A stretch of DNA of 64,000 nucleotides from Chitinophaga pinensis. Lineage in GTDB: Bacteria; Bacteroidota; Bacteroidia; UKL13-3. Positions 1 to 64,000 of this stretch are shown here, piece after piece. Below the pieces are notes generated by a model that saw only the letters and a list, made by a program, of their open reading frames with translations, was not told the origin of the DNA and did not search any database. Every line of letters starts with the position of its first letter. Within the stretch, counting starts at the first letter, position 1. The stretch covers positions 1 to 64,000 of the forward strand of contig CAMBSD010000007.1 in the NCBI GenBank assembly GCA_945870425.1, read 5' to 3'. Both the position numbers and the translations under genes were made by a program.

Positions 1-113
1 TATACCCCTGAAGCTAAATAGTTTGTTGCAATTTATTCAATTTTCGAAAATTGTAAAATCAGGCATGGATTAATTTACTGAAATAAACAGCCTCATTGAA
101 TAGCCCTTTTCGT

Positions 114-143
114 TTTGCACCACCCTTGATTATGCTATATTTG
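114..143 (+). promoter_or_regulatory. Bacteroidota-type promoter before the CvfB-like gene
   Basis: TTTG at 114-117 is followed after 18 bases by TATATTTG at 136-143. This matches the known Bacteroidota housekeeping pattern (TTTG, about 19 bases, TAnnTTTG). The start codon of the next gene lies 20 bases further on, a plausible short leader. The first 113 bases of the window show no gene that I can support. Confidence 0.6.
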
Positions 144-162
144 CTGCAAATATCCCGCAAGT

Positions 163-990
163 ATGATACAGATAGGAAATTACAATGAGTTGAAGGTGAT
201 GCAAAAAGCAGAATTTGGTTTCTTTCTGAATGATGGCGCTTCGGGAATTTTATTGCCCAACAATTCTGCACCAAAAGATTTAGCCATTGGAGATACCATC
301 AAGGTATTTCTTTACTACGATTCTGAAGACCGTTTGATAGCCACAACTTTAAGCCCTAAAGCGGTAGTTGGAGAAATTGCTTTACTAAAGGCCATAGACG
401 TTTCAAACTTTGGTGCATTCCTAGATTGGGGACTTCCTAAAGACCTGCTTTTGCCTAAATCAAATCAATGGAACGAAGTGCATAAAGATGAAATGCATTT
501 GGTTAAAATCTATTTTGATGAAGTGAGTGAACGAATCACTGCTACTGAAAAACTAGAGAAATTCTTGAGTAATGAAAACTTAACCCTTGCTGAAAAAGAT
601 AGCATCAATATTACTGTTTATCGACCTACAGATATTGGATTTCTTTGTATAGTAAATGATATTCACATTGGCTTGATGCACTACAATGATGTATTCAATG
701 CTCTGAAAATTGGTGATAAAATCCAAGGATATGTGAAAAAGGTTAAAGAAGAAAACAAACTTGACATCATGCCAGGCAAACGAGGCTATGAAAAAGTGAG
801 TGATGAAGGAACCAAAATCCTCAACCTTTTACAAAGCAATAAAGGGTTCTTGCCATATCATGATAAGTCTGACCCTGATATTATATACGATGTTTTTGGC
901 ATGAGCAAAAAAACATTTAAAATGACCATTGGTAATTTATATAAAGATAATAAAATTAGCCTTAGCAATGAAGGCATCACACTTTTGTAA
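163..990 (+). CDS. cvfB: CvfB-like S1 RNA-binding protein
   Basis: This 275-residue protein looks like the CvfB/YitL family, cytoplasmic RNA-binding regulators made of several S1-like OB folds and a C-terminal winged helix. Residues about 1-65 (GNYNELKVMQKAEFGFFL) and 66-130 (GAFLDWGLPKDLLLP) are S1-like repeats; a third lies around 140-210. The C-terminal part (FGMSKKTFKMTIGNLY) resembles the winged-helix end of the family. Length fits the family. The ATG is well placed behind a consensus promoter. Two small genes follow closely, so the three probably form an RNA-related operon. The precise RNA target is unknown. Confidence 0.85.
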   Translation: MIQIGNYNELKVMQKAEFGFFLNDGASGILLPNNSAPKDLAIGDTIKVFLYYDSEDRLIATTLSPKAVVGEIALLKAIDVSNFGAFLDWGLPKDLLLPKSNQWNEVHKDEMHLVKIYFDEVSERITATEKLEKFLSNENLTLAEKDSINITVYRPTDIGFLCIVNDIHIGLMHYNDVFNALKIGDKIQGYVKKVKEENKLDIMPGKRGYEKVSDEGTKILNLLQSNKGFLPYHDKSDPDIIYDVFGMSKKTFKMTIGNLYKDNKISLSNEGITLL

Positions 991-995
991 ATTAA

Positions 996-1220
996 TTGGA
1001 GTATAGCAACAAAGATATTTTAATGGGTATTGTTGAAACCCGCATGCCTTATGGCAAATACAAAGGTGTATTGCTTTGTGATATACCAAGCTATTATATC
1101 GAATGGTATAAAAGCAAAGGCTTCCCTCAAGGTAAATTAGGTCAACAACTAGAAACATTGTATGAAATAAAAATCAATGGGCTTGAATACCTATTAGAGC
1201 CATTGAAGAAAAAGAAATAA
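996..1220 (+). CDS. DUF3820 family small protein
   Basis: This 74-residue protein carries the DUF3820 signature: RMPYGKYKG, then a WYKSKGFPQGKLGQQL stretch and a final NGLEYLLEPL. The family is common in Bacteroidota and has no agreed function. The start is uncertain: the TTG at 996 gives a length typical of the family and sits 5 bases after the upstream stop; an ATG at 1023 would cut nine residues before the conserved core. The stop overlaps the start of the next gene (TAATG), so translation of the two is likely coupled. Confidence 0.75.
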   Translation: MEYSNKDILMGIVETRMPYGKYKGVLLCDIPSYYIEWYKSKGFPQGKLGQQLETLYEIKINGLEYLLEPLKKKK

Positions 1221-1786
1221 TGTCAACACATCACCACTACATTCTATACAAACCTTATGGCATGTTAAGCCAATTGGGCACCGAAGGTTATAAAAAGAAA
1301 AGAGGACTTTCTGAATTGTTTGATTTCCCCAAAGGAGTATACCCTGTTGGTCGTTTGGATGAAGACAGTGAAGGCTTATTGATGATGACCTCAGATAGTA
1401 AACTGAGCGTTCAAATTAGAAGTGCTTCTATAGAAAAAGAATATTGGGTGCAATTGGATGGTGAAATAACAGTTGAAGCCATTGCGCAATTGAAAGCAGG
1501 TTTGCATTTGGTTATTAAGAAAGAAGCCATCCTTACCAAACCATGTAAAGCTTGGAAAATTGAAGAACCCAATTTTGAAGAAAGGTACCCTCCAACTCGT
1601 GCAGGGCAGCATCGTCCTTATTCATGGTTGGCTATTGTATTACAAGAAGGAAAATTTAGGCAAGTGCGTAAAATGACCGCTGCTGTAGGTTTTCCAACCC
1701 TTCGACTGGTAAGAGTTCGTATTGGCGATATCCGCTTAGATGATATGAAACCTGGAGAAGTAACACCAAAGGGTGCTTTGATTTAA
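1220..1786 (+). CDS. rluE: rRNA pseudouridine synthase, RluE-like
   Basis: This 188-residue enzyme belongs to the RsuA/RluB/E/F family, which converts uridine to pseudouridine in rRNA. The catalytic motif GRLDEDSEGLL contains the conserved aspartate (VGRLDEDS), and the N-terminal YILYKPYGMLSQ and C-terminal EGKFRQVRKM motifs are typical. There is no N-terminal S4 domain, and the short length fits RluE better than RsuA or RluB. The start overlaps the previous stop by one base. The gene ends before a bidirectional terminator. Assignment to RluE rather than another member is by similarity only. Confidence 0.85.
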   Translation: MSTHHHYILYKPYGMLSQLGTEGYKKKRGLSELFDFPKGVYPVGRLDEDSEGLLMMTSDSKLSVQIRSASIEKEYWVQLDGEITVEAIAQLKAGLHLVIKKEAILTKPCKAWKIEEPNFEERYPPTRAGQHRPYSWLAIVLQEGKFRQVRKMTAAVGFPTLRLVRVRIGDIRLDDMKPGEVTPKGALI

Positions 1787-1861
1787 ATAGGCAATTGGTT
1801 AAACTGATTACATATAAGTTTTTAAAGTAAATTCAAATTAGATAGCTACATCCAGAGACAT

Positions 1862-1891
1862 AAAAAAAGCGACCCTTGGATCGCTTTTTTT
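1862..1891. terminator. Bidirectional terminator between rluE and aconitase
   Basis: The 11-base arms at 1862-1872 and 1881-1891 (AAAAAAAGCGA and its complement) enclose an 8-base loop. The A-run on one side and the T-run on the other let it end both converging transcripts. Confidence 0.85.
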
Positions 1892-1906
1892 ATTAATGCT
1901 TACTAA

Positions 1907-4174
1907 TTATTTAGCTACACTTGCTCTAATGATATTCAAAGCACCACCTGCTTTGAACCACTCTATCTGTTGCTCATTATAGGTATGGTTGACCATAATG
2001 GTTTCTTTCGAACCATCTTTATGGGTTAATACCAATTCCAGTGCAGTGTTAGGTGCAAATGATGTCAAGCCATTGATGTCAATCAGATCATCTTCTTGGA
2101 TTCTTTCATAATCAGCTTTATCAGCAAAAGTCAAAGCCAACATGCCTTGTTTTTTCAAATTGGTTTCATGAATACGTGCGAATGATTTCACCAATACAGC
2201 ACGTACACCTAGATGACGAGGTTCCATAGCTGCATGCTCGCGACTGCTGCCCTCACCATAGTTTTCATCACCCACTACCAAACTACCAATACCTTTAGCT
2301 TTATAATCACGTTGTACTTTTGGCACAGCCGCATATTCACCTGTTAATTGGTTTTTCACATTGTCTGTTTTTTTGTTAAAGAAATTCACAGCTCCAATCA
2401 ACATATTATTTGAAATATTATCCAAGTGACCACGGTATTTCAACCATGGACCAGCCATTGAAATATGGTCAGTTGTACATTTGCCTTTTGCTTTTATTAA
2501 TAATTTCAAGCCTTTAAGGTCAGTGCCCTCCCAAGCTGCAAAAGGATCTAACAATTGCAAACGATCTGAAGTGGGAGATACTGCCACTTGAACTGAACTA
2601 CCATCAGTAGCTGGAGCAACAAAACCTGCATCTTCAACAGCAAATCCTTTAGTAGGCAATTCACCTCCATGAGGTGGATCTAATTTTACAGCCTCACCTT
2701 TGTTGTTTATTAAAGTATCAGTAATTGGATTGAAAGACAAATCACCCGCAATAGCAATAGCTGCTACCATTTCAGGTGAAGCTACAAATGCATAGGTATT
2801 AGGATTACCATCCGCACGTTTTGCAAAATTTCTATTGAAAGAGTGAACGATGGTATTCTTTTCTGCCTTTTCAGCTCCTACTCTATCCCACATACCAATA
2901 CATGGTCCACAAGCATTGGTAAATATTGAAGCATTTAGGTCTGTGAAAGTTTTTAATAAACCATCACGCTCTGCTGTATATCTTACTTGCTCAGAGCCTG
3001 GGTTGATACCAAATTCAGCTTTGGTTACCAAACCTTTGTCAACTGCCTGCTTAGCTATAGAAGCCGCTCTGCTTAAATCTTCGTATGATGAATTTGTACA
3101 AGAACCTATTAAACCCCATTCTACTTTTAATGGCCATCCATTGCTAGCGGCCAAAGCTTTCATTTCGCTAACGGGAGTAGCTAAATCTGGAGTGAAAGGA
3201 CCATTCAAATGTGGCTGTAAAGTATTTAAGTCGATTGTAATTACCTGATCAAAATAAGCTTCAGGATTTGCATACACTTCAGCATCTGCTGTTAAATGAT
3301 GTTTAACTCCATTGGCCAAATCAGCTACATCAGCGCGACCTGTAGAACGCAAATAACGCTCCATACTCTCATCATATCCAAAAGTAGAAGTAGTGGCACC
3401 AATTTCTGCACCCATATTACAAATGGTTCCTTTACCTGTGCAGCTCATACTGGTAGCACCTTCTCCAAAATATTCCACGATAGCACCCGTACCACCTTTT
3501 ACGGTAAGAATACCAGCTACTTTTAAGATAACATCTTTAGGAGCAGTCCAACCGTTTAATTTACCAGTTAGTTTAACACCAATTAATTTAGGGAATTTAA
3601 GTTCCCATGGTAAGCCAGCCATTACATCACAGGCATCTGCACCACCAACTCCTATGGCTACCATACCCAAACCGCCTGCATTCACAGTATGGCTATCCGT
3701 ACCAATCATCATTCCACCCGGGAAAGCATAATTTTCTAAAACAACTTGATGGATAATACCTGCACCTGGTTTCCAAAATCCTATTCCATATTTATTAGAT
3801 ACAGAACCTAAGAAATCATATACTTCTTTACTTTCTTTATTAGCAAAATCTAAATCTTCAGCAGCACCTTTTCTGGCTGTAATCAAATGGTCGCAATGAA
3901 CTGTAGAAGGCACAGCCACTTTTGGGCGACCTGCCTGCATAAATTGCAACAATGCCATTTGAGCTGTGGCATCTTGCATAGCCACTCGGTCTGGACCAAA
4001 ATCCACATAACTATTGCCTCTATCATAGGCTTTGCTAGGATTGCCTTCGGTTAAGTGACTGTATAAAATTTTTTCTGTTAATGTTAAAGGTTTGTTAACC
4101 ACCTTGCGGGCTGCTGCAATACGCTCATCCATTTTGGCGTATACAGCTTTAATCATTTCGATATCGAAAGCCAT
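1907..4174 (-). CDS. acn: Aconitate hydratase (mitochondrial-like)
   Basis: This 755-residue enzyme isomerises citrate to isocitrate in the TCA cycle. It resembles mitochondrial aconitase in length and order of domains. Cluster ligands for the [4Fe-4S] centre are visible in GSCTNSS and in ACGPCIG; the substrate-binding GTDSHT motif is near residue 165, and the swivel domain with [19 protein letters not shown] is near residue 655. Citrate synthase is encoded about 10 kb away on the same strand. Upstream there are two tandem palindromes (4206-4255) that may control it. The gene has no partner in an operon. Confidence 0.95.
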
Positions 4175-4205
4175 ATATTTGTTTATTGTTTATTAGTATT
4201 ATTAG

Positions 4206-4255
4206 AGATGTAAGATGTTACGTCTTTACTTTGAGAGACGTAAATTTTTACGTCT
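4206..4255. promoter_or_regulatory. Two tandem 20-bp palindromes upstream of aconitase
   Basis: Site 2 at 4236-4255 is a perfect dyad: AGACGTAA, 4 bases, TTACGTCT. Site 1 at 4206-4225 is the same with one change (AGATGTAA, 4 bases, TTACGTCT). The centres are exactly 30 bp apart. They lie 32-81 bases upstream of the aconitase start. On the minus strand a -7-like TAAATTGC sits at 4274-4281, so the sites could be in the 5' leader as operators or as two RNA hairpins. I do not recognise the regulator. Confidence 0.55.
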
Positions 4256-4318
4256 TTACAAAATTTTACCGCTGCAATTTATAAAATTAACATCTTTGAA
4301 GAAATTAATGTTTGATTT

Positions 4319-4615
4319 ATGATGAATGATGAAAATCAGATAATATTTGAGTTAGCAAAAAACAGCTTTGAACTTTCAGAGCAGGCTGATTTCGAGGAAA
4401 TAAAGGTAGAGATTGAATCTAAGCTTATTTGGTTCTTGATAAATGATTTAGAGAAACTTTGGCAAATTCTTTACCAAATTGATGTGAATGAAACAAAAGT
4501 CAAAGCACTTTTTCATCAAAACGAACCTAAATTAATAGCTCCGGGAATTACAAACTTGATAATTAACAGACTGAGACAAAAGGCAAAAACTAGGATTGAA
4601 TATAGGAGTAAATAA
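4319..4615 (+). CDS. Small conserved Bacteroidota protein, unknown function
   Basis: This 98-residue protein has no signal peptide or membrane segment. The sequence pattern LWQILYQIDVNETKVKALF followed by a C-terminal ITNLIINRLRQKAKTR resembles small uncharacterised proteins I know to be common in Bacteroidota. It is acidic in the first third and basic at the end. Two ATG codons are adjacent (4319 and 4322); either could be used. It is divergent from aconitase and shares the 144-bp intergenic region that holds the palindromes, so it could be regulated with aconitase. No function can be given. Confidence 0.65.
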   Translation: MMNDENQIIFELAKNSFELSEQADFEEIKVEIESKLIWFLINDLEKLWQILYQIDVNETKVKALFHQNEPKLIAPGITNLIINRLRQKAKTRIEYRSK

Positions 4616-4824
4616 TTAGGAATTAAAATTAAGAAATCAAAATTATTAATTAATGATAAATCATACATTTAATGCATAGTATTGTAAAATTTAAAACAAG
4701 CTAGTAATCATTAGATACCCTGAATCTAGAGGTAAATTATTTGTAAAAAAAATGCCTTACTTTTGTTTCTAAAATTTTTAAGCCTTTATTAGCGAGCTAT
4801 TAGCCGTCACTATATATAAAAACA

Positions 4825-7800
4825 ATGAAATTATTTATTTGGAAATTTGAATTAAAGACCTGGATTATTTGTATTACGCTCATTTTATTTTCAAGCCTAA
4901 GTGCACAAGCACAAGAATCGAAAGAAATCATTAAAAACTATATTCAGGCGCAAGCCAAAGAAAATATTATTGATCCTAAAGATTTTTCAGAGTGGGCATT
5001 GACAGACGAATATACCGACAAAGGTACAGGAATAACCCATGCCTACATGCAACAAATGTATCATGGCATACCCATATTTAATGCCATTAGTGTTGTGGCA
5101 ATTAAAGATTCAAAAGTGGCCGTTTTCAGACCAGGTATTGTTCCTTACTTAAACAAAAGAGTAAAAACGGATGTACCTACTTTAAGTCCTGAAGAAGGTG
5201 TAAATGCAGCATTGGCGTGCATTAAGAAAAAAAGCAAGAATTTATCTTTTATTGAAAAAGACGAAATAAAACATAAATATACCTACACTGATAAAAGCAT
5301 TTCTGTGAGCCCAATAGAAGTTCAACTGACGTTTGTTGCTATAGATGATAAAGTACTATTATCTTGGAATGTAAGTGTTGAATTAATTAAAGAACCTCAT
5401 TGGTGGAACATCAGAGTTGATGCTGTAAAGGGAAAGTTTATCGAGAAAAATGATTTTACGAGATCATGTAATTTTGGAATAGCACCCGCAAGTGCCATGG
5501 CTCCGCCACCACCTGCCCCTTTTGCTCCTGATTACAGGGTATTTGCTTACCCAATAGAAGCACCCACATTTGGAAGCCGAGCTTTGATATCTAACCCATC
5601 AGATCCTATTGCGTCTCCTTATGGTTGGCATGATATTGATGGCGTTGGGGGGGCTGAATACACCATTACTAGAGGCAACAATGTGCATGCCTATGAAGAC
5701 CGAAACAATGATAACCTTCCCGGATACTCGCCCGATGGCACATCAAACCTGGTTTTCGACTCAGTTTATTCTTTCACGAATGCTCCACTACTAAATCAAC
5801 ATGCCTCAGTAACCAATTTGTTCTATCTTAACAATTATATTCATGACTATTTATACCGTTTAGGTTTTGATGAAGTCTCTGGTAATTTCCAACAAAACAA
5901 TTATGGAAATGGTGGCTTAGGTTCAGATTATGTAAATGCAGAAGGATTTGATGGGGGTGGCACAAATAATGCTAACTTTTCAACCCCTGCTGATGGTTCA
6001 AAACCAAGAATGCAGATGTATCTTTTCAATTCCACTACGCCAAATAGAGATGGTTCTTTTGATAATGGGATTGTTGCCCATGAATTTGGGCATGGTGTTT
6101 CTAATCGCTTAACAGGCGGACCTTCTCAAGCTAGCTGTTTATCCAATGCCGAACAAGGTGGCGAAGGTTGGAGTGATTGGTTGGCTTTGATGCTCACCAT
6201 AAAACCTGGTGATGTAGGAGCAACCCCAAGGGGAATGGGTACATACGCAACAGGTCAAGCCACAAATGGTACTGGTATTAGAAGATATCCTTATAGTACT
6301 GATATGACAATCAATCCTCAAAACTATGCGAACATTGCAAATACCACTAGTGGTTCACAAGTGCATAACATGGGCGAGATTTGGTGCGATGTATTATGGG
6401 ACATGTCTTGGTTATTGATGGACCAATTTGGATACAGTTCAGACCCAACTATTGCAACAGCAGGTAATAACATTGCCATTAATTTGGTATTACAAGGAAT
6501 GAAACTTCAGCCATGCAATCCTGGTTTTTTAGATGCACGAAATGCTATACTTGCTGCAGACTCTTTGATATATGGTTATTCTCATAAATGCCTTATTTGG
6601 CAAGCATTTGCTAGAAGAGGTATGGGTTGGAGTGCTTCACAAGGTAGTGCTAATGTTGCAGGTGATGAAACAGCTGCTTTCAATATTCCTAATTTTTGTG
6701 TGGCTGTTACCCAAGCACCAGTGTCAAATTTCACTGCAAGCACAGTTACACCTGCCTGTGGAGGAAGCGTGAGTTTCACTGATCAATCAACACAAGCCCA
6801 GTCTTGGTTATGGTATTTTGGCGACAATACAACTTCAACAGCGCAAAACCCTTCCAAAGTATATACTTCACCTGGAACTTATACAGTTTCATTGGTGGTT
6901 ACAAATACCTTAGGCATTGACTCTTTGGCTAAGGTTAGTCATATCACTGTTGCTCCTACTTTTACAACAACAATTACCAATACTCCTGTGATAGGCTGTA
7001 GCGGAGATCCAGTTCAATTGACAGCTACACCAAGTGTAACAAATAATACTATTTATAATGTCAGCAATATTCCATATGCTCCAGTGGTTGGTGTTGGAAC
7101 AGGTTCGACAATAACGCTTACTGATGATCAGATGAGTGCAGCTTTGCCAATTGGTTTCACATTTAATTTCTTTGGAAATAATTATACGTCTTTCTACAAA
7201 TGTTCAAATGGGTTTATAACCTTTACAGCAAATCAAACATCCGCTACTTCCAGATACGGTGTGGCCATCCCTAACACAGCTACACCAAATAATTTTATTG
7301 CGGCAGCTTGGAGTGATTTGAATCCTGTTAGCACTAATGGTAGTAAAATAAGGTATATCACTACAGGTACAGCCCCCAATAGAAAATTAATTATAAACGA
7401 TTCAACTTTTCATTATGGCGGAACTGCTTATCCTATGATTGTTCAAACCATCTTATATGAAACAAGTAATATTATTGAGGTGCATAGTTCAACCATTACA
7501 AATACTTCACCTATAACAGCAACTAATGTTACTAAAACCATCACCCAAGGAATTGAAAACTCAGCTGGAAGCAAGGGTTATATTGTGCCAGGTCGAAACA
7601 GTGCCATCTTCTCAACTAATAATGATGCATATCGTTTCACACCTGGTTATTCTTATTTATGGACAACAGGGAATTTAAATGGCGCCACCCAAACCTTTTA
7701 TCCAACCTCTGCAAGCGGAACAGTATATGATGTAACGGTAAGTGATGGAACCTGCACGGCCACTTTTAGTTCCCCAGTGATTAATGTTTATCCTAAACCA

Positions 7801-10770
7801 ACTGTTACCATTAATGCCTCTTCTCAATCAGTGTGTTCAGGCAATCTGTTAACGCTAACAGCAACTGGTGCAAATAATTTAGTATGGACTGGTGGAGTAA
7901 GCAACGGTGTACCGTTTATTCCAAGTGCTACTTCTAAATATATAGTTACTGGCACAGATGCCAATGGATGTATTGGCAAAGATTCTATTACAGTGCCTGT
8001 TAGTAATTGTCTTAATACTGATTTGGCAAATTTGAGCATAAGTTCAGGATTACTTTCACCATCATTTGTAAAAACCACGTTGAATTATACCTCACTAGTT
8101 GCAAATAATATTAGTAGTATAAATATTACCCCTACTGCAGATGATGCATTGGCTGCACTCCAAATAAGAATTAACAATGGAACTTATTCCGATGTTTTGA
8201 GTGGATCAGTTGCATCAATTACAGGTCTAAACATAGGAACCAACGCGATTGATATCAGAGTAACTGCAAGAGATAATGTAACAACGAAGGTTTATACAAT
8301 TATTGTCAACCGATCTGCTTATTCAAACACCAACTTATCTAATATTAATTTAATTGGCGCACCTTATTCTCCGCTCTTCAACTCTGATACTTTAACATAC
8401 TCATCTACTGTATTATTTGGAGTAAATAAAGTCAAGGTATCTCCTATTGTCTCAGATTCCTCATCAAGAATAAAAATTATAATAAACAATGGTGCATATG
8501 TAAATATCAAAAGCAAGGATACCTCTGATTTCTTGGCCTTGAACATTGGTTCAAATACTATTTATATAAAAGTAGAAGTTCAAGACTCTACCATGAGTAA
8601 AATATATACCATCCATATTAACAGAGCAAATGCTGTTCCTCCTAGTGCTATGAATTATTCACCAAATTCAATAAATGCAATCAGGACAATATCATCTATA
8701 AATATTATACCAACATATTCTGGTGATTCAGTTACGTTTTTCCAAATAAATCCTTTATTGCCCAGTGGCTTAACATTTAATAATCTTACAGGTAGGATAA
8801 GTGGCACACCATTGGTGCTTTCTGCACAAACCAATTATACCATAACAGGTGTAAATAATGGAGGCAATACATCAACTATTTTCAGTTTGTCAGTTGTTGC
8901 TGTAGCACCAAGTAATTTAAAATACAATGATTCAGTAATTATCGCGACTCGAACAATTACTAATATCAGCTCAACTGCAAGCGCAAGCGGTGACTTGATT
9001 ACCAAATATAGAATTACGCCAAACTTACCAACTGGAATAAAATTAGATTCAACTACGGGTAAAATAAGTGGAATAGCTTCGGTGCTTTCTCCATTGACTA
9101 CCTATACCATAACTGGAAGTAATACAGGAGGTAGCGCCACAGCTAGCTTCACATTATCGGTAAATGCCATTGCTCCAAGCAATTTAAGATTCTCTGATTC
9201 TTCTGTAGTAGCCACTCGTACTTTAACAAACATTAATGCTAATCCTACTAACTCAGGCGATTTGATTACTAAGTATACTATTGACCCTGCTTTACCAATT
9301 GGATTAAATATTGATTCGGTTACTGGTGAAATAAGTGGAACTCCACAGGTAATATCACCATTCACTACCTATAACATTTTGGGTAGTAACTCTGGGGGTT
9401 TTGCTCTGGCATCATTCAAATTAACTGTAAACGCAATTGCCCCAAGCAATTTAAATTACACTGACTCTATTATCATTGCTACAAGAACCTTATCTAATAT
9501 CAATAACATCCCAACAAATACTGGTGACTTAATTACCAAATACAGTATCAGTCCTGCTTTGCCAATTGGATTAAGTTTGGATACAGTTACGGGAACCATT
9601 AGTGGAATTCCATTGCAAACTTCTCCTTTTATAACATACATAATTACAGGAACAAACTCAGGAGGAAGCACAACAACTACCTTAACTTTAACCGTTAATC
9701 CAATTGCACCAAGTAATTTAAAATACAGTGATTCAGCAGTTGTAGCAACACGTTTATTAACACATATAAATGCCATACCAAGTCATTTGGGTGATTCAAT
9801 TGATAGCTATCAAATCAGTCCTGTTTTACCTGCGGGTGTGAGTTTGGATTCAATTACTGGTACTATAAGTGGAACACCTTCCCAATTGATGCCATTAACT
9901 CTTTATACCATTACTGGTTCAAATTCTGGAGGTAGTGCAAATGCGATATTCTCTTTAACTGTTAATTCCATTGCGCCAAGCACTTTAAAATACTCGGATT
10001 CAAATATGGTTGCCACAAGAACCATTAGCAACATTAATTCAAATCCGATATATGTAGGTGACTCAATTACATTGTTTAAAATCAATCCATCTCTTCCAAT
10101 GGGTGTAAACTTAGATTCGATTACTGGAAAAATTTCAGGCATACCAACTGTACTTTCTCCATTAACAACTTATACCATCACAGGAACCAATTCAGGTGGA
10201 ACTACCAATGCTACTATCAAATTAATCGTAAAAGCAATTGCACCAAATGCCATGAGTTACGCACCTAGTTTGGTTATAGCTACCAATGGACTTACCAATA
10301 TTAGTTCTATTCCAAGTTATACTGGTGACTCGATTACCAGTTTCTCAGTAGCACCTACATTCCCTTCAGGTATCAGTTTAAATACTTCTACAGGTTTAAT
10401 CAGTGGCATTCCAGGTGTGGTATCAGCGCAAACCTTGTATACCATTACAGGAAGTAATACAGGAGGTAGCACAAATGCTACATTTACCTTAACTGTAAAC
10501 AAAGGAACAGGTATCAATGAAACAGAATTGATAAGCACAGCCATATACCCTAACCCAACAACGGGCATCGTAAACATCAGTTCAAATCAAGCTATTGAGA
10601 ATATTGAAGTATATGATGTAACAGGCAAATTGGTGTTGAGCCACAGAAATGATAGCCATCAAAAGCATATTGAATTAGATTTATCTGCCTTTAGCAATGG
10701 TATTTACTTCATTCAAACCCATAACCAAAACGCTGAAACGACCTTGAACAAAGTGGTCATTTCAAAATAA
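4825..10770 (+). CDS. Secreted M36 (fungalysin-like) metallopeptidase, T9SS cargo
   Basis: This 1981-residue protein is exported and probably attached to the cell surface or released by T9SS. A signal peptide covers residues 1-30, followed by an FTP-like propeptide. The M36 catalytic site is HEFGH (H419, E420, H423), with the third zinc ligand in MGEIW (about E518). After it come a PKD domain (about 632-712), a large region with a cysteine-poor beta fold, two cadherin-like beta-sandwich domains (about 1063-1165 and 1166-1268), seven Ig-like (He_PIG) repeats of 89 residues (1273-1895), and a T9SS C-terminal domain starting YPNPTTG (about 1907). A TACTTTTG at 4758-4765 may be its -7 element. 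It is far longer than typical M36 enzymes because of the repeats. Confidence 0.93.
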   Translation: MKLFIWKFELKTWIICITLILFSSLSAQAQESKEIIKNYIQAQAKENIIDPKDFSEWALTDEYTDKGTGITHAYMQQMYHGIPIFNAISVVAIKDSKVAVFRPGIVPYLNKRVKTDVPTLSPEEGVNAALACIKKKSKNLSFIEKDEIKHKYTYTDKSISVSPIEVQLTFVAIDDKVLLSWNVSVELIKEPHWWNIRVDAVKGKFIEKNDFTRSCNFGIAPASAMAPPPPAPFAPDYRVFAYPIEAPTFGSRALISNPSDPIASPYGWHDIDGVGGAEYTITRGNNVHAYEDRNNDNLPGYSPDGTSNLVFDSVYSFTNAPLLNQHASVTNLFYLNNYIHDYLYRLGFDEVSGNFQQNNYGNGGLGSDYVNAEGFDGGGTNNANFSTPADGSKPRMQMYLFNSTTPNRDGSFDNGIVAHEFGHGVSNRLTGGPSQASCLSNAEQGGEGWSDWLALMLTIKPGDVGATPRGMGTYATGQATNGTGIRRYPYSTDMTINPQNYANIANTTSGSQVHNMGEIWCDVLWDMSWLLMDQFGYSSDPTIATAGNNIAINLVLQGMKLQPCNPGFLDARNAILAADSLIYGYSHKCLIWQAFARRGMGWSASQGSANVAGDETAAFNIPNFCVAVTQAPVSNFTASTVTPACGGSVSFTDQSTQAQSWLWYFGDNTTSTAQNPSKVYTSPGTYTVSLVVTNTLGIDSLAKVSHITVAPTFTTTITNTPVIGCSGDPVQLTATPSVTNNTIYNVSNIPYAPVVGVGTGSTITLTDDQMSAALPIGFTFNFFGNNYTSFYKCSNGFITFTANQTSATSRYGVAIPNTATPNNFIAAAWSDLNPVSTNGSKIRYITTGTAPNRKLIINDSTFHYGGTAYPMIVQTILYETSNIIEVHSSTITNTSPITATNVTKTITQGIENSAGSKGYIVPGRNSAIFSTNNDAYRFTPGYSYLWTTGNLNGATQTFYPTSASGTVYDVTVSDGTCTATFSSPVINVYPKPTVTINASSQSVCSGNLLTLTATGANNLVWTGGVSNGVPFIPSATSKYIVTGTDANGCIGKDSITVPVSNCLNTDLANLSISSGLLSPSFVKTTLNYTSLVANNISSINITPTADDALAALQIRINNGTYSDVLSGSVASITGLNIGTNAIDIRVTARDNVTTKVYTIIVNRSAYSNTNLSNINLIGAPYSPLFNSDTLTYSSTVLFGVNKVKVSPIVSDSSSRIKIIINNGAYVNIKSKDTSDFLALNIGSNTIYIKVEVQDSTMSKIYTIHINRANAVPPSAMNYSPNSINAIRTISSINIIPTYSGDSVTFFQINPLLPSGLTFNNLTGRISGTPLVLSAQTNYTITGVNNGGNTSTIFSLSVVAVAPSNLKYNDSVIIATRTITNISSTASASGDLITKYRITPNLPTGIKLDSTTGKISGIASVLSPLTTYTITGSNTGGSATASFTLSVNAIAPSNLRFSDSSVVATRTLTNINANPTNSGDLITKYTIDPALPIGLNIDSVTGEISGTPQVISPFTTYNILGSNSGGFALASFKLTVNAIAPSNLNYTDSIIIATRTLSNINNIPTNTGDLITKYSISPALPIGLSLDTVTGTISGIPLQTSPFITYIITGTNSGGSTTTTLTLTVNPIAPSNLKYSDSAVVATRLLTHINAIPSHLGDSIDSYQISPVLPAGVSLDSITGTISGTPSQLMPLTLYTITGSNSGGSANAIFSLTVNSIAPSTLKYSDSNMVATRTISNINSNPIYVGDSITLFKINPSLPMGVNLDSITGKISGIPTVLSPLTTYTITGTNSGGTTNATIKLIVKAIAPNAMSYAPSLVIATNGLTNISSIPSYTGDSITSFSVAPTFPSGISLNTSTGLISGIPGVVSAQTLYTITGSNTGGSTNATFTLTVNKGTGINETELISTAIYPNPTTGIVNISSNQAIENIEVYDVTGKLVLSHRNDSHQKHIELDLSAFSNGIYFIQTHNQNAETTLNKVVISK
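8641..10509 (+). repeat. Seven tandem 267-bp repeats inside the M36 gene
   Basis: Seven units of 89 codons follow each other without linkers. Each encodes a putative Ig (He_PIG) fold with the pattern ATRT-NIN---GD-ITKY-I-P-LP-G----TG-ISG--------TYTITGSN-GG. Units 2-6 are closest to each other, and units 1 and 7 have diverged most (AMNYSPN and AMSYAPS starts), as expected if the array grew from the middle. Copy number may vary between strains. Confidence 0.85.
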
Positions 10771-10806
10771 AAAGTGTTGCATCGCTTGTCTGTTCAAGTA
10801 CGGGCA

Positions 10807-10912
10807 GCATTTGTCAGTTCGAGTGGAGAATGCATTTGTCAGTTCGAGCGGAGTCGAGAACGACTTATCTAAGAGTCTGTCTATGTCTCGACTCCGCTCG
10901 ACATGACAGACA
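10807..10912. repeat. Dispersed-type repeat with 16-bp inverted arms
   Basis: Two direct copies of GCATTTGTCAGTTCGAG-GGAG occur at 10807-10830 and 10832-10859. The second copy contains TCGAGCGGAGTCGAGA (10844-10859), whose exact complement lies at 10886-10901, making a 16-bp perfect inverted repeat with a 26-base loop. Similar GTCGAGCGGAGTCGAGA sequences are, to my knowledge, scattered in intergenic DNA of many Bacteroidota. Confidence 0.7.
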
Positions 10913-10919
10913 ATGAATA

Positions 10920-10948
10920 GGCTGCCCGACATTCGGGCAGCCTTTTTT
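10920..10948. terminator. Bidirectional terminator between M36 gene and uvrB
   Basis: Perfect 10-bp stem GGCTGCCCGA (10920-10929) and TCGGGCAGCC (10933-10942), loop CAT, then six T. It overlaps the end of uvrB by two bases, and serves the M36 gene on the plus strand. On the minus strand the complement has A-rich sequence before the stem and a weaker T tract after it. Confidence 0.85.
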
Positions 10949-12983
10949 ATTTCATTTCCTCTAGTTTCTTTTGAAGGCCAAACATCTCATCTCTTAATCT
11001 TGCAGCCTCCATAAAATCAAGTTCTTTAGCTGCTTTCTGCATGCGTTTCTGGGTTTCATCAAGCATTTTTTGTAGCTTAGGTTTGCTCAAATACTCTACA
11101 ACAGGATCTGCGGCAATGTTGAATTCTTCAGGTTCTACATACGCTCTTCCTATTGGCTCTCCACCTAATGTTTTGGCATCAGCTATACTGGTTTGTTTTA
11201 TAATCTCATCCTTACTTCTTCTAATGGTAGTTGGGGTAATACCATGCTTGGTATTATATGCAATTTGAATATCGCGTCTTCTATAGGTTTCATTAATGGT
11301 GCGCTGCATGCTATCTGTCATCACATCCGCATACATAATTACCTTGCCCCTGTCATTTCTAGCTGCACGACCAATGGTTTGAGTCAATGATTTATCATTC
11401 CTCAAAAAGCCTTCTTTATCTGCATCCATAATAGCTACCAAACTTACCTCCGGTAAATCCAATCCTTCTCTTAATAAGTTCACACCTATAAGCACATCAA
11501 ATACCCCCAAGCGAAGGTTTCTCAAAATCTCAACACGATCAAGTGTTTTCACTTCACTGTGAATATAACTACATTTAATATTCAAACGAGTCATATACTT
11601 GCTTAACTCCTCCGCCATACGTTTGGTTAAGGTGGTCACAAGTATCCTATCACCCATTTTAATGCGTTCATCTATTTCATCTAATAAATCATCCACCTGA
11701 TTCAAACAAGAACGCACCTCGATGGTAGGATCTAATAAGCCAGTTGGACGAATGATTTGTTCTACCAAAATACCACCCGCTTGTTGTATCTCATAATCTG
11801 CAGGCGTAGCACTCACATAAATGGTTTGTGGTATCATGCCTTCAAATTCAGAAAAGGTAAGAGGTCGATTATCCATTACTGAAGGAAGTCTAAACCCATA
11901 TTCAACTAAGTTTTGCTTTCTGCTTCTATCACCACCATACATGGCACGCACTTGTGGCATTGATACGTGGCTTTCATCCACCATCAACAAAAAGTCGTTC
12001 GGAAAATAATCTATAATACAGAATGGTCTATCACCCGCATTTCTCTTATCCATATAGCGACTGTAATTTTCAATACCACTGCAATAGCCCAACTCACGCA
12101 TCATTTCAAGGTCGAAGTTGGTTCTTTCTTCTAAACGTTTTGCTTCTAAAAACTTACCTACGCTTTTAAAATATTCGATCTGCGCCACCAAATCATCTTG
12201 AATTTGTATCATGGCCTCTCTTAGTTGATCCTTAGGAGTAACATATAAGTTAGCAGGGAAAATGGCAATGTCTTTTGCCGGCTCTTGTTTCTTTCCACTC
12301 ACAGGGTCAATGATATCAGTACTTTCAACCTCATCTCCAAAAAACTGAATACGAAAAGCAAAATCTGCATAAGCAGGAAATACATCTACAACATCTCCTT
12401 TTACACGAAAGTTACCCCTATTAAATTCAGCCGTGGTGCGGCTATACAATGAATCAACCAAAGAAAACAAAAACGTATTTCGGCCAATTTTCTGACCTAC
12501 ATGTATTCTAATGGTACTCTTCTCGTAATCCTTAGGATTTCCTGCACCATAAATACAACTTACCGATGCTACCACAATAATATCCCTCCTACCACTCATG
12601 AGAGTTGATGTTGTTGCCAACCTCATTTTCTCTATCTCTTCATTGATGGCAAGGTCTTTTTCGATATAAGTATTACTAGAAGGAATAAAGGCCTCTGGTT
12701 GGTAATAATCGTAATAACTTACAAAGTATTCAACTTTATTGTTTGGAAAAAACTGTTTAAACTCGCTGTATAATTGGGCTACTAGGGTTTTATTATGACT
12801 TAATATCAAGGTGGGTCTTTGCACCTGTTGTATGACATTGGCCATAGTAAAGGTCTTACCACTGCCCGTAACCCCCAATAGCACTTGTGATTTATCACCA
12901 TGCTCCAAGCCCTTTACCAATGCTTTGATAGCACCTGGTTGGTCGCCTGTTGGAACATAATCTGAAATGATTTGAAATTGCAA
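10947..12983 (-). CDS. uvrB: UvrABC system protein B
   Basis: This 678-residue helicase-like subunit verifies DNA damage in nucleotide excision repair, together with UvrA and UvrC. The Walker A motif GVTGSGKT lies at residues 37-44, the beta-hairpin (YVSYYDYYQPEAF) near 95, the DEAD-like DESH box near 340, and the QTIGRAARN motif VI near 535. The C-terminal UVR domain that contacts UvrC (LDFMEAARLRDEM) is present. Length is normal. It stands alone; uvrA is not in the window. The ATG is preceded by an A/T-rich 60-base region. Confidence 0.97.
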   Translation of the reverse strand: MQFQIISDYVPTGDQPGAIKALVKGLEHGDKSQVLLGVTGSGKTFTMANVIQQVQRPTLILSHNKTLVAQLYSEFKQFFPNNKVEYFVSYYDYYQPEAFIPSSNTYIEKDLAINEEIEKMRLATTSTLMSGRRDIIVVASVSCIYGAGNPKDYEKSTIRIHVGQKIGRNTFLFSLVDSLYSRTTAEFNRGNFRVKGDVVDVFPAYADFAFRIQFFGDEVESTDIIDPVSGKKQEPAKDIAIFPANLYVTPKDQLREAMIQIQDDLVAQIEYFKSVGKFLEAKRLEERTNFDLEMMRELGYCSGIENYSRYMDKRNAGDRPFCIIDYFPNDFLLMVDESHVSMPQVRAMYGGDRSRKQNLVEYGFRLPSVMDNRPLTFSEFEGMIPQTIYVSATPADYEIQQAGGILVEQIIRPTGLLDPTIEVRSCLNQVDDLLDEIDERIKMGDRILVTTLTKRMAEELSKYMTRLNIKCSYIHSEVKTLDRVEILRNLRLGVFDVLIGVNLLREGLDLPEVSLVAIMDADKEGFLRNDKSLTQTIGRAARNDRGKVIMYADVMTDSMQRTINETYRRRDIQIAYNTKHGITPTTIRRSKDEIIKQTSIADAKTLGGEPIGRAYVEPEEFNIAADPVVEYLSKPKLQKMLDETQKRMQKAAKELDFMEAARLRDEMFGLQKKLEEMK

Positions 12984-13067
12984 TTTTTTTTAAAATTATA
13001 AGATGGAATACGTTTAGAAATATATGAATTTAAAATCAAAAATATTCTAAACTTGTTTTTTGATATT

Positions 13068-13271
13068 GAACCCCTTCAGGGTTCTTAATGTTACTTTTGA
13101 TATTTTTCCGTAGGTTTCACCTACGGCTATTATTATTTTACCCCTTCGGGGTAAGCTATTTAATTGCATACAAGACCAATTGTTCTCAATCCTGAAGGGA
13201 TTGAATAATAATAGCTCCGCATGAAATGCGGTAACTAGTATGAAAAAAGGAAAACAACCACGAAGTGGTTG
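13068..13271. repeat. Symmetric array of six short hairpins with TTC/GAA loops
   Basis: Six perfect stem-loops: 13068-13084 (GAACCC, loop CTTCA), 13108-13126 (CCGTAGGT, TTC), 13138-13154 (TTACCCC, TTC), 13186-13204 (TCAATCC, TGAAG), 13217-13231 (CCGCAT, GAA), 13255-13271 (CAACCAC, GAA). The gaps are 23, 11, 31, 12 and 23 bases, so the layout mirrors itself. The 11/12-base gaps share GCTATTATTATT in opposite orientation. This is an inverted pair of a three-hairpin module, like a REP doublet, next to the RAYT-like gene. A 90-residue open frame across it is an artefact. Confidence 0.8.
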
Positions 13272-13278
13272 AATAGAG

Positions 13279-13725
13279 CTATCGTAAGTACTTTTCATCA
13301 AATTCAATTTGTTGTTCAACTAGCAGCTGTTTATATTCTTCATAAAACGATAGGGTTTCATGATGCTTTTCTTGATTTTTAACATATTCAATAAGCCTAT
13401 CTTTTTCTTTTAAAGAATAAGTAAAAGCAGCATACCCATCTTGCCAACCATTAAAATTTGTAAATAAGTTTTCTTTTTTAATATATTCACTGCTAGCAAC
13501 TTTAATATCTTTTATAATGGCTGAAAGAGCTATGCTGGGATGGATATGCGTAACAATATGTATATGATCTTCAATGCCGCCTATTTGATATAAATGACAA
13601 TTTTTATTCTTCAATATTCCCCAAATAAATTTATGTAGCTCCACTCTTTTTTCAACCTTCAAAGTTCTTTCTCTGTTCTTTGTACTGAATACAATTTGAA
13701 ATAATATTTGCGTGTAGGTGCTCAT
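13279..13725 (-). CDS. IS200-like / RAYT-type Y1 transposase
   Basis: This 148-residue protein belongs to the Y1 HUH single-strand transposases (Transposase_17, REP-associated type). The HUH metal motif is in DHIHI (H54, H56), the catalytic tyrosine is Y114 in the Y-x-x-N-Q-x-x-HH context (YVKNQEKHH), and the C-terminal FDEKYLR is typical of the Bacteroidota members. It looks intact. The hairpin array begins 7 bases after the stop. There is no accessory tnpB and no second copy in the window. Such proteins bind and move REP-like hairpins rather than a normal IS; that role here is inferred. Confidence 0.88.
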   Translation of the reverse strand: MSTYTQILFQIVFSTKNRERTLKVEKRVELHKFIWGILKNKNCHLYQIGGIEDHIHIVTHIHPSIALSAIIKDIKVASSEYIKKENLFTNFNGWQDGYAAFTYSLKEKDRLIEYVKNQEKHHETLSFYEEYKQLLVEQQIEFDEKYLR

Positions 13726-13873
13726 TTCGTTGCCTTTATAAATCTTAACAAAGCCGTTATTATTTTCTAATCGATTTAGAATTATGATTAATTTTTTTTA
13801 GGCATATTGAATTGTTTAACAATTTATCAATTGCTAAAATATTTTATAAAATTTCAAAAAAAACATTTGCTAA

Positions 13874-13903
13874 ATTATTCAAGCCCTTTTGGCTTGAAAT
13901 AAT
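13874..13903. repeat. Imperfect hairpin upstream of the transposase
   Basis: The core TTCAAGCC (13878-13885) pairs with GGCTTGAA (13891-13898) around loop CTTTT, and the flanking A/T bases pair with one bulge. It lies between the LptE stop and the transposase start. It could be a weak terminator for lptE (no clear T-run) or the other boundary of the mobile unit. Confidence 0.45.
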
Positions 13904-13908
13904 CTAAT

Positions 13909-14412
13909 TTACCAATTAATAAATGCCTTGTTAAAAACATCCTGAACCAACATGGCCGTTACTTCAGTTATCAATCTTGGTTCTTCAGAGGCTAAACTCA
14001 AGCTTGCATCAAAATCTACATTGCGTGAAAAAACTTCTTTGAAATTTTTGGTTTCGTCCTTATTACTTTCAAAGATAATCTCAATTGAAACAGTTAGTCT
14101 AGTAACTGCATTGGATTGGTTTCCTTGCACAGCTGCAGGTGCTACTTTGTAGTCAGTTATTTTTCCACTAAAGGCAAAATCGCCATCTTCTTGTGTTAGT
14201 TTCAATGAGGTTTCATTGATAAATTTTTGTTTCAACTTTTCAGTCAATGTTTGACTTAGGGTAGGTGCGACAATGCTCGCAGTATTTTGTATAAAATCAA
14301 CTGAAAAGGTTTTTGCATCGGGTGGCACACTTGCTCCAGAATGGGTATAAACACCGCACGAAGAATGCAACAAAACACAAAATAAAAACAAGCCGAAAAT
14401 TGATTTTTGCAT
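13909..14412 (-). CDS. lptE: LptE-family LPS-assembly lipoprotein
   Basis: This 167-residue lipoprotein matches the Bacteroidota LptE family, which plugs the LptD translocon that inserts LPS into the outer membrane. A lipobox ends at C19 (LLHSSC), followed by GVYTHSGASVPPDAKTFSV, and the core TLSQTLTEKLKQKF and ISF-like strands follow. Length is normal. lptD is not in the window. A terminator separates it from gltA upstream, so it needs its own promoter or read-through. Downstream is the mobile unit, which may have inserted behind this gene. Confidence 0.85.
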   Translation of the reverse strand: MQKSIFGLFLFCVLLHSSCGVYTHSGASVPPDAKTFSVDFIQNTASIVAPTLSQTLTEKLKQKFINETSLKLTQEDGDFAFSGKITDYKVAPAAVQGNQSNAVTRLTVSIEIIFESNKDETKNFKEVFSRNVDFDASLSLASEEPRLITEVTAMLVQDVFNKAFINW

Positions 14413-14441
14413 AGCACAAAACTAATGTATTTTAAACAAAA

Positions 14442-14469
14442 AAGAGGCTACCCTTTCGGACAGCCTCTC
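14442..14469 (-). terminator. Terminator of citrate synthase
   Basis: On the minus strand AGAGGCT pairs with AGCCTCT (core 14444-14449 with 14462-14467), followed by a run of T. It lies just after the gltA stop. Confidence 0.8.
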
Positions 14470-14487
14470 CACAAATCTTATTATCAA

Positions 14488-15804
14488 TTAAGCATTCGCT
14501 TTTTTAGCTGCAACTGCTTTTTTCATCCAATCATAAGTTACAGATTTTGGTCTCTCAATTGGTAATCCCAATGCTCTGTCCCATATCAAACTGGCCAATA
14601 CGCCCAATGCACGGCTTACACCAAACATAACGGTATAGAAATCTGCTTCAACTAAACCATAATGCAGTAACAATGCACCTGAGTGTGCATCTACATTGGG
14701 CCATGGGTTTTTAATTTTACCAGTATTTTCTAAAATTTGAGGGGCCACTTTGTATATTTTCCAAACAATATTTACTAATTTATCATCAGGCATGTACGTT
14801 TTAGCAAACTCTTGTTGTGCCGTAAAACGAGGATCTGTCTGACGCAACACAGCGTGACCATAGCCAGGAACTACCTTACCTTCAGTCAATGTTTTTTGGA
14901 TATAAGATGCAATATCCTCTTCGCTTGGGTCATGACCTATTTCTTCAATCATCTCAAAAATCCAACGTATTACTTCTTGATTTGCTAAACCATGCAATGG
15001 ACCTGCTAAACCGTTCATAGCCGCAGCCAATGAAAGATAAGGGTCTGATAAGGCAGAACCCACCAAGTGAGTCGTATGTGCAGAAACATTTCCACCTTCA
15101 TGATCAGCATGTATGGTTAAATACAATCGCATCAATTTGTAAAACTCATTTTGATCGATACCTAACATATGAGCAAAATTTGCTGCCCAATCCAATTTAG
15201 CATCTGCAGGAATATGCTCACCATTTTTGTAAGTTCTTCTGTAAATATAGGCTGCTACTAATGGCAAACGCGCCAATAGTGTACAAACATCTTCATAGGT
15301 ATAACTCCAATAATCTTTTTTATTGATTCCTTCACGGTATGCTTTCGCAAAAACAGATTCAGTTTGTAATGCCATTATAGCCATTGTTAACTGAGTCATT
15401 GGATGGGTAGTGATAGGCATTGCATCCAATGCAGCATATACATGCGCAGGGACTTCTGAACGAGCAGCCCAGTTGGCTTGAATTTCTAAAACATCATCAT
15501 AAGTTGGTAACTCACCAATTAACATTAGGTAAAATAAACCTTCCGGCAATGGTTCAGTACCACCTGGCACTTTGGGCAATAGTTGACGTAATTCAGGAAT
15601 AGAGTATCCACGGAAACGAATGCCTTCATTCGAATCAAGAAGTGACGTTTCTGTTAACAAGCCAATGATGCCTTTCTGACCAGCATATACATCCTCCACA
15701 GTAAACTCACCTAATGCTACATTGGCATTCTCTTTAACGAAGTTTCTAATCTCAACAGCCAACGGCATGGCTTTTTCCGCAAATTTCTCTTTTAAATTAC
15801 CCAT
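14488..15804 (-). CDS. gltA: Citrate synthase (eukaryotic-like)
   Basis: This 438-residue enzyme joins acetyl-CoA and oxaloacetate to citrate. It resembles the mitochondrial form rather than the E. coli type: the opening KEKFAEKAMPLAVEIRNFVK, the catalytic HEGGNVSAHTTHL, PGYGHAVLR and the AHSGALL region match. The three catalytic residues (two histidines, one aspartate) appear to be conserved. It is encoded alone, with a terminator behind it. Possession of mitochondrial-like citrate synthase and aconitase is common in Bacteroidota. Confidence 0.95.
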   Translation of the reverse strand: MGNLKEKFAEKAMPLAVEIRNFVKENANVALGEFTVEDVYAGQKGIIGLLTETSLLDSNEGIRFRGYSIPELRQLLPKVPGGTEPLPEGLFYLMLIGELPTYDDVLEIQANWAARSEVPAHVYAALDAMPITTHPMTQLTMAIMALQTESVFAKAYREGINKKDYWSYTYEDVCTLLARLPLVAAYIYRRTYKNGEHIPADAKLDWAANFAHMLGIDQNEFYKLMRLYLTIHADHEGGNVSAHTTHLVGSALSDPYLSLAAAMNGLAGPLHGLANQEVIRWIFEMIEEIGHDPSEEDIASYIQKTLTEGKVVPGYGHAVLRQTDPRFTAQQEFAKTYMPDDKLVNIVWKIYKVAPQILENTGKIKNPWPNVDAHSGALLLHYGLVEADFYTVMFGVSRALGVLASLIWDRALGLPIERPKSVTYDWMKKAVAAKKANA

Positions 15805-15972
15805 TACAGTTTTATAATTTTATGTTTTTGTGATTTATTACTCTTAAAAACCGCCCGAAATTAATAATTGTTTGCTGACTTGCATAAAAACTTCTTAAGA
15901 TTTTTAGCAGTAAATGATAATATTTCTTAAACTTGACATAAATTAGCTAAAAATTAGAGTAACTATTTGATA

Positions 15973-18336
15973 ATGATTAAAGGCAGAAGCAAAATATATC
16001 TATTACTATTTGCATGTGTATGTTTTTCATTTTTTTCTGAAGCACAAAATTTAATTATTCAAGGAAAAATTACAGATATCATAACAGATAAGCCACTTCA
16101 AATGGCATCAATACTCCTCGACAAAGGGGAAAGACAATTTACAGACAGTGCAGGATTTTTTAGGTTTAAAACACAACCTGGCAAACATTTATTGAGGGTT
16201 TCAAAAATTGGATACCGACTTTACGAACGAAACCTGAATGAAGAAGACTTTGGAATACGCAACTTTAATATTGAGCTAGAACCCTTCCAAAATCAGTTAG
16301 ACCAATTTGTAGTATCTGGTAGCCGCGAAGAAAAAAAGATTGCGAGAGAAATTACCTCTGTTAGCATCATCAAACCATATTTAATTGACAATACAGCCTC
16401 CCAAGATTTATCTCAAGTGATTAATCGTATTCCGGGCATTCAAGTGGTGGATGGTCAAGCTACCATTCGCGGAGGTGTTGGCTTCAGCCTCAACACTGGA
16501 AGTAAAGTATCGGTTTTGCTTGATGATATGCCCCTTTTAGGCGCAGACTTAGGTGATGTGAGATGGAAGTTCCTTCCCATTGAAGCTGCCGATCAAATTG
16601 AAGTTATCAAGGGTTCTGCTTCGGTTTTATATGGTTCTTCTGCGTTGAATGGGACTGTGAATGTGAGAACGGGTTGGCCGGGTAAAAAACCTCAGACAAA
16701 AATTCAATTCTATCAGGGCGTTATGCAGAATTTCGAGAGAAGTTATATCAATTGGTGGGATTCAATAGCCGGAAAACCAAACTCAACTGGCTTAGCTTTT
16801 AGCCATAAACAAGCATGGGGTAAGTTCGATTTGGTGCTAAGTGGCAATATCACCAGCATCAATAGTCATTTGCAATACAATGATGAGCATAGAATTAGAA
16901 GCTATATAAAAACAAGATACAGGCCTTCATCTATTCCCAATCTTAGTTTTGGTTTAAATGCCAATATCATGTTGGATTATTCAGGCAGTTATTTTCTTTG
17001 GCAGAATGCAGATACAGGTTCTTTGAAGCAATATAATGGAACTAAACCCATTGTAAACTTAAATCAAATCATAAGCATAGACCCACATTTAGATTATAAG
17101 CATGGTAAAATGAGTCATGCCCTTAAATTCAGGTTTTACCAAATAAAACGCATCATCGATAAAACAAAGTTTCCTGATATGGATGATGCCATTGCCAATT
17201 TATATGCACTTGATTATAATAATCGCATAAAGATTAACCCACATTTATCTTTAAATTCAGGTATTTACAGCACCACCATGTGGAGCATAGGAAACGTTTA
17301 TAAAGGTAGCTTTGCTGGGGGAAGCGCTGCAATGTATAGCCAACTTGAATATAACTATAAACGATTTACTTTTATACTTGGTGGACGATATGAATACTTA
17401 GTTACCGATACCATTCCTAATACAACAGGTTTGTTAAAAAGAATAGGCATCAACTACCAATTGGCTGAGAGAACTTATATCCGAACAAACTACAATGAAG
17501 GATACAGGGTGCCAACTATTGGAGAAAAATATGTGAGCGATAGGGTTTCTACCCTTAATGTATTGCCCAACCCAAGCCTTGTTCCCGAAAAGGGTTGGAC
17601 TGCCGAATTAGGCATACAGCAAGGCTTTAAGATAAGCAACTTTGTTGCTTCTGCTGATTTTGCAATGTTTATTCAGCAATACGATAGCATGATAGATTTT
17701 AAATTTGACCAATGGATAAAACCTAGTTACTATTTTGACCCGAACACCGGACAAATAGTTGTTACAGATGGTGTGATTGGATTTAAAGCCCAAAATGTAG
17801 GTAAAACAAGGGCTGCAGGCTTTGAGTTTTCACTAACAGGCGAAGGTAAAATTAAAAATGTAATGATTAGAACCATCGCAGGATATACCTATACCCTACC
17901 CGTTAATATTAGTTCAGATACCAGACTTGATGATCCAAGCTTTTATTTAGACAAATTTGTGAAAAGCTTTGGCACCGCTAAGATTGACAGTGGTTCATAT
18001 TTATACAATGTATTATTACCCTACAGAAACAGAAGCATTGGTAAAGTGGACATTGAAGCTGAATATCGTAAATACAGCTTTGGTTATTCATTGTTTTATT
18101 ACAGCATTTATGAGAAGATAGACAACCTTGTAGCTGTATTACCTGGTGTGAAAAGCTTCTTTGAAAGCGCAGGTACCGGAGATTATGTGCATAATATCCG
18201 TTTCAATTATTACCCAAATCAAAACCTGAGTTTAGGTATTCTAATTAACAATATTACCAATCGTGAATACGCCTCAAGACCAGGTAAAATGGACCCTGCT
18301 AGGACGTTGATAGTGCAAGTGAGGTATAAATTTTAA
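15973..18336 (+). CDS. TonB-dependent receptor with carboxypeptidase-like domain
   Basis: This outer-membrane receptor imports an unknown ligand using the TonB system. Starting at the ATG at 15973 (an upstream in-frame TTG at 15967 is less likely) it has a signal peptide ending in EAQ, a CarboxypepD_reg-like domain (about residues 28-100), a plug domain with VINRIPGIQVVDGQATIRGG and IEVIKGSASVLYGSSALNG, and a 22-strand barrel ending in VRYKF. No SusD partner is adjacent, so a metal or small-compound role is as likely as glycan uptake. The region before it (15805-15966) holds no other gene. Confidence 0.9.
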   Translation: MIKGRSKIYLLLFACVCFSFFSEAQNLIIQGKITDIITDKPLQMASILLDKGERQFTDSAGFFRFKTQPGKHLLRVSKIGYRLYERNLNEEDFGIRNFNIELEPFQNQLDQFVVSGSREEKKIAREITSVSIIKPYLIDNTASQDLSQVINRIPGIQVVDGQATIRGGVGFSLNTGSKVSVLLDDMPLLGADLGDVRWKFLPIEAADQIEVIKGSASVLYGSSALNGTVNVRTGWPGKKPQTKIQFYQGVMQNFERSYINWWDSIAGKPNSTGLAFSHKQAWGKFDLVLSGNITSINSHLQYNDEHRIRSYIKTRYRPSSIPNLSFGLNANIMLDYSGSYFLWQNADTGSLKQYNGTKPIVNLNQIISIDPHLDYKHGKMSHALKFRFYQIKRIIDKTKFPDMDDAIANLYALDYNNRIKINPHLSLNSGIYSTTMWSIGNVYKGSFAGGSAAMYSQLEYNYKRFTFILGGRYEYLVTDTIPNTTGLLKRIGINYQLAERTYIRTNYNEGYRVPTIGEKYVSDRVSTLNVLPNPSLVPEKGWTAELGIQQGFKISNFVASADFAMFIQQYDSMIDFKFDQWIKPSYYFDPNTGQIVVTDGVIGFKAQNVGKTRAAGFEFSLTGEGKIKNVMIRTIAGYTYTLPVNISSDTRLDDPSFYLDKFVKSFGTAKIDSGSYLYNVLLPYRNRSIGKVDIEAEYRKYSFGYSLFYYSIYEKIDNLVAVLPGVKSFFESAGTGDYVHNIRFNYYPNQNLSLGILINNITNREYASRPGKMDPARTLIVQVRYKF

Positions 18337-18361
18337 AGCAAATAAAAGTTTATATATAAAA

Positions 18362-18802
18362 TTATTCTTTTATAAATTTTTTAGAATAAAAACCATCAGT
18401 TGCATCAACAGATAAATAGTATAAACCTGCTTTTAAATCGGCTATTTCAATAGTTTTGGAGTTGGATCTTTGATTTGTATTTAAAGAAACAAATTCTTTC
18501 AATTGTTTTCCAAAAGCATCATAAATTTTTATACTTTCGATTTCACTGACTTTTTTTAAACTAATATTCAAAAATGTATTTGCTGGATTTGGGAAAATAT
18601 ATAGTTCTTGCTTTTCTATTTCTTTAATACCACTAATTGTTTTATTTAATTTAGCATTAGTAGTATCTGAAACCTTCAATAAAAAACCCACTGAACTAGT
18701 TTCACTTCCTAAATATTCTATATCATCAGCTTGACTGATACTGCAAACATAATTGGCGTTTGGAAGAATACTGTTATCATGTAATTCAAATACCACATTC
18801 AT
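18362..18802 (-). pseudogene. T9SS sorting domain, third fragment of a broken protease gene
   Basis: These 146 codons encode a beta-sandwich end (HDNSILPNANYVCSI) and a T9SS C-terminal domain (IFPNPANTFLNISL to KKFIKE). There is no signal peptide, and a lone sorting domain could not act by itself. Its ATG overlaps the stop of the preceding fragment as ATGA at 18799-18802. Adding one T to the T4 run (18803-18806) would join the two frames smoothly (NRAIF-MNVVFEL). I read it as the C-terminus of the gene that starts at 22577. Confidence 0.75.
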
Positions 18803-21693
18803 AAAATAGCCCTATTTTCTTCCAAACCATTTAAATATATTACTCCCTTGTTATCAAGAACCCTTATACTTTGATCTGAATAATCATATTCAATGCCACT
18901 CCCCTGTGAACCATTGGCCAACCATTCACTAAGAAGATCTTCTGGCAAATAAATTAATACATCCCCGATTTGACTGTATTCAGGAACTGGGTTAATAGGA
19001 TTTGAAGGATATGTAGAATCAATAGGTTGCGTAGGTGTAGGTAATTCGGGAGAAATTCCAATCACTACACCTATACTGTCACCTGGTGTTGGACTTTTAC
19101 CAATAAGTACACCATGTGATTCACTTCTTTTTTTTACCCCTGAAACATAGTCAACAAATAAATTTCGAGTAACAATATTATTATTGTTAATTATGTTTTT
19201 TTTTAGGGCTTGATTAGTATAGGGCACTGTTGACGGCCAACCATCAGGTATAGCAGAATTATTTTCTATAAACTCTTTCGTATGCATTTGAAACGGATAT
19301 GATTGCGTCTCTTCTATTCTCGCTAACAAACATGCTTCCAAACTATTTACGCCATAGCTAGTAGGTTTTGGAGGTGTCCATGGTATCGAACAAATTTTTT
19401 CAACACCTGGTGGAATAACGGGTATTAAAATACCTTTTGATGATGGGTCTGTAATTTCATTGCCTGCAGGTAGGTTTGGATTACCATTAAAATTTGCTTT
19501 AGTCCAATCTAAAGCCCATTTTTCGCCAGTTGAGGCGACCGTCCAGTAAAGCCTTAAGTATTTATCACTTATTGGTGCATTACAACCAATGTTTCGTATA
19601 CGAGTGTAAACCCAATTTTGGTTAGAATTATCAAATCTAGGATTTTGGTGTTCGATGCGCCCATCTTCATTAATTCTATTCCATAAATCCTGACTGTGCC
19701 AAATGTTGTTAGTTGCATTTATCCATTGAACATGTGTATTAGGCTCTACTAAATCATCTTCATAGGAATCGCACATAGCATAATCGAAAGTATTACCCGT
19801 TTTTAAAACACCACTAAATATTTTTGTAGCCATTGACGGAACATCAGAGTTATCATATACAGTTAGTCTATATTTTACTTGTGCAGGGGGCTGATTTTTT
19901 AAAGATTTTATAGCTGGTGCATCGCTTCTCGAGTTATCAATAACAACCTCATTACCTGGCATTTCTTCCCAAAAAAAGTTATAATCATTTATCCCATCGC
20001 TTATTTGCGCTTTTAACAAAGGGTTGATGCTTGAAATGATATTTGCACATTGATGAGAAAGGTATATCTGATATATGTTTACCGCAGGTGTGTTTAAATT
20101 ATTGTTACAGTTTTTCGCAGCATAATTTGGGGAGGAAATATTTGTAGCACAACTACCAAATGATATATTTTTCCCATAGTTAATTATTGCCAATGCTCCA
20201 TATTGGTCATCATTGGAAATTGTATTTATACGTGTGTGCAAATTATCATTTAACTGAGTCCAAAACATTAAATCCCATGTCCCAGATGAATTAACGCTAT
20301 GAGCCAATCCAATTGCATGCCCAAATTCATGCATTATGGCATCATAAAAATACACCACATTATTAGTGGTTGCATTACCTATACTATAATTAAAATATGG
20401 TAACATGTTTTTATTAATTTTTATATCAAAGCCACGAAAAGAGCCAGAACCACAACTCAATGGAAGAGCATCAGTATACATTATTTTATTATCTAAAGGC
20501 AAGTTTGGTCCAGTAATTGGTGTATAAAATGAAATTGTATTTTCAGTGGTTGAATTGGTATTTATGCCTATCTGCTTAATATTGAATTTAATACCTGCAA
20601 CACATTGCCATTGTTTAATAGCTGCTACGATGCATTTCATAGCACCAGTATTGTTAAACACATCTACATCTATGCTTATATCAATTGCATCGCTGCCAGG
20701 CAAAGTAGCTATGGGCACTTTAGCTAAATTACCATTATTAAGCAAAACCCTACTTAACGAATACCTTATTTCTAGTGACTTAGTATCTATTCCATATTGT
20801 GTTGGAACAATATCATTATAAATATGTAAATCACCTGAGCCCATTGTTCTATAATCATATGTGTTTGATTGTATATGAAGTTGCTTTACAATAGAAGGTA
20901 TTTTAACGGTTATTTTTTTTTCAGTCCATAATACTATATCCAAATTATCTATGGTTAAATAATCGCCAAATTTTATTTTATCTCCCTCGTCAGCCGATGG
21001 CAATTCTACCTTGCCTGATGTACCAAAAAACCTACCAATTATATCTACGGTCTGCTCATTTCCCCCTACAATGGTATTTTGGCTTAATGCTGTAATTTGC
21101 GGTAGCGCAGCCCTGTGATTATCGGTAGCGGTGGCAATTGCCAAATCAAAAGGAATGCTATTTTCGGTGCTTGTAGTATTTGTGGTTGTAAAGGTATATA
21201 TAGCAGATTGTGTAGCATACCTGCTAATGTATGAAAAATTGGGTGGTGTAGTTAAGTTCATTTCCATTTCGCTGAACGATAATTGAGTCATTTTTCCAGG
21301 AGCACTTGGCAACAATTTTAGTTTAATACGAAAAAGATGATGCAAATCTCCATTGCCAAATTGCTTTAAATTTGATAAGGTGGTATTATCGCCATATAAA
21401 CCTGATGCACTCAGCAAAATTTCGTCATTTAATATTTCATAACCCACAAAAGGATATTGGGTTGCATCATTAATAAAGGTTCCTCTTGTTAGCCAGTTCG
21501 TTGGAGAGTTGCTTATGTCAAAAACATTGGTATTGTAGTGCAACATAACATTAGCTGCTGCCAGATAATTTTGAAAGGTAGTCTGAAAGTTTATGTCAAA
21601 TTCAAGATATATATCGCCACTGCTTGTACTATATTTCATGTTTGCAAAGGAGTATGCAATATTATTATTACCCGTCTTATTTAGCATACCCAT
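18799..21693 (-). pseudogene. Matrixin-type metalloprotease core, second fragment
   Basis: This 964-codon frame lacks a signal peptide. It carries a carbohydrate/beta-strand region (about 1-190), an IPT/TIG-like domain (ITALSQNTIVGGNEQTVDI) and a zinc protease motif HEFGHAIGLAH (HExxHxxGxxH, matrixin/M10-like). The frame upstream is broken at an A8 run (21713-21720 on the opposite strand). Family members I know have an N-terminal domain, IPT, matrixin and T9SS domain in one chain, in the same order as the three fragments here. It is likely inactive unless the frames are joined. Confidence 0.78.
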
Positions 21694-21707
21694 TTTTCGG
21701 GGCGTGT

Positions 21708-22577
21708 TTAACTTTTTTTTATAGATTGGCTTTTATCCTGTTTTATACTATCAACTTTGGTATTATTTCTTTTGTTCAAATAGGTTTTATTATAAATATA
21801 GTTGTCTTTATTCAGTTGGTTTATTTCACCCGTTCTTAGCTTTTCATTAAAAGTTCTTGAATACATGCTATCAGCAAAATGTTTTTCTTTATAAGCTTGT
21901 ACTTTTGCATAGGTGCTTAGTATTTCAAATTGCTTATGCGTTATATCTTTTCTTGTTTGTTTTGTTGTCCCCTCCAAGTAATTATATAGTTCATCGATTT
22001 CATTAAATTTATATAGGCTATCGGCCTGCCTAATGCCAAAATAACTCATTTCTCCTATATATTCAAAACCTCCTAAGAATTTATTGTAGTGTGTATTCCT
22101 AAATTTATACGTTTTAGGTAAGTATGGAAAACCTGATGTTAATTCATTTTTATTTAATATGAAAATTCCAGTATTATCTATGTGAAAATTAATAGGGTCA
22201 CCTAAACCGTGACTTCGATAACCTATCCATCTCCCTTTAAAAACTACCTCTTTGTTATTAATTATTGCTGTACCTCCTCCATAATAAGGTGTGATCAAAA
22301 TTACTTTATTATCACAATTTCCCTTAAATATTTTGTGTACGGTAAGTTCATATTTAACAAACCAAACTCCGTTTTCATCATAATTATAATAATCGTAATC
22401 AATTTTCTTGATGCTTGTATCTTGGAAATAAGAAATCCCCGTAACAGTTGCTTCAACTAATAGGTCAGCAGGTTTAATGTATGTTGTATCAAAGTTAGGT
22501 GCTTTGTATCTAAATTGTGCCATGCTACCTTTTATAATAAAGAGTAAAATGGCAATTAAAATAAGGAACTTTTTCAT
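21708..22577 (-). pseudogene. N-terminal secreted fragment of the broken protease
   Basis: The start ATG at 22577 gives a signal peptide (MKKFLILIAILLFIIKGSMAQ). A domain with the pattern ADLLVEATVTGISYF and VHKIFKGNC is the usual N-terminus of this protease family. The frame ends at KKS-stop at 21708, right after A8. One more A would give KKKLNTPRKMGML and continue into the next fragment. As annotated, the piece stops 15 bases before the next start. Length of a rejoined chain would be about 1400 residues. Confidence 0.75.
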
Positions 22578-22795
22578 AATGTTTTTTTTAGGTTTGTTAG
22601 TTACATAATAAAACAAATATTTATAAAAAAACTTGAATTATCACAAAAAAAGTTTGTAAATAGATAAAATAACTATAAGTTAAATTTAAGCAACATAATT
22701 TTTAAGTTAATTGTTTCGTCTTACACCTGTAACAAACATTAACTAATTATTAGAACAAATTTTAGAGATATTTAGAGTGATTTCCAAATAGCAAA

Positions 22796-22824
22796 AAGTC
22801 GAATAGCAAAAAGCTAATCGACTT
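22796..22824 (-). terminator. Terminator after ccmE
   Basis: AAGTCGA (22796-22802) pairs with TCGACTT (22818-22824), and TAGC with GCTA inside. On the minus strand the stem is followed by five T. It ends the ccm operon. The rest of the 22578-22850 gap is A/T-rich with no gene seen. Confidence 0.7.
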
Positions 22825-22850
22825 ATTTATTATTCACAATTTCTTGAAGC

Positions 22851-23237
22851 CTAACTCGCCTTTACCAGATTATCGGTGTATTTAGAAGGACATTTTAAAA
22901 GAATTTTAGATGCTTCAAAATGGTCACCTTCCATACTACCCACAATCACAATTTTCTCGCTTCTTTCAAAGTCGGTTGGCTCAGGGTTGTGGTATACCAC
23001 TTTGCTCTCTTTACCTTTTTCGTCCATCATGTAAAAGCTAAAGAAATTAGCATCTTTCTTAGGGTCGTAGTATTTTTCCTTGGTGCGATTTAGTGTGCCT
23101 ACCACATGGTATTCTTTACCATTATGCTCAGCGGCCATGGTAAAATCTTCATAAGTGCTTGCATCCCCGTACATACTTAAGATGGCAGCAATAGAAATAG
23201 CAATTAAGGCAATGGCAATGATATGCGTCTTTTTCAT
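22851..23237 (-). CDS. ccmE: Cytochrome c maturation haem chaperone CcmE, CxxxY type
   Basis: CcmE holds haem covalently on the outer side of the membrane before it is passed to apocytochrome c. This 128-residue protein has an N-terminal membrane anchor (IIAIALIAISIAAILSMYG) and an OB-fold core. The usual haem-binding histidine motif HxxxY is replaced by CPSKY near residue 115, i.e. the CxxxY variant known from some deltaproteobacteria and archaea. It lies in one operon with ccmC and a ccmD-like gene. Confidence 0.85.
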   Translation of the reverse strand: MKKTHIIAIALIAISIAAILSMYGDASTYEDFTMAAEHNGKEYHVVGTLNRTKEKYYDPKKDANFFSFYMMDEKGKESKVVYHNPEPTDFERSEKIVIVGSMEGDHFEASKILLKCPSKYTDNLVKAS

Positions 23238-23249
23238 GTTTTAAATTAA

Positions 23250-23426
23250 TTATGATTTTTCAATTTTGGCCAATTTGCGGTCAAGACGAATTAAAAAAAC
23301 AGTGATACCCAAAAACAAAATAGACATTACAGCAACAACTACATATATTTTTCCGGAGCTTTCTGCATCAGGAAGTTCGCTGCTATGTATGGCTTGAAGA
23401 AGAATTAGATTTAAAATATTTGCCAT
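23250..23426 (-). CDS. ccmD: CcmD-like small membrane protein
   Basis: This 58-residue frame begins ATG at 23426 two bases after the ccmC stop and ends TAA at 23250. It has one transmembrane segment (KIYVVVAVMSILFLGITVFL) followed by the basic end RLDRKLAKIEKS, the expected CcmD topology. CcmD stabilises the CcmABC-CcmE release complex. Homology cannot be proved for so short a protein, but position between ccmC and ccmE and the layout are convincing. Confidence 0.75.
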   Translation of the reverse strand: MANILNLILLQAIHSSELPDAESSGKIYVVVAVMSILFLGITVFLIRLDRKLAKIEKS

Positions 23427-23428
23427 GA

Positions 23429-24088
23429 TTAATTATTATTTTTTTTATGTTCGATAAATAGAGTGCGGATACTCAAATCCGACATCCAAAAACCTATTAG
23501 TGACCAACCGATTACCGCAGGATAAAATACCATACGCAAGCGGCTGTCAAGGTCATAACTGTTAAAGCCAGGGTTTCCGCCATTCCCAGGATGCAATGAA
23601 TCTGTTAAGCGAGGCAATACAAACACCAATACAATAAACACAGGGAAACTAAAAATATTGTAAACTGCGGAAACGCGGGCTTTCTTCTCTTCATCATCAA
23701 TAGAACTGCGAAGCACAAAATAGGCAGCATACATCAGCATACCAATGGCGGCACTGTTTAGTTTAGGGTCATTTGTCCAATAAGCACCCCAAGTATTTTT
23801 AGCCCAAATCATACCTGTAAGCAAACCAATTACACCAAATGTCATAGCAGTTGTGGCATAAGCTTCAGATTTGATATCATATGTAAGGTCTTTTTTGTTC
23901 AATACCTGTATGGCATTTATCATAGATGCCAATAAGAGTAATATCATACCAAACCACATAGGCACATGGTAATACAAATTTCTTATGCTTTGCTCCAAAA
24001 TAGGCAAATCAGGCACTGGCATGGTTAAGCCACCAATAATGGCATAAAACACACAAACAATACCGAGAATCTTCCACCAACTTATCAT
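23429..24088 (-). CDS. ccmC: Cytochrome c biogenesis protein CcmC
   Basis: CcmC is a membrane haem handler that loads haem on CcmE. It has six predicted membrane segments and the WGxYWxxD motif (WGAYWTNDPKL) for haem. I place the start at ATG 24088 (MISWWKILGIV), since the upstream extension to 24142 adds a run of aromatic residues unlike family members. CcmB, CcmA and the other parts are not adjacent. The next gene upstream, on the same strand, is the Wadjet-like operon, 118 bases away. Confidence 0.88.
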   Translation of the reverse strand: MISWWKILGIVCVFYAIIGGLTMPVPDLPILEQSIRNLYYHVPMWFGMILLLLASMINAIQVLNKKDLTYDIKSEAYATTAMTFGVIGLLTGMIWAKNTWGAYWTNDPKLNSAAIGMLMYAAYFVLRSSIDDEEKKARVSAVYNIFSFPVFIVLVFVLPRLTDSLHPGNGGNPGFNSYDLDSRLRMVFYPAVIGWSLIGFWMSDLSIRTLFIEHKKNNN

Positions 24089-24205
24089 GCTGCGAAAGTA
24101 CGAAAATAATAAAATCCAAAACTGACTTTTTTCATATACCACATTGATTTGATTACAGTATGCACAAAGTCACAAAACTGACAGATGATTTGCAATCTAA
24201 AATAT

Positions 24206-24736
24206 CTAATCAACCCCTGCTGCATCCAGTTTGCCTTTAGCAAAGTCTGCTGCAAAGTCCACAAAAACTTTATATGCTTGGGTAAAGGTGAATTTATTCT
24301 CTGCCGTTTTCTCTATGATATTCCTGCGATTCAAGGTAGTAAAGAACTGCTTTCTACTAAAGCTGTCTTTCATTTGGTTGTTATTCAATATCAATTCAGC
24401 ATAAGATGAATTGTAAAAATACTCATCAATCTTATCCATTTCAAATTCAGCATATTGAATTTCTTCCAAAAAATTCTTTCCATCTTTATCTAATTCAAAA
24501 CTTAGAACAGCAAAGAAAAGACAAATATCTCGGCTCAATTGTTCGCCTGTTTCGTAAGATAGGATAAAAGCAAAATCAGTTTTCACTTCAAGTTCGTATG
24601 CAAAGCTTTCTCTGAAAAACTTAGCATAAAAATCTTCGCTCTCTTTCAGAGAAACAAACTTGGGGTCGCTGGCAAGTATAAACTTACCGCCCATTAAATC
24701 GCTTACGATGTCTTTGTGGTATCTAGGAAATTCCAT
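24206..24736 (-). CDS. jetB: MukE/MksE-like (JetB-type) condensin accessory protein
   Basis: This 176-residue acidic protein resembles the MksE subunit, a double winged-helix protein that joins the kleisin in Mks/Wadjet complexes. The C-terminal part (FSRKQFFTTLNRRNIIEKTAENKFTFT) reads as a winged helix. It overlaps the preceding gene by 14 bases, which suggests coupled translation. It is the last gene of a four-gene operon, before ccmC. Assignment relies on context and on a general match; a profile search would settle it. Confidence 0.7.
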   Translation of the reverse strand: MEFPRYHKDIVSDLMGGKFILASDPKFVSLKESEDFYAKFFRESFAYELEVKTDFAFILSYETGEQLSRDICLFFAVLSFELDKDGKNFLEEIQYAEFEMDKIDEYFYNSSYAELILNNNQMKDSFSRKQFFTTLNRRNIIEKTAENKFTFTQAYKVFVDFAADFAKGKLDAAGVD

Positions 24737-25922
24737 ATTTCAATATCTTAATTTTTGGTACACGTAATGTCATTTGACTGGTTTTGATGAGTTTTCTATC
24801 TGGCTCTTTTTCATCTAACTCCAAGAAAATATCATCTTCAAAAAGCAAGCCTGTAAGGGCAAAAAACTTATCCGTTTCTATGTCTTTATATTCACTTCTC
24901 AGTGTCAATCCACACCAATCAAAGAAACTATCAATTGGCAATTGTTGCAACATTCTGTCTTTATAAAGCTCTTTGTTAAATACCCACTTATCGCTACTGG
25001 CCACTGGGTCTTCCATCAATATATTCTCATCTGTAACAAATTGTTCTAAATACTCTTTGGCATTTAGATACATGTCGTTGCTATATGGATAATACCTTTC
25101 AGGCTTAAATATTTTTGGAACAGTTGATTTATAAGGTTGTTTCAAAAACTCTATCCAACCCGTAAGAATAATTGATTCCGTTCTGATGCGCTCAATTAAA
25201 GGTAACAATTCATTGGTTAATAATTTAGACTGACGAAGCAAATTGTCGTTCGTCATCACCAAGAAATTGTAGAGTTTTTCAAACTGTAGGCGAATGTTCT
25301 CGTCATTAAAATTAAGCCTACGTACGTTTACATACTGTGAAATATCAAAGAGTTTATTGGTAATACTTTCGGCATGGTTAATATCAAGGATATTGTTTAA
25401 AGGAATGATATAATAATCAATCCAGAAACTGGCCTTGCGCACTTTCTCTTTATAGTCAAGCTTCTCAACATTAGATTTTAACTCTCTTGTTTCGGCTAAT
25501 AAACGGATGGTGTTTTTCTCTACAGCCTCACTAAACTCCCTTATCTCATTGTTTAAATCATCAATTCTGTTTTTTAGAATAAGGTTATCACCTTTGATGC
25601 CTTCACGTATTTTACTAAATAATTTACCTATGGATTGCTCGTATTTTTGAATGGTTTCAGGTAACAATGGTCTAAATTCATTCAAAATGAATTCAAACAA
25701 TTTAAAGTAAACATCCCTGAATTCAAAATCATCGCCAATTTTGCGAATGATTTTGTAATCAATGAGCTGTGTCTCGATAGGGTCATTTCTCTCAGAAAGC
25801 ACTTGCATAAGTTGCTCCTTACGAATAATACCCTCATCCGATTGTATATCAAACAAATCTTTTAAGCTATCAAAATGGTTAGCTAAAAAGTTGAGTATGG
25901 TTTTTGGTTCTGCTTTTAACAT
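24723..25922 (-). CDS. jetA: MukF/MksF-like (JetA-type) kleisin
   Basis: This 399-residue protein begins with a winged helix (about 1-90: TILNFLANHFDSLKDLFDIQ), then a long helical region rich in E, K and L (about 90-260) as in the kleisin middle, and a C-terminal domain ending in TLRVPKIKIL. In Mks/Wadjet systems the kleisin bridges the SMC heads. It lies 12 bases after the TOPRIM gene and overlaps the MksE-like gene. Length is close to the family, shorter than E. coli MukF. Confidence 0.72.
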   Translation of the reverse strand: MLKAEPKTILNFLANHFDSLKDLFDIQSDEGIIRKEQLMQVLSERNDPIETQLIDYKIIRKIGDDFEFRDVYFKLFEFILNEFRPLLPETIQKYEQSIGKLFSKIREGIKGDNLILKNRIDDLNNEIREFSEAVEKNTIRLLAETRELKSNVEKLDYKEKVRKASFWIDYYIIPLNNILDINHAESITNKLFDISQYVNVRRLNFNDENIRLQFEKLYNFLVMTNDNLLRQSKLLTNELLPLIERIRTESIILTGWIEFLKQPYKSTVPKIFKPERYYPYSNDMYLNAKEYLEQFVTDENILMEDPVASSDKWVFNKELYKDRMLQQLPIDSFFDWCGLTLRSEYKDIETDKFFALTGLLFEDDIFLELDEKEPDRKLIKTSQMTLRVPKIKILKYGIS

Positions 25923-25934
25923 TCAACAATATTT

Positions 25935-26720
25935 TTAATTAAATAGAATTTGTTGTTCTAAGAATTTATTATTTCTCAAAATATAATCTCTAATCTTCAA
26001 TACTACTTCATCATTGGTATTTTTCAACCTATCTTTCATTTCACCTTTTATGGGCATTCTTGATTGCTTTAATATTTCTTGAAAATCTGAAGGTATAAAT
26101 AAAGTGGTATTGGGAAAATTTTCTTTACAATACAAATACTCTTCCAATCCTGTAAAGTCATAATCAGGACAGAATAGCACTTCTTTTACACGCCAATTAG
26201 AAAAATCATTTTGCCCTAGTCTTCCATATTTATGAACGAATACATAGTCTTTGCCTATGGTTTTTTCTGCTACCTCAAAACAATCTTTATTTTCAATCCA
26301 ACATAATTTATCAGTTTCTACCGAAACATTGCTACATCCAAAGAAACCAAATTTGTTAGTGTAAAAACCTAAGTCTATTGTTTCATTATTCACTTTAACT
26401 TTCTTATTTCCTCTATAAAAATAATAAGGGTTGGTTTCAAGACCTCCTATAATTTTACTATTTCCAAACTTTTTAGCCGCATCAATTTTTGAATTAACAT
26501 TGATAACATCAGTATTTATTTGACTTTTAAAAATCTCCTTAAATACATACTGATTAACAATTATCAAATTACTACCCCTGCCCATTTTCTCAAATTCGAT
26601 AGCATTTGCCTGTTCCATTAGTTTAAACAACTTTGAATTACGAACAACCGAACCTACCGAACTTTTGGCGATTCGTTTCTCAGTTTTCAGATTAATAAAA
26701 AAGTCATTTATAATATTCAT
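25935..26720 (-). CDS. jetD: JetD/MksG-like TOPRIM nuclease
   Basis: This 261-residue protein has a winged-helix-like N-terminus (about 1-60) and a TOPRIM-like C-terminus. The glutamate motif ENKDCF (E143, F147) and the DYDFTG motif (D186, D188, G191) match the E and DxDxxG signatures of JetD, the plasmid-cutting nuclease of Wadjet. It is much shorter than JetD proteins I know (around 380-400 residues), so the arm or dimerisation region may be reduced. It follows the SMC gene by 3 bases. Confidence 0.7.
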   Translation of the reverse strand: MNIINDFFINLKTEKRIAKSSVGSVVRNSKLFKLMEQANAIEFEKMGRGSNLIIVNQYVFKEIFKSQINTDVINVNSKIDAAKKFGNSKIIGGLETNPYYFYRGNKKVKVNNETIDLGFYTNKFGFFGCSNVSVETDKLCWIENKDCFEVAEKTIGKDYVFVHKYGRLGQNDFSNWRVKEVLFCPDYDFTGLEEYLYCKENFPNTTLFIPSDFQEILKQSRMPIKGEMKDRLKNTNDEVVLKIRDYILRNNKFLEQQILFN

Positions 26721-26723
26721 TTT

Positions 26724-29378
26724 CTATCTTGATACAACGGTATTATTTTCACCATACATCGCATTCACTTTCTCATTCACGTTTATCTTGCCTGCATTTG
26801 GATAGATAAAGTAATACTTACCAAATCCTGCCACCGCATCTGGAGCCGCAAAAATAGGTATGAAATAATGCTCTCTACAAAACCTCACCAATTCAGGTCG
26901 ATTCTGCTTATCAATGGTTGCCACCTCATCAATAAACAATACAATTCTATTCTCGTCATCTGCAATGGCCAATCGATTGATGATGTTCATCACAATCATC
27001 AAAAGAATCATCTTATCCGTTCCATCACTCTCTATCTGCTCATTCAAATCCACTGGCTTGGTTGAACCCTTGCGAGTCAAATGAAGGGTAATATCAAACA
27101 AGTTTTCAAAATCTATTTTCTTACCACTTTCTAAATAAGCGTCAAGAATTTTCAAGTTTTCTGAATGGTCAAACTCAAACATCAATTGGCCTTTCACCTG
27201 CTGAATTTGGCTGATTTTCTTCACCTCTTCAACTAGTTTTTTATTATCTACTAACTCAATGGTTAAGCTTTCAATATCAGAAATACGGCTTTGTGATAGT
27301 TTATGGTTGAACTTATTATTTATAAATTCTTTAAACTCATCATAACGTTTCAACAAGGTGTAGGCTGGGTTTGCAAACTGTGTGCTGATACTCTCCAAAA
27401 GTGATTGAATGCTTCGTTCTTTATCATCAATCAAAGCAATCTCTTCTTCAACATACCTGATAAAATCTTGCTCATCTGCAAAAGTCGATTGTAGTTTATC
27501 CCTCAACTTTTCAAACAAATTGTCTTTATTTATTTTTAGGGTAAATCTATCATTTTGATTCAACTTGATTTTATTGTAAAGCAAATCCAAATCTTCAGTG
27601 CTTTCAAATTCTTCATCAGCAACCAAACCTAGAGATTCAAGTTCTCGTTTGAAGTCTTGCAACTGAGCAATCCTATCTCCACGTTTCTTTATCTCATCAT
27701 TTATCTCGTTTAACTCATTTGATTTTTGCGCAATCTTTTTATTGATGGCTTTCAACTCGTTTTCAAACTGCTCTTTTTGGGTATTGATTTCAGTGATTAC
27801 ACCTTTCAATTTCTCAATGTTTTTAACGAGAGAAGGCTTGCTTTTTATCTTTTGTAATTTGATTTTAATAGTCTCAATCTCATTCAATATTACTTGCAAG
27901 TCAGACTGAGATTTCTCTATGTCTTTTAATGTATCAAGCAATTGCTCTTGACTTTTTAATTCAGCCTTGGCTTGTTCTAGTTTTTCTTTTATCTCTTCAA
28001 TACTTTCAAAGTCTTTTTGAACAATATTTTTTGAGATGTCAATCTCTCCATCAAATATTTTTAAGGTATCACTAATCTTGTGAATGGCTTTTTTCACCTG
28101 CTTGCCTGGCAATGCCTTCACTTGCTCACTTAATATGGCATTTAACAGCTTCCTATTATCCTTGTTACCACTGATTTTGTTGATCAACAAATCACTGTAG
28201 TTCTTAATTTGATTCTCGAAATTTTGAACCTGGTTTTTCAAACTCATTACCCTGAATTCAATCTGGTTTGATTTCAGTTTTTGAATATCAATCATGGTAA
28301 GTCTGCTCTCTATTTCTTTCCTTTTTTTATCAAAATTGGCAAGACTTTCATTCAGTATTTTTTCTGGCTCAAATGAGGTGATGGCAAACAACTCGGCCTC
28401 CTTTTCATTTAACTTTTCAGCTTCATGCTGTATTTCGGCAACCTTCCCTCCTATTTTTCTATCTAAATCAGATTTTTTAGGGTTTAAATCTTCATTTATC
28501 TCAGTATGTATTTTAGCTCTTGATTGCGTTTTGTCAACCAGTTGGCCTTGCAAGCTCGGCAGAGTATGCTCATAGTTTTGTGTGAAAGCAGCATACAACT
28601 GACTAATGATTTTGTTCTTAGCCGAATATTGACTTACGATTTCTCTAAAATCATCAAACTCGTTTTTAACAGATCTTAAATTACGAATCTCGTTATTGAT
28701 TTTACGTAAATCATAGATGTCTTTTTTGTTTTTCTGACTAAAGTTCAGAACCTCATTTTCCCTGTTATCCGCAATGATTAAAGCCTCTTTCAGGTTTTTG
28801 TTCGTTATCAATTTTGTATTGATAAGGTACCTGTAAATTTTAGAGAAATTATTACTCAATCCATCACTCTTCACGTTATCATCAAGCCAAACAACTCCAT
28901 TATTTCTTCTACCACGTTGGTACACAAAACTAAAAACCTCTCGTTTATCTTTGAAGGCCTCCAATTCAATCCCTTCTTTGGCTAAATTGGCTTGCACCTC
29001 GTCAAATTTCATTAATCGCTTTTCAGCATCTACGAAATGACTTTCCTTATAATCACTTGGGTATTTGTAATACTCTAAATTACCTTCACCATCACGCTTT
29101 AACAAGATACAGTAGTATGATTTTTTAAAGATTTCAAAAACGATGTAACTTTGATTTGGATTCGGGAAATAGTGATGTATCGTATCCTTGTCACCCCTCC
29201 TGTTACCGCTGAAAGTCATCTTGCTTCCATCAATGATAAAAAGGAAATTCAGTGCATATATTAAGGTTGATTTGCCAATATTATTGGGTCCAACTAGCTG
29301 AAGACTATCGCAATCATTAAAGCGAATTTCAGCCTTACCATAAACTTTAGAATTGATAATTGTAAGTGATGTAAGCAT
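26724..29378 (-). CDS. jetC: SMC/MukB-like ATPase (JetC/MksB-type)
   Basis: This 884-residue protein has an N-terminal Walker A (GPNNIGKS, 30-37), a Walker B/Glu near D817-E818 (VLFIDEVATID), and a large coiled coil between (about 200-690) with a turn near the middle and no recognisable hinge domain. A segment QIESDGTDKMILL near residue 785 may stand for the ABC signature. Length is well under MukB (about 1,480) and below typical JetC (over 1,000), so the arms are short. It is the first gene of the operon; upstream 340 bases may hold its promoter. The system is probably a Wadjet/Mks plasmid-defence or DNA-loop machine. Confidence 0.8.
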   Translation of the reverse strand: MLTSLTIINSKVYGKAEIRFNDCDSLQLVGPNNIGKSTLIYALNFLFIIDGSKMTFSGNRRGDKDTIHHYFPNPNQSYIVFEIFKKSYYCILLKRDGEGNLEYYKYPSDYKESHFVDAEKRLMKFDEVQANLAKEGIELEAFKDKREVFSFVYQRGRRNNGVVWLDDNVKSDGLSNNFSKIYRYLINTKLITNKNLKEALIIADNRENEVLNFSQKNKKDIYDLRKINNEIRNLRSVKNEFDDFREIVSQYSAKNKIISQLYAAFTQNYEHTLPSLQGQLVDKTQSRAKIHTEINEDLNPKKSDLDRKIGGKVAEIQHEAEKLNEKEAELFAITSFEPEKILNESLANFDKKRKEIESRLTMIDIQKLKSNQIEFRVMSLKNQVQNFENQIKNYSDLLINKISGNKDNRKLLNAILSEQVKALPGKQVKKAIHKISDTLKIFDGEIDISKNIVQKDFESIEEIKEKLEQAKAELKSQEQLLDTLKDIEKSQSDLQVILNEIETIKIKLQKIKSKPSLVKNIEKLKGVITEINTQKEQFENELKAINKKIAQKSNELNEINDEIKKRGDRIAQLQDFKRELESLGLVADEEFESTEDLDLLYNKIKLNQNDRFTLKINKDNLFEKLRDKLQSTFADEQDFIRYVEEEIALIDDKERSIQSLLESISTQFANPAYTLLKRYDEFKEFINNKFNHKLSQSRISDIESLTIELVDNKKLVEEVKKISQIQQVKGQLMFEFDHSENLKILDAYLESGKKIDFENLFDITLHLTRKGSTKPVDLNEQIESDGTDKMILLMIVMNIINRLAIADDENRIVLFIDEVATIDKQNRPELVRFCREHYFIPIFAAPDAVAGFGKYYFIYPNAGKINVNEKVNAMYGENNTVVSR

Positions 29379-29720
29379 GTATTTCTATTCAAATAAAAAG
29401 GCAAAATAACATGCACCTTTAAGAAGAAACTAACACATAATACACAAAACATATCACTTTACTTTTATCTCATTATCAGGAAACAACAAGAAGATAAAAT
29501 GTGAACAAAATATTTTGACTTTACAAAAATGGTTTGTTAAACCACTATTTAACAACCACACATAAAAAAAAGATACAATAAGGGCTAAAATAAGGAATGT
29601 TACATTCGATAATTGAAACCATTTTTTTATAGCCTATACCCATTTTAGATTACAAAGTTTTTAAAATCAATAGTAAGCTAAACTGAAATTATAGGAGCAT
29701 AATTTCGCAATAGCATCCTC
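29379..29720. other. Intergenic region with possible terminator
   Basis: This 342-base A/T-rich stretch lies between the SMC gene start and the TolC stop, both on the minus strand. At 29530-29544 TGGTTT, GTT, AAACCA forms a 6-bp stem, followed on the minus strand by TTTTTG: a weak terminator for the export operon. No open frame or RNA gene is seen. The region is likely also the promoter of the Wadjet-like operon. Confidence 0.5.
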
Positions 29721-31163
29721 TTAAAATAGTTTAATTCCACTTGACCATTGTATTTGAACCTTGGCTTTTGCGTATTTGCTATTTATTTCAGCTTGTTTTA
29801 TTTGGGCATCAATTAAGCTGCGCTCACGAGTATTCACCAAAAAAAGTGAGCTCTCACCATTTTCAAACCTGGTTTGTTCTGCATCGCGAAGTGTGGTAGC
29901 ATTTTTAACTAAAACATCCTGAATACTTATTAGCTGTTCAAGGTTTAGTAAATTATTATAGTTTGTAAAAACTTCATTAACCAATTCACGCTTTGTTAAT
30001 TGGGCTTCAAAATCAATATTTTTAAGTTTTAAATTGGCTTGTTGCAGTTTTCCTCTTTCTTTTCTTAAAAACAAACTGCTGTAAAAACTTGCACCAAACT
30101 TATACTGTCTGTTAAAAATATTGTTCACATCGTTTTGTGCTCCTTTGCTGTATGTCTGAAAAGGATAATATTCAATATTTAGTTGAGGCTTTATATTTTC
30201 AATAGCCAACTTTCTATCAATTTGTAATTGCTTGTTTTTAAACTGCAATTTTATCAATTCTGGATGATTGCCTTCGGTGTAATTTACCATTCTTTGCAAT
30301 GAGTCGGTACTTATTTTCCTAATTTCGGTACCAATTGCTGATGGATAAACCGATGCTTTTAATTGCAATGCTTCATTTTTATCGTTCCATAAATAATTAC
30401 TGATACTCAAACTTGCATTTTTAAATTCAACTTCTGTTTCCAACAAAAGTGTTTCTCTGCGCTTAAGTTCAATTAATGCTTCTACACTATCAATGGGTTT
30501 ATCTTCGCCACCTTTTATACGGCTGCTAATAAAGGTAAATCGGTTTTCGGCCAAACTATAACTTAACTGCATAAGCTTAAGTTTTTCATAAGCTAATTGC
30601 CATTCCCAATAATCTTTGGCTGCACTTAAAAGCAACTTATTAATTACTTTAACACGTTCGGCTTCATTTAGTCCTTGTAAATATTGAGCTTGGCGCAATG
30701 ATGCTCTGCGACCATCAGTTTGAAATCCTCTTAATATAGGTACATTTACTCCCGCATAAAGCATTCCATATTCGCCATACTGCGGAAAATATTGGCCATT
30801 GTTTTCTAAAATTTTTATACGGTCATTATTTACTGCTATTCCATCGCTTTGATCATATCCTGCTTTTACATCTACACCAATTAAGGTTGGTATTTTAATT
30901 TGAGGCTCAAAGTAAGTGTAGCTGTTTTTTCCATCGGTAGTTTTGTTTTCATAATTGGTGCTAATAACAGGATCAAAAGCACCACGTGCTGCCAATAATT
31001 CAGCCTTAGCGCTTTGAGTTAATAAATTAGCTTGTTTTGAAACCGGATGATAATTGACTACCTGTGCATAAAAATCTTGAAAAGAAAAAACAGAAGAATC
31101 TTGAGCTGATATTGCATTGCAAATGCAAAATAAAAACCCTAACTGAATGTATTTTAGTTTCAT
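29721..31163 (-). CDS. TolC-like outer-membrane efflux protein
   Basis: This 480-residue protein is the outer-membrane channel of a tripartite exporter. It has a signal peptide (KYIQLGFLFCICNAISAQ) and the two repeats of long helices (YEKLKLMQLSYSLAENRF; RFENGESSLFLVNTRERSL) seen in the TolC family. The last gene of the three-gene operon, it begins two bases after the HlyD-like stop. The cargo is unknown; no small leader-type peptide gene is next to it. Confidence 0.88.
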   Translation of the reverse strand: MKLKYIQLGFLFCICNAISAQDSSVFSFQDFYAQVVNYHPVSKQANLLTQSAKAELLAARGAFDPVISTNYENKTTDGKNSYTYFEPQIKIPTLIGVDVKAGYDQSDGIAVNNDRIKILENNGQYFPQYGEYGMLYAGVNVPILRGFQTDGRRASLRQAQYLQGLNEAERVKVINKLLLSAAKDYWEWQLAYEKLKLMQLSYSLAENRFTFISSRIKGGEDKPIDSVEALIELKRRETLLLETEVEFKNASLSISNYLWNDKNEALQLKASVYPSAIGTEIRKISTDSLQRMVNYTEGNHPELIKLQFKNKQLQIDRKLAIENIKPQLNIEYYPFQTYSKGAQNDVNNIFNRQYKFGASFYSSLFLRKERGKLQQANLKLKNIDFEAQLTKRELVNEVFTNYNNLLNLEQLISIQDVLVKNATTLRDAEQTRFENGESSLFLVNTRERSLIDAQIKQAEINSKYAKAKVQIQWSSGIKLF

Positions 31164-31165
31164 GG

Positions 31166-32536
31166 CTATTTATCCTTTTTGGTTTTGTTATCCGCAGCTT
31201 TTTTCATTTGATTTGCTTCGTCCATAAAATCAGGAGGGAAAGCATTAAACTGACGCCATAACTCGTACCATACCGGAACTCTATTTAACATGGCCCAACC
31301 GTATACACCCCCACCAGCTCGAATCAACTCGGGCCAAGGCACATCGTTGGGGTCTTGAACTACCAAAATTCTAAAATTACCTTTTTCATCAGCATTTCTA
31401 TCAATGGCTTGGACTAAACCTCCAAAAGTTCCAACGCTTCCACTTGGCCACCCACTAAAAACCAAAGCGGGCCAACCATCAAACTGAACGCGAACTTTAC
31501 AGCCTTTGAATAAAAGTGGCATATCTAAAGCTCTTACTGTCATTTCCACTGCAGTTTTTGTATTGGCAGGAACAATGGTAGCCAAGTTTTCATTTTCCTT
31601 AATGGTTTCGCCAATACCAGCTTTTAAAACTTGTACCAAATAACCATCCTGTGGAGCTTTAATGGCATAAAATCCACTTCTTAACAATAAATTGCTGTAT
31701 TCTATTCTTAATTTGATTAGCTCGGCTTGGCTTTCAAAAAGTTCGCCAGCAGTTTCTTCTAGTATACTTTCAGCTTTCGAAATTTTATCTAAATATTCAG
31801 CCTCAATAAAATTTAAATCAATACGGGCATTTATTAATTCGTTTTCTGCTTTGTCGTATTTGTTTTCACTCTCTATAGCTTTAGATTTGGCTTCTTGCAT
31901 TTTATTGGTTCTATTCTGAATTTCAGTTAAAGAAGCCAATCCTTTTTTATACAGTTCGTTTAAACGTTCAAACTGATTGCGCGAAAGTTCTTCATTTGTT
32001 TTAGCTGCATCAAAATTTCCCTTTTCACCTTTAACAGTAAACTGTGCTTGCAAAATCTTGTTTTTGGCCATTTTAAGTTTAATTGCTACGCTGCTTTTGA
32101 GTGCATCTATTTGTTTTTCTAAAGCAATTATTTTACGATTTTTTGCATCCAAACCATCTTCTTTATTTGCAATTTGTTTTTGGGTTCTTGCTAATAATTC
32201 AGGGTCAAAAAACTTTTCTTTTACCTCGCTGATTATAACTAAAGTATCTCCTTTTTTTACAAATTGACCTTCCACCACTTTCCATTTTTCAATTCTTCCA
32301 CCAATAATCGATGGAACATTTTGTGGTCTATCTTCGGGGGCAAAAGGAGTAACTTTTCCTTTTCCATTTATGTTTTGTTGCCAAGGCAAAAACAAACTTA
32401 AAAATACCAATGAAAAAATGCCAATTAGCCAATTTCTAATGGTTTTAAACTTTTTTGGTGTATTTATCAATTGAACGGTATAAAGGTTACTATTTTTAAA
32501 CTCGTTCAGGGTATTGTTATAAGGATTTTGATCCAT
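31166..32536 (-). CDS. HlyD-family periplasmic adaptor
   Basis: This 456-residue adaptor links the ABC exporter and the TolC-like channel. One membrane segment lies near residues 34-52 (WLIGIFSLVFLSLFLPW), followed by a biotinyl-lipoyl-like half (IEKWKVVEGQFVKKGDTLV), long coiled coil (about 115-270) and the closing half with PQDGYLVQVLKAGIGETI. It is close to the usual size of type I secretion adaptors. It sits between the ABC gene (27-base gap) and the TolC gene. Confidence 0.88.
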   Translation of the reverse strand: MDQNPYNNTLNEFKNSNLYTVQLINTPKKFKTIRNWLIGIFSLVFLSLFLPWQQNINGKGKVTPFAPEDRPQNVPSIIGGRIEKWKVVEGQFVKKGDTLVIISEVKEKFFDPELLARTQKQIANKEDGLDAKNRKIIALEKQIDALKSSVAIKLKMAKNKILQAQFTVKGEKGNFDAAKTNEELSRNQFERLNELYKKGLASLTEIQNRTNKMQEAKSKAIESENKYDKAENELINARIDLNFIEAEYLDKISKAESILEETAGELFESQAELIKLRIEYSNLLLRSGFYAIKAPQDGYLVQVLKAGIGETIKENENLATIVPANTKTAVEMTVRALDMPLLFKGCKVRVQFDGWPALVFSGWPSGSVGTFGGLVQAIDRNADEKGNFRILVVQDPNDVPWPELIRAGGGVYGWAMLNRVPVWYELWRQFNAFPPDFMDEANQMKKAADNKTKKDK

Positions 32537-32563
32537 TTTGTTGATTTAAATTGGAGTGGAATA

Positions 32564-34777
32564 TTAGTTTATAAATGCGCTTAACATATCGTTTTGACTC
32601 AAGCTTTGGTAAGTATCGTTTTTGATAAAAGTACCATTTTGCATTAAATAAATGCGATCACATTTCTGTAAAATACCCACTTGCGATGAAACAATAATTA
32701 TGGCCCATTCTTTATTTTCAAAAATATTGTTCACCAGAGTGGCACTTTCTTTTTGGTTCATATTATAAAAAAAGTCGTCAATTATTAATAGTTTAGGTTT
32801 TTGAACAAAACTGCGAGCTAATAATATTTTTTGAACAACACTTTTGGGAAAATTAGTACCACCTGGGTTAACATTGCTTTGTAACCCATCTTCTAATTGG
32901 GCTAAAAATTCAGTTAAACACGATTTCTCCACTGCATGCATTACATCCTTAAATGCAATTCCTGCACGACCCATGGAAATATTCTCTTCTATAGTTCCTT
33001 CAAAAACATCATCTTGCGATAAATTATCGCCTACAATTCCTCTGTATGAATCTATATTCAGCTCGCGTAATGAAACTTCATTTAAGGTGAAAGAACCTTC
33101 AAAATTAGAGTACAAACCCGAAAGTGTTTTAATAAAAGTAGTTTTTCCACTGTCGCTGTGTCCTGTTATAGCAATTCGTTCGCCTTTTCCTATTTCAAAG
33201 TTTACATTGGTCAATGTACTTTTTTTACTGCTAGGATATTTAAAACTTAAATTACTAGTTTTTAAAAGTAATTTATGCTCTATTTCTAAATCATGCAATT
33301 CACGACCTTCATTACTTTCGATTTCTAAATCGGTCACATGTCCAATTTTGTCTAAAGCTGTTAGTAAATCGTAAGCTACTTCAAGGGTAGAAATAAGCTT
33401 TTCAACCGAATTGATAATCAATACAATAATTAACTCAGCAGCTACGAACTGACCTAAATTTATTTGCCTATTGACCACCAAAAAGCTACCTAAAATTAAT
33501 AGTGAAGCTGTAATTAATGTTTTAAATGATACAATGGCTACATATTGCTTTACTAAGATATTAAAATGTTTATTTCGATATTTCAGGTAATTAGCTAATA
33601 AATTGTCTGCTTTGTGAATAGGTAAATTTGAGTTTCCTGCTAGTTTAAATGAGGTAATGCTTCTGCCAATTTCTTGCAACCAATAGGCTACTTTGTATTT
33701 ATATTTCGATTCATAAATACTGGTTTCAAGTGCTTTTTTCCCTGTTGTATAAAATATAATTAGAATGACAAATAATATAAAAAAACCAAACCCAATAAAA
33801 ACAGGGTGATAAAGCGAAAGTAATAACAAACCAAATAGTATTTGAATTAAAGCTGCAGTTAAATCTATTAATATTTTTGGTAATGATTTTTGAACGTTTA
33901 AAACATCAAAAAAACGATTCACCATCTCGGGCGTGTAGTGCTTTAATAAACTTTCAATTTTTATACGTGGTAAGCGCCAAGCAAACTCAAAAGTCACATT
34001 GGCAAATACACGCTGTTGTAGTATTTCAACCATTTTTAATTGTTGGATTTGCAAATAACCCGAAAGACCTGTAGCAGCAATAACCAATGCAATTAATATA
34101 ATAACCGATTCTAGCAACAAACCACCTGAAATCAATCCAACTATGGCTTGCACCCCAAGCGGCAAGGCTAAATTTATTATGGCAATTAAAATGGCGAAGA
34201 AATAGATGTATTTAATATCTCGTTTTTCGGCCTTTAGTAAACTTAAAAATCTTTTAAATGGAGTGATACCTATTTTATGATCTAAATTCAAGAGAGGGTT
34301 TATATGAAATCCTGTAATAAATAATATTTGATCATTTTTTCCATCTTCATTTTGGTAATCATTTTCTAAAACCAATTGGTCAATGTTTTTTGCTTCGTTA
34401 GCTATTTCTTCAATGGTTTTATAATCAGCATTTTGCTCTCTATCATCTTCAAAAGCTAGGGTCTTGTAGCTTTTAGTTTGAAAATGCTTAAGTAAAACAG
34501 GGGTTAAAACCTTATCCGATTTTTTAAAATAAATAACAGGAAAGGTATTTTTTGTTAGAAGCGCTTCAAACTCAGCTTTAGTTGCAGTTCTTACTTCAAA
34601 GGCAAATTTTGCGAAAGTTCCGATATTTATTAATTGCTCCAAAAACATATCGAAATTATTTGACATGTTTTGTTGATATCTTGCTTTGGCTTTTTGAAGT
34701 TCAACGTGGTCTAAAACATGATTAGATGCCTTTGAAAACTCATCAATTAATCTAACAATTTGATGGTTATGTTTCAT
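32564..34777 (-). CDS. Type I exporter ABC transporter with divergent ATPase domain
   Basis: This 737-residue half-transporter has a soluble N-terminal part of about 190 residues, six membrane segments (about 190-460), and an ATPase domain. Walker A is GHSDSGKTT. The signature is PGGTNFPKS rather than LSGGQ, Walker B ends DD instead of DE (LLIIDDFF), and the H-loop histidine is replaced by serine (IIIVSSQ). The N-terminal domain has no C39 cysteine. Hydrolysis may be weak or unusual, though this may be a family trait. A TACTTTTG at 34813-34820 is a likely -7 element for the operon. Confidence 0.82.
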   Translation of the reverse strand: MKHNHQIVRLIDEFSKASNHVLDHVELQKAKARYQQNMSNNFDMFLEQLINIGTFAKFAFEVRTATKAEFEALLTKNTFPVIYFKKSDKVLTPVLLKHFQTKSYKTLAFEDDREQNADYKTIEEIANEAKNIDQLVLENDYQNEDGKNDQILFITGFHINPLLNLDHKIGITPFKRFLSLLKAEKRDIKYIYFFAILIAIINLALPLGVQAIVGLISGGLLLESVIILIALVIAATGLSGYLQIQQLKMVEILQQRVFANVTFEFAWRLPRIKIESLLKHYTPEMVNRFFDVLNVQKSLPKILIDLTAALIQILFGLLLLSLYHPVFIGFGFFILFVILIIFYTTGKKALETSIYESKYKYKVAYWLQEIGRSITSFKLAGNSNLPIHKADNLLANYLKYRNKHFNILVKQYVAIVSFKTLITASLLILGSFLVVNRQINLGQFVAAELIIVLIINSVEKLISTLEVAYDLLTALDKIGHVTDLEIESNEGRELHDLEIEHKLLLKTSNLSFKYPSSKKSTLTNVNFEIGKGERIAITGHSDSGKTTFIKTLSGLYSNFEGSFTLNEVSLRELNIDSYRGIVGDNLSQDDVFEGTIEENISMGRAGIAFKDVMHAVEKSCLTEFLAQLEDGLQSNVNPGGTNFPKSVVQKILLARSFVQKPKLLIIDDFFYNMNQKESATLVNNIFENKEWAIIIVSSQVGILQKCDRIYLMQNGTFIKNDTYQSLSQNDMLSAFIN

Positions 34778-35073
34778 TTAGTGCTCTGACAATAGGGGGT
34801 TAAAATAATTTTCAAAAGTAATTTTTTCCTACCGTTTTTAACGATGCTAATTTTTAAAAATAAATGTCTGTAAATATAGGGATATTGCTAATTTCATCGT
34901 TTATCAAATTAAAATATTATTAAAAAATGACTTAAAAATAATTTAGGCTAATATACACTATTTATATTAGAGTTTGTCTTGAACGATAATTATTATCTCA
35001 TGAAACCAATAACATAGAAATAGAATTGAACAATTTCATTGAATTTAAACTCTAATTTGTAAATTGCTTTGGT
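34778..35073. promoter_or_regulatory. Divergent intergenic region with a -7 element
   Basis: TACTTTTG (minus strand, 34813-34820) fits TAnnTTTG and lies 36 bases before the ABC start; I see no clear TTTG at the -33 position. On the plus strand TAAATTGC at 35060-35067 lies 6 bases before the aminotransferase start. Otherwise the region is A/T-rich with no gene. Confidence 0.4.
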
Positions 35074-36228
35074 ATGGAATTTTCAGGTTCAATTAAATCT
35101 AAACTACCAAAAAGCGGTACAAGTATTTTTGCAGTGATGACTGCCTTAGCCAACGAACACCAGGCCATTAACCTAGCTCAAGGCTTCCCAGATTTTGACG
35201 TAAATCCCAAACTTACCGAGTTGGTTCATCACTACATGAAAGCAGGGATGAACCAATATGCTCCTATGCCTGGGGTAATGAAATTGAGGGAGAAAATTGC
35301 TGCTAAAACAGAGGAGTTATATTCCGCAGTTTATGATCCTGACAAAGAAATTACAATTATTCCAGGTGCTACACATGGTATTTTCGCCATTATCTCAGCT
35401 ATGATTAAAGAAGGTGATGAGGTGATTGTATTGGAACCATGCTACGATAGTTATGTTCCCGCCATTGAATTAAATGGTGGTAGAGCGGTTTATGTGGAGT
35501 TAAAGCAACCCGATTATAAAGTAGATTGGAATGAAGTAAAAAAACTAATTAACTTCCATACCAAACTTATTATCATAAACACACCACATAACCCAAGTGG
35601 AAGTATCCTGAGCGCTCAGGATATGCAAAAGCTAGAGAAATTGGTTAAAAACACAGATATCGTCATCGTAAGCGATGAAGTATATGAACATATTATTTTT
35701 GATAAAGTGGAACACCAAAGTGTTGCCAGATACCCCAAATTAGCTGAAAGGAGTTTTATCGTTTCATCTTTTGGAAAGACATACCATACCACAGGTTGGA
35801 AAATGGGATATATTTTGGCTCCTAATAACCTTACTGTTGAGTTAAGAAAAGCACATCAGTTTATTGCTTTTAGCACCAATACACCCATACAATATGCAGT
35901 AGCCGATTATATGGATGACAAAGATGCCTACATGCAATTGAATGCCTTTTACCAAGAGAAACGAGATTATTTCAGGTCCTTGGTCAAAGGCTCTAAATTT
36001 AAATTGATGCCCTGCCAAGGTTCCTATTTTCAGCTTTTACAATACAGTAAGATAACTCAAGAAAAAGACCTTGATTTTGCAAAAAGGTTAACGATTGATC
36101 ATAAAGTGGCTAGCATACCTGTTTCTGTTTTTTACCATAAAAAAAATGACCATAACGTGTTGCGTTTTTGTTTTGCCAAAGGAAACGAAACTCTTGAAAA
36201 GGCGGCTGAAAAGCTTTTAAAAATATAA
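35074..36228 (+). CDS. Methionine/aromatic aminotransferase, YbdL-like
   Basis: This 384-residue PLP enzyme is a class I aminotransferase of the KAT/YbdL type. Seen: the opening GTSIFAVMTALANEHQAINLAQGFPDFD, the substrate TPHNPSG motif, and the PLP lysine in SFGKTYHTTGWKMGY. Known members transfer the amino group of methionine or glutamine to 2-oxo acids. The next gene is an omega-amidase-like hydrolase 2 bases on, a pair that together remove glutamine-derived 2-oxoglutaramate in known systems. This pair therefore likely serves methionine salvage. Confidence 0.88.
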   Translation: MEFSGSIKSKLPKSGTSIFAVMTALANEHQAINLAQGFPDFDVNPKLTELVHHYMKAGMNQYAPMPGVMKLREKIAAKTEELYSAVYDPDKEITIIPGATHGIFAIISAMIKEGDEVIVLEPCYDSYVPAIELNGGRAVYVELKQPDYKVDWNEVKKLINFHTKLIIINTPHNPSGSILSAQDMQKLEKLVKNTDIVIVSDEVYEHIIFDKVEHQSVARYPKLAERSFIVSSFGKTYHTTGWKMGYILAPNNLTVELRKAHQFIAFSTNTPIQYAVADYMDDKDAYMQLNAFYQEKRDYFRSLVKGSKFKLMPCQGSYFQLLQYSKITQEKDLDFAKRLTIDHKVASIPVSVFYHKKNDHNVLRFCFAKGNETLEKAAEKLLKI

Positions 36229-36230
36229 AG

Positions 36231-37004
36231 ATGAAACTTAGCTTAACCAGCATACAATCCAGCTTGCATTGGGAGAATCGCAAGGCAAATCTTGGTATGT
36301 TTGATGCAAAAATTTCAAATATTGATGTAACAGATATTATTGTACTGCCCGAAATGTTTAGCACTGGATTTACTATGAAACCTGAGCTCCATTTCGATAC
36401 CATGGATGGTGAAACCATTGCCTGGATGAAAGCACTTTCAATTAAAAAGAATGCGGCTATTTGTGGAAGCATTATCATAAAAAATGAAGTAGAACAATAT
36501 GTTAATCGTTTTCTTTTTGTTAATCAAAATGAAATCCAATATTACGATAAAGCCCACCTTTTCAGAATGGGAGAAGAAAACCAACATTACCTAAAAGGTG
36601 AATCACAAAAAGTAATTCAATACAAAGGCTTCAACATTGCACCCATGGTTTGTTATGATTTGCGATTCCCTGCTTGGATAAGAAGAACTCCACATTTCGA
36701 ATATGACCTATTATTATTTGTTGCCAATTGGCCCCAAAGAAGATCGGAACATTGGAAGACCCTGCTATTGGCAAGGGCCATTGAAAACCAAGCCTATGTT
36801 CTAGGTGTAAATAGAATTGGAAATGACGGTAATGGAATATATCATTCTGGAGATACTTCATTTATAAACCCATTAGGTGAAATCCTATATAGGAAAAAAG
36901 AGGATGAAGATATTTATACGCATGTGATTGAAAAAAGCATCATAAATGATTATAGAAAATCTTTCCCAGTTGAAAAAGATGCGGATGAATTTAATTTGAA
37001 ATAA
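36231..37004 (+). CDS. Nitrilase-family omega-amidase, YafV-like
   Basis: This 257-residue hydrolase has the nitrilase catalytic triad: E in LPEMFSTGF, K in YDKAHLF, C in MVCYDLRFP. The short RFPAW ending and overall length fit the YafV/NIT2 branch, which converts 2-oxoglutaramate to 2-oxoglutarate and ammonia. Translation starts two bases after the aminotransferase stop, so the two proteins are expressed together. A carbon-nitrogen hydrolase of another specificity cannot be excluded, but the gene pair argues for the glutamine transaminase pathway. Confidence 0.87.
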   Translation: MKLSLTSIQSSLHWENRKANLGMFDAKISNIDVTDIIVLPEMFSTGFTMKPELHFDTMDGETIAWMKALSIKKNAAICGSIIIKNEVEQYVNRFLFVNQNEIQYYDKAHLFRMGEENQHYLKGESQKVIQYKGFNIAPMVCYDLRFPAWIRRTPHFEYDLLLFVANWPQRRSEHWKTLLLARAIENQAYVLGVNRIGNDGNGIYHSGDTSFINPLGEILYRKKEDEDIYTHVIEKSIINDYRKSFPVEKDADEFNLK

Positions 37005-37007
37005 ATT

Positions 37008-37952
37008 CTAAATCCAACCTTTACGCTTAAAAATAAGAAGCACTATTGAAGAAGATAACATCATCAATACTATGGATGCAAAGAAACCCCATTCAGAACT
37101 AAGCATAGGCATTACCACGAAATTCATTCCAAAAATACCCGAGATTAATGTGGGTGGCAAAAAGGCAATCGAAAAAACCGTAAAACGTTTCATGATGCGA
37201 TTTTGCTCAATATTAATCAAACCTGTAATGGTATCTTGAAGGTATTCTAACCGCTCAAAATTAAAGGCAGAGTGTTCAATTAGTGAATTTATATCCTTAA
37301 GTACAATTCGCAAACGCCCCTTTTTATCCTCTGGGAAATTGATACTCTTTAATAGATAAGACAATACCCTTTGTTTATCAATAATGCTCTCGCGCAAGGT
37401 CATGGTATTTTCTTGCAAACCTGTTATTTCAAGAAGTAGTTCAGAATATTTGTTACTACCAGTGGTAAGCAATTTACTAAACCCTGATATTTCGTGTGAT
37501 ACCTTTTCAATCATATCAGCATCCAAATCAATTCGGGTTTCTTGAATGCTCATCATCACATCATAGCCCGAATTAAATATTTCATTATTCGTTTTTATCT
37601 TACGGTTTACATCGGCAAAGGTGCTCAATTCAGCTTGACGAAAAGTGTACAAGGTGCTTTTCTTTAGGATAAATGAAACAGGGTGTTTTGAAAACTGACC
37701 ATCATCCAAACGCAAGTAGGTTGAGTTACAAGTTATCTCATTGTTTCGCTCAAAGTATCGTGATGAACTTTCAATCTCAGCTATTTCCGCAGGAGTTTGA
37801 ATGCTTATATCGCATTTGCTCTCTACCCATTCTTCTTCATCAGAGCTGGGTGATTGTAAATCAACCCAAATAATATTCTCCAAAACAGCAAGCTGTTTAA
37901 CATCCGTTTCTTTTAAAACTTTGTCACCATCGCGATAGAAAATTCTAATCAT
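37008..37952 (-). CDS. corA: CorA-family divalent metal transporter
   Basis: This 314-residue inner-membrane channel has an N-terminal cytoplasmic funnel with a long stalk helix (about 140-250) and two C-terminal membrane segments. The signature loop GMNFVVMP carries the conserved GMN motif. The C-terminus is basic (FKRKGWI). It is convergent with the hydrolase gene, with 3 bases between stops. Substrate is most likely magnesium or cobalt; the sequence does not decide. Confidence 0.9.
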   Translation of the reverse strand: MIRIFYRDGDKVLKETDVKQLAVLENIIWVDLQSPSSDEEEWVESKCDISIQTPAEIAEIESSSRYFERNNEITCNSTYLRLDDGQFSKHPVSFILKKSTLYTFRQAELSTFADVNRKIKTNNEIFNSGYDVMMSIQETRIDLDADMIEKVSHEISGFSKLLTTGSNKYSELLLEITGLQENTMTLRESIIDKQRVLSYLLKSINFPEDKKGRLRIVLKDINSLIEHSAFNFERLEYLQDTITGLINIEQNRIMKRFTVFSIAFLPPTLISGIFGMNFVVMPMLSSEWGFFASIVLMMLSSSIVLLIFKRKGWI

Positions 37953-38044
37953 GCTCGTATTTGATTGAAATATTACAAGGTTAATTTTTACAAAAAGTAA
38001 ACCAAATTGTTATCAAATGGGTCAATCTCAAATTCAATAAACAA

Positions 38045-40081
38045 CTACCAAATTGCAGCTCTTTCTTCTGGCTTACGATACATTTTATTTCCATCCTTTA
38101 CACCCCAAATTTCATAGAATTGACTCATGTTTGAAAGTGTACCAAACACCCTAAACTGAGGTGGAGAATGCGGATCAGTCAATATCAACTGTCTTGCTGC
38201 TTCTGGCCTAGCATTGTTTTTCCAAACTTGTGCAAAACCAATGAAGAACCTTTGCTCAGGGGTATATCCATCAATAACTTTATTAGCTGAAGGGTTATTT
38301 TTCAAGTACATTTTCAATGCTTCATAGGCCATAGTTAAGCCCCCTAAATCAGCAATATTTTCGCCCAATGTCAATTCACCGTTTACATGCAAACTATCAA
38401 TTACAATATAAGAATTAAACTGATTCACCAACATCTTTGTCTTTACTTCAAACTTCTTTCGATCCTCTTCTGTCCACCAACTTTTTAAATTTCCATCAGG
38501 ACCATACTTGCTGCCTTGGTCATCAAATCCATGTAGGAACTCATGCCCAATTACAGCTCCAATTGAACCATAGTTTACTGCTTCATCTGCACTTGCGTTA
38601 AAGAAAGGTGGTTGCATAATAGCTGCCGGAAAAACTATCTCATTATTTTGTGGATTATAATATGCATTTACTGTTTGAGGCAACATTCCCCACTCAGTTC
38701 TATCAACAGCTTTACCCATTTTTTCTATCATTTCATTATAAGAGAATGTGTTTTCGTTGATATGATTTTCGAAATATGAGCCTTCTGTGATGGTTAATTT
38801 AGAATAATCTTTCCACTTATCAGGATAGCCCAACTTGCGCGTAAATCCAGCTAATTTCTCGAGTGCTTTCACTTTTGTTTCACCACTCATCCAATCTAAT
38901 TTTTGCAAACGACCTTTAAAGGCTTCTGAGATATTATCCAAAATCACATTCACACGTTGTTTTGAATTTTGGCTGAAAGCTTTTTCTACAAACAGTTGTC
39001 CAAGCAATTCTCCAACTGTGGCATTTGTAGCATCTATAGCCCTTTTCCAAGTTGGCTTTTGAGTCTTTACACCACTCAAGGTGGTTGAATAAAAATCAAA
39101 ACGTAGCTTATCACACTCACTATTTAGGTATGACATTGAACTGTTAATGAAACACCATTTTAAATATAATTTCCATTGCTCAATATTATATTTGTCTGTA
39201 AGTTGGCAAACCTTGTCAAAAAATAAGGGTTGTGATACGATTACATCTGTGAATTTTAATTCAGGAATAGAAGCAAAGTAAGTTGAAATAAGCATGTTTG
39301 CATACTTGCCATACACTTCTTCTTTTTTGAATTTGTTGTATTGTTTTTCGGTATCTCTTCTTTCAACCCTGCTCATGCTAGCTGAAGCCAGTTCAGTTTC
39401 AAGTCCAATTATTGACTCAATATGGCTATTGCTCGTATCAACCATATTTTTAACTCCAAAAATTTTAAATGAACTAGAAATATAGTCAAAATAGGCTTTT
39501 TTAATCTTTAATGTTTTAGGGTCATTTTTAAGATAATAATCTCTATCAGGTAAACCAACACCACCTTGGCCCATGTATACAATATAACTGCTACTATTTT
39601 TTATATCTTGACCTACAGAGGAACCAAACAAACATCTTACTCCAATCTTGTGAAATTTAGCAATGGTTTGAATAAGTTGCTCTTTGCTGCTTATAGCATC
39701 TATCTGATTAAGGTACGGTAAGGCAGGGCTAATTCCTTGAGCCTCTCTTTTTGCAGTATCCATAAAAACACGATAGAACTTTCCAACTTTATCAATGGCC
39801 GAATTTGGTTTAGCTGTTTTATTTTTTGCAGCATCTTCTAGTATTTGGATCAACAAGACATTATTTTGCTCCACTATCTCATTAAAACTTCCCCAACGGC
39901 TTTCACTTTCAGGCACAGGATTATCCTTTAGCCAAGTTCCATTGGCATATTCATAAAAATCATCAGCAGGATTTGCTGATTTGTTCATTCCTCTGATATT
40001 TAAGGCAGGAATCGTTTTTTCAAGTGTAAACGCAGCCAATACAGTGAAGGCAAGCAAAAATGTAAATTTATTTATTTTCAT
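38045..40081 (-). CDS. M13 (neprilysin-like) metallopeptidase
   Basis: This secreted or envelope peptidase belongs to the M13 family. Starting at ATG 40081, the protein begins with a hydrophobic signal (FTFLLAFTVLAAFTLE). Zinc ligands are in HEFLH (GAVIGHEFLHGFDDQG) and in ENIADLGG. The C-terminal PEERAAIW is typical. Substrates would be short peptides. The TamL gene lies upstream on the same strand with 33 bases between, so they may share a transcript. Upstream in-frame codons to 40105 are not needed. Confidence 0.92.
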   Translation of the reverse strand: MKINKFTFLLAFTVLAAFTLEKTIPALNIRGMNKSANPADDFYEYANGTWLKDNPVPESESRWGSFNEIVEQNNVLLIQILEDAAKNKTAKPNSAIDKVGKFYRVFMDTAKREAQGISPALPYLNQIDAISSKEQLIQTIAKFHKIGVRCLFGSSVGQDIKNSSSYIVYMGQGGVGLPDRDYYLKNDPKTLKIKKAYFDYISSSFKIFGVKNMVDTSNSHIESIIGLETELASASMSRVERRDTEKQYNKFKKEEVYGKYANMLISTYFASIPELKFTDVIVSQPLFFDKVCQLTDKYNIEQWKLYLKWCFINSSMSYLNSECDKLRFDFYSTTLSGVKTQKPTWKRAIDATNATVGELLGQLFVEKAFSQNSKQRVNVILDNISEAFKGRLQKLDWMSGETKVKALEKLAGFTRKLGYPDKWKDYSKLTITEGSYFENHINENTFSYNEMIEKMGKAVDRTEWGMLPQTVNAYYNPQNNEIVFPAAIMQPPFFNASADEAVNYGSIGAVIGHEFLHGFDDQGSKYGPDGNLKSWWTEEDRKKFEVKTKMLVNQFNSYIVIDSLHVNGELTLGENIADLGGLTMAYEALKMYLKNNPSANKVIDGYTPEQRFFIGFAQVWKNNARPEAARQLILTDPHSPPQFRVFGTLSNMSQFYEIWGVKDGNKMYRKPEERAAIW

Positions 40082-40114
40082 TGTTTGATAATTTTCGAAT
40101 TGCAATTTTATTAA

Positions 40115-42460
40115 TTAAAATGGATATCCCACCCCAAAATTTAGTATGGTATTTTCCCACATGACACCCAAGTCTTTATATTTCTCCAAAACCCAGCGCT
40201 GGGAGGGCGATAGCCTCGGGTCCTTTATTGGAACAGCCGCATCTAACCTAAATATAAAAATATTTAGATTTAACCTTACACCCACTCCTGAGCCAATGGC
40301 AACCTGATCAACAAAACGGTCGAACTTGAAGGCAGCCCCATCTCTTCCATCATCTTTAGCGGTCCAAACATTGCCTGCATCTGTAAACAAAGCACCTTCG
40401 AAAAGACGCTTATAAATATTAAATCTATATTCAAGATTCAACTCCAACTTCACTTCTCCAGAACGATCTATTTGGTTAATGGTATCAAAGGTACCTGGAC
40501 CAACCGAACGAGGTCGGAAAGCCCTGATACTATTGGCGCCACCTGTAAAAAAACGTTTTTCATAGGTAATAAAATTTGGCGAATTTCCATAAGGCAAAGC
40601 ATAACCCCCAGCCACCCTAAAATGAACAGAATTATTTATATCCAAAACCTTGTTCCATCTGGCATCCATATAAGTTTTAGCATACTGGTAATAATTTACA
40701 CCAAACAACTTGTATTGACCTTTTTCATCTTTTTGAGTTCCCAATAATTCGTTTATTGCGGTTATAGAAGTTCCTGCCACTTCTAAGACGTCCCAACGCC
40801 AATAGAAATAACTCCCATCTTTCGACAAAGGTTTATCCGAATAAGTTAATCCGAATCTTGAATCAGTAATTAAGTTATTTGCAAAAATATTTTGCAGCAA
40901 AATGTCTGATTTACTTCGTGCTTCCAACTCAGCATTTGCAAAACTTGTATTAATATAACTAATTTCAAGTGGCGAAAAGTTGTAGCTATAGAGTTTTTTG
41001 TTGATTTGATAAGTCAAACCAGTAGTAAAAACAGTTCTTTTATATTGCAGATTGGTCTCATAAATGATGGAATTAGTAATAATAGTTTTAGTGCTTGATT
41101 GCAACAATTTCCTATCGAATTTCTTTAAAAAAACCAACCTGGGTAGTGATAAACTAGCTGTTAAACTGTATTCATTACTATTAAAAAACTGGCTGTTGTT
41201 TATCGAACTTCCACCCTGTGCTTCTATAGCTGTTCGTAATCTTAAGCTAAAAATTTCAGCACCATGAAATACATTCTTATCACTAAATTGTGCTGAAGCA
41301 GCCAAACCAAAGTTTCTATATGCTGCTAATTGACCAAGGGTATTACTCTGATCCGAAGTGATGGCTTGTGGCTCTATCACCATATCATATTTCTTTAGCG
41401 GTGATAGTTTTATGTGAAAATCAAGTTTATGTTGTGAGCTATCATCAATTGGAATAGGGGTTATACTTATGAACTTAAATATTTGCAAATCTGTAAGTCG
41501 ATTATAAGTTGCACTCAAATTCTTTTGCATAAAAACCTCGTCCTTTTCAAGAAATAGGTTTCGAGCAATTTCCTCTGGGTTTACTCTATTATTCCTTGGA
41601 ATATAGGTAAAATTCTTCAGTCTGATGGTATCTCTTTGGTCCAAGACATCGAGACCTTCATTTTGTTCTATCTCAACAATTAAATCATTGATCTTATATA
41701 CATCATGAGGCTCAAAATCAGTTTTATTTTGAATATTAATACCCAAAGTTACCTTGTAATTCGCTTCACTTGAATCGAAATCAAAATCGAGAAAATCTTT
41801 CGAGAACTGGAAATAGCCATGATTTCTTAGTAAATCTACAATACGACTTTGCTCTTTCAATAAGTTTTCTTTATTGAATTCATTACCCAACCTTAAGTAG
41901 CTTTCATCCATGTGAACACTAACAATCTTATGAATATTCTTGTCTGATATATTTAGGTCAATCCTATATATAACATAAGGTTGATTCAAAGCTACATTAT
42001 AATTTACAACTTGTCTTTGCCTTTGTCTTATAAAACCAAACAATTTATTCTGCTTCACATTGTACTCAATTTTAGGATAGAAATAACCTCTTGCTGATAA
42101 AGCATTTTTCATACTTTTCATAGACTTTTCAATCAATGCAGAGTCAAGAATTACGGGATTAACGCCAATGTCATATCGAAAAAACCTTTTTAACCAATTA
42201 TCATTTTTGCCAGGCAAACCCACCCCTGGAACTCCTAATCTATAAAACCAAACATTTAATCTTGCGAGGCCTAAAAATTTCTTATTAGGTTTTTGCCTAA
42301 TGCTTTCTTCCAAAACACCTTTCACAAAGCGGCTTCGGTTACCTTCAACAATTTTCACATTATTTTTTACCAGCTGATGTTCGTTTTGAAGCTGTCGTTT
42401 GGCTAAATTGCACGAAAATAATAAAGATAAGGAAAGAAGCAGAACAGCTACTCTTTTCAT
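40115..42460 (-). CDS. tamL: TamL-like lipidated Omp85 outer-membrane protein
   Basis: This 781-residue protein has a lipobox (LLFSC) after a short signal, POTRA-like repeats (about 60-380) and a 16-strand Omp85 barrel closing with NFGVGYPF. A lipidated TamA relative (TamL) is a known feature of Bacteroidota. The start at ATG 42460 (MKRVAVLL) is preferred over the extended frame to 42490. TamB, usually next to it, is absent. Its start is only 7 bp from the divergent methyltransferase start, so its promoter must lie inside that gene. Confidence 0.87.
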   Translation of the reverse strand: MKRVAVLLLSLSLLFSCNLAKRQLQNEHQLVKNNVKIVEGNRSRFVKGVLEESIRQKPNKKFLGLARLNVWFYRLGVPGVGLPGKNDNWLKRFFRYDIGVNPVILDSALIEKSMKSMKNALSARGYFYPKIEYNVKQNKLFGFIRQRQRQVVNYNVALNQPYVIYRIDLNISDKNIHKIVSVHMDESYLRLGNEFNKENLLKEQSRIVDLLRNHGYFQFSKDFLDFDFDSSEANYKVTLGINIQNKTDFEPHDVYKINDLIVEIEQNEGLDVLDQRDTIRLKNFTYIPRNNRVNPEEIARNLFLEKDEVFMQKNLSATYNRLTDLQIFKFISITPIPIDDSSQHKLDFHIKLSPLKKYDMVIEPQAITSDQSNTLGQLAAYRNFGLAASAQFSDKNVFHGAEIFSLRLRTAIEAQGGSSINNSQFFNSNEYSLTASLSLPRLVFLKKFDRKLLQSSTKTIITNSIIYETNLQYKRTVFTTGLTYQINKKLYSYNFSPLEISYINTSFANAELEARSKSDILLQNIFANNLITDSRFGLTYSDKPLSKDGSYFYWRWDVLEVAGTSITAINELLGTQKDEKGQYKLFGVNYYQYAKTYMDARWNKVLDINNSVHFRVAGGYALPYGNSPNFITYEKRFFTGGANSIRAFRPRSVGPGTFDTINQIDRSGEVKLELNLEYRFNIYKRLFEGALFTDAGNVWTAKDDGRDGAAFKFDRFVDQVAIGSGVGVRLNLNIFIFRLDAAVPIKDPRLSPSQRWVLEKYKDLGVMWENTILNFGVGYPF

Positions 42461-42467
42461 TTTAAAT

Positions 42468-43211
42468 ATGTTATCTAAAAATTCTATCAATTTTATTCGT
42501 TCACTAAAAGATAAAAAAACGCGTCAGCAAGAAATGCTCTTCACTGCCGAAGGTACAAAATCTGTACTGGAATTGTGCCATGCTTCAAAAATAAGCGTAA
42601 AGGGCGTTTTTGCAACAAAAGAATGGTTAGAGGAACATGCTTCTGAAATTTCAAGAAACATTGAATTAAATGAAGTATCAAATAAAGATTTGAATCAAAT
42701 CAGTTCATTAAAGACACATCAAAATGTTTTGCTGATGGCTCAAATTCCTCTTATAAACATAACCACTGCTGATTTCTCAGAAGGATTGCATTTATTGATT
42801 GATACGGTGCAAGATCCAGGAAATTTGGGTACTATTATCCGTATAGCTGATTGGTATGGTATTAAAAATATTATATGTTCAAATGCTTGTGCAGATGCCT
42901 ATAACAGCAAAACCATCCAAGCAAGCATGGCATCTATAGCTAGGGTAAATATATTTTATAAAGATTTAGGAGATTTTCTAGCGGAAAACAAACTACCCGT
43001 TTACGGAGCTGTTATGGAGGGACAAAACCTTAAAGAAGTAAAACTAAAAACACCTTCATTTTTGCTGATTGGTAATGAAGGAAAAGGCATCAGTCCGAAA
43101 CTAAAACCATTCATCACACATGCCATCACCATTGCAAAAATAGGTGAAGCCGAGAGCCTCAATGCAGCCATAGCCACTGCCATTATTTGTGATAGAATGG
43201 TTTTTAGTTAA
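42468..43211 (+). CDS. SpoU/TrmH-family RNA 2'-O-methyltransferase
   Basis: This 247-residue enzyme methylates a ribose in RNA. The three SPOUT motifs are visible: motif 1 (DTVQDPGNLGTIIRIADWYG), motif 2 (LIGNEGKGI) and motif 3 (SLNAAIATAI). The N-terminal part binds RNA. The start at ATG 42468 fits the family; an extended frame to 42399 reads through the tamL start. Which nucleotide it modifies is not visible. Confidence 0.9.
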   Translation: MLSKNSINFIRSLKDKKTRQQEMLFTAEGTKSVLELCHASKISVKGVFATKEWLEEHASEISRNIELNEVSNKDLNQISSLKTHQNVLLMAQIPLINITTADFSEGLHLLIDTVQDPGNLGTIIRIADWYGIKNIICSNACADAYNSKTIQASMASIARVNIFYKDLGDFLAENKLPVYGAVMEGQNLKEVKLKTPSFLLIGNEGKGISPKLKPFITHAITIAKIGEAESLNAAIATAIICDRMVFS

Positions 43212-43276
43212 TAATGCTCATTTAATAGTTGTTTTACTAGGTTCGTTAATTTCAACAATCAACTGTCAACAAACAA

Positions 43277-44884
43277 CTATTTCTTCTTTTCCATCGTAGC
43301 TTTTATAAACTTAACAAACAATGGATGTGGGTTCAATACCGTACTTTTATACTCTGGATGAAATTGTACCCCAACAAAATATGGGTGAGATTTGATTTCA
43401 ATGATTTCAGCCAATTTGGTTTCTGGGTTAATACCCGTTACTACTAAACCATTTTTCTCAAAATCGGCTTGGTATTTACTGTTAAACTCATAACGATGTC
43501 TGTGACGCTCGCTAATCTTAGTTTTTTCGTATGCTTTATATGCTTTGCTATCTTTTTTAACTTCACAAGTGTAAGAACCCAAACGCATGGTTCCACCTTT
43601 CATAGTGATATCCTTTTGGTCAGCCATCATATCAATTACGGCATGTTTAGATTTAGGATCCATTTCGCTGCTATGCGCATCTTTCCAACCAATTACATTG
43701 CGAGCAAATTCAATTACTGCCATTTGCATCCCTAAACAAATACCAAAGAACGGTACATTGTTTTCGCGCGCATATTTTATGGCTGTTATCTTACCCTCAA
43801 TACCTCTATCTCCAAAACCTGGAGCAACCAATATTCCATCCATTTCACTTAATTTTTGATCAACGTTTTCATCCGTTATCAATTCTGAATGTATCAATTT
43901 CAAATCCACCTTACATTCATTTTTGGCACCAGCATGAATGAAGGCCTCAAGAATAGATTTATAGGCATCAGGCAGTTCAACATACTTACCAACCAAACCA
44001 ATCCTTACTTCATTTTTCGGGTTTTTATATTTTGTTAGAAAGCTTGTCCATTCTTCTAATTCTGGCTCATTTTTGGTTGAGAGTTTTAATTTTCTTAAAA
44101 CAATTTTATCCAACTTCTCTTTCAACATCATCATTGGCACATCGTAGATGGTTGAAACATCTAATGCCTCAATAACTGCATCTTGTTGAACATTACAGAA
44201 CAAAGCAATCTTACGCTTTTGCTCTTTTGTAATGGCATGTTCAGAACGACATACTAAGATATCAGCCTGCACTCCGCTCTCCAATAGCATCTTAACACTA
44301 TGTTGGGTAGGTTTGGTTTTTAACTCTTTGGTTGAACTTAAATAAGGAAGTAAAGTTAAATGAATAAACACACAATCCTCCTCCTTCATTTCCCAATTCA
44401 ACTGACGAACTGCTTCTATATATGGCAATGACTCAATATCACCTACGGTTCCACCAATTTCAGTAATGATAATTTCATACTGACCCGTTTCACCCAATAA
44501 TTTTATTCTACGTTTTATCTCATCTGTAATATGAGGGACAACTTGAACAGTCTTACCTAAAAAATCACCTTTGCGTTCTTTTTCTATTACATGTTGGTAT
44601 ATACGACCTGTAGTTACATTATTAGATTGAGAAGTTGGGGTATTCAAAAATCTTTCATAATGTCCCAAATCCAAATCCGTTTCTGCACCATCTTCTGTGA
44701 CATAACACTCACCATGTTCGTATGGGTTTAAGGTGCCTGGGTCAACATTGATATAGGGATCCAACTTTTGAATAGTAACCGTGTAACCTCTGGCTTGTAG
44801 CAATTTAGCCAATGAAGCTGCGATAATACCTTTTCCCAATGATGATGCTACTCCGCCTGTAACGAAGATGTACTTTGATGTCAT
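43277..44884 (-). CDS. pyrG: CTP synthase
   Basis: This 535-residue enzyme makes CTP from UTP, ATP and glutamine. The N-terminal amidoligase begins MTSKYIFVTGGVASSLGKGI and holds the KxTxS-like site; the C-terminal glutaminase has the GICLGMQ nucleophile loop and the VQFHPEY triad. Length is normal. A promoter with TACTTTTG lies at 44970-44977. The end is 66 bases from the convergent methyltransferase; an 11-bp inverted repeat (43224-43234 and 43271-43281) spans the gap but its loop is long. Confidence 0.96.
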   Translation of the reverse strand: MTSKYIFVTGGVASSLGKGIIAASLAKLLQARGYTVTIQKLDPYINVDPGTLNPYEHGECYVTEDGAETDLDLGHYERFLNTPTSQSNNVTTGRIYQHVIEKERKGDFLGKTVQVVPHITDEIKRRIKLLGETGQYEIIITEIGGTVGDIESLPYIEAVRQLNWEMKEEDCVFIHLTLLPYLSSTKELKTKPTQHSVKMLLESGVQADILVCRSEHAITKEQKRKIALFCNVQQDAVIEALDVSTIYDVPMMMLKEKLDKIVLRKLKLSTKNEPELEEWTSFLTKYKNPKNEVRIGLVGKYVELPDAYKSILEAFIHAGAKNECKVDLKLIHSELITDENVDQKLSEMDGILVAPGFGDRGIEGKITAIKYARENNVPFFGICLGMQMAVIEFARNVIGWKDAHSSEMDPKSKHAVIDMMADQKDITMKGGTMRLGSYTCEVKKDSKAYKAYEKTKISERHRHRYEFNSKYQADFEKNGLVVTGINPETKLAEIIEIKSHPYFVGVQFHPEYKSTVLNPHPLFVKFIKATMEKKK

Positions 44885-44969
44885 AATGCTTTATTGATTT
44901 GGAACGTAGCCTAGGTTTAACGAGGTTTTAAACCCTTCAACCATAAACTAAATATCTGTTTATGGGATA

Positions 44970-45000
44970 CAAAAGTAGTTATTTTATTTACGCTCACGAA
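44970..45000 (-). promoter_or_regulatory. Promoter of pyrG
   Basis: On the minus strand TTCG (44997-45000, one base off the TTTG element) is followed after 19 bases by TACTTTTG (44970-44977), the Bacteroidota -7 element. The pyrG start is 85 bases downstream. Confidence 0.5.
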
Positions 45001-45127
45001 TACATTCACAGAAAGGTTTTCAAGAATTTGTGAACATCGAATTGTAACTACACTTGGAGTTGGTTTAAATAATTCAAATAAGAGGATTGATATTGTCTAT
45101 ATTGCAACTTCATATATAATAACAAAT

Positions 45128-46357
45128 TTGACATTTACTGATTTTAATTTCGACCAAAAGCTTTTAGATGGATTGGATTCAATGGGCTTCGATAAGCCAA
45201 CACCCATTCAAGAACAAGCCATTCCCATTATACTTAATAATAAAGATTTAATTGCTTGTGCCCAAACAGGCACAGGTAAAACGGCTGCTTATGTTTTGCC
45301 TATACTTAACAAAATCGTGAAAAGTGGTGGTCAAAACCTAAACACTCTGATAATTGCACCAACCCGTGAATTAGCGCAACAAATCGACCAACAAATTGAA
45401 GGTTTTGGTTATTTCGTAGGTGTAAGTTCTATCTGTGTTTTTGGTGGTGGTGATGGGGCTGCATTTGCCCAACAGCAGAAAGCCATGCGTGAAGGTGCCG
45501 ATATTATTGTGGCTACTCCGGGCCGCTTAATTGCCATGCTCACTTCAGCTGGTTCAGTCAATATGAGTTCATTGCAACATTTGATATTGGATGAAGCCGA
45601 CCGCATGCTCGATATGGGCTTTTATGATGATATCATGCGCATTGTAAGCTACTTGCCTGCACAACGACAAACAATTTTATTCTCTGCGACCATGCCTCCT
45701 AAAGTTAGGACGATGGCACAAAAGATTTTGCAACACCCTGAGCAAATTAACATTGCCATCAGTAAACCTGCTGAAGGTATCCTTCAACAAGCTTATTTGG
45801 CTTATGACGCGCAGAAAGTGGGATTGTTAAAACATATCCTGAACGAAAAAGAACACAATAGCGTCATCATTTTTGCTTCTACCAAAGAAAAAGTAAAAGA
45901 ACTAAATAAAGAATTATATCGTTCAGGCTTATCAATTAAGGCTTTTCACAGCGACTTGGAACAAATGGAACGTGAAGACATCATGCGTGAGTTTAGAAAC
46001 AAAAACGTACAAATCTTGATAGGCACTGATATTCTTTCTCGCGGTATAGATGTGGATGGAATTAGTTTAGTAGTTAACTTTGATGTACCACCAGACCCTG
46101 AAGATTATATTCATAGAATAGGCAGAACTGCCAGAGCAGAAAGCACGGGAACAGCCATTACTTTTATAAATCAAAAGGATCAAAGAAAATTCTTTGACAT
46201 AGAGAACTTGATAGGAAAAGACATTCCAAAGTTGAACTTACCTGAATCATTAGGCGAGGCACCTTTGTATGAGCCTGAGAAAAAATTTGATAAACCTAAA
46301 TTTTCGGGCAAAAAGCCATTTAAAAGAAAACCTAATTTTAAGCCGAAGGCTAACTAG
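45128..46357 (+). CDS. DEAD-box RNA helicase
   Basis: This 409-residue helicase has all motifs of the family: the Q motif (PTPIQEQAIP), motif I AQTGTGKT, DEAD box ILDEADRM, SAT, and the HRIGRTARA motif VI. The C-terminal tail is basic (KPKFSGKKPFKRKPNFKPKAN), which would bind RNA. The start is a TTG at 45128; it is needed to include the TDFNFDQKLL lead that normally precedes the Q motif, and no upstream ATG exists in frame. Confidence 0.92.
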   Translation: MTFTDFNFDQKLLDGLDSMGFDKPTPIQEQAIPIILNNKDLIACAQTGTGKTAAYVLPILNKIVKSGGQNLNTLIIAPTRELAQQIDQQIEGFGYFVGVSSICVFGGGDGAAFAQQQKAMREGADIIVATPGRLIAMLTSAGSVNMSSLQHLILDEADRMLDMGFYDDIMRIVSYLPAQRQTILFSATMPPKVRTMAQKILQHPEQINIAISKPAEGILQQAYLAYDAQKVGLLKHILNEKEHNSVIIFASTKEKVKELNKELYRSGLSIKAFHSDLEQMEREDIMREFRNKNVQILIGTDILSRGIDVDGISLVVNFDVPPDPEDYIHRIGRTARAESTGTAITFINQKDQRKFFDIENLIGKDIPKLNLPESLGEAPLYEPEKKFDKPKFSGKKPFKRKPNFKPKAN

Positions 46358-46412
46358 AATAAGGTTAATAATATTTAATAGAACATAGAAAAATTCTGAG
46401 AAAATATAGAAC

Positions 46413-47081
46413 TTAGTTAGACTTCATTTTGAGCAAAACCTCAACCATAGCAAGGTCTTCAGGAGTCGTTATTTTTATATTACTATAAGAACCTTCCACT
46501 AAATGAATCTTTGCACCTACAGATTCTAACACACTGGCATCGTCCGTAAAATTATCATGTTCAGCTTGCTGATAAGCAGCTATTATTTCAGAACTTTGAA
46601 ATACTTGTGGGGTTTGAATAAGGTAATAATTATTCCTATTTACATTTTTGTTACCCAGCAAATCCACTTCTCTAATAGAATCTTTCAACCGAACGGCAAG
46701 CACTGCATTGCCCTTTAGTTGGCAAGTATCATATGCATTATTTAAGAGTTCGTGACTTATTACAGGCCTAACACCATCATGTATGGCAACCAATCCTTCT
46801 GAAACAGCAGACAATCCATTTTTTACAGATTGAAATCGAGTGTCACCACCAGAAACTAAAGCATGAGGGATGGAAAAGGAATATTCTTTAATTAATTCTT
46901 GCCAATAACTCATTTGAGAATGGGGAAGAACCAAAACGATACGGATGTCAGTAATAGTAGCGAATGCCTCGATGGTATGCATTAATACGGGTTTGCCGTG
47001 TAGTAATAGAAATTGCTTAGGGATTTCAGCTCCCATGCGCAATCCCTTGCCACCCGCAACAATTAAGGCATACTTTTTCAT
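46413..47081 (-). CDS. ispD: 2-C-methyl-D-erythritol 4-phosphate cytidylyltransferase
   Basis: This 222-residue enzyme makes CDP-methylerythritol in the non-mevalonate isoprenoid pathway. The CTP-binding loop VAGGKGLRMG, the HDGVRP motif and the ITTPEDL tail fit IspD. It follows queA by 50 bases on the same strand, so it may be cotranscribed. Other MEP-pathway genes are not in the window. Confidence 0.94.
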   Translation of the reverse strand: MKKYALIVAGGKGLRMGAEIPKQFLLLHGKPVLMHTIEAFATITDIRIVLVLPHSQMSYWQELIKEYSFSIPHALVSGGDTRFQSVKNGLSAVSEGLVAIHDGVRPVISHELLNNAYDTCQLKGNAVLAVRLKDSIREVDLLGNKNVNRNNYYLIQTPQVFQSSEIIAAYQQAEHDNFTDDASVLESVGAKIHLVEGSYSNIKITTPEDLAMVEVLLKMKSN

Positions 47082-47131
47082 TCTAATATTTGTTGATTAT
47101 TGTAAATCATCAAATCTCAAAAATCAACAAA

Positions 47132-48178
47132 TTAGATGATTAGCATGGCATCGCCATAAGCCAAGAATTTGTATTTCTTTTTAATGGCTTCATCATAGGC
47201 TTGCATCAACAAATCATAACCTGCAAAACCTGCAGTAGCCATAAGCAATGTAGATTCAGGTGGATGAAAATTGGTGATTAAGCAATTGGCAATTTTAAAA
47301 TCATGAGGAGGAAAAAGGAATTTATCTGTCCAAAGTGTCAATGGATTTAACCTGTCTTTTGATGAAACTGAAGACTCGATAGCACGCATAACTGAATTAC
47401 CTACGGCTACTACCTTTCTTTTTTCATCAATCGCTTGGTTCACAATTTGGCAAGCTTCAGGAAGGATTTCAAAAAACTCTGAATCCATTTTATGCTTGGT
47501 CAAATCTTCCACTTCAACTGTTCTAAATGCACCTAAACCATTGTGCAAAGTGATATCAGCAAATTTAACTCCTTTAATCTCAAGTCTCATCATCAACTCA
47601 CGAGTAAAATGAAGACCAGCTGTTGGAGGGATAACGGCACCCACATTTTTTGCAAATATGGTATTGAATCTTTCTTTATCTAATTTTTCAACAGGTCTGT
47701 CGATGTATTTTGGCAATGGCATTTCACCCAATTTCTCTATGGTTTTCCATAATTCTTCATCTGGGCCTTCAAACAAGAAACGGATGGTACGACCACGAGA
47801 GGTGGTATTATCAACTACTTCAGCCACTAAATCATCATTACCAAAATATAATTTATTACCAACGCGAATTTTTCTAGCAGGGTCAACCAACACATCCCAA
47901 AGTTTCATTTCTTTGTTCAATTCACGAAGCAAAAACACTTCAATCTTAGCACCTGTTTTTTCTTTGCTACCATATAAGCGTGCAGGGAAAACTTTGGTAT
48001 TGTTAAGGATCATTACATCCTTATCGCTAAAGTATTTTAAAATGTCTTTGAATTCTTTGTGCTCAATCTTGCCTTTTTTGCGATCCAAAATCATCAATTT
48101 GGCTTCGTCTCTGTTTTCAGCTGGATATTTTGCGATTAAACTATCTGTAAATTGGAACTTAAATTGTGATAACTTCAT
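47132..48178 (-). CDS. queA: tRNA preQ1(34) S-adenosylmethionine ribosyltransferase-isomerase
   Basis: This 348-residue enzyme adds the epoxycyclopentane part of queuosine to preQ1 in tRNA anticodons. It is recognisable from the opening [22 protein letters not shown], the AGLHFT motif, and the HPPESTLLM signature close to the end. The length is normal. Its promoter is TTG-N19-TACATTTG at 48237-48270. ispD follows. Confidence 0.95.
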
Positions 48179-48236
48179 TTAGAATTGTTTAGTGTTATTG
48201 CATAATTTAGGCTAAAATACCTAAATTTTCGGACTG

Positions 48237-48270
48237 CAAATGTAATTTTATTTGGCAAAAAGTCAACAAA
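48237..48270 (-). promoter_or_regulatory. Promoter of queA
   Basis: On the minus strand TTTGTTG (48264-48270) is followed by 19 bases and TACATTTG (48237-48244). This matches the Bacteroidota consensus well. The start codon lies 58 bases downstream. Confidence 0.6.
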
Positions 48271-48344
48271 TTTAATTTGGAATCGATATTCCTTTATTAT
48301 AAGCCAATTTCGCTTTACCCTAAACCCTTAATCCTCCTTGCTTT

Positions 48345-48740
48345 TTACTGTTTCTGATCAGGTGGATGACTCATCCAAATATTTACACTATCAGGTACTT
48401 CTTCAACAATTACACGACAAAGTCCATGTTGTTTGAGTAAACCCAAATGTTTTGCCGCCTTTTCAGACACATCAATTAATCGCTTGCGGTGGTATGGACC
48501 TCGATCGTTAATTCTTACAATAACCCATTTTTTGTTTTTGGGGTTGGTAATCTTAACTTTGGTGTTGAAAGGCAAAGCTCTATGCGCTGCCGTAAGCAAT
48601 TTTCGTCTGTAGCGCTCGCCATTTGCCGTTCTTCTACCTTCGAATTTCCGATGATAATAGGAAGCAATACCCTTTTTAAAATAAAGGCCGTGACCTCTTG
48701 AGGCTGTATCTGCCAAATAATTGGGTTCCGTTTGAACCAA
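48345..48740 (-). CDS. rlpA: RlpA-like double-psi beta-barrel protein, start codon unclear
   Basis: The RlpA domain is clear: GIASYYHRKFEGRRTANGERY, then ALPFNTKVKITNPKNKKW and VRINDRGPY. Such proteins act on the cell wall. The first start codon available is TTG at 48740, but the frame stays open upstream and encodes a good signal peptide (IVFFLGFFFLPQISQAQ) from about 48809. There is no ATG, GTG or TTG in frame there; ATC at 48807-48809 would give xKLGQYIVFF. The start is therefore unusual, or the ATG has been altered. Confidence 0.8.
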   Translation of the reverse strand: MVQTEPNYLADTASRGHGLYFKKGIASYYHRKFEGRRTANGERYRRKLLTAAHRALPFNTKVKITNPKNKKWVIVRINDRGPYHRKRLIDVSEKAAKHLGLLKQHGLCRVIVEEVPDSVNIWMSHPPDQKQ

Positions 48741-48881
48741 TTGTGCCTGTGAAATTTGAGGCAGAAAGAAAAAGCCCAGGAAAAATACTATGTATTGTCC
48801 AAGTTTGATATGTACTTTTGAGAATTCGATAATGCAATTTATAGCTTTAATAGATAAAAGTAATCCACAAACGTATTTAAA

Positions 48882-50165
48882 ATGATCGATAGCTCACAAA
48901 AGAAACCTCTTGCTGAAAGAGTTAGACCAAAAAACCTAAATGAATACATTGGTCAAAAACACCTAGTAGGTCATGATAGTGTGCTCAGAAAAGCTATTGA
49001 AAACAAAAATATTCCATCCATGCTTTTTTGGGGACCTCCGGGTGTGGGAAAAACTACATTGGCAAAAATAATTTGTAATGAATTAGGTTTAAGATTTTAC
49101 CAATTAAGTGCCATTAGTGCGGGTGTGGTGGAAGTTCGAAAGGTGATTGAGGAAGCCAAGAAATGGGGTAAAGTGCTCCTGTTTTTAGATGAGATTCATC
49201 GATTTAACAAAAGTCAACAAGATGCATTATTGGGAGCTGTAGAAAATGGAACTATCATTTTAATTGGCGCAACTACTGAAAACCCCAGTTTTGAGGTTAA
49301 TAATGCTCTCTTATCTCGTTGTCAGGTTTATGTTTTAGAGGACATGGGCAAAGAGGAACTTCAATCAATAATTGATCATGCTTTAGCCAACGATGAATGG
49401 TTAATATCTAAAAATATAAGAATACAAGAAAACGAAGCTTTGTTTCTTCATAGCAATGGGGATGCAAGAAAATTGCTGAACCTATTTGAGTTAATTGTGA
49501 CTCAAAAAGACAATCAATCCAACTCGGAAATAATTATTGATAATGCCAGTACAAGTCAAATTTTGCAACAAAAAATAGCTTCGTACGATAAAGATGGGGA
49601 ACAGCACTACAATATTATTTCTGCCTTTATCAAATCTTTAAGAGGCAGCGATCCCAATGCTGCTGTTTATTATTTGGCACGTATGCTTGATGGAGGTGAA
49701 AACATTGAGTTTATTGCGCGCAGAATGCTCATTTTGGCAAGTGAAGACATTGGCAATGCAAACCCCAATGCCCTATTAATGGCATTGAGTACTTTTCAAG
49801 CTATCAGTATGCTGGGCATGCCTGAAGCACGAATTGTACTTTCGCAATGTGCAGTTTATTTAGCCACTTCAGTAAAAAGCAACGCCAGTTATGTGGCCAT
49901 AAACGATGCTATGAGCTTAGTAAAGAAAACTGGAAATTTACCAGTACCATTGCATTTGAGGAACGCCCCAACAAAATTAATGAAGGATTTAAACTATGGC
50001 GCAGATTATCAATATGCACATGTTTTTGAAAACAATTTTGTTGAACAAGAATTTCTACCACCAAACATAGCGGGAACCAAATTCTATGAGCCTGGTAACA
50101 ATGCACGTGAAAACGAACAAAGGGAATTTTTAAGAAAAAGATGGAAAGAAAAATATGGCTATTAA
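48882..50165 (+). CDS. rarA: Replication-associated recombination protein RarA (MgsA)
   Basis: This 427-residue AAA+ ATPase acts at stalled replication forks. Walker A GPPGVGKTT, Walker B LFLDEIHRF, sensor 1 GATTENPSF and the C-terminal tetramerisation part (NPNAAVYYLARML, ending RKRWKEKYG) are present. It diverges from rlpA. The next gene begins just behind it. Confidence 0.95.
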   Translation: MIDSSQKKPLAERVRPKNLNEYIGQKHLVGHDSVLRKAIENKNIPSMLFWGPPGVGKTTLAKIICNELGLRFYQLSAISAGVVEVRKVIEEAKKWGKVLLFLDEIHRFNKSQQDALLGAVENGTIILIGATTENPSFEVNNALLSRCQVYVLEDMGKEELQSIIDHALANDEWLISKNIRIQENEALFLHSNGDARKLLNLFELIVTQKDNQSNSEIIIDNASTSQILQQKIASYDKDGEQHYNIISAFIKSLRGSDPNAAVYYLARMLDGGENIEFIARRMLILASEDIGNANPNALLMALSTFQAISMLGMPEARIVLSQCAVYLATSVKSNASYVAINDAMSLVKKTGNLPVPLHLRNAPTKLMKDLNYGADYQYAHVFENNFVEQEFLPPNIAGTKFYEPGNNARENEQREFLRKRWKEKYGY

Positions 50166-50184
50166 AATAAGTAAAAACATAAAA

Positions 50185-50877
50185 ATGCGATTTCTATTGA
50201 TTGGATTAATTAGCTTGTTTACAGGAATTTCAGAAAGTAATGCCCAAATGCATTTTCCTAATGGAAGCACTTTAAACCTAAATACAAACAATTCTGTTCT
50301 CTATCTCGAAACAAGAATTCTTTTCAACACTGGCATATACAAATCAAGCGACTATAGATGGGAAAAAATTTCGGATTCAATTGATAGCCGATGGCTTGTT
50401 ACATCATGTTTTAATGGCGATTGCAAAAACGAACTTTTACAAAGCGGACAGTTTATAAGAGATTTTGGATTGAATGATACAACTTGCTTCTTGGCCTTCC
50501 ACGTGGATTGCAATGAGCACAACGGCAACTCATTGATTAAATACAATGTTTTCAATTCCAAAAACATGAATGATTATGCCACGCTCACTTTTAATATTAA
50601 TTATACCAATATGTCTAGTGTCGAAAGCACTGATTCATACCAAAATTTCAAAATATTCCCTAATCCAGCTAATGAAAACCTTACTATTTTTAACAACAAC
50701 AAGGAAACATTTGATGTAGAACTAATGGATTCGCAAGGTCAAATTGTTGATTGCATAAATTCCCACAGCTATTTACTCCATATTCCTTTATCAAAAAACA
50801 AATACAGCAAAGGCATATATTTTGTGAGAATTACAAGTAATGAAAAAAGCCAATTTCATAAGTTTTTTATTGATTAG
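50185..50877 (+). CDS. Small secreted T9SS protein, unknown function
   Basis: This 230-residue protein has a signal peptide (MRFLLIGLISLFTGISESNAQ), a short beta-rich domain (about 30-150) with two cysteine pairs, and a T9SS sorting domain (IFPNPANENLTIFN to FHKFFID). The body is not recognised. ATG 50185 is preferred; a longer frame from 50155 overlaps rarA and adds residues before a natural signal start. Confidence 0.75.
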   Translation: MRFLLIGLISLFTGISESNAQMHFPNGSTLNLNTNNSVLYLETRILFNTGIYKSSDYRWEKISDSIDSRWLVTSCFNGDCKNELLQSGQFIRDFGLNDTTCFLAFHVDCNEHNGNSLIKYNVFNSKNMNDYATLTFNINYTNMSSVESTDSYQNFKIFPNPANENLTIFNNNKETFDVELMDSQGQIVDCINSHSYLLHIPLSKNKYSKGIYFVRITSNEKSQFHKFFID

Positions 50878-50902
50878 AATTTTAATATACTATAATAAAA
50901 AA

Positions 50903-50937
50903 GAGGCTGTTTCACCTTTCGAGACAGCCCCTTTTTT
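50903..50937 (+). terminator. Terminator after the small T9SS gene
   Basis: GGCTGT (50905-50910) pairs with ACAGCC (50924-50929), lengthened by TTTC/GAGA pairing, then seven T. It points along the plus strand. Confidence 0.75.
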
Positions 50938-51010
50938 TATTTGTTTATTTGTCAGTTGTTGCGTCTCTTACATGTATTTCACACCTTAAATTATGCTTAC
51001 TCCGAAGAGG

Positions 51011-51125
51011 GATTAATTAAATATCTGCATAAAAGCAAGTTACATTTTTGTGTTTATTGCCATATATGCGGTATAAGTATTCGTTTTTTTGATGTTTGGG
51101 GGGGTGGAGCGGTTTGTGATCTTGG
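51011..51125. repeat. Left copy of a flanking direct repeat
   Basis: Starting with GATTAATTAAAT, this 115-base block resembles 52863-52975 at roughly 80 percent by eye (shared GCAAGTTA-ATTTTTGT, TATTCGTTTTTT, GTTTGGGGG). The two copies have the same orientation and enclose the three genes at 51.2-52.8 kb. The rest of 50938-51188 has no gene that I see. Confidence 0.65.
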
Positions 51126-51188
51126 GGTTAAATGTGGTTGTTGGAAACCTATAAGAATAGATGAGTTGCAAACTCATTTTTCATTTAT

Positions 51189-51518
51189 TTATTCGGAGTC
51201 AGCTACGCTATTGCCCAGCACACAAGACTCCGAACAGTGGGGGTCAGTAGCATTTTTGTAGATGTCTTGGTAGGCGAGAAAAATAGGACCCTCTTTATCT
51301 CTTACATTTTCGGAAATAATTCTTTTCCTCATATTATTAATTGCATTCGGCAAATCCACATAATTTATATTATGTGTATCAAATGTTGTATAGGGGTGAC
51401 CATAATTCATTCCAGATATTACATGGCGTTTTCTAAAAAGCTCTTCGACACCAGTGCCAGGCTGAGCTACTAAGTCAAATAATAAAATCAAAGAAAGGAT
51501 TGTAAAAATTGTTTTCAT
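51189..51518 (-). CDS. Small secreted protein, unknown function
   Basis: This 109-residue protein has a signal peptide (IFTILSLILLFDLVAQ) and an HVISGMNYGHPYT region. Two cysteines near the end (HCSESC) may form a disulfide. I do not recognise a family. The start overlaps the stop of the lipoprotein gene (ATGA at 51515-51518), so the two are translated together. It may be truncated, as the frame stops shortly before the left flanking repeat. Confidence 0.5.
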   Translation of the reverse strand: MKTIFTILSLILLFDLVAQPGTGVEELFRKRHVISGMNYGHPYTTFDTHNINYVDLPNAINNMRKRIISENVRDKEGPIFLAYQDIYKNATDPHCSESCVLGNSVADSE

Positions 51519-52132
51519 TTGGATATTAAATTATATTCAGTGTTTGTAGACTTATCTCTAAAGTTAAAACAACCATTTTCTATGTTTATAAAAGCTTCCG
51601 CAATAGTTGATTCATTTAAATTTGGATAAATAATTATCACATTATAATAGGTTTTATTGCCTTTAACTATGCTCAAAAAATACGGTTTCTCTTTTAATCC
51701 TATTCGATAATCCCTTACTTTAAAATGTAAATCATTGAATGTTATTTCAATTAAATCAGGAAATTCAATCGTTTTCTTACTATGCTTAATATCTAAATTG
51801 CCTACTCCCTTTATAGTTGTATAAGAATTATGCAAAACTTGATAACAGTTAGCATTTTCTTTAGGGCAATCAGCATTGCTATTGTCATTTTCACAATACC
51901 ATGCTGTATCAGTTTTTGCTTTAACAAATATTACAGTATCTCCTTTATCGCTTGCAAAACTTATGGTATCAAATGCAGGATTGGTAAAGTAAGGGGTTTG
52001 GTTAATGGCTTCTAAAGTCAATGTTTTGTAGTTAGTGCTATAACTTGGGCATCCGCTATCAGTATTGTCTCGTTTGCATGCTTGGATTATCAGTAGGCAA
52101 AAAATGGTAATGTAAAGTAGTTTTGTTTTCAC
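51515..52132 (-). CDS. Lipoprotein, paralogue A
   Basis: This 205-residue lipoprotein has a lipobox at C19 (LLIIQAC) and no known domain. The middle part (SFASDKGDTVIFVKAKTD and further to DCPKENANCY) has four cysteines and is almost identical to the next gene, while both ends differ. It is likely anchored in the outer membrane or periplasm. It forms an overlapping pair with the downstream small protein. Confidence 0.65.
   Translation of the reverse strand: MKTKLLYITIFCLLIIQACKRDNTDSGCPSYSTNYKTLTLEAINQTPYFTNPAFDTISFASDKGDTVIFVKAKTDTAWYCENDNSNADCPKENANCYQVLHNSYTTIKGVGNLDIKHSKKTIEFPDLIEITFNDLHFKVRDYRIGLKEKPYFLSIVKGNKTYYNVIIIYPNLNESTIAEAFINIENGCFNFRDKSTNTEYNLISK
51841..51973. repeat. 133-bp tract nearly identical in both lipoprotein genes
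   Basis: This tract matches 52545-52677 at 132 of 133 positions; the only difference I find is A versus G at 51851/52555. The flanks diverge at once. The matching section encodes the cysteine-rich middle. Confidence 0.85.
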
Positions 52133-52230
52133 TATGCGCAGTTTTATTATTATTCTTATTAATTTTACTTTAGGTAATTATTTTTTACTTCATCGAGGTT
52201 GCAAGTCTTTAAAACTTCAAAATAATAATT

Positions 52231-52833
52231 CTATTTCGCATAATATGTCCAATTGACATTAGTTGTCTGAAATTCAACTCTAAACAATCCATAAGAATTA
52301 TTTATATAAACACTGCAACCATTATCGTTTCCAACTCCTTCTAAAAGTGTTACTTTTTTAAATGAAATATTATTAAAATAAGCATTCTCTTTGTAACCTT
52401 TTGGAGTTTTAACTCCAATAACATCATTGTATAAAGAAATAATATTTCCCAAAAATGTAAATTGGATAATAGAATTTTTGTTAAACAATTTGACATCAAA
52501 ATTTCCAGTACCTCTAACCGTTGAATAATTATTATGTAAAATTTGATAACAGTTGGCATTTTCTTTAGGGCAATCAGCATTGCTATTGTCATTTTCACAA
52601 TACCATGCTGTATCAGTTTTTGCTTTAACAAATATTACAGTATCTCCTTTATCGCTTGCAAAACTTATGGTATCAAAAGCTTTGTTAGTAAAATATGGAG
52701 TTTGGTTAATTGTACTGGCACTTAATGTTTGGTAGTTAGTGCTATAACTCGGGCAATAGGAAGACGGGTCTTGCTTGCAAGCAGGGATTAGCAGTATACT
52801 TAAAATGGTAATGTAAAGTAATTTTATTTTCAT
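52231..52833 (-). CDS. Lipoprotein, paralogue B
   Basis: This 200-residue lipoprotein is the tandem paralogue of the gene at 51515-52132: same start (LLYITI, C19 lipobox), same cysteine-bearing middle, different C-terminal half. The function is unknown. The leader region contains the right copy of the flanking repeat, so the promoter lies in or near that repeat. Duplication followed by sequence exchange is likely. Confidence 0.65.
   Translation of the reverse strand: MKIKLLYITILSILLIPACKQDPSSYCPSYSTNYQTLSASTINQTPYFTNKAFDTISFASDKGDTVIFVKAKTDTAWYCENDNSNADCPKENANCYQILHNNYSTVRGTGNFDVKLFNKNSIIQFTFLGNIISLYNDVIGVKTPKGYKENAYFNNISFKKVTLLEGVGNDNGCSVYINNSYGLFRVEFQTTNVNWTYYAK
52545..52677. repeat. Second copy of the 133-bp lipoprotein tract
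   Basis: Partner of 51841-51973, same orientation, 704 bases away. See that entry for the match. Confidence 0.85.
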
Positions 52834-52862
52834 AATGAAGGTTTAATTTTAGTTTTAACAAA

Positions 52863-52975
52863 GATTAATTAAATGTCTGCAAAAAAGCAAGTTATATTTT
52901 TGTATATACTGCCATAAAATTGGTATTAGTATTCGTTTTTTGTGGTGTTTGGGGGTGGGGTGGTTTTCATCATGG
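52863..52975. repeat. Right copy of the flanking repeat, inside a 515-base gap
   Basis: The block begins GATTAATTAAATGTCTGC and ends near CATCATGG, matching 51011-51125. It occupies the promoter side of paralogue B. The remaining part of 52834-53300 is A/T-rich; open frames there look like chance, and no RNA gene is seen. Confidence 0.65.
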
Positions 52976-53300
52976 TTTATTTCATTACAAATTCGAATCT
53001 GATTCTTACTTTCGTCAATAGCTATTTAATTTTTCAAGTTCACGGCAAAAGGCATATTATCAAAGTATTATTTTTATGGTTTTTTTGTCTTATGGTTAAA
53101 AATAACCATACTAAAATTGGTACATTCATATCTTTGTTTTTCCATCCAAAAATAAAATACTGCATGTGTAGTATTTTGTATGGTAAGTGTAGCTTTTGTA
53201 AGTGATTGCCTTTATCACAAACCGCTAAATAGATGTTTGGTGCCGCTTCCCTAAACAACAAGCATAGGCAAATATTCAAATCATATTGATCCCAACAAAA

Positions 53301-53329
53301 AAGCCCTTTGAATTCGATTCAAAGGGCTT
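53301..53329. terminator. Terminator of the TlpA-like gene
   Basis: A perfect 13-bp stem AAGCCCTTTGAAT with its complement around a TCG loop. It lies just behind the stop at 53349 on the minus strand. Confidence 0.85.
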
Positions 53330-53348
53330 TATATTTATATTTCTAAGA

Positions 53349-54791
53349 TTAGAATTTCTTCTCTTTTTCCATTTTATCTATCATATCTACTATTTGTTCG
53401 GGTGTTAACCTTTTGGCAAGAATCTCTTTTTTATCGTTTAACAAATAAAAAACAGGTGTTGAATAGATATCGTAATAGTATCTAAAATTGGTTTCGTTAT
53501 TCGGATCATACACGCTTATCCATTTGTGTTTCATTTCTGCTATATACTTTTTCCAATCTTTAGGATCAGGAGTGCCACTAACAGAATAAACCTCTAAAAA
53601 CTTTTGAGTTTTTACGGTACTTTTGTGAATGGCATTTAAGCTATCATAAGACCTAACAATCTTTGGCATTTCTTCTTTACAATGTCCACAGGTAGCATCC
53701 CAAAAAGCAAGCAAGGTGTATTTAGAATTGGTATTAAATAATGAATGGTAAACATTATTGGTATCAGGCATGCTAAGGTTCAAAGACTTTTTACCAATCA
53801 AATTATACCTCAATCTATTGGCTCTATCTTTCATTTTAAACATCATGGTTGAATCAATCCAATAAGCTCTGCCTTTGGCATAATGCTCATCAATCATGTG
53901 AACAAAAACGGCATCCATACCCATAAACTTAGACTCTTCATAGTGGTTGGTAATCCAATACAAATTAAACTTATAGTTTTCGTTGGCTCCTGTCGATTTG
54001 TTCAATAAAACATCGCAGTATTTATTAATACTATCAGGTATTTGAGGAAGTATTTTAGTAATGTATTTCTCGAATTTGGCAAAATAAACAGGCGTACGGG
54101 TTATTCTGTCATCTTTCAAATCGGTGTTATCAAAATAGTGGTTTAGATAATAGTAATACTGGAAGGTCGAATCAATAAAACCATTTGCCAATTTGGGAGG
54201 CTCAGGCACGTCTATTTCTTGCATTAATTTGAATATCTTACTGATTAAAATACTTGGATCTTTTGCAATAACTCCTTTTCTGTATTCAAATATTTTATCT
54301 TGTAGCTCATCCATTTCTTTGGTCAGTTTTGAAACGGAAGCTGTATCTCCATTGTTCTTAGCTTGTCGGGTTTTGGCATCTAACTCATTGGCTTGTTTAG
54401 CCAAGTTAACAGAGAATTTTTGGTATTGAAAAAATGCTTCATTCTCTTTTGAGTTTTTAACAATAACCGAACCAGCAATATTGGTAGTATCAGTTGCTTC
54501 TAATTCAAAAAACTGCTCGGTTACAATAAAATCAAATAATAAGCTTTTATCAGCTGTAGCAATTAAATAAACTCCCCCTTCTAATGGTTTGATACCTTTA
54601 AACACCATTTTACCTGATGCATCAGTTTTAGCACTATCTCGCAGGTACTGCTTATCTCCATAATAATAGCCAAGATAAAAATTGCGATTTTTAAATCCTT
54701 TGATGGTAATACTGATATTGTAGGCATCTTTTGAAAAACCTAACTTACAAAAAATGATAGCAGTAAGAAGTAATAATATTCTTTTTGACAT
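53349..54791 (-). CDS. TlpA-like thioredoxin-fold protein with DUF4369 domain
   Basis: This 480-residue envelope protein has a signal peptide (LLLLTAIIFCKLGFS), a DUF4369 region (about 25-130: ITIKGFKNRNFYLGYYYGD), a helical middle of DUF5106 type, and a thioredoxin-like end with the redox pair CGHC (WDATCGHCKEEMP) and a cis-proline (STPVFYLL). Members reduce or exchange disulfides in periplasmic proteins. It stands alone, divergent from the cysteine-rich pair at 55.2 kb, for which it may be a partner. Confidence 0.85.
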   Translation of the reverse strand: MSKRILLLLTAIIFCKLGFSKDAYNISITIKGFKNRNFYLGYYYGDKQYLRDSAKTDASGKMVFKGIKPLEGGVYLIATADKSLLFDFIVTEQFFELEATDTTNIAGSVIVKNSKENEAFFQYQKFSVNLAKQANELDAKTRQAKNNGDTASVSKLTKEMDELQDKIFEYRKGVIAKDPSILISKIFKLMQEIDVPEPPKLANGFIDSTFQYYYYLNHYFDNTDLKDDRITRTPVYFAKFEKYITKILPQIPDSINKYCDVLLNKSTGANENYKFNLYWITNHYEESKFMGMDAVFVHMIDEHYAKGRAYWIDSTMMFKMKDRANRLRYNLIGKKSLNLSMPDTNNVYHSLFNTNSKYTLLAFWDATCGHCKEEMPKIVRSYDSLNAIHKSTVKTQKFLEVYSVSGTPDPKDWKKYIAEMKHKWISVYDPNNETNFRYYYDIYSTPVFYLLNDKKEILAKRLTPEQIVDMIDKMEKEKKF

Positions 54792-55156
54792 ATGTATGGG
54801 TTTATTTCGGTGTAAAATTAATACAAATACTACAGATTAGGCAAGCCCAAAGCGTTTTTAAGATTGAATTAACAAAATTACCTAAATAAAGACTTGTTTG
54901 TTGACACAAAAAAATAAACGCAAATTTGAAAGGATTAAAAAAACCTTTCCAAATAACAATTATACATGACTAACAAACACTTTTTTTATTCAAATGACTT
55001 TTTTTTCTTTAAAAATATTTTTTTTATCTATTTATTTTTTTATCATTGTTTTATCATATAATTCTAATCTGCAGTAAAAGAATAATAATGATAAAAATTT
55101 TCAATTTATTAAACCTTAAAGTTTTCAGCAGGTTTTAAATTAAAACCGCAAAAACA
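54792..55156. other. Gene-free A/T-rich region
   Basis: This 365-base gap divides the TlpA-like gene and the next lipoprotein. An imperfect hairpin (GAAAGG and CCTTTC around an A-rich loop) sits near 54930. There is no gene or RNA that I can support; both divergent promoters should lie here. Confidence 0.4.
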
Positions 55157-55179
55157 ATGATAAAAAAATTTCTCTAATT

Positions 55180-55605
55180 ATGCTATTTACTAGTCTGGTA
55201 ATTTTAGCATGTAAAAAAGAACAGACAGTTTTAAACAGTAATTCCATCTCTCAACCTACGAAAGGGAAAAATTTAATTGTGGAGTCAGAAACCACATTTA
55301 GAACATTTTCTGAAGTTGATTCTTCTCTATTGGCAGAAGGTTACACCGAAGTAACTATTCCTTCAAATTATACTGCAGGTTTAGAATACAATGCAAGCAC
55401 TGATGAATTGCACTTGTACTATAACGACTCCGGTAAAATAATTGAAGTAATTAATTATGGAAGTCAAGAAGCAGCAGAAACTGGAGGAAACGATTGCCAT
55501 TTAAAATCTAAATCAACTCCTGACGGTGAAGAGTGTCAAGAAACAGGAAATGATTGCAAGGTTATTGTGGAAGATGTCAAAATTACAATCGTTTGTTGTG
55601 GTTAA
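55180..55605 (+). CDS. Cysteine-rich small lipoprotein, start region interrupted
   Basis: The frame gives 141 residues with a short lipobox (MLFTSLVILAC). An ATG at 55157 with MIKK starts a good signal, but that frame hits TAA after seven codons. One extra A in the A7 run at 55162-55168 would give MIKKISLIMLFTSLVILAC, a complete lipoprotein signal. The end has five cysteines (NDCH, EEC, NDC, CC). The family is not recognised. A strong hairpin separates it from the next gene. Confidence 0.6.
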   Translation: MLFTSLVILACKKEQTVLNSNSISQPTKGKNLIVESETTFRTFSEVDSSLLAEGYTEVTIPSNYTAGLEYNASTDELHLYYNDSGKIIEVINYGSQEAAETGGNDCHLKSKSTPDGEECQETGNDCKVIVEDVKITIVCCG

Positions 55606-55617
55606 AATTACATAATT

Positions 55618-55658
55618 AAATTGTGCGTCAAAAACAATAAATTATTGACGCACAATTT
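55618..55658 (+). terminator. Hairpin between the two lipoprotein genes
   Basis: A perfect 14-bp stem, AAATTGTGCGTCAA (55618-55631) and its complement (55645-55658), loop of 13 bases, followed by a weak T stretch. It sits 12 bases behind the first gene and 18 before the second, so it may be a partial terminator that lowers the second gene's expression. Confidence 0.65.
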
Positions 55659-55675
55659 TACAATACACTAAAATT

Positions 55676-57301
55676 ATGAATAATCTTTTAATTGTGACAG
55701 TTTTAATAATTGTATTATTAAGTTCATGCCAAACTAATAATCAAACAATTAACACGATAGACTTTGATAAAAATGGAACAATTGAAATACCAATAATTGG
55801 ACTACAAAAAACTAAGGCCTCACGTGCTAAAATATTAACATTTAATAATAATACTTACTTAGTTTTTAGCGATAGAAATACACAATTAATTTACGTTTAT
55901 TCTTGGAATGGAATGGAATTCAATTTATTTGATACAATAAATTATATATTGCCTTATAAAAAGGGGTTTAAAAATTTAAATGAATTCACATTAAAAAACT
56001 TGGACACCATAATAATATCCTATACATCATCATATTTTAATTATTTGCACGATTCCACAACATTCATGACAAATAAACAAAAAGACTTTATTTTAGAAGG
56101 GAATTTTGAGGCAGCTCCCGTTCTAACAAATAATAAAATGAGTTATAATAATTATGACTTAGATTTAATAAAGAAAAAAAATTCGAACTTCGTATCAAAT
56201 TCTGGGGACTTTCCAATATTTTATCATGAAAAATTTAAAGGTATTATTACTCCAATAAAGGATTTAACAAATTATACCAACTATTGCCGCAATATAGACA
56301 CTAACTACAGATATAGTGCAGGAATACTATATTTTGATGGGCGTCCATTCAATCCATTAAAAAATATTTTTTATCCATGCACTGACACTGGTGTTTATTA
56401 TCCGATTAATTTTAAATATATACGTGGTGATTATAATACAAGAAATCATGATGTTGTTTTTGGTTTTGGCAATAACAATGTTTTTACTATATTAGATACT
56501 AATCTTAATATTAAGCGAATAAAAGTTGATTCATATATTTTAGATACAATTTATCCGTATAATTTTTTTTATGATGAGTTCACTGATTATAGCAGAGGTG
56601 AATTTTTAAAGATTATATACGACTACAATTATGATTGTTATTATAGAATTATTAGAGTAGGTAATAATGTTAAAGATTTTAATGCTGAAATAAAACCTCA
56701 AAAATATCAAAGCATTAAAGAAACATACATTATCCAAAAAATCAATAATAAATTTAAGCTCATATCTGAAGGAATTGTTCCTGAAGAATATAACAATGAT
56801 TTTATGTCAATTTTACCTTTTAAAAATTATTTACTTTTCCAAAATCCAGTTAAATCGCTTGAAAAAGGCAGAATAATTTTCGATAAAATAATACTAAGAG
56901 AAAAAAAATCAAATGTTATTTCATTTAAAAACGAAGTGTTTAATTTAATTGAAAATAAGAAAAAAGAATTTTTGGGGAAATCATACAACGACTACGTTTA
57001 TACGATTACAAATCACAAAAAAAGTACTATTGTTTATAACATGGATGAAGCTTGCAGGAGCTGTATTGAGTATTTTTTTCAATACTTAAAAATCAATATG
57101 GATAAAATTGACTATAATAAACTGTCTATTATTTTAATTACAGCAAATAAAAAGTATTTAATGGAAGTATTGAACAGAGATAGCTTACCAAAAGGCATTT
57201 ATGTTGATGATTTAGGAATATCTAAAAGATACGTTGGAAATATTAGAAATGCAGTTAAAATTGATTTTGTTAATGATAGTTCATATATAAAACAATTTTA
57301 A
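55676..57301 (+). CDS. Lipoprotein with C-terminal CxxC, unknown function
   Basis: This 541-residue lipoprotein (lipobox LLSSC, C18) has a long beta-rich body (about 30-400) that may be a propeller similar to DUF4221-type proteins, and a final part of about 110 residues with CRSC (C460-C463) in the pattern VYNMDEACRSCIEYFF, then SIILITANKKYL, as in a thioredoxin-like fold. Codon use is very A/T-rich. It probably acts with the small cysteine-rich protein before it. Confidence 0.55.
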   Translation: MNNLLIVTVLIIVLLSSCQTNNQTINTIDFDKNGTIEIPIIGLQKTKASRAKILTFNNNTYLVFSDRNTQLIYVYSWNGMEFNLFDTINYILPYKKGFKNLNEFTLKNLDTIIISYTSSYFNYLHDSTTFMTNKQKDFILEGNFEAAPVLTNNKMSYNNYDLDLIKKKNSNFVSNSGDFPIFYHEKFKGIITPIKDLTNYTNYCRNIDTNYRYSAGILYFDGRPFNPLKNIFYPCTDTGVYYPINFKYIRGDYNTRNHDVVFGFGNNNVFTILDTNLNIKRIKVDSYILDTIYPYNFFYDEFTDYSRGEFLKIIYDYNYDCYYRIIRVGNNVKDFNAEIKPQKYQSIKETYIIQKINNKFKLISEGIVPEEYNNDFMSILPFKNYLLFQNPVKSLEKGRIIFDKIILREKKSNVISFKNEVFNLIENKKKEFLGKSYNDYVYTITNHKKSTIVYNMDEACRSCIEYFFQYLKINMDKIDYNKLSIILITANKKYLMEVLNRDSLPKGIYVDDLGISKRYVGNIRNAVKIDFVNDSSYIKQF

Positions 57302-57442
57302 GGTGGTAATATGCTTGAATTAACAACTGATATAGAAAAAAGATATTTTAATAAATAATAATTTCATATTTATTCTATCTTTTATAAGCTTACATCTCTT
57401 TTGAAGATTTAAGTACAATAAAAGCCTATTATTGCAGTAAAT

Positions 57443-58654
57443 ATGAAATTCCATTTAAACCTGCTAAATGCTGTTTGTCTTAGCATTAGCAACATTTTCG
57501 ATGACAATAAATACGCTGATAAGGTGCTAGAAAGGGTACTAAAATCAAATAACCGCTGGGGAGCACGTGATAGGGCTTTTATAGCCGAAAACACTTATGA
57601 CATGGTGCGCTATTGGCGTTTGATAAGAACTGTGGCGGAGTTAGAGACACATGATCTTAACCAACAAAACCTCTATACATTGTTTGGCACTTGGCAAATA
57701 TTGAAAGGTGCACCCATTCCTAATTGGGAGGAGTTTAAAAATGTGGATGTAAAAAAAATTGAGCATAACTACAAAATATTAAAAACACAAAGAAAGATTG
57801 TTCACTCAGTACCCGATTGGTTAGATGATTTAGCTATAAAAGAATTAGGTAAGCAATGGAACCAAGAAGTGGAAGCATTAAACTTAACAGCACCTGTGGT
57901 AATAAGGGTTAATAATCTAAAAACAAACAAAGCTGATTTAGCCAAATCATTAAAAGACAAAGATATTTTAACTGAAATAGTTCAAGGCTGCAAAGACGCA
58001 TTGATACTTAAGGAAAGACAAAATCTTTTCATCACTGAGGAGTTTAAAAATGGCTTATTTGAAGTGCAAGATGCTTCTTCTCAATTGGTAGCTGAAATGA
58101 TGCAATTGGAACCTGGAATGAAAGTGGTGGATGCCTGTGCTGGTGCTGGTGGAAAAAGTATGCACATCGCTTCTATCATGCAAAACAAAGGACGTATTAT
58201 CAGTCTTGATACCGAACAATGGAAATTAGATGAATTGAAGAAACGAGGTCGCAGAGCAGGTGTTTGTAATATTGAAACGCGTTTGATTGAAGGTACCAAA
58301 ACCATCAAAAAATTACATGATTTTGCTGATAGGGTTCTTCTAGATGTGCCTTGCAGCGGATTAGGAGTTATTAAGCGTAACCCTGATGCCAAATGGAAAC
58401 TAAGTTTGGAGTTTATAGAAAAAGTAAAGAAACAACAACAAGAAATCCTCGAAAACTATAGTAAAATTGTAAAACCAGGAGGAAAAATGGTATATGCTAC
58501 ATGCAGTATTTTGCCTAGCGAAAACTTTTTGCAAGTGGAGGCTTTCTTAAAAAATCACCCTGAGTTTACCTTAGAAGAAGAGAAACGTTTATACCCAAGT
58601 CAAACAGGATTTGATGGATTTTATATGGCAAGATTGGTAAAAGCTAATGTATAA
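57443..58654 (+). CDS. RsmB/NOP2-family RNA m5C methyltransferase
   Basis: This 403-residue enzyme methylates cytosine C5 in rRNA (or tRNA). The SAM motif VVDACAGAGGKS, motif IV DVPCSGLGVIKRNPD and motif VI YATCSILPSEN with the two catalytic cysteines are present. The N-terminal part is helical like the NusB-like region of RsmB. The gene and bshB1 follow each other with 11 bases between. Target site not decided. Confidence 0.9.
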   Translation: MKFHLNLLNAVCLSISNIFDDNKYADKVLERVLKSNNRWGARDRAFIAENTYDMVRYWRLIRTVAELETHDLNQQNLYTLFGTWQILKGAPIPNWEEFKNVDVKKIEHNYKILKTQRKIVHSVPDWLDDLAIKELGKQWNQEVEALNLTAPVVIRVNNLKTNKADLAKSLKDKDILTEIVQGCKDALILKERQNLFITEEFKNGLFEVQDASSQLVAEMMQLEPGMKVVDACAGAGGKSMHIASIMQNKGRIISLDTEQWKLDELKKRGRRAGVCNIETRLIEGTKTIKKLHDFADRVLLDVPCSGLGVIKRNPDAKWKLSLEFIEKVKKQQQEILENYSKIVKPGGKMVYATCSILPSENFLQVEAFLKNHPEFTLEEEKRLYPSQTGFDGFYMARLVKANV

Positions 58655-58665
58655 TTAACGGAAGA

Positions 58666-59391
58666 ATGGCAATAGTAAAATTGGATATACTTTGTTTTGG
58701 TGCACACCCTGATGATGTTGAGCTATCGTGCAGTGGCACTGTGATGAGACATATTGATTTAGGTTACAAGGTAGGAATAATTGACTTAACCCAAGGAGAA
58801 TTGGGAACCAGAGGCTCAGCAGAACTGCGATTGCAAGAGGCAGAGAAAGCAGCCAAGATATTAGGAATAAGTTGTAGGGATAATATCGGTTTAGCAGATG
58901 GTTTCTTTAGAAAAGACCAGGAAACATTGCTTAAAATAATAGCCAAAATACGTCAATACCAACCTACAATTGTACTTTGTAATTCAGAGATTGATCGACA
59001 TGTTGACCATGGTAGAGCGGCTGATTTGATTGAAGAAGCTTGTTTTTTAAGTGGCCTTAGGAGAATTGAAACCCAATTAGATGGCCATCAACAGGAAGCT
59101 TGGAGGCCAACATCTGTTTATCACTATATTCAAGACCGCATGCAAACCCCAGATTTGCTATTTGACATTACACCCTACATGGATAGGAAAATTGAATCTA
59201 TTAAGGCTTTTAGCAGTCAGTTCTATGATGCCAATTCAATAGAGCCCGAAACCCCAATATCAGGAGAGTTTTTCTTTGATTTTATTAAATCAAGAGCCAT
59301 TGAATTTGGCCGAAATATCAATGTAAAATATGCGGAAGGATTTACTGTGAGACGAACCATTGGCTCAAATAACCTAATGAACTTACTTTAA
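58666..59391 (+). CDS. bshB1: Bacillithiol biosynthesis deacetylase BshB1
   Basis: This 241-residue zinc enzyme removes the acetyl group from GlcNAc-malate in bacillithiol synthesis. The family signature AHPDDVELSCSGT, the TQGELGTRGS turn and RHVDHGRA (third ligand) are present. The stop codon overlaps the trmD stop on the other strand in TTAA at 59388-59391. BshA and BshC are not in the window. Confidence 0.92.
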   Translation: MAIVKLDILCFGAHPDDVELSCSGTVMRHIDLGYKVGIIDLTQGELGTRGSAELRLQEAEKAAKILGISCRDNIGLADGFFRKDQETLLKIIAKIRQYQPTIVLCNSEIDRHVDHGRAADLIEEACFLSGLRRIETQLDGHQQEAWRPTSVYHYIQDRMQTPDLLFDITPYMDRKIESIKAFSSQFYDANSIEPETPISGEFFFDFIKSRAIEFGRNINVKYAEGFTVRRTIGSNNLMNLL

Positions 59392-60068
59392 TCTACGTCC
59401 AACATTCCTGGTCTTCTTTCTTTGGTCCTTAGCACACTTTGCTCATGTCGCCAAGCATCAATTTTTGCATGATTGCCAGACAATAAAATTTCAGGAACTT
59501 TCCAGCCTTTATAATCTGCTGGTTGGCTATAAACGGGGGGACTTATCAAATTATCCTGAAAAGAATCGCTTAAGGCAGAGGTTTCATCATTTAACACACC
59601 AGGAATAAGTCTAACTATGGCATCTACAACTACTGCAGTGGCAAGCTCTCCTCCTGTTAGCACATAGTTACCTATGGATACCTCACGAGTAATCAAATTT
59701 TGTCTAACACGTTCATCTACTCCTTTATAGTGTCCGCATAAAAAAGCTATGTTCTTTTTGCCTGAAAGTTGATTGGCTAATTTTTGATCGAACAATTCTC
59801 CATCAGGACTTAAATAAATTACCTCATCATAGTTTCGTTCCGACTTTAGTTTTTGCAAACAATTGTCAATAGGTTCAACCATCATCACCATACCTGCTCC
59901 TCCCCCATAAGCATAATCGTCCACTTGCTTATGCTTATTGTTACTATAATCGCGAATGTTATGCAAGGCGATTTCAACCAATTGTTTAGCTTGAGCCCTC
60001 TTTAGGATGGACTCGCTAAATGGACCTTCAAACATTTGAGGGAATAAAGTTAAAATATCTATATGCAC
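59388..60068 (-). CDS. trmD: tRNA (guanine37-N1)-methyltransferase
   Basis: This 226-residue SPOUT enzyme methylates G37 of tRNA, needed to avoid frameshifting. Seen: the ILTLFPQMFEGPF start, the knot YLSPDGELFDQ and the LTGGELA motif with DDYAYGGGAGMVM. Length is normal. Third gene of rpsP-rimM-trmD; rplS is not next to it, in contrast to many bacteria. Confidence 0.96.
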   Translation of the reverse strand: MHIDILTLFPQMFEGPFSESILKRAQAKQLVEIALHNIRDYSNNKHKQVDDYAYGGGAGMVMMVEPIDNCLQKLKSERNYDEVIYLSPDGELFDQKLANQLSGKKNIAFLCGHYKGVDERVRQNLITREVSIGNYVLTGGELATAVVVDAIVRLIPGVLNDETSALSDSFQDNLISPPVYSQPADYKGWKVPEILLSGNHAKIDAWRHEQSVLRTKERRPGMLDVD

Positions 60069-60132
60069 TGTAATTATGAATTAAGAATTATTGGTTATTA
60101 AGTTTTGAAGCCATGCACTGAATTATTGTGAA

Positions 60133-60651
60133 CTACTTTGCATTCAAATCTAAAAATCCCGCGGGAAGGTTTAAGGTAATTTGCTTTTGCTTATTGTTAA
60201 TTTCAATAACAAACTCCTCCACAGCAGGAATAAGCACTTCTTGGTCTTTATAAAAGGTTTGAAGCATGGTTTGACCAGGCATTTCAATAATTTCGTTTAA
60301 TATGCCTATTTCACCGAAACCATCAGCAAAAATTCGGTAACCAATAATTGAAACATCTAAATTACCTTTCTTTCTTTTCACCCCTGATTTATGGAGTAAA
60401 ACATCCAATGCAACAAAATCTTCAGCACTATCCACGGTATTGATATCCTGACATTTAATGATAGCTTCAATATCAGTGGTTCTTTGCCATTCTTCCACAA
60501 AAAAAGGAACAGGTTTTTGTTTAATTAAAAACATTACCCATTCCTTTAATTTTATATTTTTCTCCAAAGAGATTTTCAGAAAACCATTATTTCCGTGGGA
60601 TTTAATTACATATCCCACTTTAGTGAAGTCATTTAAATCTATTGACTTCAT
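60133..60651 (-). CDS. rimM: Ribosome maturation factor RimM
   Basis: This 172-residue protein assists 30S assembly at the S19/h31-33 head region. The N-terminal RimM domain (GYVIKSHGNNGFLKISL) and the C-terminal PRC-barrel (LIPAVEEFVIEINNKQKQITLNLP) are recognisable. It lies between rpsP (9-base gap) and trmD (64-base gap). Confidence 0.93.
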   Translation of the reverse strand: MKSIDLNDFTKVGYVIKSHGNNGFLKISLEKNIKLKEWVMFLIKQKPVPFFVEEWQRTTDIEAIIKCQDINTVDSAEDFVALDVLLHKSGVKRKKGNLDVSIIGYRIFADGFGEIGILNEIIEMPGQTMLQTFYKDQEVLIPAVEEFVIEINNKQKQITLNLPAGFLDLNAK

Positions 60652-60660
60652 AATAATAAA

Positions 60661-61257
60661 TTATTCTGCTGTTTCAGTAGCTGTATCAATAGTTGCTTCT
60701 GAAGGAGTTTCAATAACTGCATCTTCAACAGGAACTTCTGCTACCTCAGGGGTTTCTTCCACCACAGGTGCATTTGCAGCTTCCGCTTCAGCTATCAAAG
60801 CCGCTTTTTTCTCTGCTAATTTAGCAGCGCGAGCTTCTTTCACTTTTGCTTCAGCAACTAATTTCTCTGCTGCTTTTGCATCTACTCCAGCACCTTGTTT
60901 GGCGACATGTGCAGCCACTTTTGCATTTTTCTCTTCAACCCATTTTTCGAATTTAGCATCTGCTTGTTCCTGGGTTAATACGCCTTTTCTTACTCCACCA
61001 TTAAGGTGCTTTTTCATCAACACTCCTTTGTAAGATAAGATTGCGCGGCAAGTGTCAGTTGGCTGTGCGCCATTGTCTAACCATTTTGCTGCTTTTTCTA
61101 CATCTAATTCAATTGTTGCTGGAACGGTTTGAGGTTTGTAAAAACCCAAATTTTCGATAAATTTACCATCCCTCGGAGCACGTGAATCCGCCACCACAAT
61201 GTGGTAATAAGGTGCCTGTTTACGTCCATGACGTTGTAATCTGATTTTTACTGACAT
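60661..61257 (-). CDS. rpsP: 30S ribosomal protein bS16, with long C-terminal tail
   Basis: The first ~85 residues are normal bS16 ([20 protein letters not shown]). A tail of about 110 residues follows, rich in A, E and V ([20 protein letters not shown]), first basic/helical then acidic. A long tail is common in this phylum. The role of the tail is unknown. First gene of the rpsP-rimM-trmD operon. Confidence 0.95.
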
Positions 61258-61407
61258 TACTTATTTTGTTTAAATTGTTAATAATTAACCGCTTGTTCTC
61301 CAAACAAACGGGCTGCAAATTTGTGGTTTTTTATTTAAAAATAAAAGTCTTCAATTAATTCTTTTTTCTATCCTTAGTTATTTGCAAATTCGCATCCACC
61401 TAAACAT

Positions 61408-62238
61408 ATGAAAAAACTTCTATACTCAGCCCTAATCTTGATGTCTCTTGCATCATGCTCTAAAGAATCATCTCCTGAAGATAAATGTACCGGTAAAACC
61501 GGAGGAGGAGGACTTGTAAGTCTTTTAATATCAACTGGTGATGATATTGTGATGGGACAGGCAACAGCAGCTCAAATTGAAGCCAATAGCACAGAATATC
61601 CATTGCTAGATTCTGCTAAATATAATGTGGCTTATGGCCATATATACCGCATTACAAACAATATCCTAAATTCAGGACAAGTGTATTATAAGGACCAATT
61701 TGTGTGGAAAGTTAGAATTATTAAGCGAGATGATGTTTTAAATGCATTCTGCACTCCTGGAGGCTACATTTACGTTTATACTGGATTAATTAAATACCTA
61801 GATAATGAAACCCAATTAGCTGGTGTTATGGGTCATGAGATTGCTCATGCTGACGGCAGACATAGTGCTAATCAAATGGTTAAACAATATGGAATTTCGG
61901 CTCTACTTTCGATTATTTCTGGTGGTAGTCAAAGTCAATTAACAACTTTAGCTGCTAATCTATTGTTATTAAAATATGGCAGAGCAGATGAAACAGAAGC
62001 GGATAAATTCTCGGTTCGTTATTTGAAAGATACGGAATATGATGGCCGTGGTGCTAAATATTTCTTTGAAAAGTTAATTGCAGCTGGTCAAACAGGAGGA
62101 ACACCTGCTTTTTTAAGCACACACCCTGATCCAGGTGATAGGGTTACAAATATTACTCAGACTTGGGAATGTCTTGGCAGCAAAGTAGGTTTAACATTCG
62201 ATACCCGCTACGCTCAATTCAAAACCAGCCTGCCATAA
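61408..62238 (+). CDS. M48-family metalloprotease lipoprotein
   Basis: This 276-residue lipoprotein (lipobox at C17, LMSLASC) has the zinc motif HEIAH (H143, E144, H147) and the third ligand in DETEADKF (about 195-197), as in the BepA/LoiP type. Such proteases clear misfolded outer-membrane proteins. The gene stands alone, ended by a hairpin at 62267-62301. Confidence 0.9.
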   Translation: MKKLLYSALILMSLASCSKESSPEDKCTGKTGGGGLVSLLISTGDDIVMGQATAAQIEANSTEYPLLDSAKYNVAYGHIYRITNNILNSGQVYYKDQFVWKVRIIKRDDVLNAFCTPGGYIYVYTGLIKYLDNETQLAGVMGHEIAHADGRHSANQMVKQYGISALLSIISGGSQSQLTTLAANLLLLKYGRADETEADKFSVRYLKDTEYDGRGAKYFFEKLIAAGQTGGTPAFLSTHPDPGDRVTNITQTWECLGSKVGLTFDTRYAQFKTSLP

Positions 62239-62266
62239 GCAGTTGGCGGTTGATAGTATATTGCTG

Positions 62267-62301
62267 TTAGTGAAAGGAGTTATTTGTATTCCTTTCACTA
62301 A
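62267..62301 (+). terminator. Terminator after the M48 gene
   Basis: A perfect 12-bp stem, TTAGTGAAAGGA (62267-62278) and its complement (62290-62301), loop of 11 bases. The T stretch after it is weak. Confidence 0.65.
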
Positions 62302-62349
62302 TTATTTCCGATAATATAGCAATAAGAAAATATATCAAACTAATTACCA

Positions 62350-62817
62350 TTAACCAATTTGCCCAAATTGCTTGAAATGGTGGGTAAAGTGCTTGCTGTG
62401 AAATCTTTCCCAATCACTTTTTGTTAATGGTCCAAACACAGGATGTGAATGGATTTTGCTTGTATTTTGCTCATAATAAGTAACAAATTTGGCCATATAT
62501 GAATTTAACTCATTAATGGCTCCGTAAAAAGTAGGATTTCTAAAAACGATTCCATCTCCTCTGAATATGGGCGATTGAAAATCCTTTCTAAATGGGGAAT
62601 CACTATCAATAAACATCCGTTTTATTTTAGCGACCTTGTCATCATCAGTAAAAACAGGTGCTTCAATCTCTCCAATAGACACCATTATGGCATCCGAAAG
62701 GTGTTCAATCATTTGCCAGGCATTCAGACTACCCCATAAAGGTTTGGCTTCTATACTTAAATCCTTAGTTAATAGATCTAAGTTAATTTCAGGGAATGAT
62801 AAAAAAGTAGTTTCCAT
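62350..62817 (-). CDS. DUF1569 / DinB-like protein
   Basis: From ATG 62817 this 155-residue protein resembles the DUF1569 branch of the DinB fold: WQMIEHLSDA near the start and SDWERFHSKHFTHHFKQFG at the end give the three histidines that bind a metal in such folds. Reaction unknown; thiol-dependent transferases of this fold often use bacillithiol, and bshB1 is nearby, but that link is a guess. Confidence 0.8.
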   Translation of the reverse strand: METTFLSFPEINLDLLTKDLSIEAKPLWGSLNAWQMIEHLSDAIMVSIGEIEAPVFTDDDKVAKIKRMFIDSDSPFRKDFQSPIFRGDGIVFRNPTFYGAINELNSYMAKFVTYYEQNTSKIHSHPVFGPLTKSDWERFHSKHFTHHFKQFGQIG

Positions 62818-62860
62818 TATCAGCAAATATTAAAACATTTTAGTACAATTACCCATAAAA

Positions 62861-62888
62861 AAATGCCCAAGCTGTTGCTTGGGCATTT
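62861..62888 (-). terminator. Terminator of the Omp28-like gene
   Basis: A perfect 12-bp stem AAATGCCCAAGC with complement, loop TGTT; on the minus strand followed by a run of seven T. Confidence 0.85.
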
Positions 62889-62910
62889 TGGATTAGCGAT
62901 ACTGCTGTTA

Positions 62911-64000
62911 TTATTTTTGAATCATTATTTTATGGGTAGAAGTATAATCAGTTGATGATACTTTAATAAAATACACACCATTGTTGGTGTTTTCAGCATT
63001 GAAATAAATAGTATGATCGCCACCAGCAAAAGCACCATTATGGATAGTTTGTACTTTTTGGCCCATCAAATTGTATAATTCGATAGTTACATTATCAGTT
63101 GAAGACAATTTGAAATCAACTTGAGTTAAACCACTAGTTGGGTTGGGGAAAACTTTAGAAATATAGTTAGATTTTACTTCTTCTTTAACACCAGTTCCTC
63201 TTAATAATGGAGTTTCGTTAACGTTGATTACTTCGCGAGCTTTTGCATCAGCACTATAATAAGAAACAATACCAATTAGGCTAATGTCACCTGGTTTGTT
63301 GTTAGACTCACCTGGGAAGGTATTTTGAAAATCAGTATATAAACCCGTATTTCCAGCATAATCGTTTTCTGTTACTTTTGAAACAGGTGGCAGCGTATAA
63401 GTAAATGTTTGAGTGTATGTAGAACCTTCAGCTGGGCCATTTATAATTGGACCTGCAGCTCCCCATGCAGATGGCAATATGGTTTTTGCAACATGGCGGT
63501 GCAAATAACCATAAAAATAGGCAGGTTCAGTGAATAATTCATGTCCAGATCCTCCTGCGCCTGCATCATCTTGACTATAATAATTGTGTTGGTTCCAAGT
63601 AGTACTTGTTGCGCTTAACTTAGGACCTCTTACATTATCTTCACTTACAATTGCCGTAATTCTAATATCTCCAGGTTTAGCATAATCAACAAAATCAGCT
63701 TTTACAGAAAAAGTTATTTTACGTGTTGCTGCGTCAAAAGTTTTATCAGTAATGGTAATGTTTACGGGCGAAACAGTATTCATTCTGTCTGTAATTTTAG
63801 TTGCCCATAAACCTCTATTCAATCCAACGGTAGCTTGATCAGCAAATAAAGTTCTATCAACTACACCGTAAGGATATCCAGTTGAATATGCAGTATTTAT
63901 GGTGTTACTTTGGGTATTGGCCATTCCGTCTGCATTGTGGTGCACAATACCAACCACCTTATTGTATGTTCCATTCACATTTAGGTTTTCCTCTAAAATA
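62911..64000 (-). CDS. Omp28-like T9SS protein, 5' end outside window
   Basis: The visible 362 residues run off the right edge (frame open to 64000). The body (VGIVHHNADGMAN and later TFSVKADFVDYAKPGDIRI) resembles Omp28-related outer-membrane proteins; the missing N-terminus would hold a thioredoxin-like part. The C-terminus is a T9SS domain (FPNPTSGLTQVDF to KIMIQK). The apparent internal start GTG at 63978 is not the true start. Confidence 0.8.
   Translation of the reverse strand, partial: ILEENLNVNGTYNKVVGIVHHNADGMANTQSNTINTAYSTGYPYGVVDRTLFADQATVGLNRGLWATKITDRMNTVSPVNITITDKTFDAATRKITFSVKADFVDYAKPGDIRITAIVSEDNVRGPKLSATSTTWNQHNYYSQDDAGAGGSGHELFTEPAYFYGYLHRHVAKTILPSAWGAAGPIINGPAEGSTYTQTFTYTLPPVSKVTENDYAGNTGLYTDFQNTFPGESNNKPGDISLIGIVSYYSADAKAREVINVNETPLLRGTGVKEEVKSNYISKVFPNPTSGLTQVDFKLSSTDNVTIELYNLMGQKVQTIHNGAFAGGDHTIYFNAENTNNGVYFIKVSSTDYTSTHKIMIQK

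Follow-up and report, generated by a model that had tools for sequence, protein, structure and literature searches.

The closest described systems are built around HUH/Y1 transposases. In IS200/IS605 elements (IS608, ISDra2), hairpins adjoin the gene; IS200 ends carry same-strand hairpins and are not known to leave a target duplication. In REP/RAYT systems (REPtrons, with BIMEs or REPINs; TnpA-Y1 class 2), a HUH/Y1 gene is flanked by palindromic repeats, often inverted, and the same palindromes occur scattered through intergenic DNA, singly or as inverted pairs. REP repeats are described as species-specific (PMC6006769), and in some REP systems loop and foot are reported to weigh more than stem sequence (PMC8266576). 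According to the experiments quoted from that study, swapping the whole stem for its complement affects cleavage by TnpAREP of Marinomonas Mb only moderately, and some loop positions of two REPs tolerate no change (PMC8266576). TIRtrons (TIRYT) hold a Y1 gene between long inverted repeats, some of them 'double palindromic' and recurring across the genome; a GGGGWSAS motif is common to some of the TIRs, and no three-hairpin module is described in the cited sections (PMC3733652). Their enzymes probably correspond to TnpA-Y1 subclass 2.1 (PMC6006769). Two further subclasses occur in Bacteroidota. Subclass 2.6 genes (Y motif YIH[QN]NP) are flanked by 'atypical secondary structures' with copies elsewhere in the genome, whereas subclass 1.2 enzymes are ~148 aa long, with DH[IV]H, WQ and Y---Q--HH motifs and low copy number, and are entered as REP 'no' in the table of Quentin et al. 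2018; the REP-search section of that paper is silent on manual inspection of subclass 1.2 (PMC6006769).

The locus described here shares with REP/RAYT systems the flanked gene and the dispersed palindromes, and differs from them in four respects. The module has three hairpins in ~100 nt, whereas a REP unit is one 20-40-nt hairpin; it has ATT/TATT at hairpins H1 and H3 instead of a GT[AG]G foot; the enzyme carries Y---Q--HH, whereas the class 2 Y motif ends in NP; and some module copies are flanked by 9-11-bp direct repeats. We read it as a REP-like system and, since it lacks three defining classical features (GTAG foot, single hairpin, class 2 enzyme), set it apart as a variant of REP/RAYT. 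The enzyme has the fold and catalytic residues of IS200/IS605 transposases, but the modules are inverted, face outward in opposite orientation and are dispersed alone. The structures flanking subclass 2.6 genes, which belong to another enzyme subclass, were compared with the module by description only. The supplements of the 2018 survey aside, we found no earlier description of a repeat partner of subclass 1.2 in the literature searched.

The six-hairpin array and the adjoining gene

In the window (the whole 64,000-nucleotide stretch of DNA analysed), a sequence-only reading had described six perfect hairpins with constant loops and mirrored gaps at 13068-13271 and interpreted them as a single three-hairpin module present in two inverted copies that have diverged. 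All six hairpins were confirmed at these positions, with loops and gaps as described; the gaps measure 23-11-31-12-23 nt, and the inner ones carry CTATTATTATT and its inverse. We built a covariance model, R1, solely from nine own-genome copies of the module, both window halves included. The array is an inverted pair of one ~100-bp three-hairpin module and abuts an IS200-like HUH/Y1 transposase gene, which the sequence-only reading had not mentioned. The features are as follows.

12980-13898, no strand assigned: stretch holding array and gene, with approximate ends, missing from G001 (same genus)
13060-13162, + strand: left three-hairpin module (H1, H2, H3; TTC loops), R1 110 bits, itself a row of R1
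13068-13084, + strand: H1 of the left module, perfect hairpin, loop CTTCA
13108-13126, + strand: H2 of the left module, perfect hairpin, loop TTC
13127-13137, + strand: linker CTATTATTATT joining H2 to H3 in the left module, conserved and unpaired
13138-13154, + strand: H3 of the left module, perfect hairpin, loop TTC
13179-13279, - strand: right three-hairpin module, diverged type, R1 93 bits, E 5e-15, itself a row of R1
13186-13204, - strand: H3 of the right module, loop TGAAG on the + strand
13217-13231, - strand: H2 of the right module, loop GAA on the + strand
13255-13271, - strand: H1 of the right module, loop GAA on the + strand
13279-13725, - strand: Y1 (HUH) transposase gene, 148 aa, PF01797 (Y1_Tnp) E 2.7e-22, NF033573 match
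13801-13904, + strand: possible decayed module upstream of the gene, weak R1 match of 23.9 bits, E 0.016 (L062 2020-2123)

The right module lies directly against the 3' end of the transposase gene and is directed away from it. Its match to R1 is obtained when the right half is reverse-complemented, but both halves were among the nine rows of the model. Folded as DNA, the array region reaches -47.8 kcal/mol, and shuffled sequences average -24.4 (z -6.2); none of 100 shuffles folds as well. Of the 22 stem pairs, 10 differ between the left and right halves at both bases yet still pair, 8 are identical, one differs at a single base and still pairs, and three fail to pair in one copy or in both. 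The halves agree at 0.43 of their stem bases, a low value that would suit a symmetry arisen by chance or by inert local duplication. This explanation, to which we give practically no credence, is refuted by the fold z, by the recurrence of the module and by covariation with controls. The stems of the left half are 0.91 identical to seven dispersed full copies of the own genome, and those of the right half 0.47. The left half is thus of the type dispersed in this genome, and because the halves differ in this way they look, by sequence, like two subfamilies. The two copies are inverted and diverged as had been proposed, but not simply the outcome of one local duplication.

The 148-aa protein matches NF033573, the IS200/IS605 family transposase model, and contains DHIH, WQ and Y---Q--HH. 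Its AlphaFold2 model (pLDDT 88, pTM 0.77) matches the structures of IS608, ISDra2 and E. coli RAYT. In alignment A5 (11 proteins), H54, H56, W94, Y114, Q118, H121 and H122 are invariant, and D53 and Q95 occur in at least 90% of the 11 rows. Judged by its motifs, the protein fits the published signature of TnpA-Y1 subclass 1.2 (DH[IV]H, WQ, Y---Q--HH, about 148 aa; PMC6006769). Eight further PF01797 matches, seven of them above the cut-off, lie elsewhere in the own genome (G000; contigs C17, C2, C1, C15, C6, C7), and one of these (L009) has Y...Q..HH with a hairpin CCATGAGC...GCTCATGG nearby.

Pairing, loops and feet of the module

Module copies were compared in three alignments. In A7, made from a sequence-only model with the best 150 of 263 matches, 22 of 22 stem pairs show two-sided changes and 93.5% of cells are paired. 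The two-sided cells number 591, against 165 in shuffles (0 of 500 had as many) and at most 64 when slid, with helix columns chosen for best pairing and shuffles that ignore relatedness. In the alignments fitted to the R1 structure, two-sided changes are found in 19 of 22 pairs (A3) and 21 of 22 (A6, the best 150 of 283 matches). The covariance-model search of the genome and its relatives, which the sequence-only reading had proposed as a check, found the module elsewhere with loops and pairing kept, the opposite of what that reading had named as refuting it, and the stems of those copies covary.

Three-nucleotide loops have the form TNC in 100 of 128, 120 of 143 and 110 of 140 cases at the three hairpins (330 of 411 in total), which is GNA on the other strand. 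At H2, 132 of 150 rows combine the TNC loop with T-A as the closing pair. The hairpins could act as RNA, either as bidirectional terminators or as a processed structured RNA beside the gene; five terminator-like sites occur in the region where shuffles give 0.5, and CTTCGG loops would also be stable as RNA tetraloops. Such a role appears very unlikely to us. No known RNA family was matched by Rfam up to E 1 at window 12900-13900. A terminator bias is not seen either, as the ORF neighbours of 14 single copies, by crude ORF calls and with two ortholog pairs among the copies, are 5 convergent, 4 divergent and 5 tandem. The H2 loop with its T-A pair would be more in keeping with GNA loops in DNA than with UNCG loops in RNA, and GNA is reported as the triloop of extraordinarily stable DNA minihairpins (PMC4686876); this stability argument rests on the literature because the DNA folding parameters used gave equal energies for every loop tried. 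Inverted flanking of the gene and dispersal would also be left unexplained by an RNA function.

Mean stem identity is 0.84 within genomes and 0.63 between them, the within-genome figure being dominated by one genome (G031, 946 of 1222 pairs; single genomes range from 0.70 to 0.86). Stems are therefore genome-specific and drift between lineages, as in REP families. The sequence-only reading had proposed that selection keeps pairing and loop but not stem sequence, in contrast to classical REPs. The constraint on pairing and loops stands, and stems covary, but they are not free within a genome, and the contrast with REPs was overdrawn. The consensus 5' foot of H1 and H3 is unpaired and reads ATT/TATT; by analogy, this motif just 5' of both hairpins is a candidate counterpart of the REP guide. 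A GT[AG]G tetranucleotide at a hairpin 5' foot was not found in the module consensus. A fourth helix, a closing stem of TTCGAAAC and GTTTCGAA, can be drawn in some copies; it is indistinguishable from inverted ends and was not counted.

Distribution of the module and linkage to the transposase clade

The own genome contains at least nine full modules (the same nine as the R1 rows, two of them in the array) and one partial module at E <= 1.3e-4, with 150 of 1368 candidates scored. Across 58 genomes, own included, R1 matches at E <= 0.001 occur in at least 28, with up to 44 in one genome, under strict filters and with scoring limited to 70 candidates in each genome. In G000 and G001, 11 of 14 single copies lie clear of any ORF of 70 aa or longer. 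G031, where blocks were picked as gene-less inverted pairs with H1 at the centre, has many of these pairs, and they are dispersed like BIMEs or REPINs.

We assigned genes to the clade of the window gene at 47% identity or more over full length. Among 13 genomes with R1 matches at E <= 1e-9, eight carry a full-length gene of this clade, against two (G011, G047) of the other 45; G033 has a partial gene of the clade only. Five of the 13 module-rich genomes (G001, G009, G024, G025, G034) have no full-length clade gene, which counts against a partnership of enzyme and module; two of them are incomplete assemblies (G001 70%, G009 89%). At the level of single loci, 15 of 16 clade gene copies from the own genome and relatives, including the window's own gene and three partial genes, have an outward module (E <= 1e-4) within about 100 nt. 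The exception, L094 (48% identical), shows no module at E <= 1e-4 near the gene and likewise counts against the partnership.

A further 80 loci in other genomes were chosen solely on their protein, as the best 80 of at least 458 relatives. R1 matches at E <= 0.001 are present in all of these best 80 (283 matches in 260 kb). R1 was built from own-genome copies alone, yet it matches every protein-picked locus, which supports the partnership. In 73 of these best 80 loci, the gene has an outward module no more than 150 nt away, with an overlap of up to 30 nt allowed, and in 47 it has one on each side. None was found within this distance at seven of the 80 (L207, L211, L213, L216, L237, L267, L279), which counts against it. 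By record title, the loci belong to Bacteroidota, Balneolota, Ignavibacteriota, Chlorobiota, Cloacimonadota, Neomarinimicrobiota, Verrucomicrobiota and Hydrogenedentota, with one locus each titled Calditrichia and Candidatus Parabeggiatoa. Most are MAGs; cultured strains among them include Pedobacter, Algoriphagus, Emticicia and Labilibaculum. The link to a RAYT gene that the sequence-only reading had suggested looking for is present in the form of a RAYT-like Y1 gene, and a widespread Y1 group tabulated without repeats gains a repeat partner in loci from at least eight phyla by title.

In a protein tree of 82 rows, 61 clade rows form one side of a branch with 100/97 support, against 20 more distant homologues; the tree has few columns and took 50 of the 80 protein-picked loci (L275 was dropped for a stop codon, others were left out). 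Y---Q--HH is present in 80 of the 82 proteins, a set that includes the 20 sister-branch rows and one outgroup. In the 300-nt flanks of the 20 sister homologues (about 35-45% identity) we counted 39 strong hairpins, where mononucleotide shuffles give 4.1; five of the 20 have no strong flanking hairpin. The corresponding figures for the flanks of the best 80 of at least 458 relatives are 455 and 18.8. Several sister-branch hairpin pairs are ~50-55 nt apart, and at one sister locus similar hairpins stand in tandem. Because sister flanks are rich in hairpins, a hairpin partner seems common in the subclass, and the three-hairpin form seems typical of the window gene's clade. Module architecture thus seems to follow the enzyme branch, with three hairpins in the clade and often two ~50-55 nt apart in the sister branch. 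Upstream of a sister-clade Y1 gene, L078 (G008) has at 2299-2866 tandem hairpins CAACTCCG(C/T)TAGGAGTTG, mostly 56 nt apart.

We consider it likely that the array is part of a REPtron-like unit that combines a subclass 1.2 HUH/Y1 transposase with a three-hairpin recognition module, the latter most likely bound as folded single-stranded DNA. The module is probably the landing mark of the enzyme. It flanks the gene in outward inverted copies and is also dispersed without the gene. The enzyme would bind a single module in this folded form and recognise it by the shape of the stems, the three-base loop (TNC/GNA) and the unpaired bases at the hairpin foot rather than by stem sequence, and would nick and join beside the module. 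Binding, cleavage and the strand that is read are what we infer. For E. coli REP, the loop is reported to play only a structural role and two stem positions to be important (PMC8266576), which counts against this reading. The many natural variants of stem, loop and foot make the rules by which HUH enzymes recognise folded DNA directly testable.

Insertions, direct repeats and empty sites

Two genomes of the genus differ in the presence of the unit. Between the next left gene, which we take to be uvrB-like, and the next right gene, G001 has 63 nt in place of the ~920 nt of array and gene. The array-gene unit was either gained in the own genome or lost in G001; nothing that aligns to it is left at the junction in G001, and its precise limits cannot be read.

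Single modules differ between genomes as well. Four single-module insertions in G000/G001 (L002, L003, L006, L101) have exact direct repeats, two of 9 bp and two of 11 bp, at nearly equal distance from the core and with partly inverted ends around TTCGAAAC; in L002 and L003, the 11-bp repeats are at the same positions. We searched for empty sites with the flanks of seven loci in G000 and G001, and two were readable. L006 is bounded on both sides by TTACAAACC, and the empty site in G001 holds one target copy, TTACAAACT, in flanks that are 83% identical. L101 (G001) is bounded by ATTACTAAT and corresponds to an empty, diverged site in the window at about 24199-24210. The L102 counterpart retains an apparent module remnant and may be a deletion in G000, and the L105 counterpart overlaps a weak module match (21.7 bits). 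In the same search, the junctions of the L008 and L098 counterparts were unalignable and L103 had no counterpart. The flanks of the G031 copies were too diverged for any empty site to be readable in same-genus genomes.

In G000, repeats of at least 9 bp surround 3 of 9 blocks, where mismatched flanks give an expectation of 0.00; in G001 they surround 1 of 8 (0.29 expected). G039 has repeats in 4 of 14 blocks (0.46 expected), of which L173 and L177 share an end sequence, not a clean repeat; in the same genome, L174 combines an 18-bp inverted end with a 10-bp repeat, and L175 has a 12-bp repeat. Within 45 nt of the G031 blocks, 0 of 18 have such repeats. L127, L184, L190 and L191 are situated in longer repeats and were not counted as target duplications. 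The inverted end CAATGTCATTAAGTT of G039 copies (L172, L173, L174, L177, others) also occurs directly beside module remnants near contig ends, and it may belong to another multi-copy element.

The repeat-flanked insertions and empty sites support mobility of the module, and spread by this enzyme rather than another is what we infer. The 9-11-bp repeats count against the partnership of enzyme and module, because canonical IS200-type Y1 transposition is not known to us to leave such repeats. Either another enzyme moves the repeat-flanked copies, or this enzyme works differently. In the first case, the dispersed copies would be MITE-like and moved in trans by a DDE-type transposase with a 9-11-bp stagger, with the hairpins carried along or original Y1 sites captured inside the element. 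The exact repeats and partly inverted ends of the four G000/G001 insertions agree with this, as do the empty sites of L006 and L101 and, in G039, the 18-bp inverted end and 10-bp repeat of L174 and the 12-bp repeat of L175. Against this account, the linkage of module and Y1 gene spans phyla. The exact 11-base end GTGTTCGAAAC also argues against it: all five exact sites in G000 and G001 are at module copies, and no other element with this end, such as a partner transposon, was found in the two genomes. Module ends differ between G000/G001 and G039, and the G031 blocks are free of repeats within the range searched. We regard this explanation as possible, though on the unlikely side. In the second case, the subclass 1.2 enzyme would use a three-hairpin, possibly cloverleaf-like single-stranded substrate and its insertion would leave 9-11-bp target-site duplications. 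We find this quite doubtful, and we know of no transposition with target-site duplications of this length in the HUH/Y1 enzyme superfamily. The direct repeats open to experiment the question of how REP-like elements spread.

Several other repeats were noticed beside module copies. An apparent second hairpin family (TTCGGGATTTGCAAATCCCGAA and GGATTTGCAATCC types) occurs in the genus at L002 1650-1740 and in the right flanks of L007 and L102, once with a module inserted near the loop. In the right flanks of L127, L166 (G006) and L180 (G034), modules are followed by a shared ~150-nt tail ending ...TAACTTGTTTTAAT..TGTAATAAATATGTTTGT, and a longer element may exist. At L184 and L190 (G024), modules are embedded in a larger tandem repeat that contains the palindrome TTGTTGGTG...CACCAACAA. 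Elsewhere in the window, 4825-10770 encodes a 1981-aa protein with many similar C-terminal repeats and an HEFGH motif, which we take to be a zinc-protease motif; the protein is presumably a secreted metalloprotease.

What the first reader, a model, noticed from the sequence alone, without database searches (positions are those of the whole stretch)
24206..29378. Compact Wadjet/MksBEFG-like operon with permuted gene order
Four genes on one strand, with 3- and 12-base gaps and one overlap, encode an SMC-like ATPase (Walker A GPNNIGKS, Walker B FIDE), a TOPRIM-type protein, a kleisin-like protein and a MukE-like protein. Known Wadjet order is jetA-B-C-D (F-E-B-G); here it is C-D-A-B. All parts are present, so it is probably a functional plasmid-defence or DNA-loop system of a distinct subtype. 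The motifs and gene order are seen in the sequence; the role is inferred from the family.
Basis: partly seen in the sequence, partly recalled or inferred. Interest (0 to 1): 0.8.

Follow-up and report, generated by a model that had tools for sequence, protein, structure and literature searches.

The report
Sole condensin with optional nuclease gene
In this Bacteroidota bacterium the only recognisable SMC complex, the kind of machine that normally folds chromosomes, is a relative of the Wadjet plasmid-cutting system, and its DNA-cutting part is an optional gene that even a congeneric genome lacks, so one machine may both fold the chromosome and defend against plasmids.

Summary
The four genes are real and correctly assigned: SMC ATPase (B), JetD/MksG-like TOPRIM nuclease (G), MukF-like kleisin (F) and MksE (E), in order B-G-F-E. 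The meaning changes with the survey. In the window's order, F occurs in 52/64 genomes, single-copy and clustered by genus. Canonical Smc occurs in 0/64, and ScpA is absent from the host genome. G is intact in only 3/64 and a remnant in a fourth. Without G, B-F-E remains intact under strong purifying selection (dN/dS 0.01-0.07). Another genome of the window's own genus (B protein 98%, F protein 100% identical) lacks G altogether. The G proteins are 33-38% identical to one another however close their operons are, and in the window and two relatives G is more AT-rich than its partners. The 'permuted' order is that of a widespread G-less B-F-E complex, probably the condensin of Smc-less Bacteroidia families, into which a Wadjet-type nuclease gene is occasionally inserted or retained. 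Best reading: this organism's only SMC complex carries an optional, probably active nuclease. Anti-plasmid activity is inferred.

The parts
26724..29378 (-). B (MksB/JetC/MukB-like): compact 884-aa SMC-type ATPase; first gene of the operon
   Evidence: Walker A GPNNIGKS, Walker B FIDE, signature ESDGTDKM; invariant core residues across 13 relatives. C-terminal head aligns with canonical JetC profile, E 1.4e-4. Intact in most fetched loci of the order.
25935..26720 (-). G (MksG/JetD-like): 261-aa TOPRIM nuclease without the N-terminal DUF3322 arm; optional gene between B and F
   Evidence: AlphaFold model pLDDT 82.5; best PDB matches MksG 8b7f and JetD 7til; invariant E143, D186, D188; profile match to JetD E 1.6e-6. 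28.5% GC, third lowest of 42 window ORFs, against 33-35% for its partners.
24723..25922 (-). F (MksF/JetA/MukF-like): 399-aa kleisin
   Evidence: AlphaFold model pLDDT 78.5; best PDB matches MukF and JetA, prob 0.97-1.00. Present in 52/64 genomes of the order.
24206..24736 (-). E (MksE/JetB/MukE-like): 176-aa KITE subunit; overlaps F by 14 bases
   Evidence: Pfam MksE PF21980 E 4e-16, 60 bits against cut-off 27; the only MksE match in the genome. 14-base F/E overlap conserved across most of the B-F-E clade.
26721..26750 (-). Upstream junction of G: last ~27 bases of B plus the spacer, the point where the window departs from the G-less congeneric allele
   Evidence: B DNA is ~99% identical to L001/G051 over several hundred bases until the last ~27 bases; L001 runs B stop - about 13 bases - F start with no G.

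Best explanation
B-F-E is the housekeeping SMC complex of this organism: a MksBEF/MukBEF-type condensin that replaces Smc-ScpAB. It would bind ATP at paired B heads, close them with the F kleisin and E (KITE) subunits, dimerise through F and fold the chromosome by loop extrusion. G is an optional JetD/MksG-type TOPRIM nuclease encoded inside the same operon. When present it should dock on the same complex and cut small circular DNA once the motor has extruded a whole circle, as Wadjet does. Shown here: gene identities, fold of G, retention of the TOPRIM residues, near-universality of B-F-E and absence of Smc, recurrent presence/absence of G, and selection on B-F-E without G. Inferred: loop extrusion, the chromosomal role, docking of G, and anti-plasmid activity.
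For: F in 52/64 genomes of the order and MksE in 53/64, against Smc TIGR02168 in 0/64 over cut-off, best 51 bits, and no ScpA in the own genome. The same Smc model rings in 323/396 genomes across the phylum. The B+F+E tree of 51 rows groups by genus with the fewest possible label changes (18; 0 of 200 shuffles as low). dN/dS 0.01-0.07 for B, F and E in pairs that lack G. G: intact in window, G004 and G032 only; 55-aa remnant in G045; absent in the congeneric L001/G051, where B stop and F start are about 13 bases apart; flanking DNA identity flat at 82-87% between G004 (with G) and G018 (without) right up to the junctions. G-G identity 33-38% at every B distance (B identity 43-74%). G is AT-rich against its partners in three of the four operons. 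TOPRIM fold and residues.
Against: No experiment. A chromosomal role is inferred from distribution and selection only. Twelve genomes of the order have no F match: some are fragmented, but G013, G031, G040, G041, G043, G044 and G052 are 91-99% complete and seem to lack both Smc and B-F-E, so the complex is not indispensable. The operon's chromosomal neighbours differ between genera. ScpB was not searched. No JetB 'IFDR'-type docking motif is evident in E, so the G-complex contact is unproven. Foldseek TM-scores are modest (G 0.38, F 0.31).
Confidence: 0.62

Rival explanations
1. The whole operon is a stand-alone Wadjet-type anti-plasmid system of a distinct subtype; G-less copies in relatives are decayed or inactivated defence systems.
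For: All four Wadjet part types are present, G keeps its TOPRIM residues, and L019 carries B-G-F-E beside a normal Smc, the accessory setting expected for defence. F-E-B-G relatives with a small G occur on plasmids.
Against: G-less B-F-E is kept intact in dozens of genomes under dN/dS 0.01-0.07, is single-copy, genus-congruent and near-universal, and is the only SMC complex recognised there. Canonical Wadjet occurs separately in the same order (L162 in G063, PADLOC JetC1/JetD1).
Confidence: 0.2
2. G is no longer a nuclease of this complex: a relict, or a gene with another use (e.g. regulatory DNA-binding), on its way out, and the operon works purely as a condensin.
For: G is absent in nearly all relatives, leaves a 55-aa remnant in G045, diverges fast, and lacks the DUF3322 arm of canonical JetD.
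Against: Full-length open frame with invariant E143, D186, D188 and the C-terminal LEQ motif shared with plasmid-borne G and canonical JetD. Three separate lineages of the order keep it intact.
Confidence: 0.18

Closest known systems
Wadjet / JetABCD (MksBEFG), types I-III
   Same: Four part types: MukF-like, MukE-like, MukB-like SMC and a TOPRIM nuclease; one operon; G best matches MksG/JetD structures.
   Different: Order B-G-F-E instead of F-E-B-G; SMC 884 aa against ~1,100; G 261 aa without the DUF3322 arm; PADLOC models fail for E, F, G; core rather than accessory distribution; G usually absent.
MksBEF condensin (P. aeruginosa and others)
   Different: Here it is the only SMC complex rather than a companion of Smc; different gene order; shorter SMC; some members still carry or have regained G.
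MukBEF (Enterobacteria)
   Same: Replaces Smc-ScpAB as the chromosomal complex; F fold best matches MukF.
   Different: No nuclease partner in MukBEF; MukB is much longer; a separate, highly divergent lineage.
F-E-B-G systems with a ~285-aa G (DUF7281/JetD_C) on plasmids and chromosomes (Salinibacter pSR76, Persicobacter pPP6, L165, L167)
   Same: Nearest G relatives outside the B-G-F-E clade (16-23% identity; L165 G carries PF23947), small G without the arm.
   Different: F-E-B-G order, B 926-1,235 aa, accessory or plasmid-borne.

Membership tests
Wadjet (JetABCD) | SMC ATPase, kleisin, KITE and TOPRIM nuclease encoded together | tested here: met
Wadjet (JetABCD) | Match to PADLOC JetA-D models of types I-III | tested here: not met
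   Only B, JetC1 at E 0.014; none for E, F, G
Wadjet (JetABCD) | Gene order jetA-B-C-D | tested here: not met
   Order is C-D-A-B
Wadjet (JetABCD) | Accessory, patchy distribution as a unit | tested here: not met
   B-F-E in 52/64 of the order by F; only G is patchy
Wadjet (JetABCD) | Cleaves small circular DNA / lowers plasmid transformation | not testable with these tools
   Needs a bench assay
JetD/MksG nuclease | TOPRIM fold with catalytic E and DxD | tested here: met
   Invariant E143, D186, D188; best fold match MksG 8b7f; JetD profile E 1.6e-6
JetD/MksG nuclease | N-terminal DUF3322 (CAP/arm) domain | tested here: not met
   No Pfam hit in window G; canonical JetDs have it; the model has only a short N-terminal helix-strand part before the TOPRIM region
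MksBEF condensin | Mks-type SMC, kleisin and MksE without nuclease | tested here: inconclusive
   True for nearly all relatives of the order; the window itself has G
MksBEF condensin | Conserved as a core, vertically inherited complex | tested here: met
MksBEF condensin | Folds and segregates the chromosome | not testable with these tools
   Needs Hi-C, imaging or a knock-out
Smc-ScpAB | Canonical Smc (TIGR02168) and ScpA in the genome | tested here: not met
   Smc 0/64 of the order; no ScpA in own genome

The most novel reading that the evidence does not exclude
A bacterium's only condensin is armed with a swappable Wadjet nuclease: one SMC complex both folds the chromosome and destroys small circular DNA, and the nuclease gene comes and goes between relatives by recombination through the flanking condensin genes. 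A family of such B-F-E complexes would be the unidentified condensin of several Smc-less Bacteroidia lineages.
Probability: 0.42. Interest if true: 0.87.

Novelty: new variant of a known kind. Interest (0 to 1): 0.72.

Why it matters
A Hi-C study of gut bacteria (PMC10197239) reported chromosome-arm alignment in Bacteroidetes with no identifiable condensin and called the complex unidentified. This work names a concrete candidate for several Smc-less Bacteroidia families (not for Bacteroides itself). A review (PMC10586767) singles out the paradox that closely related SMC complexes both maintain chromosomes and restrict foreign DNA. Here is a natural experiment: congeneric genomes with a near-identical SMC complex, with and without the nuclease. 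That makes it directly testable how a chromosome-bound extruder avoids cutting its own chromosome, and how defence and housekeeping forms interconvert.

Tried and rejected
PDB sequence searches with B, G and F gave only chance or coiled-coil matches, so fold comparison was needed. PADLOC and NCBIfam do not recognise the system. No B relative was found in the viral contigs or phage records. Horizontal mobility of the whole operon was considered and rejected within the order, because the tree follows genera; operon neighbours nevertheless differ between genera. Simple vertical retention of G would need about a dozen independent losses by hand count on the tree, against four changes at equal cost. 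Simple repeated insertion is disfavoured by the identical site each time, the remnant in G045 and the undisturbed flanks of L016. Exchange by homologous recombination fits best: between window and L001/G051 the DNA divergence is ~2% around the G site but 6-9% further out. It is not proven. Profile-profile comparison of F and E with canonical JetA/JetB was not convincing, so those two rest on fold (F) and Pfam (E).

Full report
Observation. Upstream lie a TolC-like protein, an HlyD-like protein and an ABC transporter; downstream a CcmC-like protein. It is not in an evident defence island.

Identity of the parts. E is MksE by Pfam (E 4e-16). B has Walker A, Walker B and the S-x-G-T signature, with invariant core residues over 13 relatives down to 18-19% overall identity, and its C-terminal head aligns with canonical JetC (E 1.4e-4). 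F's predicted fold (pLDDT 78.5) finds MukF and JetA first. G's predicted fold (pLDDT 82.5) finds the C. glutamicum MksG nuclease first (E 1e-4, prob 1.00) and P. aeruginosa JetD third. G relatives share invariant E143-N144 and D186-x-D188 and align with canonical JetD by profile (E 1.6e-6), including the C-terminal LEQ motif. L016's G passes the Pfam JetD_C cut-off. G lacks the N-terminal DUF3322 domain of canonical JetD.

Distribution changes the reading. In the 64 genomes held for the window's order, F is found in 52 and MksE in 53, one core copy per genome with identities that step down genus by genus. Canonical Smc (TIGR02168) is above cut-off in none, the best score being 51 bits, and no ScpA was found in the window's own genome. 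The same Smc model rings in 323 of 396 genomes sampled across the phylum. SMC_N hits in the own genome sit in ORFs of RecF, RecN and ABC-ATPase size, none of Smc size (the naming is inferred from ORF length). So B-F-E is the only recognisable SMC complex here. A tree of concatenated B+F+E groups rows by genus with the minimum possible number of changes.

The nuclease is optional. G is intact only in the window, G004 (L016) and G032 (L017) in the order, and in G249 (L019) of another family. All other loci read B-F-E with 9-114 bases between B and F, or up to 431 bases in genus g9. Between B and F, G045 (L003/L018) keeps a 55-aa C-terminal piece of G at 55% identity, a remnant and so a certain loss; L002 and L004 hold repeat-rich DNA there instead. 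G004 and G018 share flanking genes and 82-87% DNA identity right up to the G junctions, one with and one without G. In the congeneric genome L001/G051, whose B protein is 98% and F protein 100% identical, B's stop is about 13 bases from F's start and there is no G. The two sequences part only in the last ~27 bases of B, and divergence is lower around the G site (about 2%) than further out (6-9%), as expected if a tract spanning the site was exchanged recently.

G behaves like a module. G proteins are 33-38% identical to each other whether their B proteins are 74% or 43% identical. G is AT-rich beside its partners in window, L016 and L017 (28.4/24.2/27.7% GC against 29-35%), though not in L019. 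In the window it is third lowest in GC of 42 ORFs, while B, F and E are among the highest in third-position GC.

B-F-E is functional without G. In pairs of G-less genomes dN/dS is 0.01-0.07 wherever dS could be estimated, with a few zeros for very close pairs. The same B-F-E order without G occurs in at least seven other Bacteroidia families (f59, f73, f80, f82, f93, f94, f103), and G-less F-E-B trios with a longer SMC in further ones (f69, f72, f87, f90). None of these families appears among the genomes with Smc in the class sample (43 of 217). Over that sample MksE and Smc are anti-associated (7 of 43 Smc-positive against 69 of 174 Smc-negative genomes carry MksE; Fisher p 0.004, not corrected for relatedness). 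Canonical Wadjet with full-length JetD occurs separately, even in the same order (L162 in G063).

Mechanism. From the anatomy (SMC, kleisin, KITE) and established knowledge of MukBEF and Wadjet, B-F-E should be an ATP-driven DNA loop extruder that folds the chromosome. With G attached it should cut a circle once fully extruded, the model described for JetABCD (PMC10586767). [quoted passage not shown] here the transition is seen between congeneric genomes, with the trio as sole SMC complex. How the chromosome is spared is open. Anti-plasmid function and docking of the arm-less G are inferences.

What is known. I found no paper in the held library describing this arrangement; most subscription literature is missing, and Petrushenko 2011, the founding MksBEF paper, was not read. 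A Hi-C study states that no known condensins could be found in its Bacteroidetes and calls the complex unidentified (PMC10197239). Bacteroides ihuae, a control genome, has neither Smc nor MksE by these models, so the present candidate does not answer the question for Bacteroides itself.

Verdict. The better description is a chromosomal Mks-type condensin, the cell's only recognisable SMC complex, with an optional Wadjet-type nuclease gene.

Noticed in passing
Order of the window: G013, G031, G040, G041, G043, G044, G052 (91-99% complete) and more fragmented relatives: These genomes seem to lack both canonical Smc and the B-F-E complex, so they may have no recognisable condensin at all.
   Followed up: partly
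L151, L152, L154, L155, L156, L157, L172, L175, L177 (class Bacteroidia): Families f69, f87, f90, f72 and others carry F-E-B trios with SMCs of 1,050-1,230 aa and no recognised nuclease gene next to them, in genomes without Smc: further candidates for unrecognised condensins.
   Followed up: partly
L158 5082-5325: The SMC gene of an F-E-B-G operon is split into two ORFs (551 and 594 aa): frameshift, pseudogene or assembly error.
   Followed up: no
L063/L064/L003, between B and F: Where G is missing in genus g9, the gap holds short repeats of the type 'GCAATTGACAATAGGCAATAAGAAATTGG', perhaps involved in the deletion.
   Followed up: no
window 55676-57301 (+): 541-aa ORF of very low GC (24%), no Pfam or PADLOC match: possibly recently acquired.
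   Followed up: no
window 57443-58654 (+): 403-aa protein with a PADLOC mads_2 match over its C-terminal half (E 4.6e-19).
   Followed up: no
window 4825-10770 (+): 1,981-aa M36 (fungalysin) metallopeptidase with Ig-like, cadherin-like and PKD domains and a Por_Secre_tail sorting domain.
   Followed up: no
L011-L015 (plasmids of Salinibacter, Persicobacter, Pseudomonas, Polaromonas, Halioglobus): Large plasmids carry F-E-B-G systems with a small G and SMCs of 926-1,233 aa; where annotated they are mostly called hypothetical proteins.
   Followed up: partly
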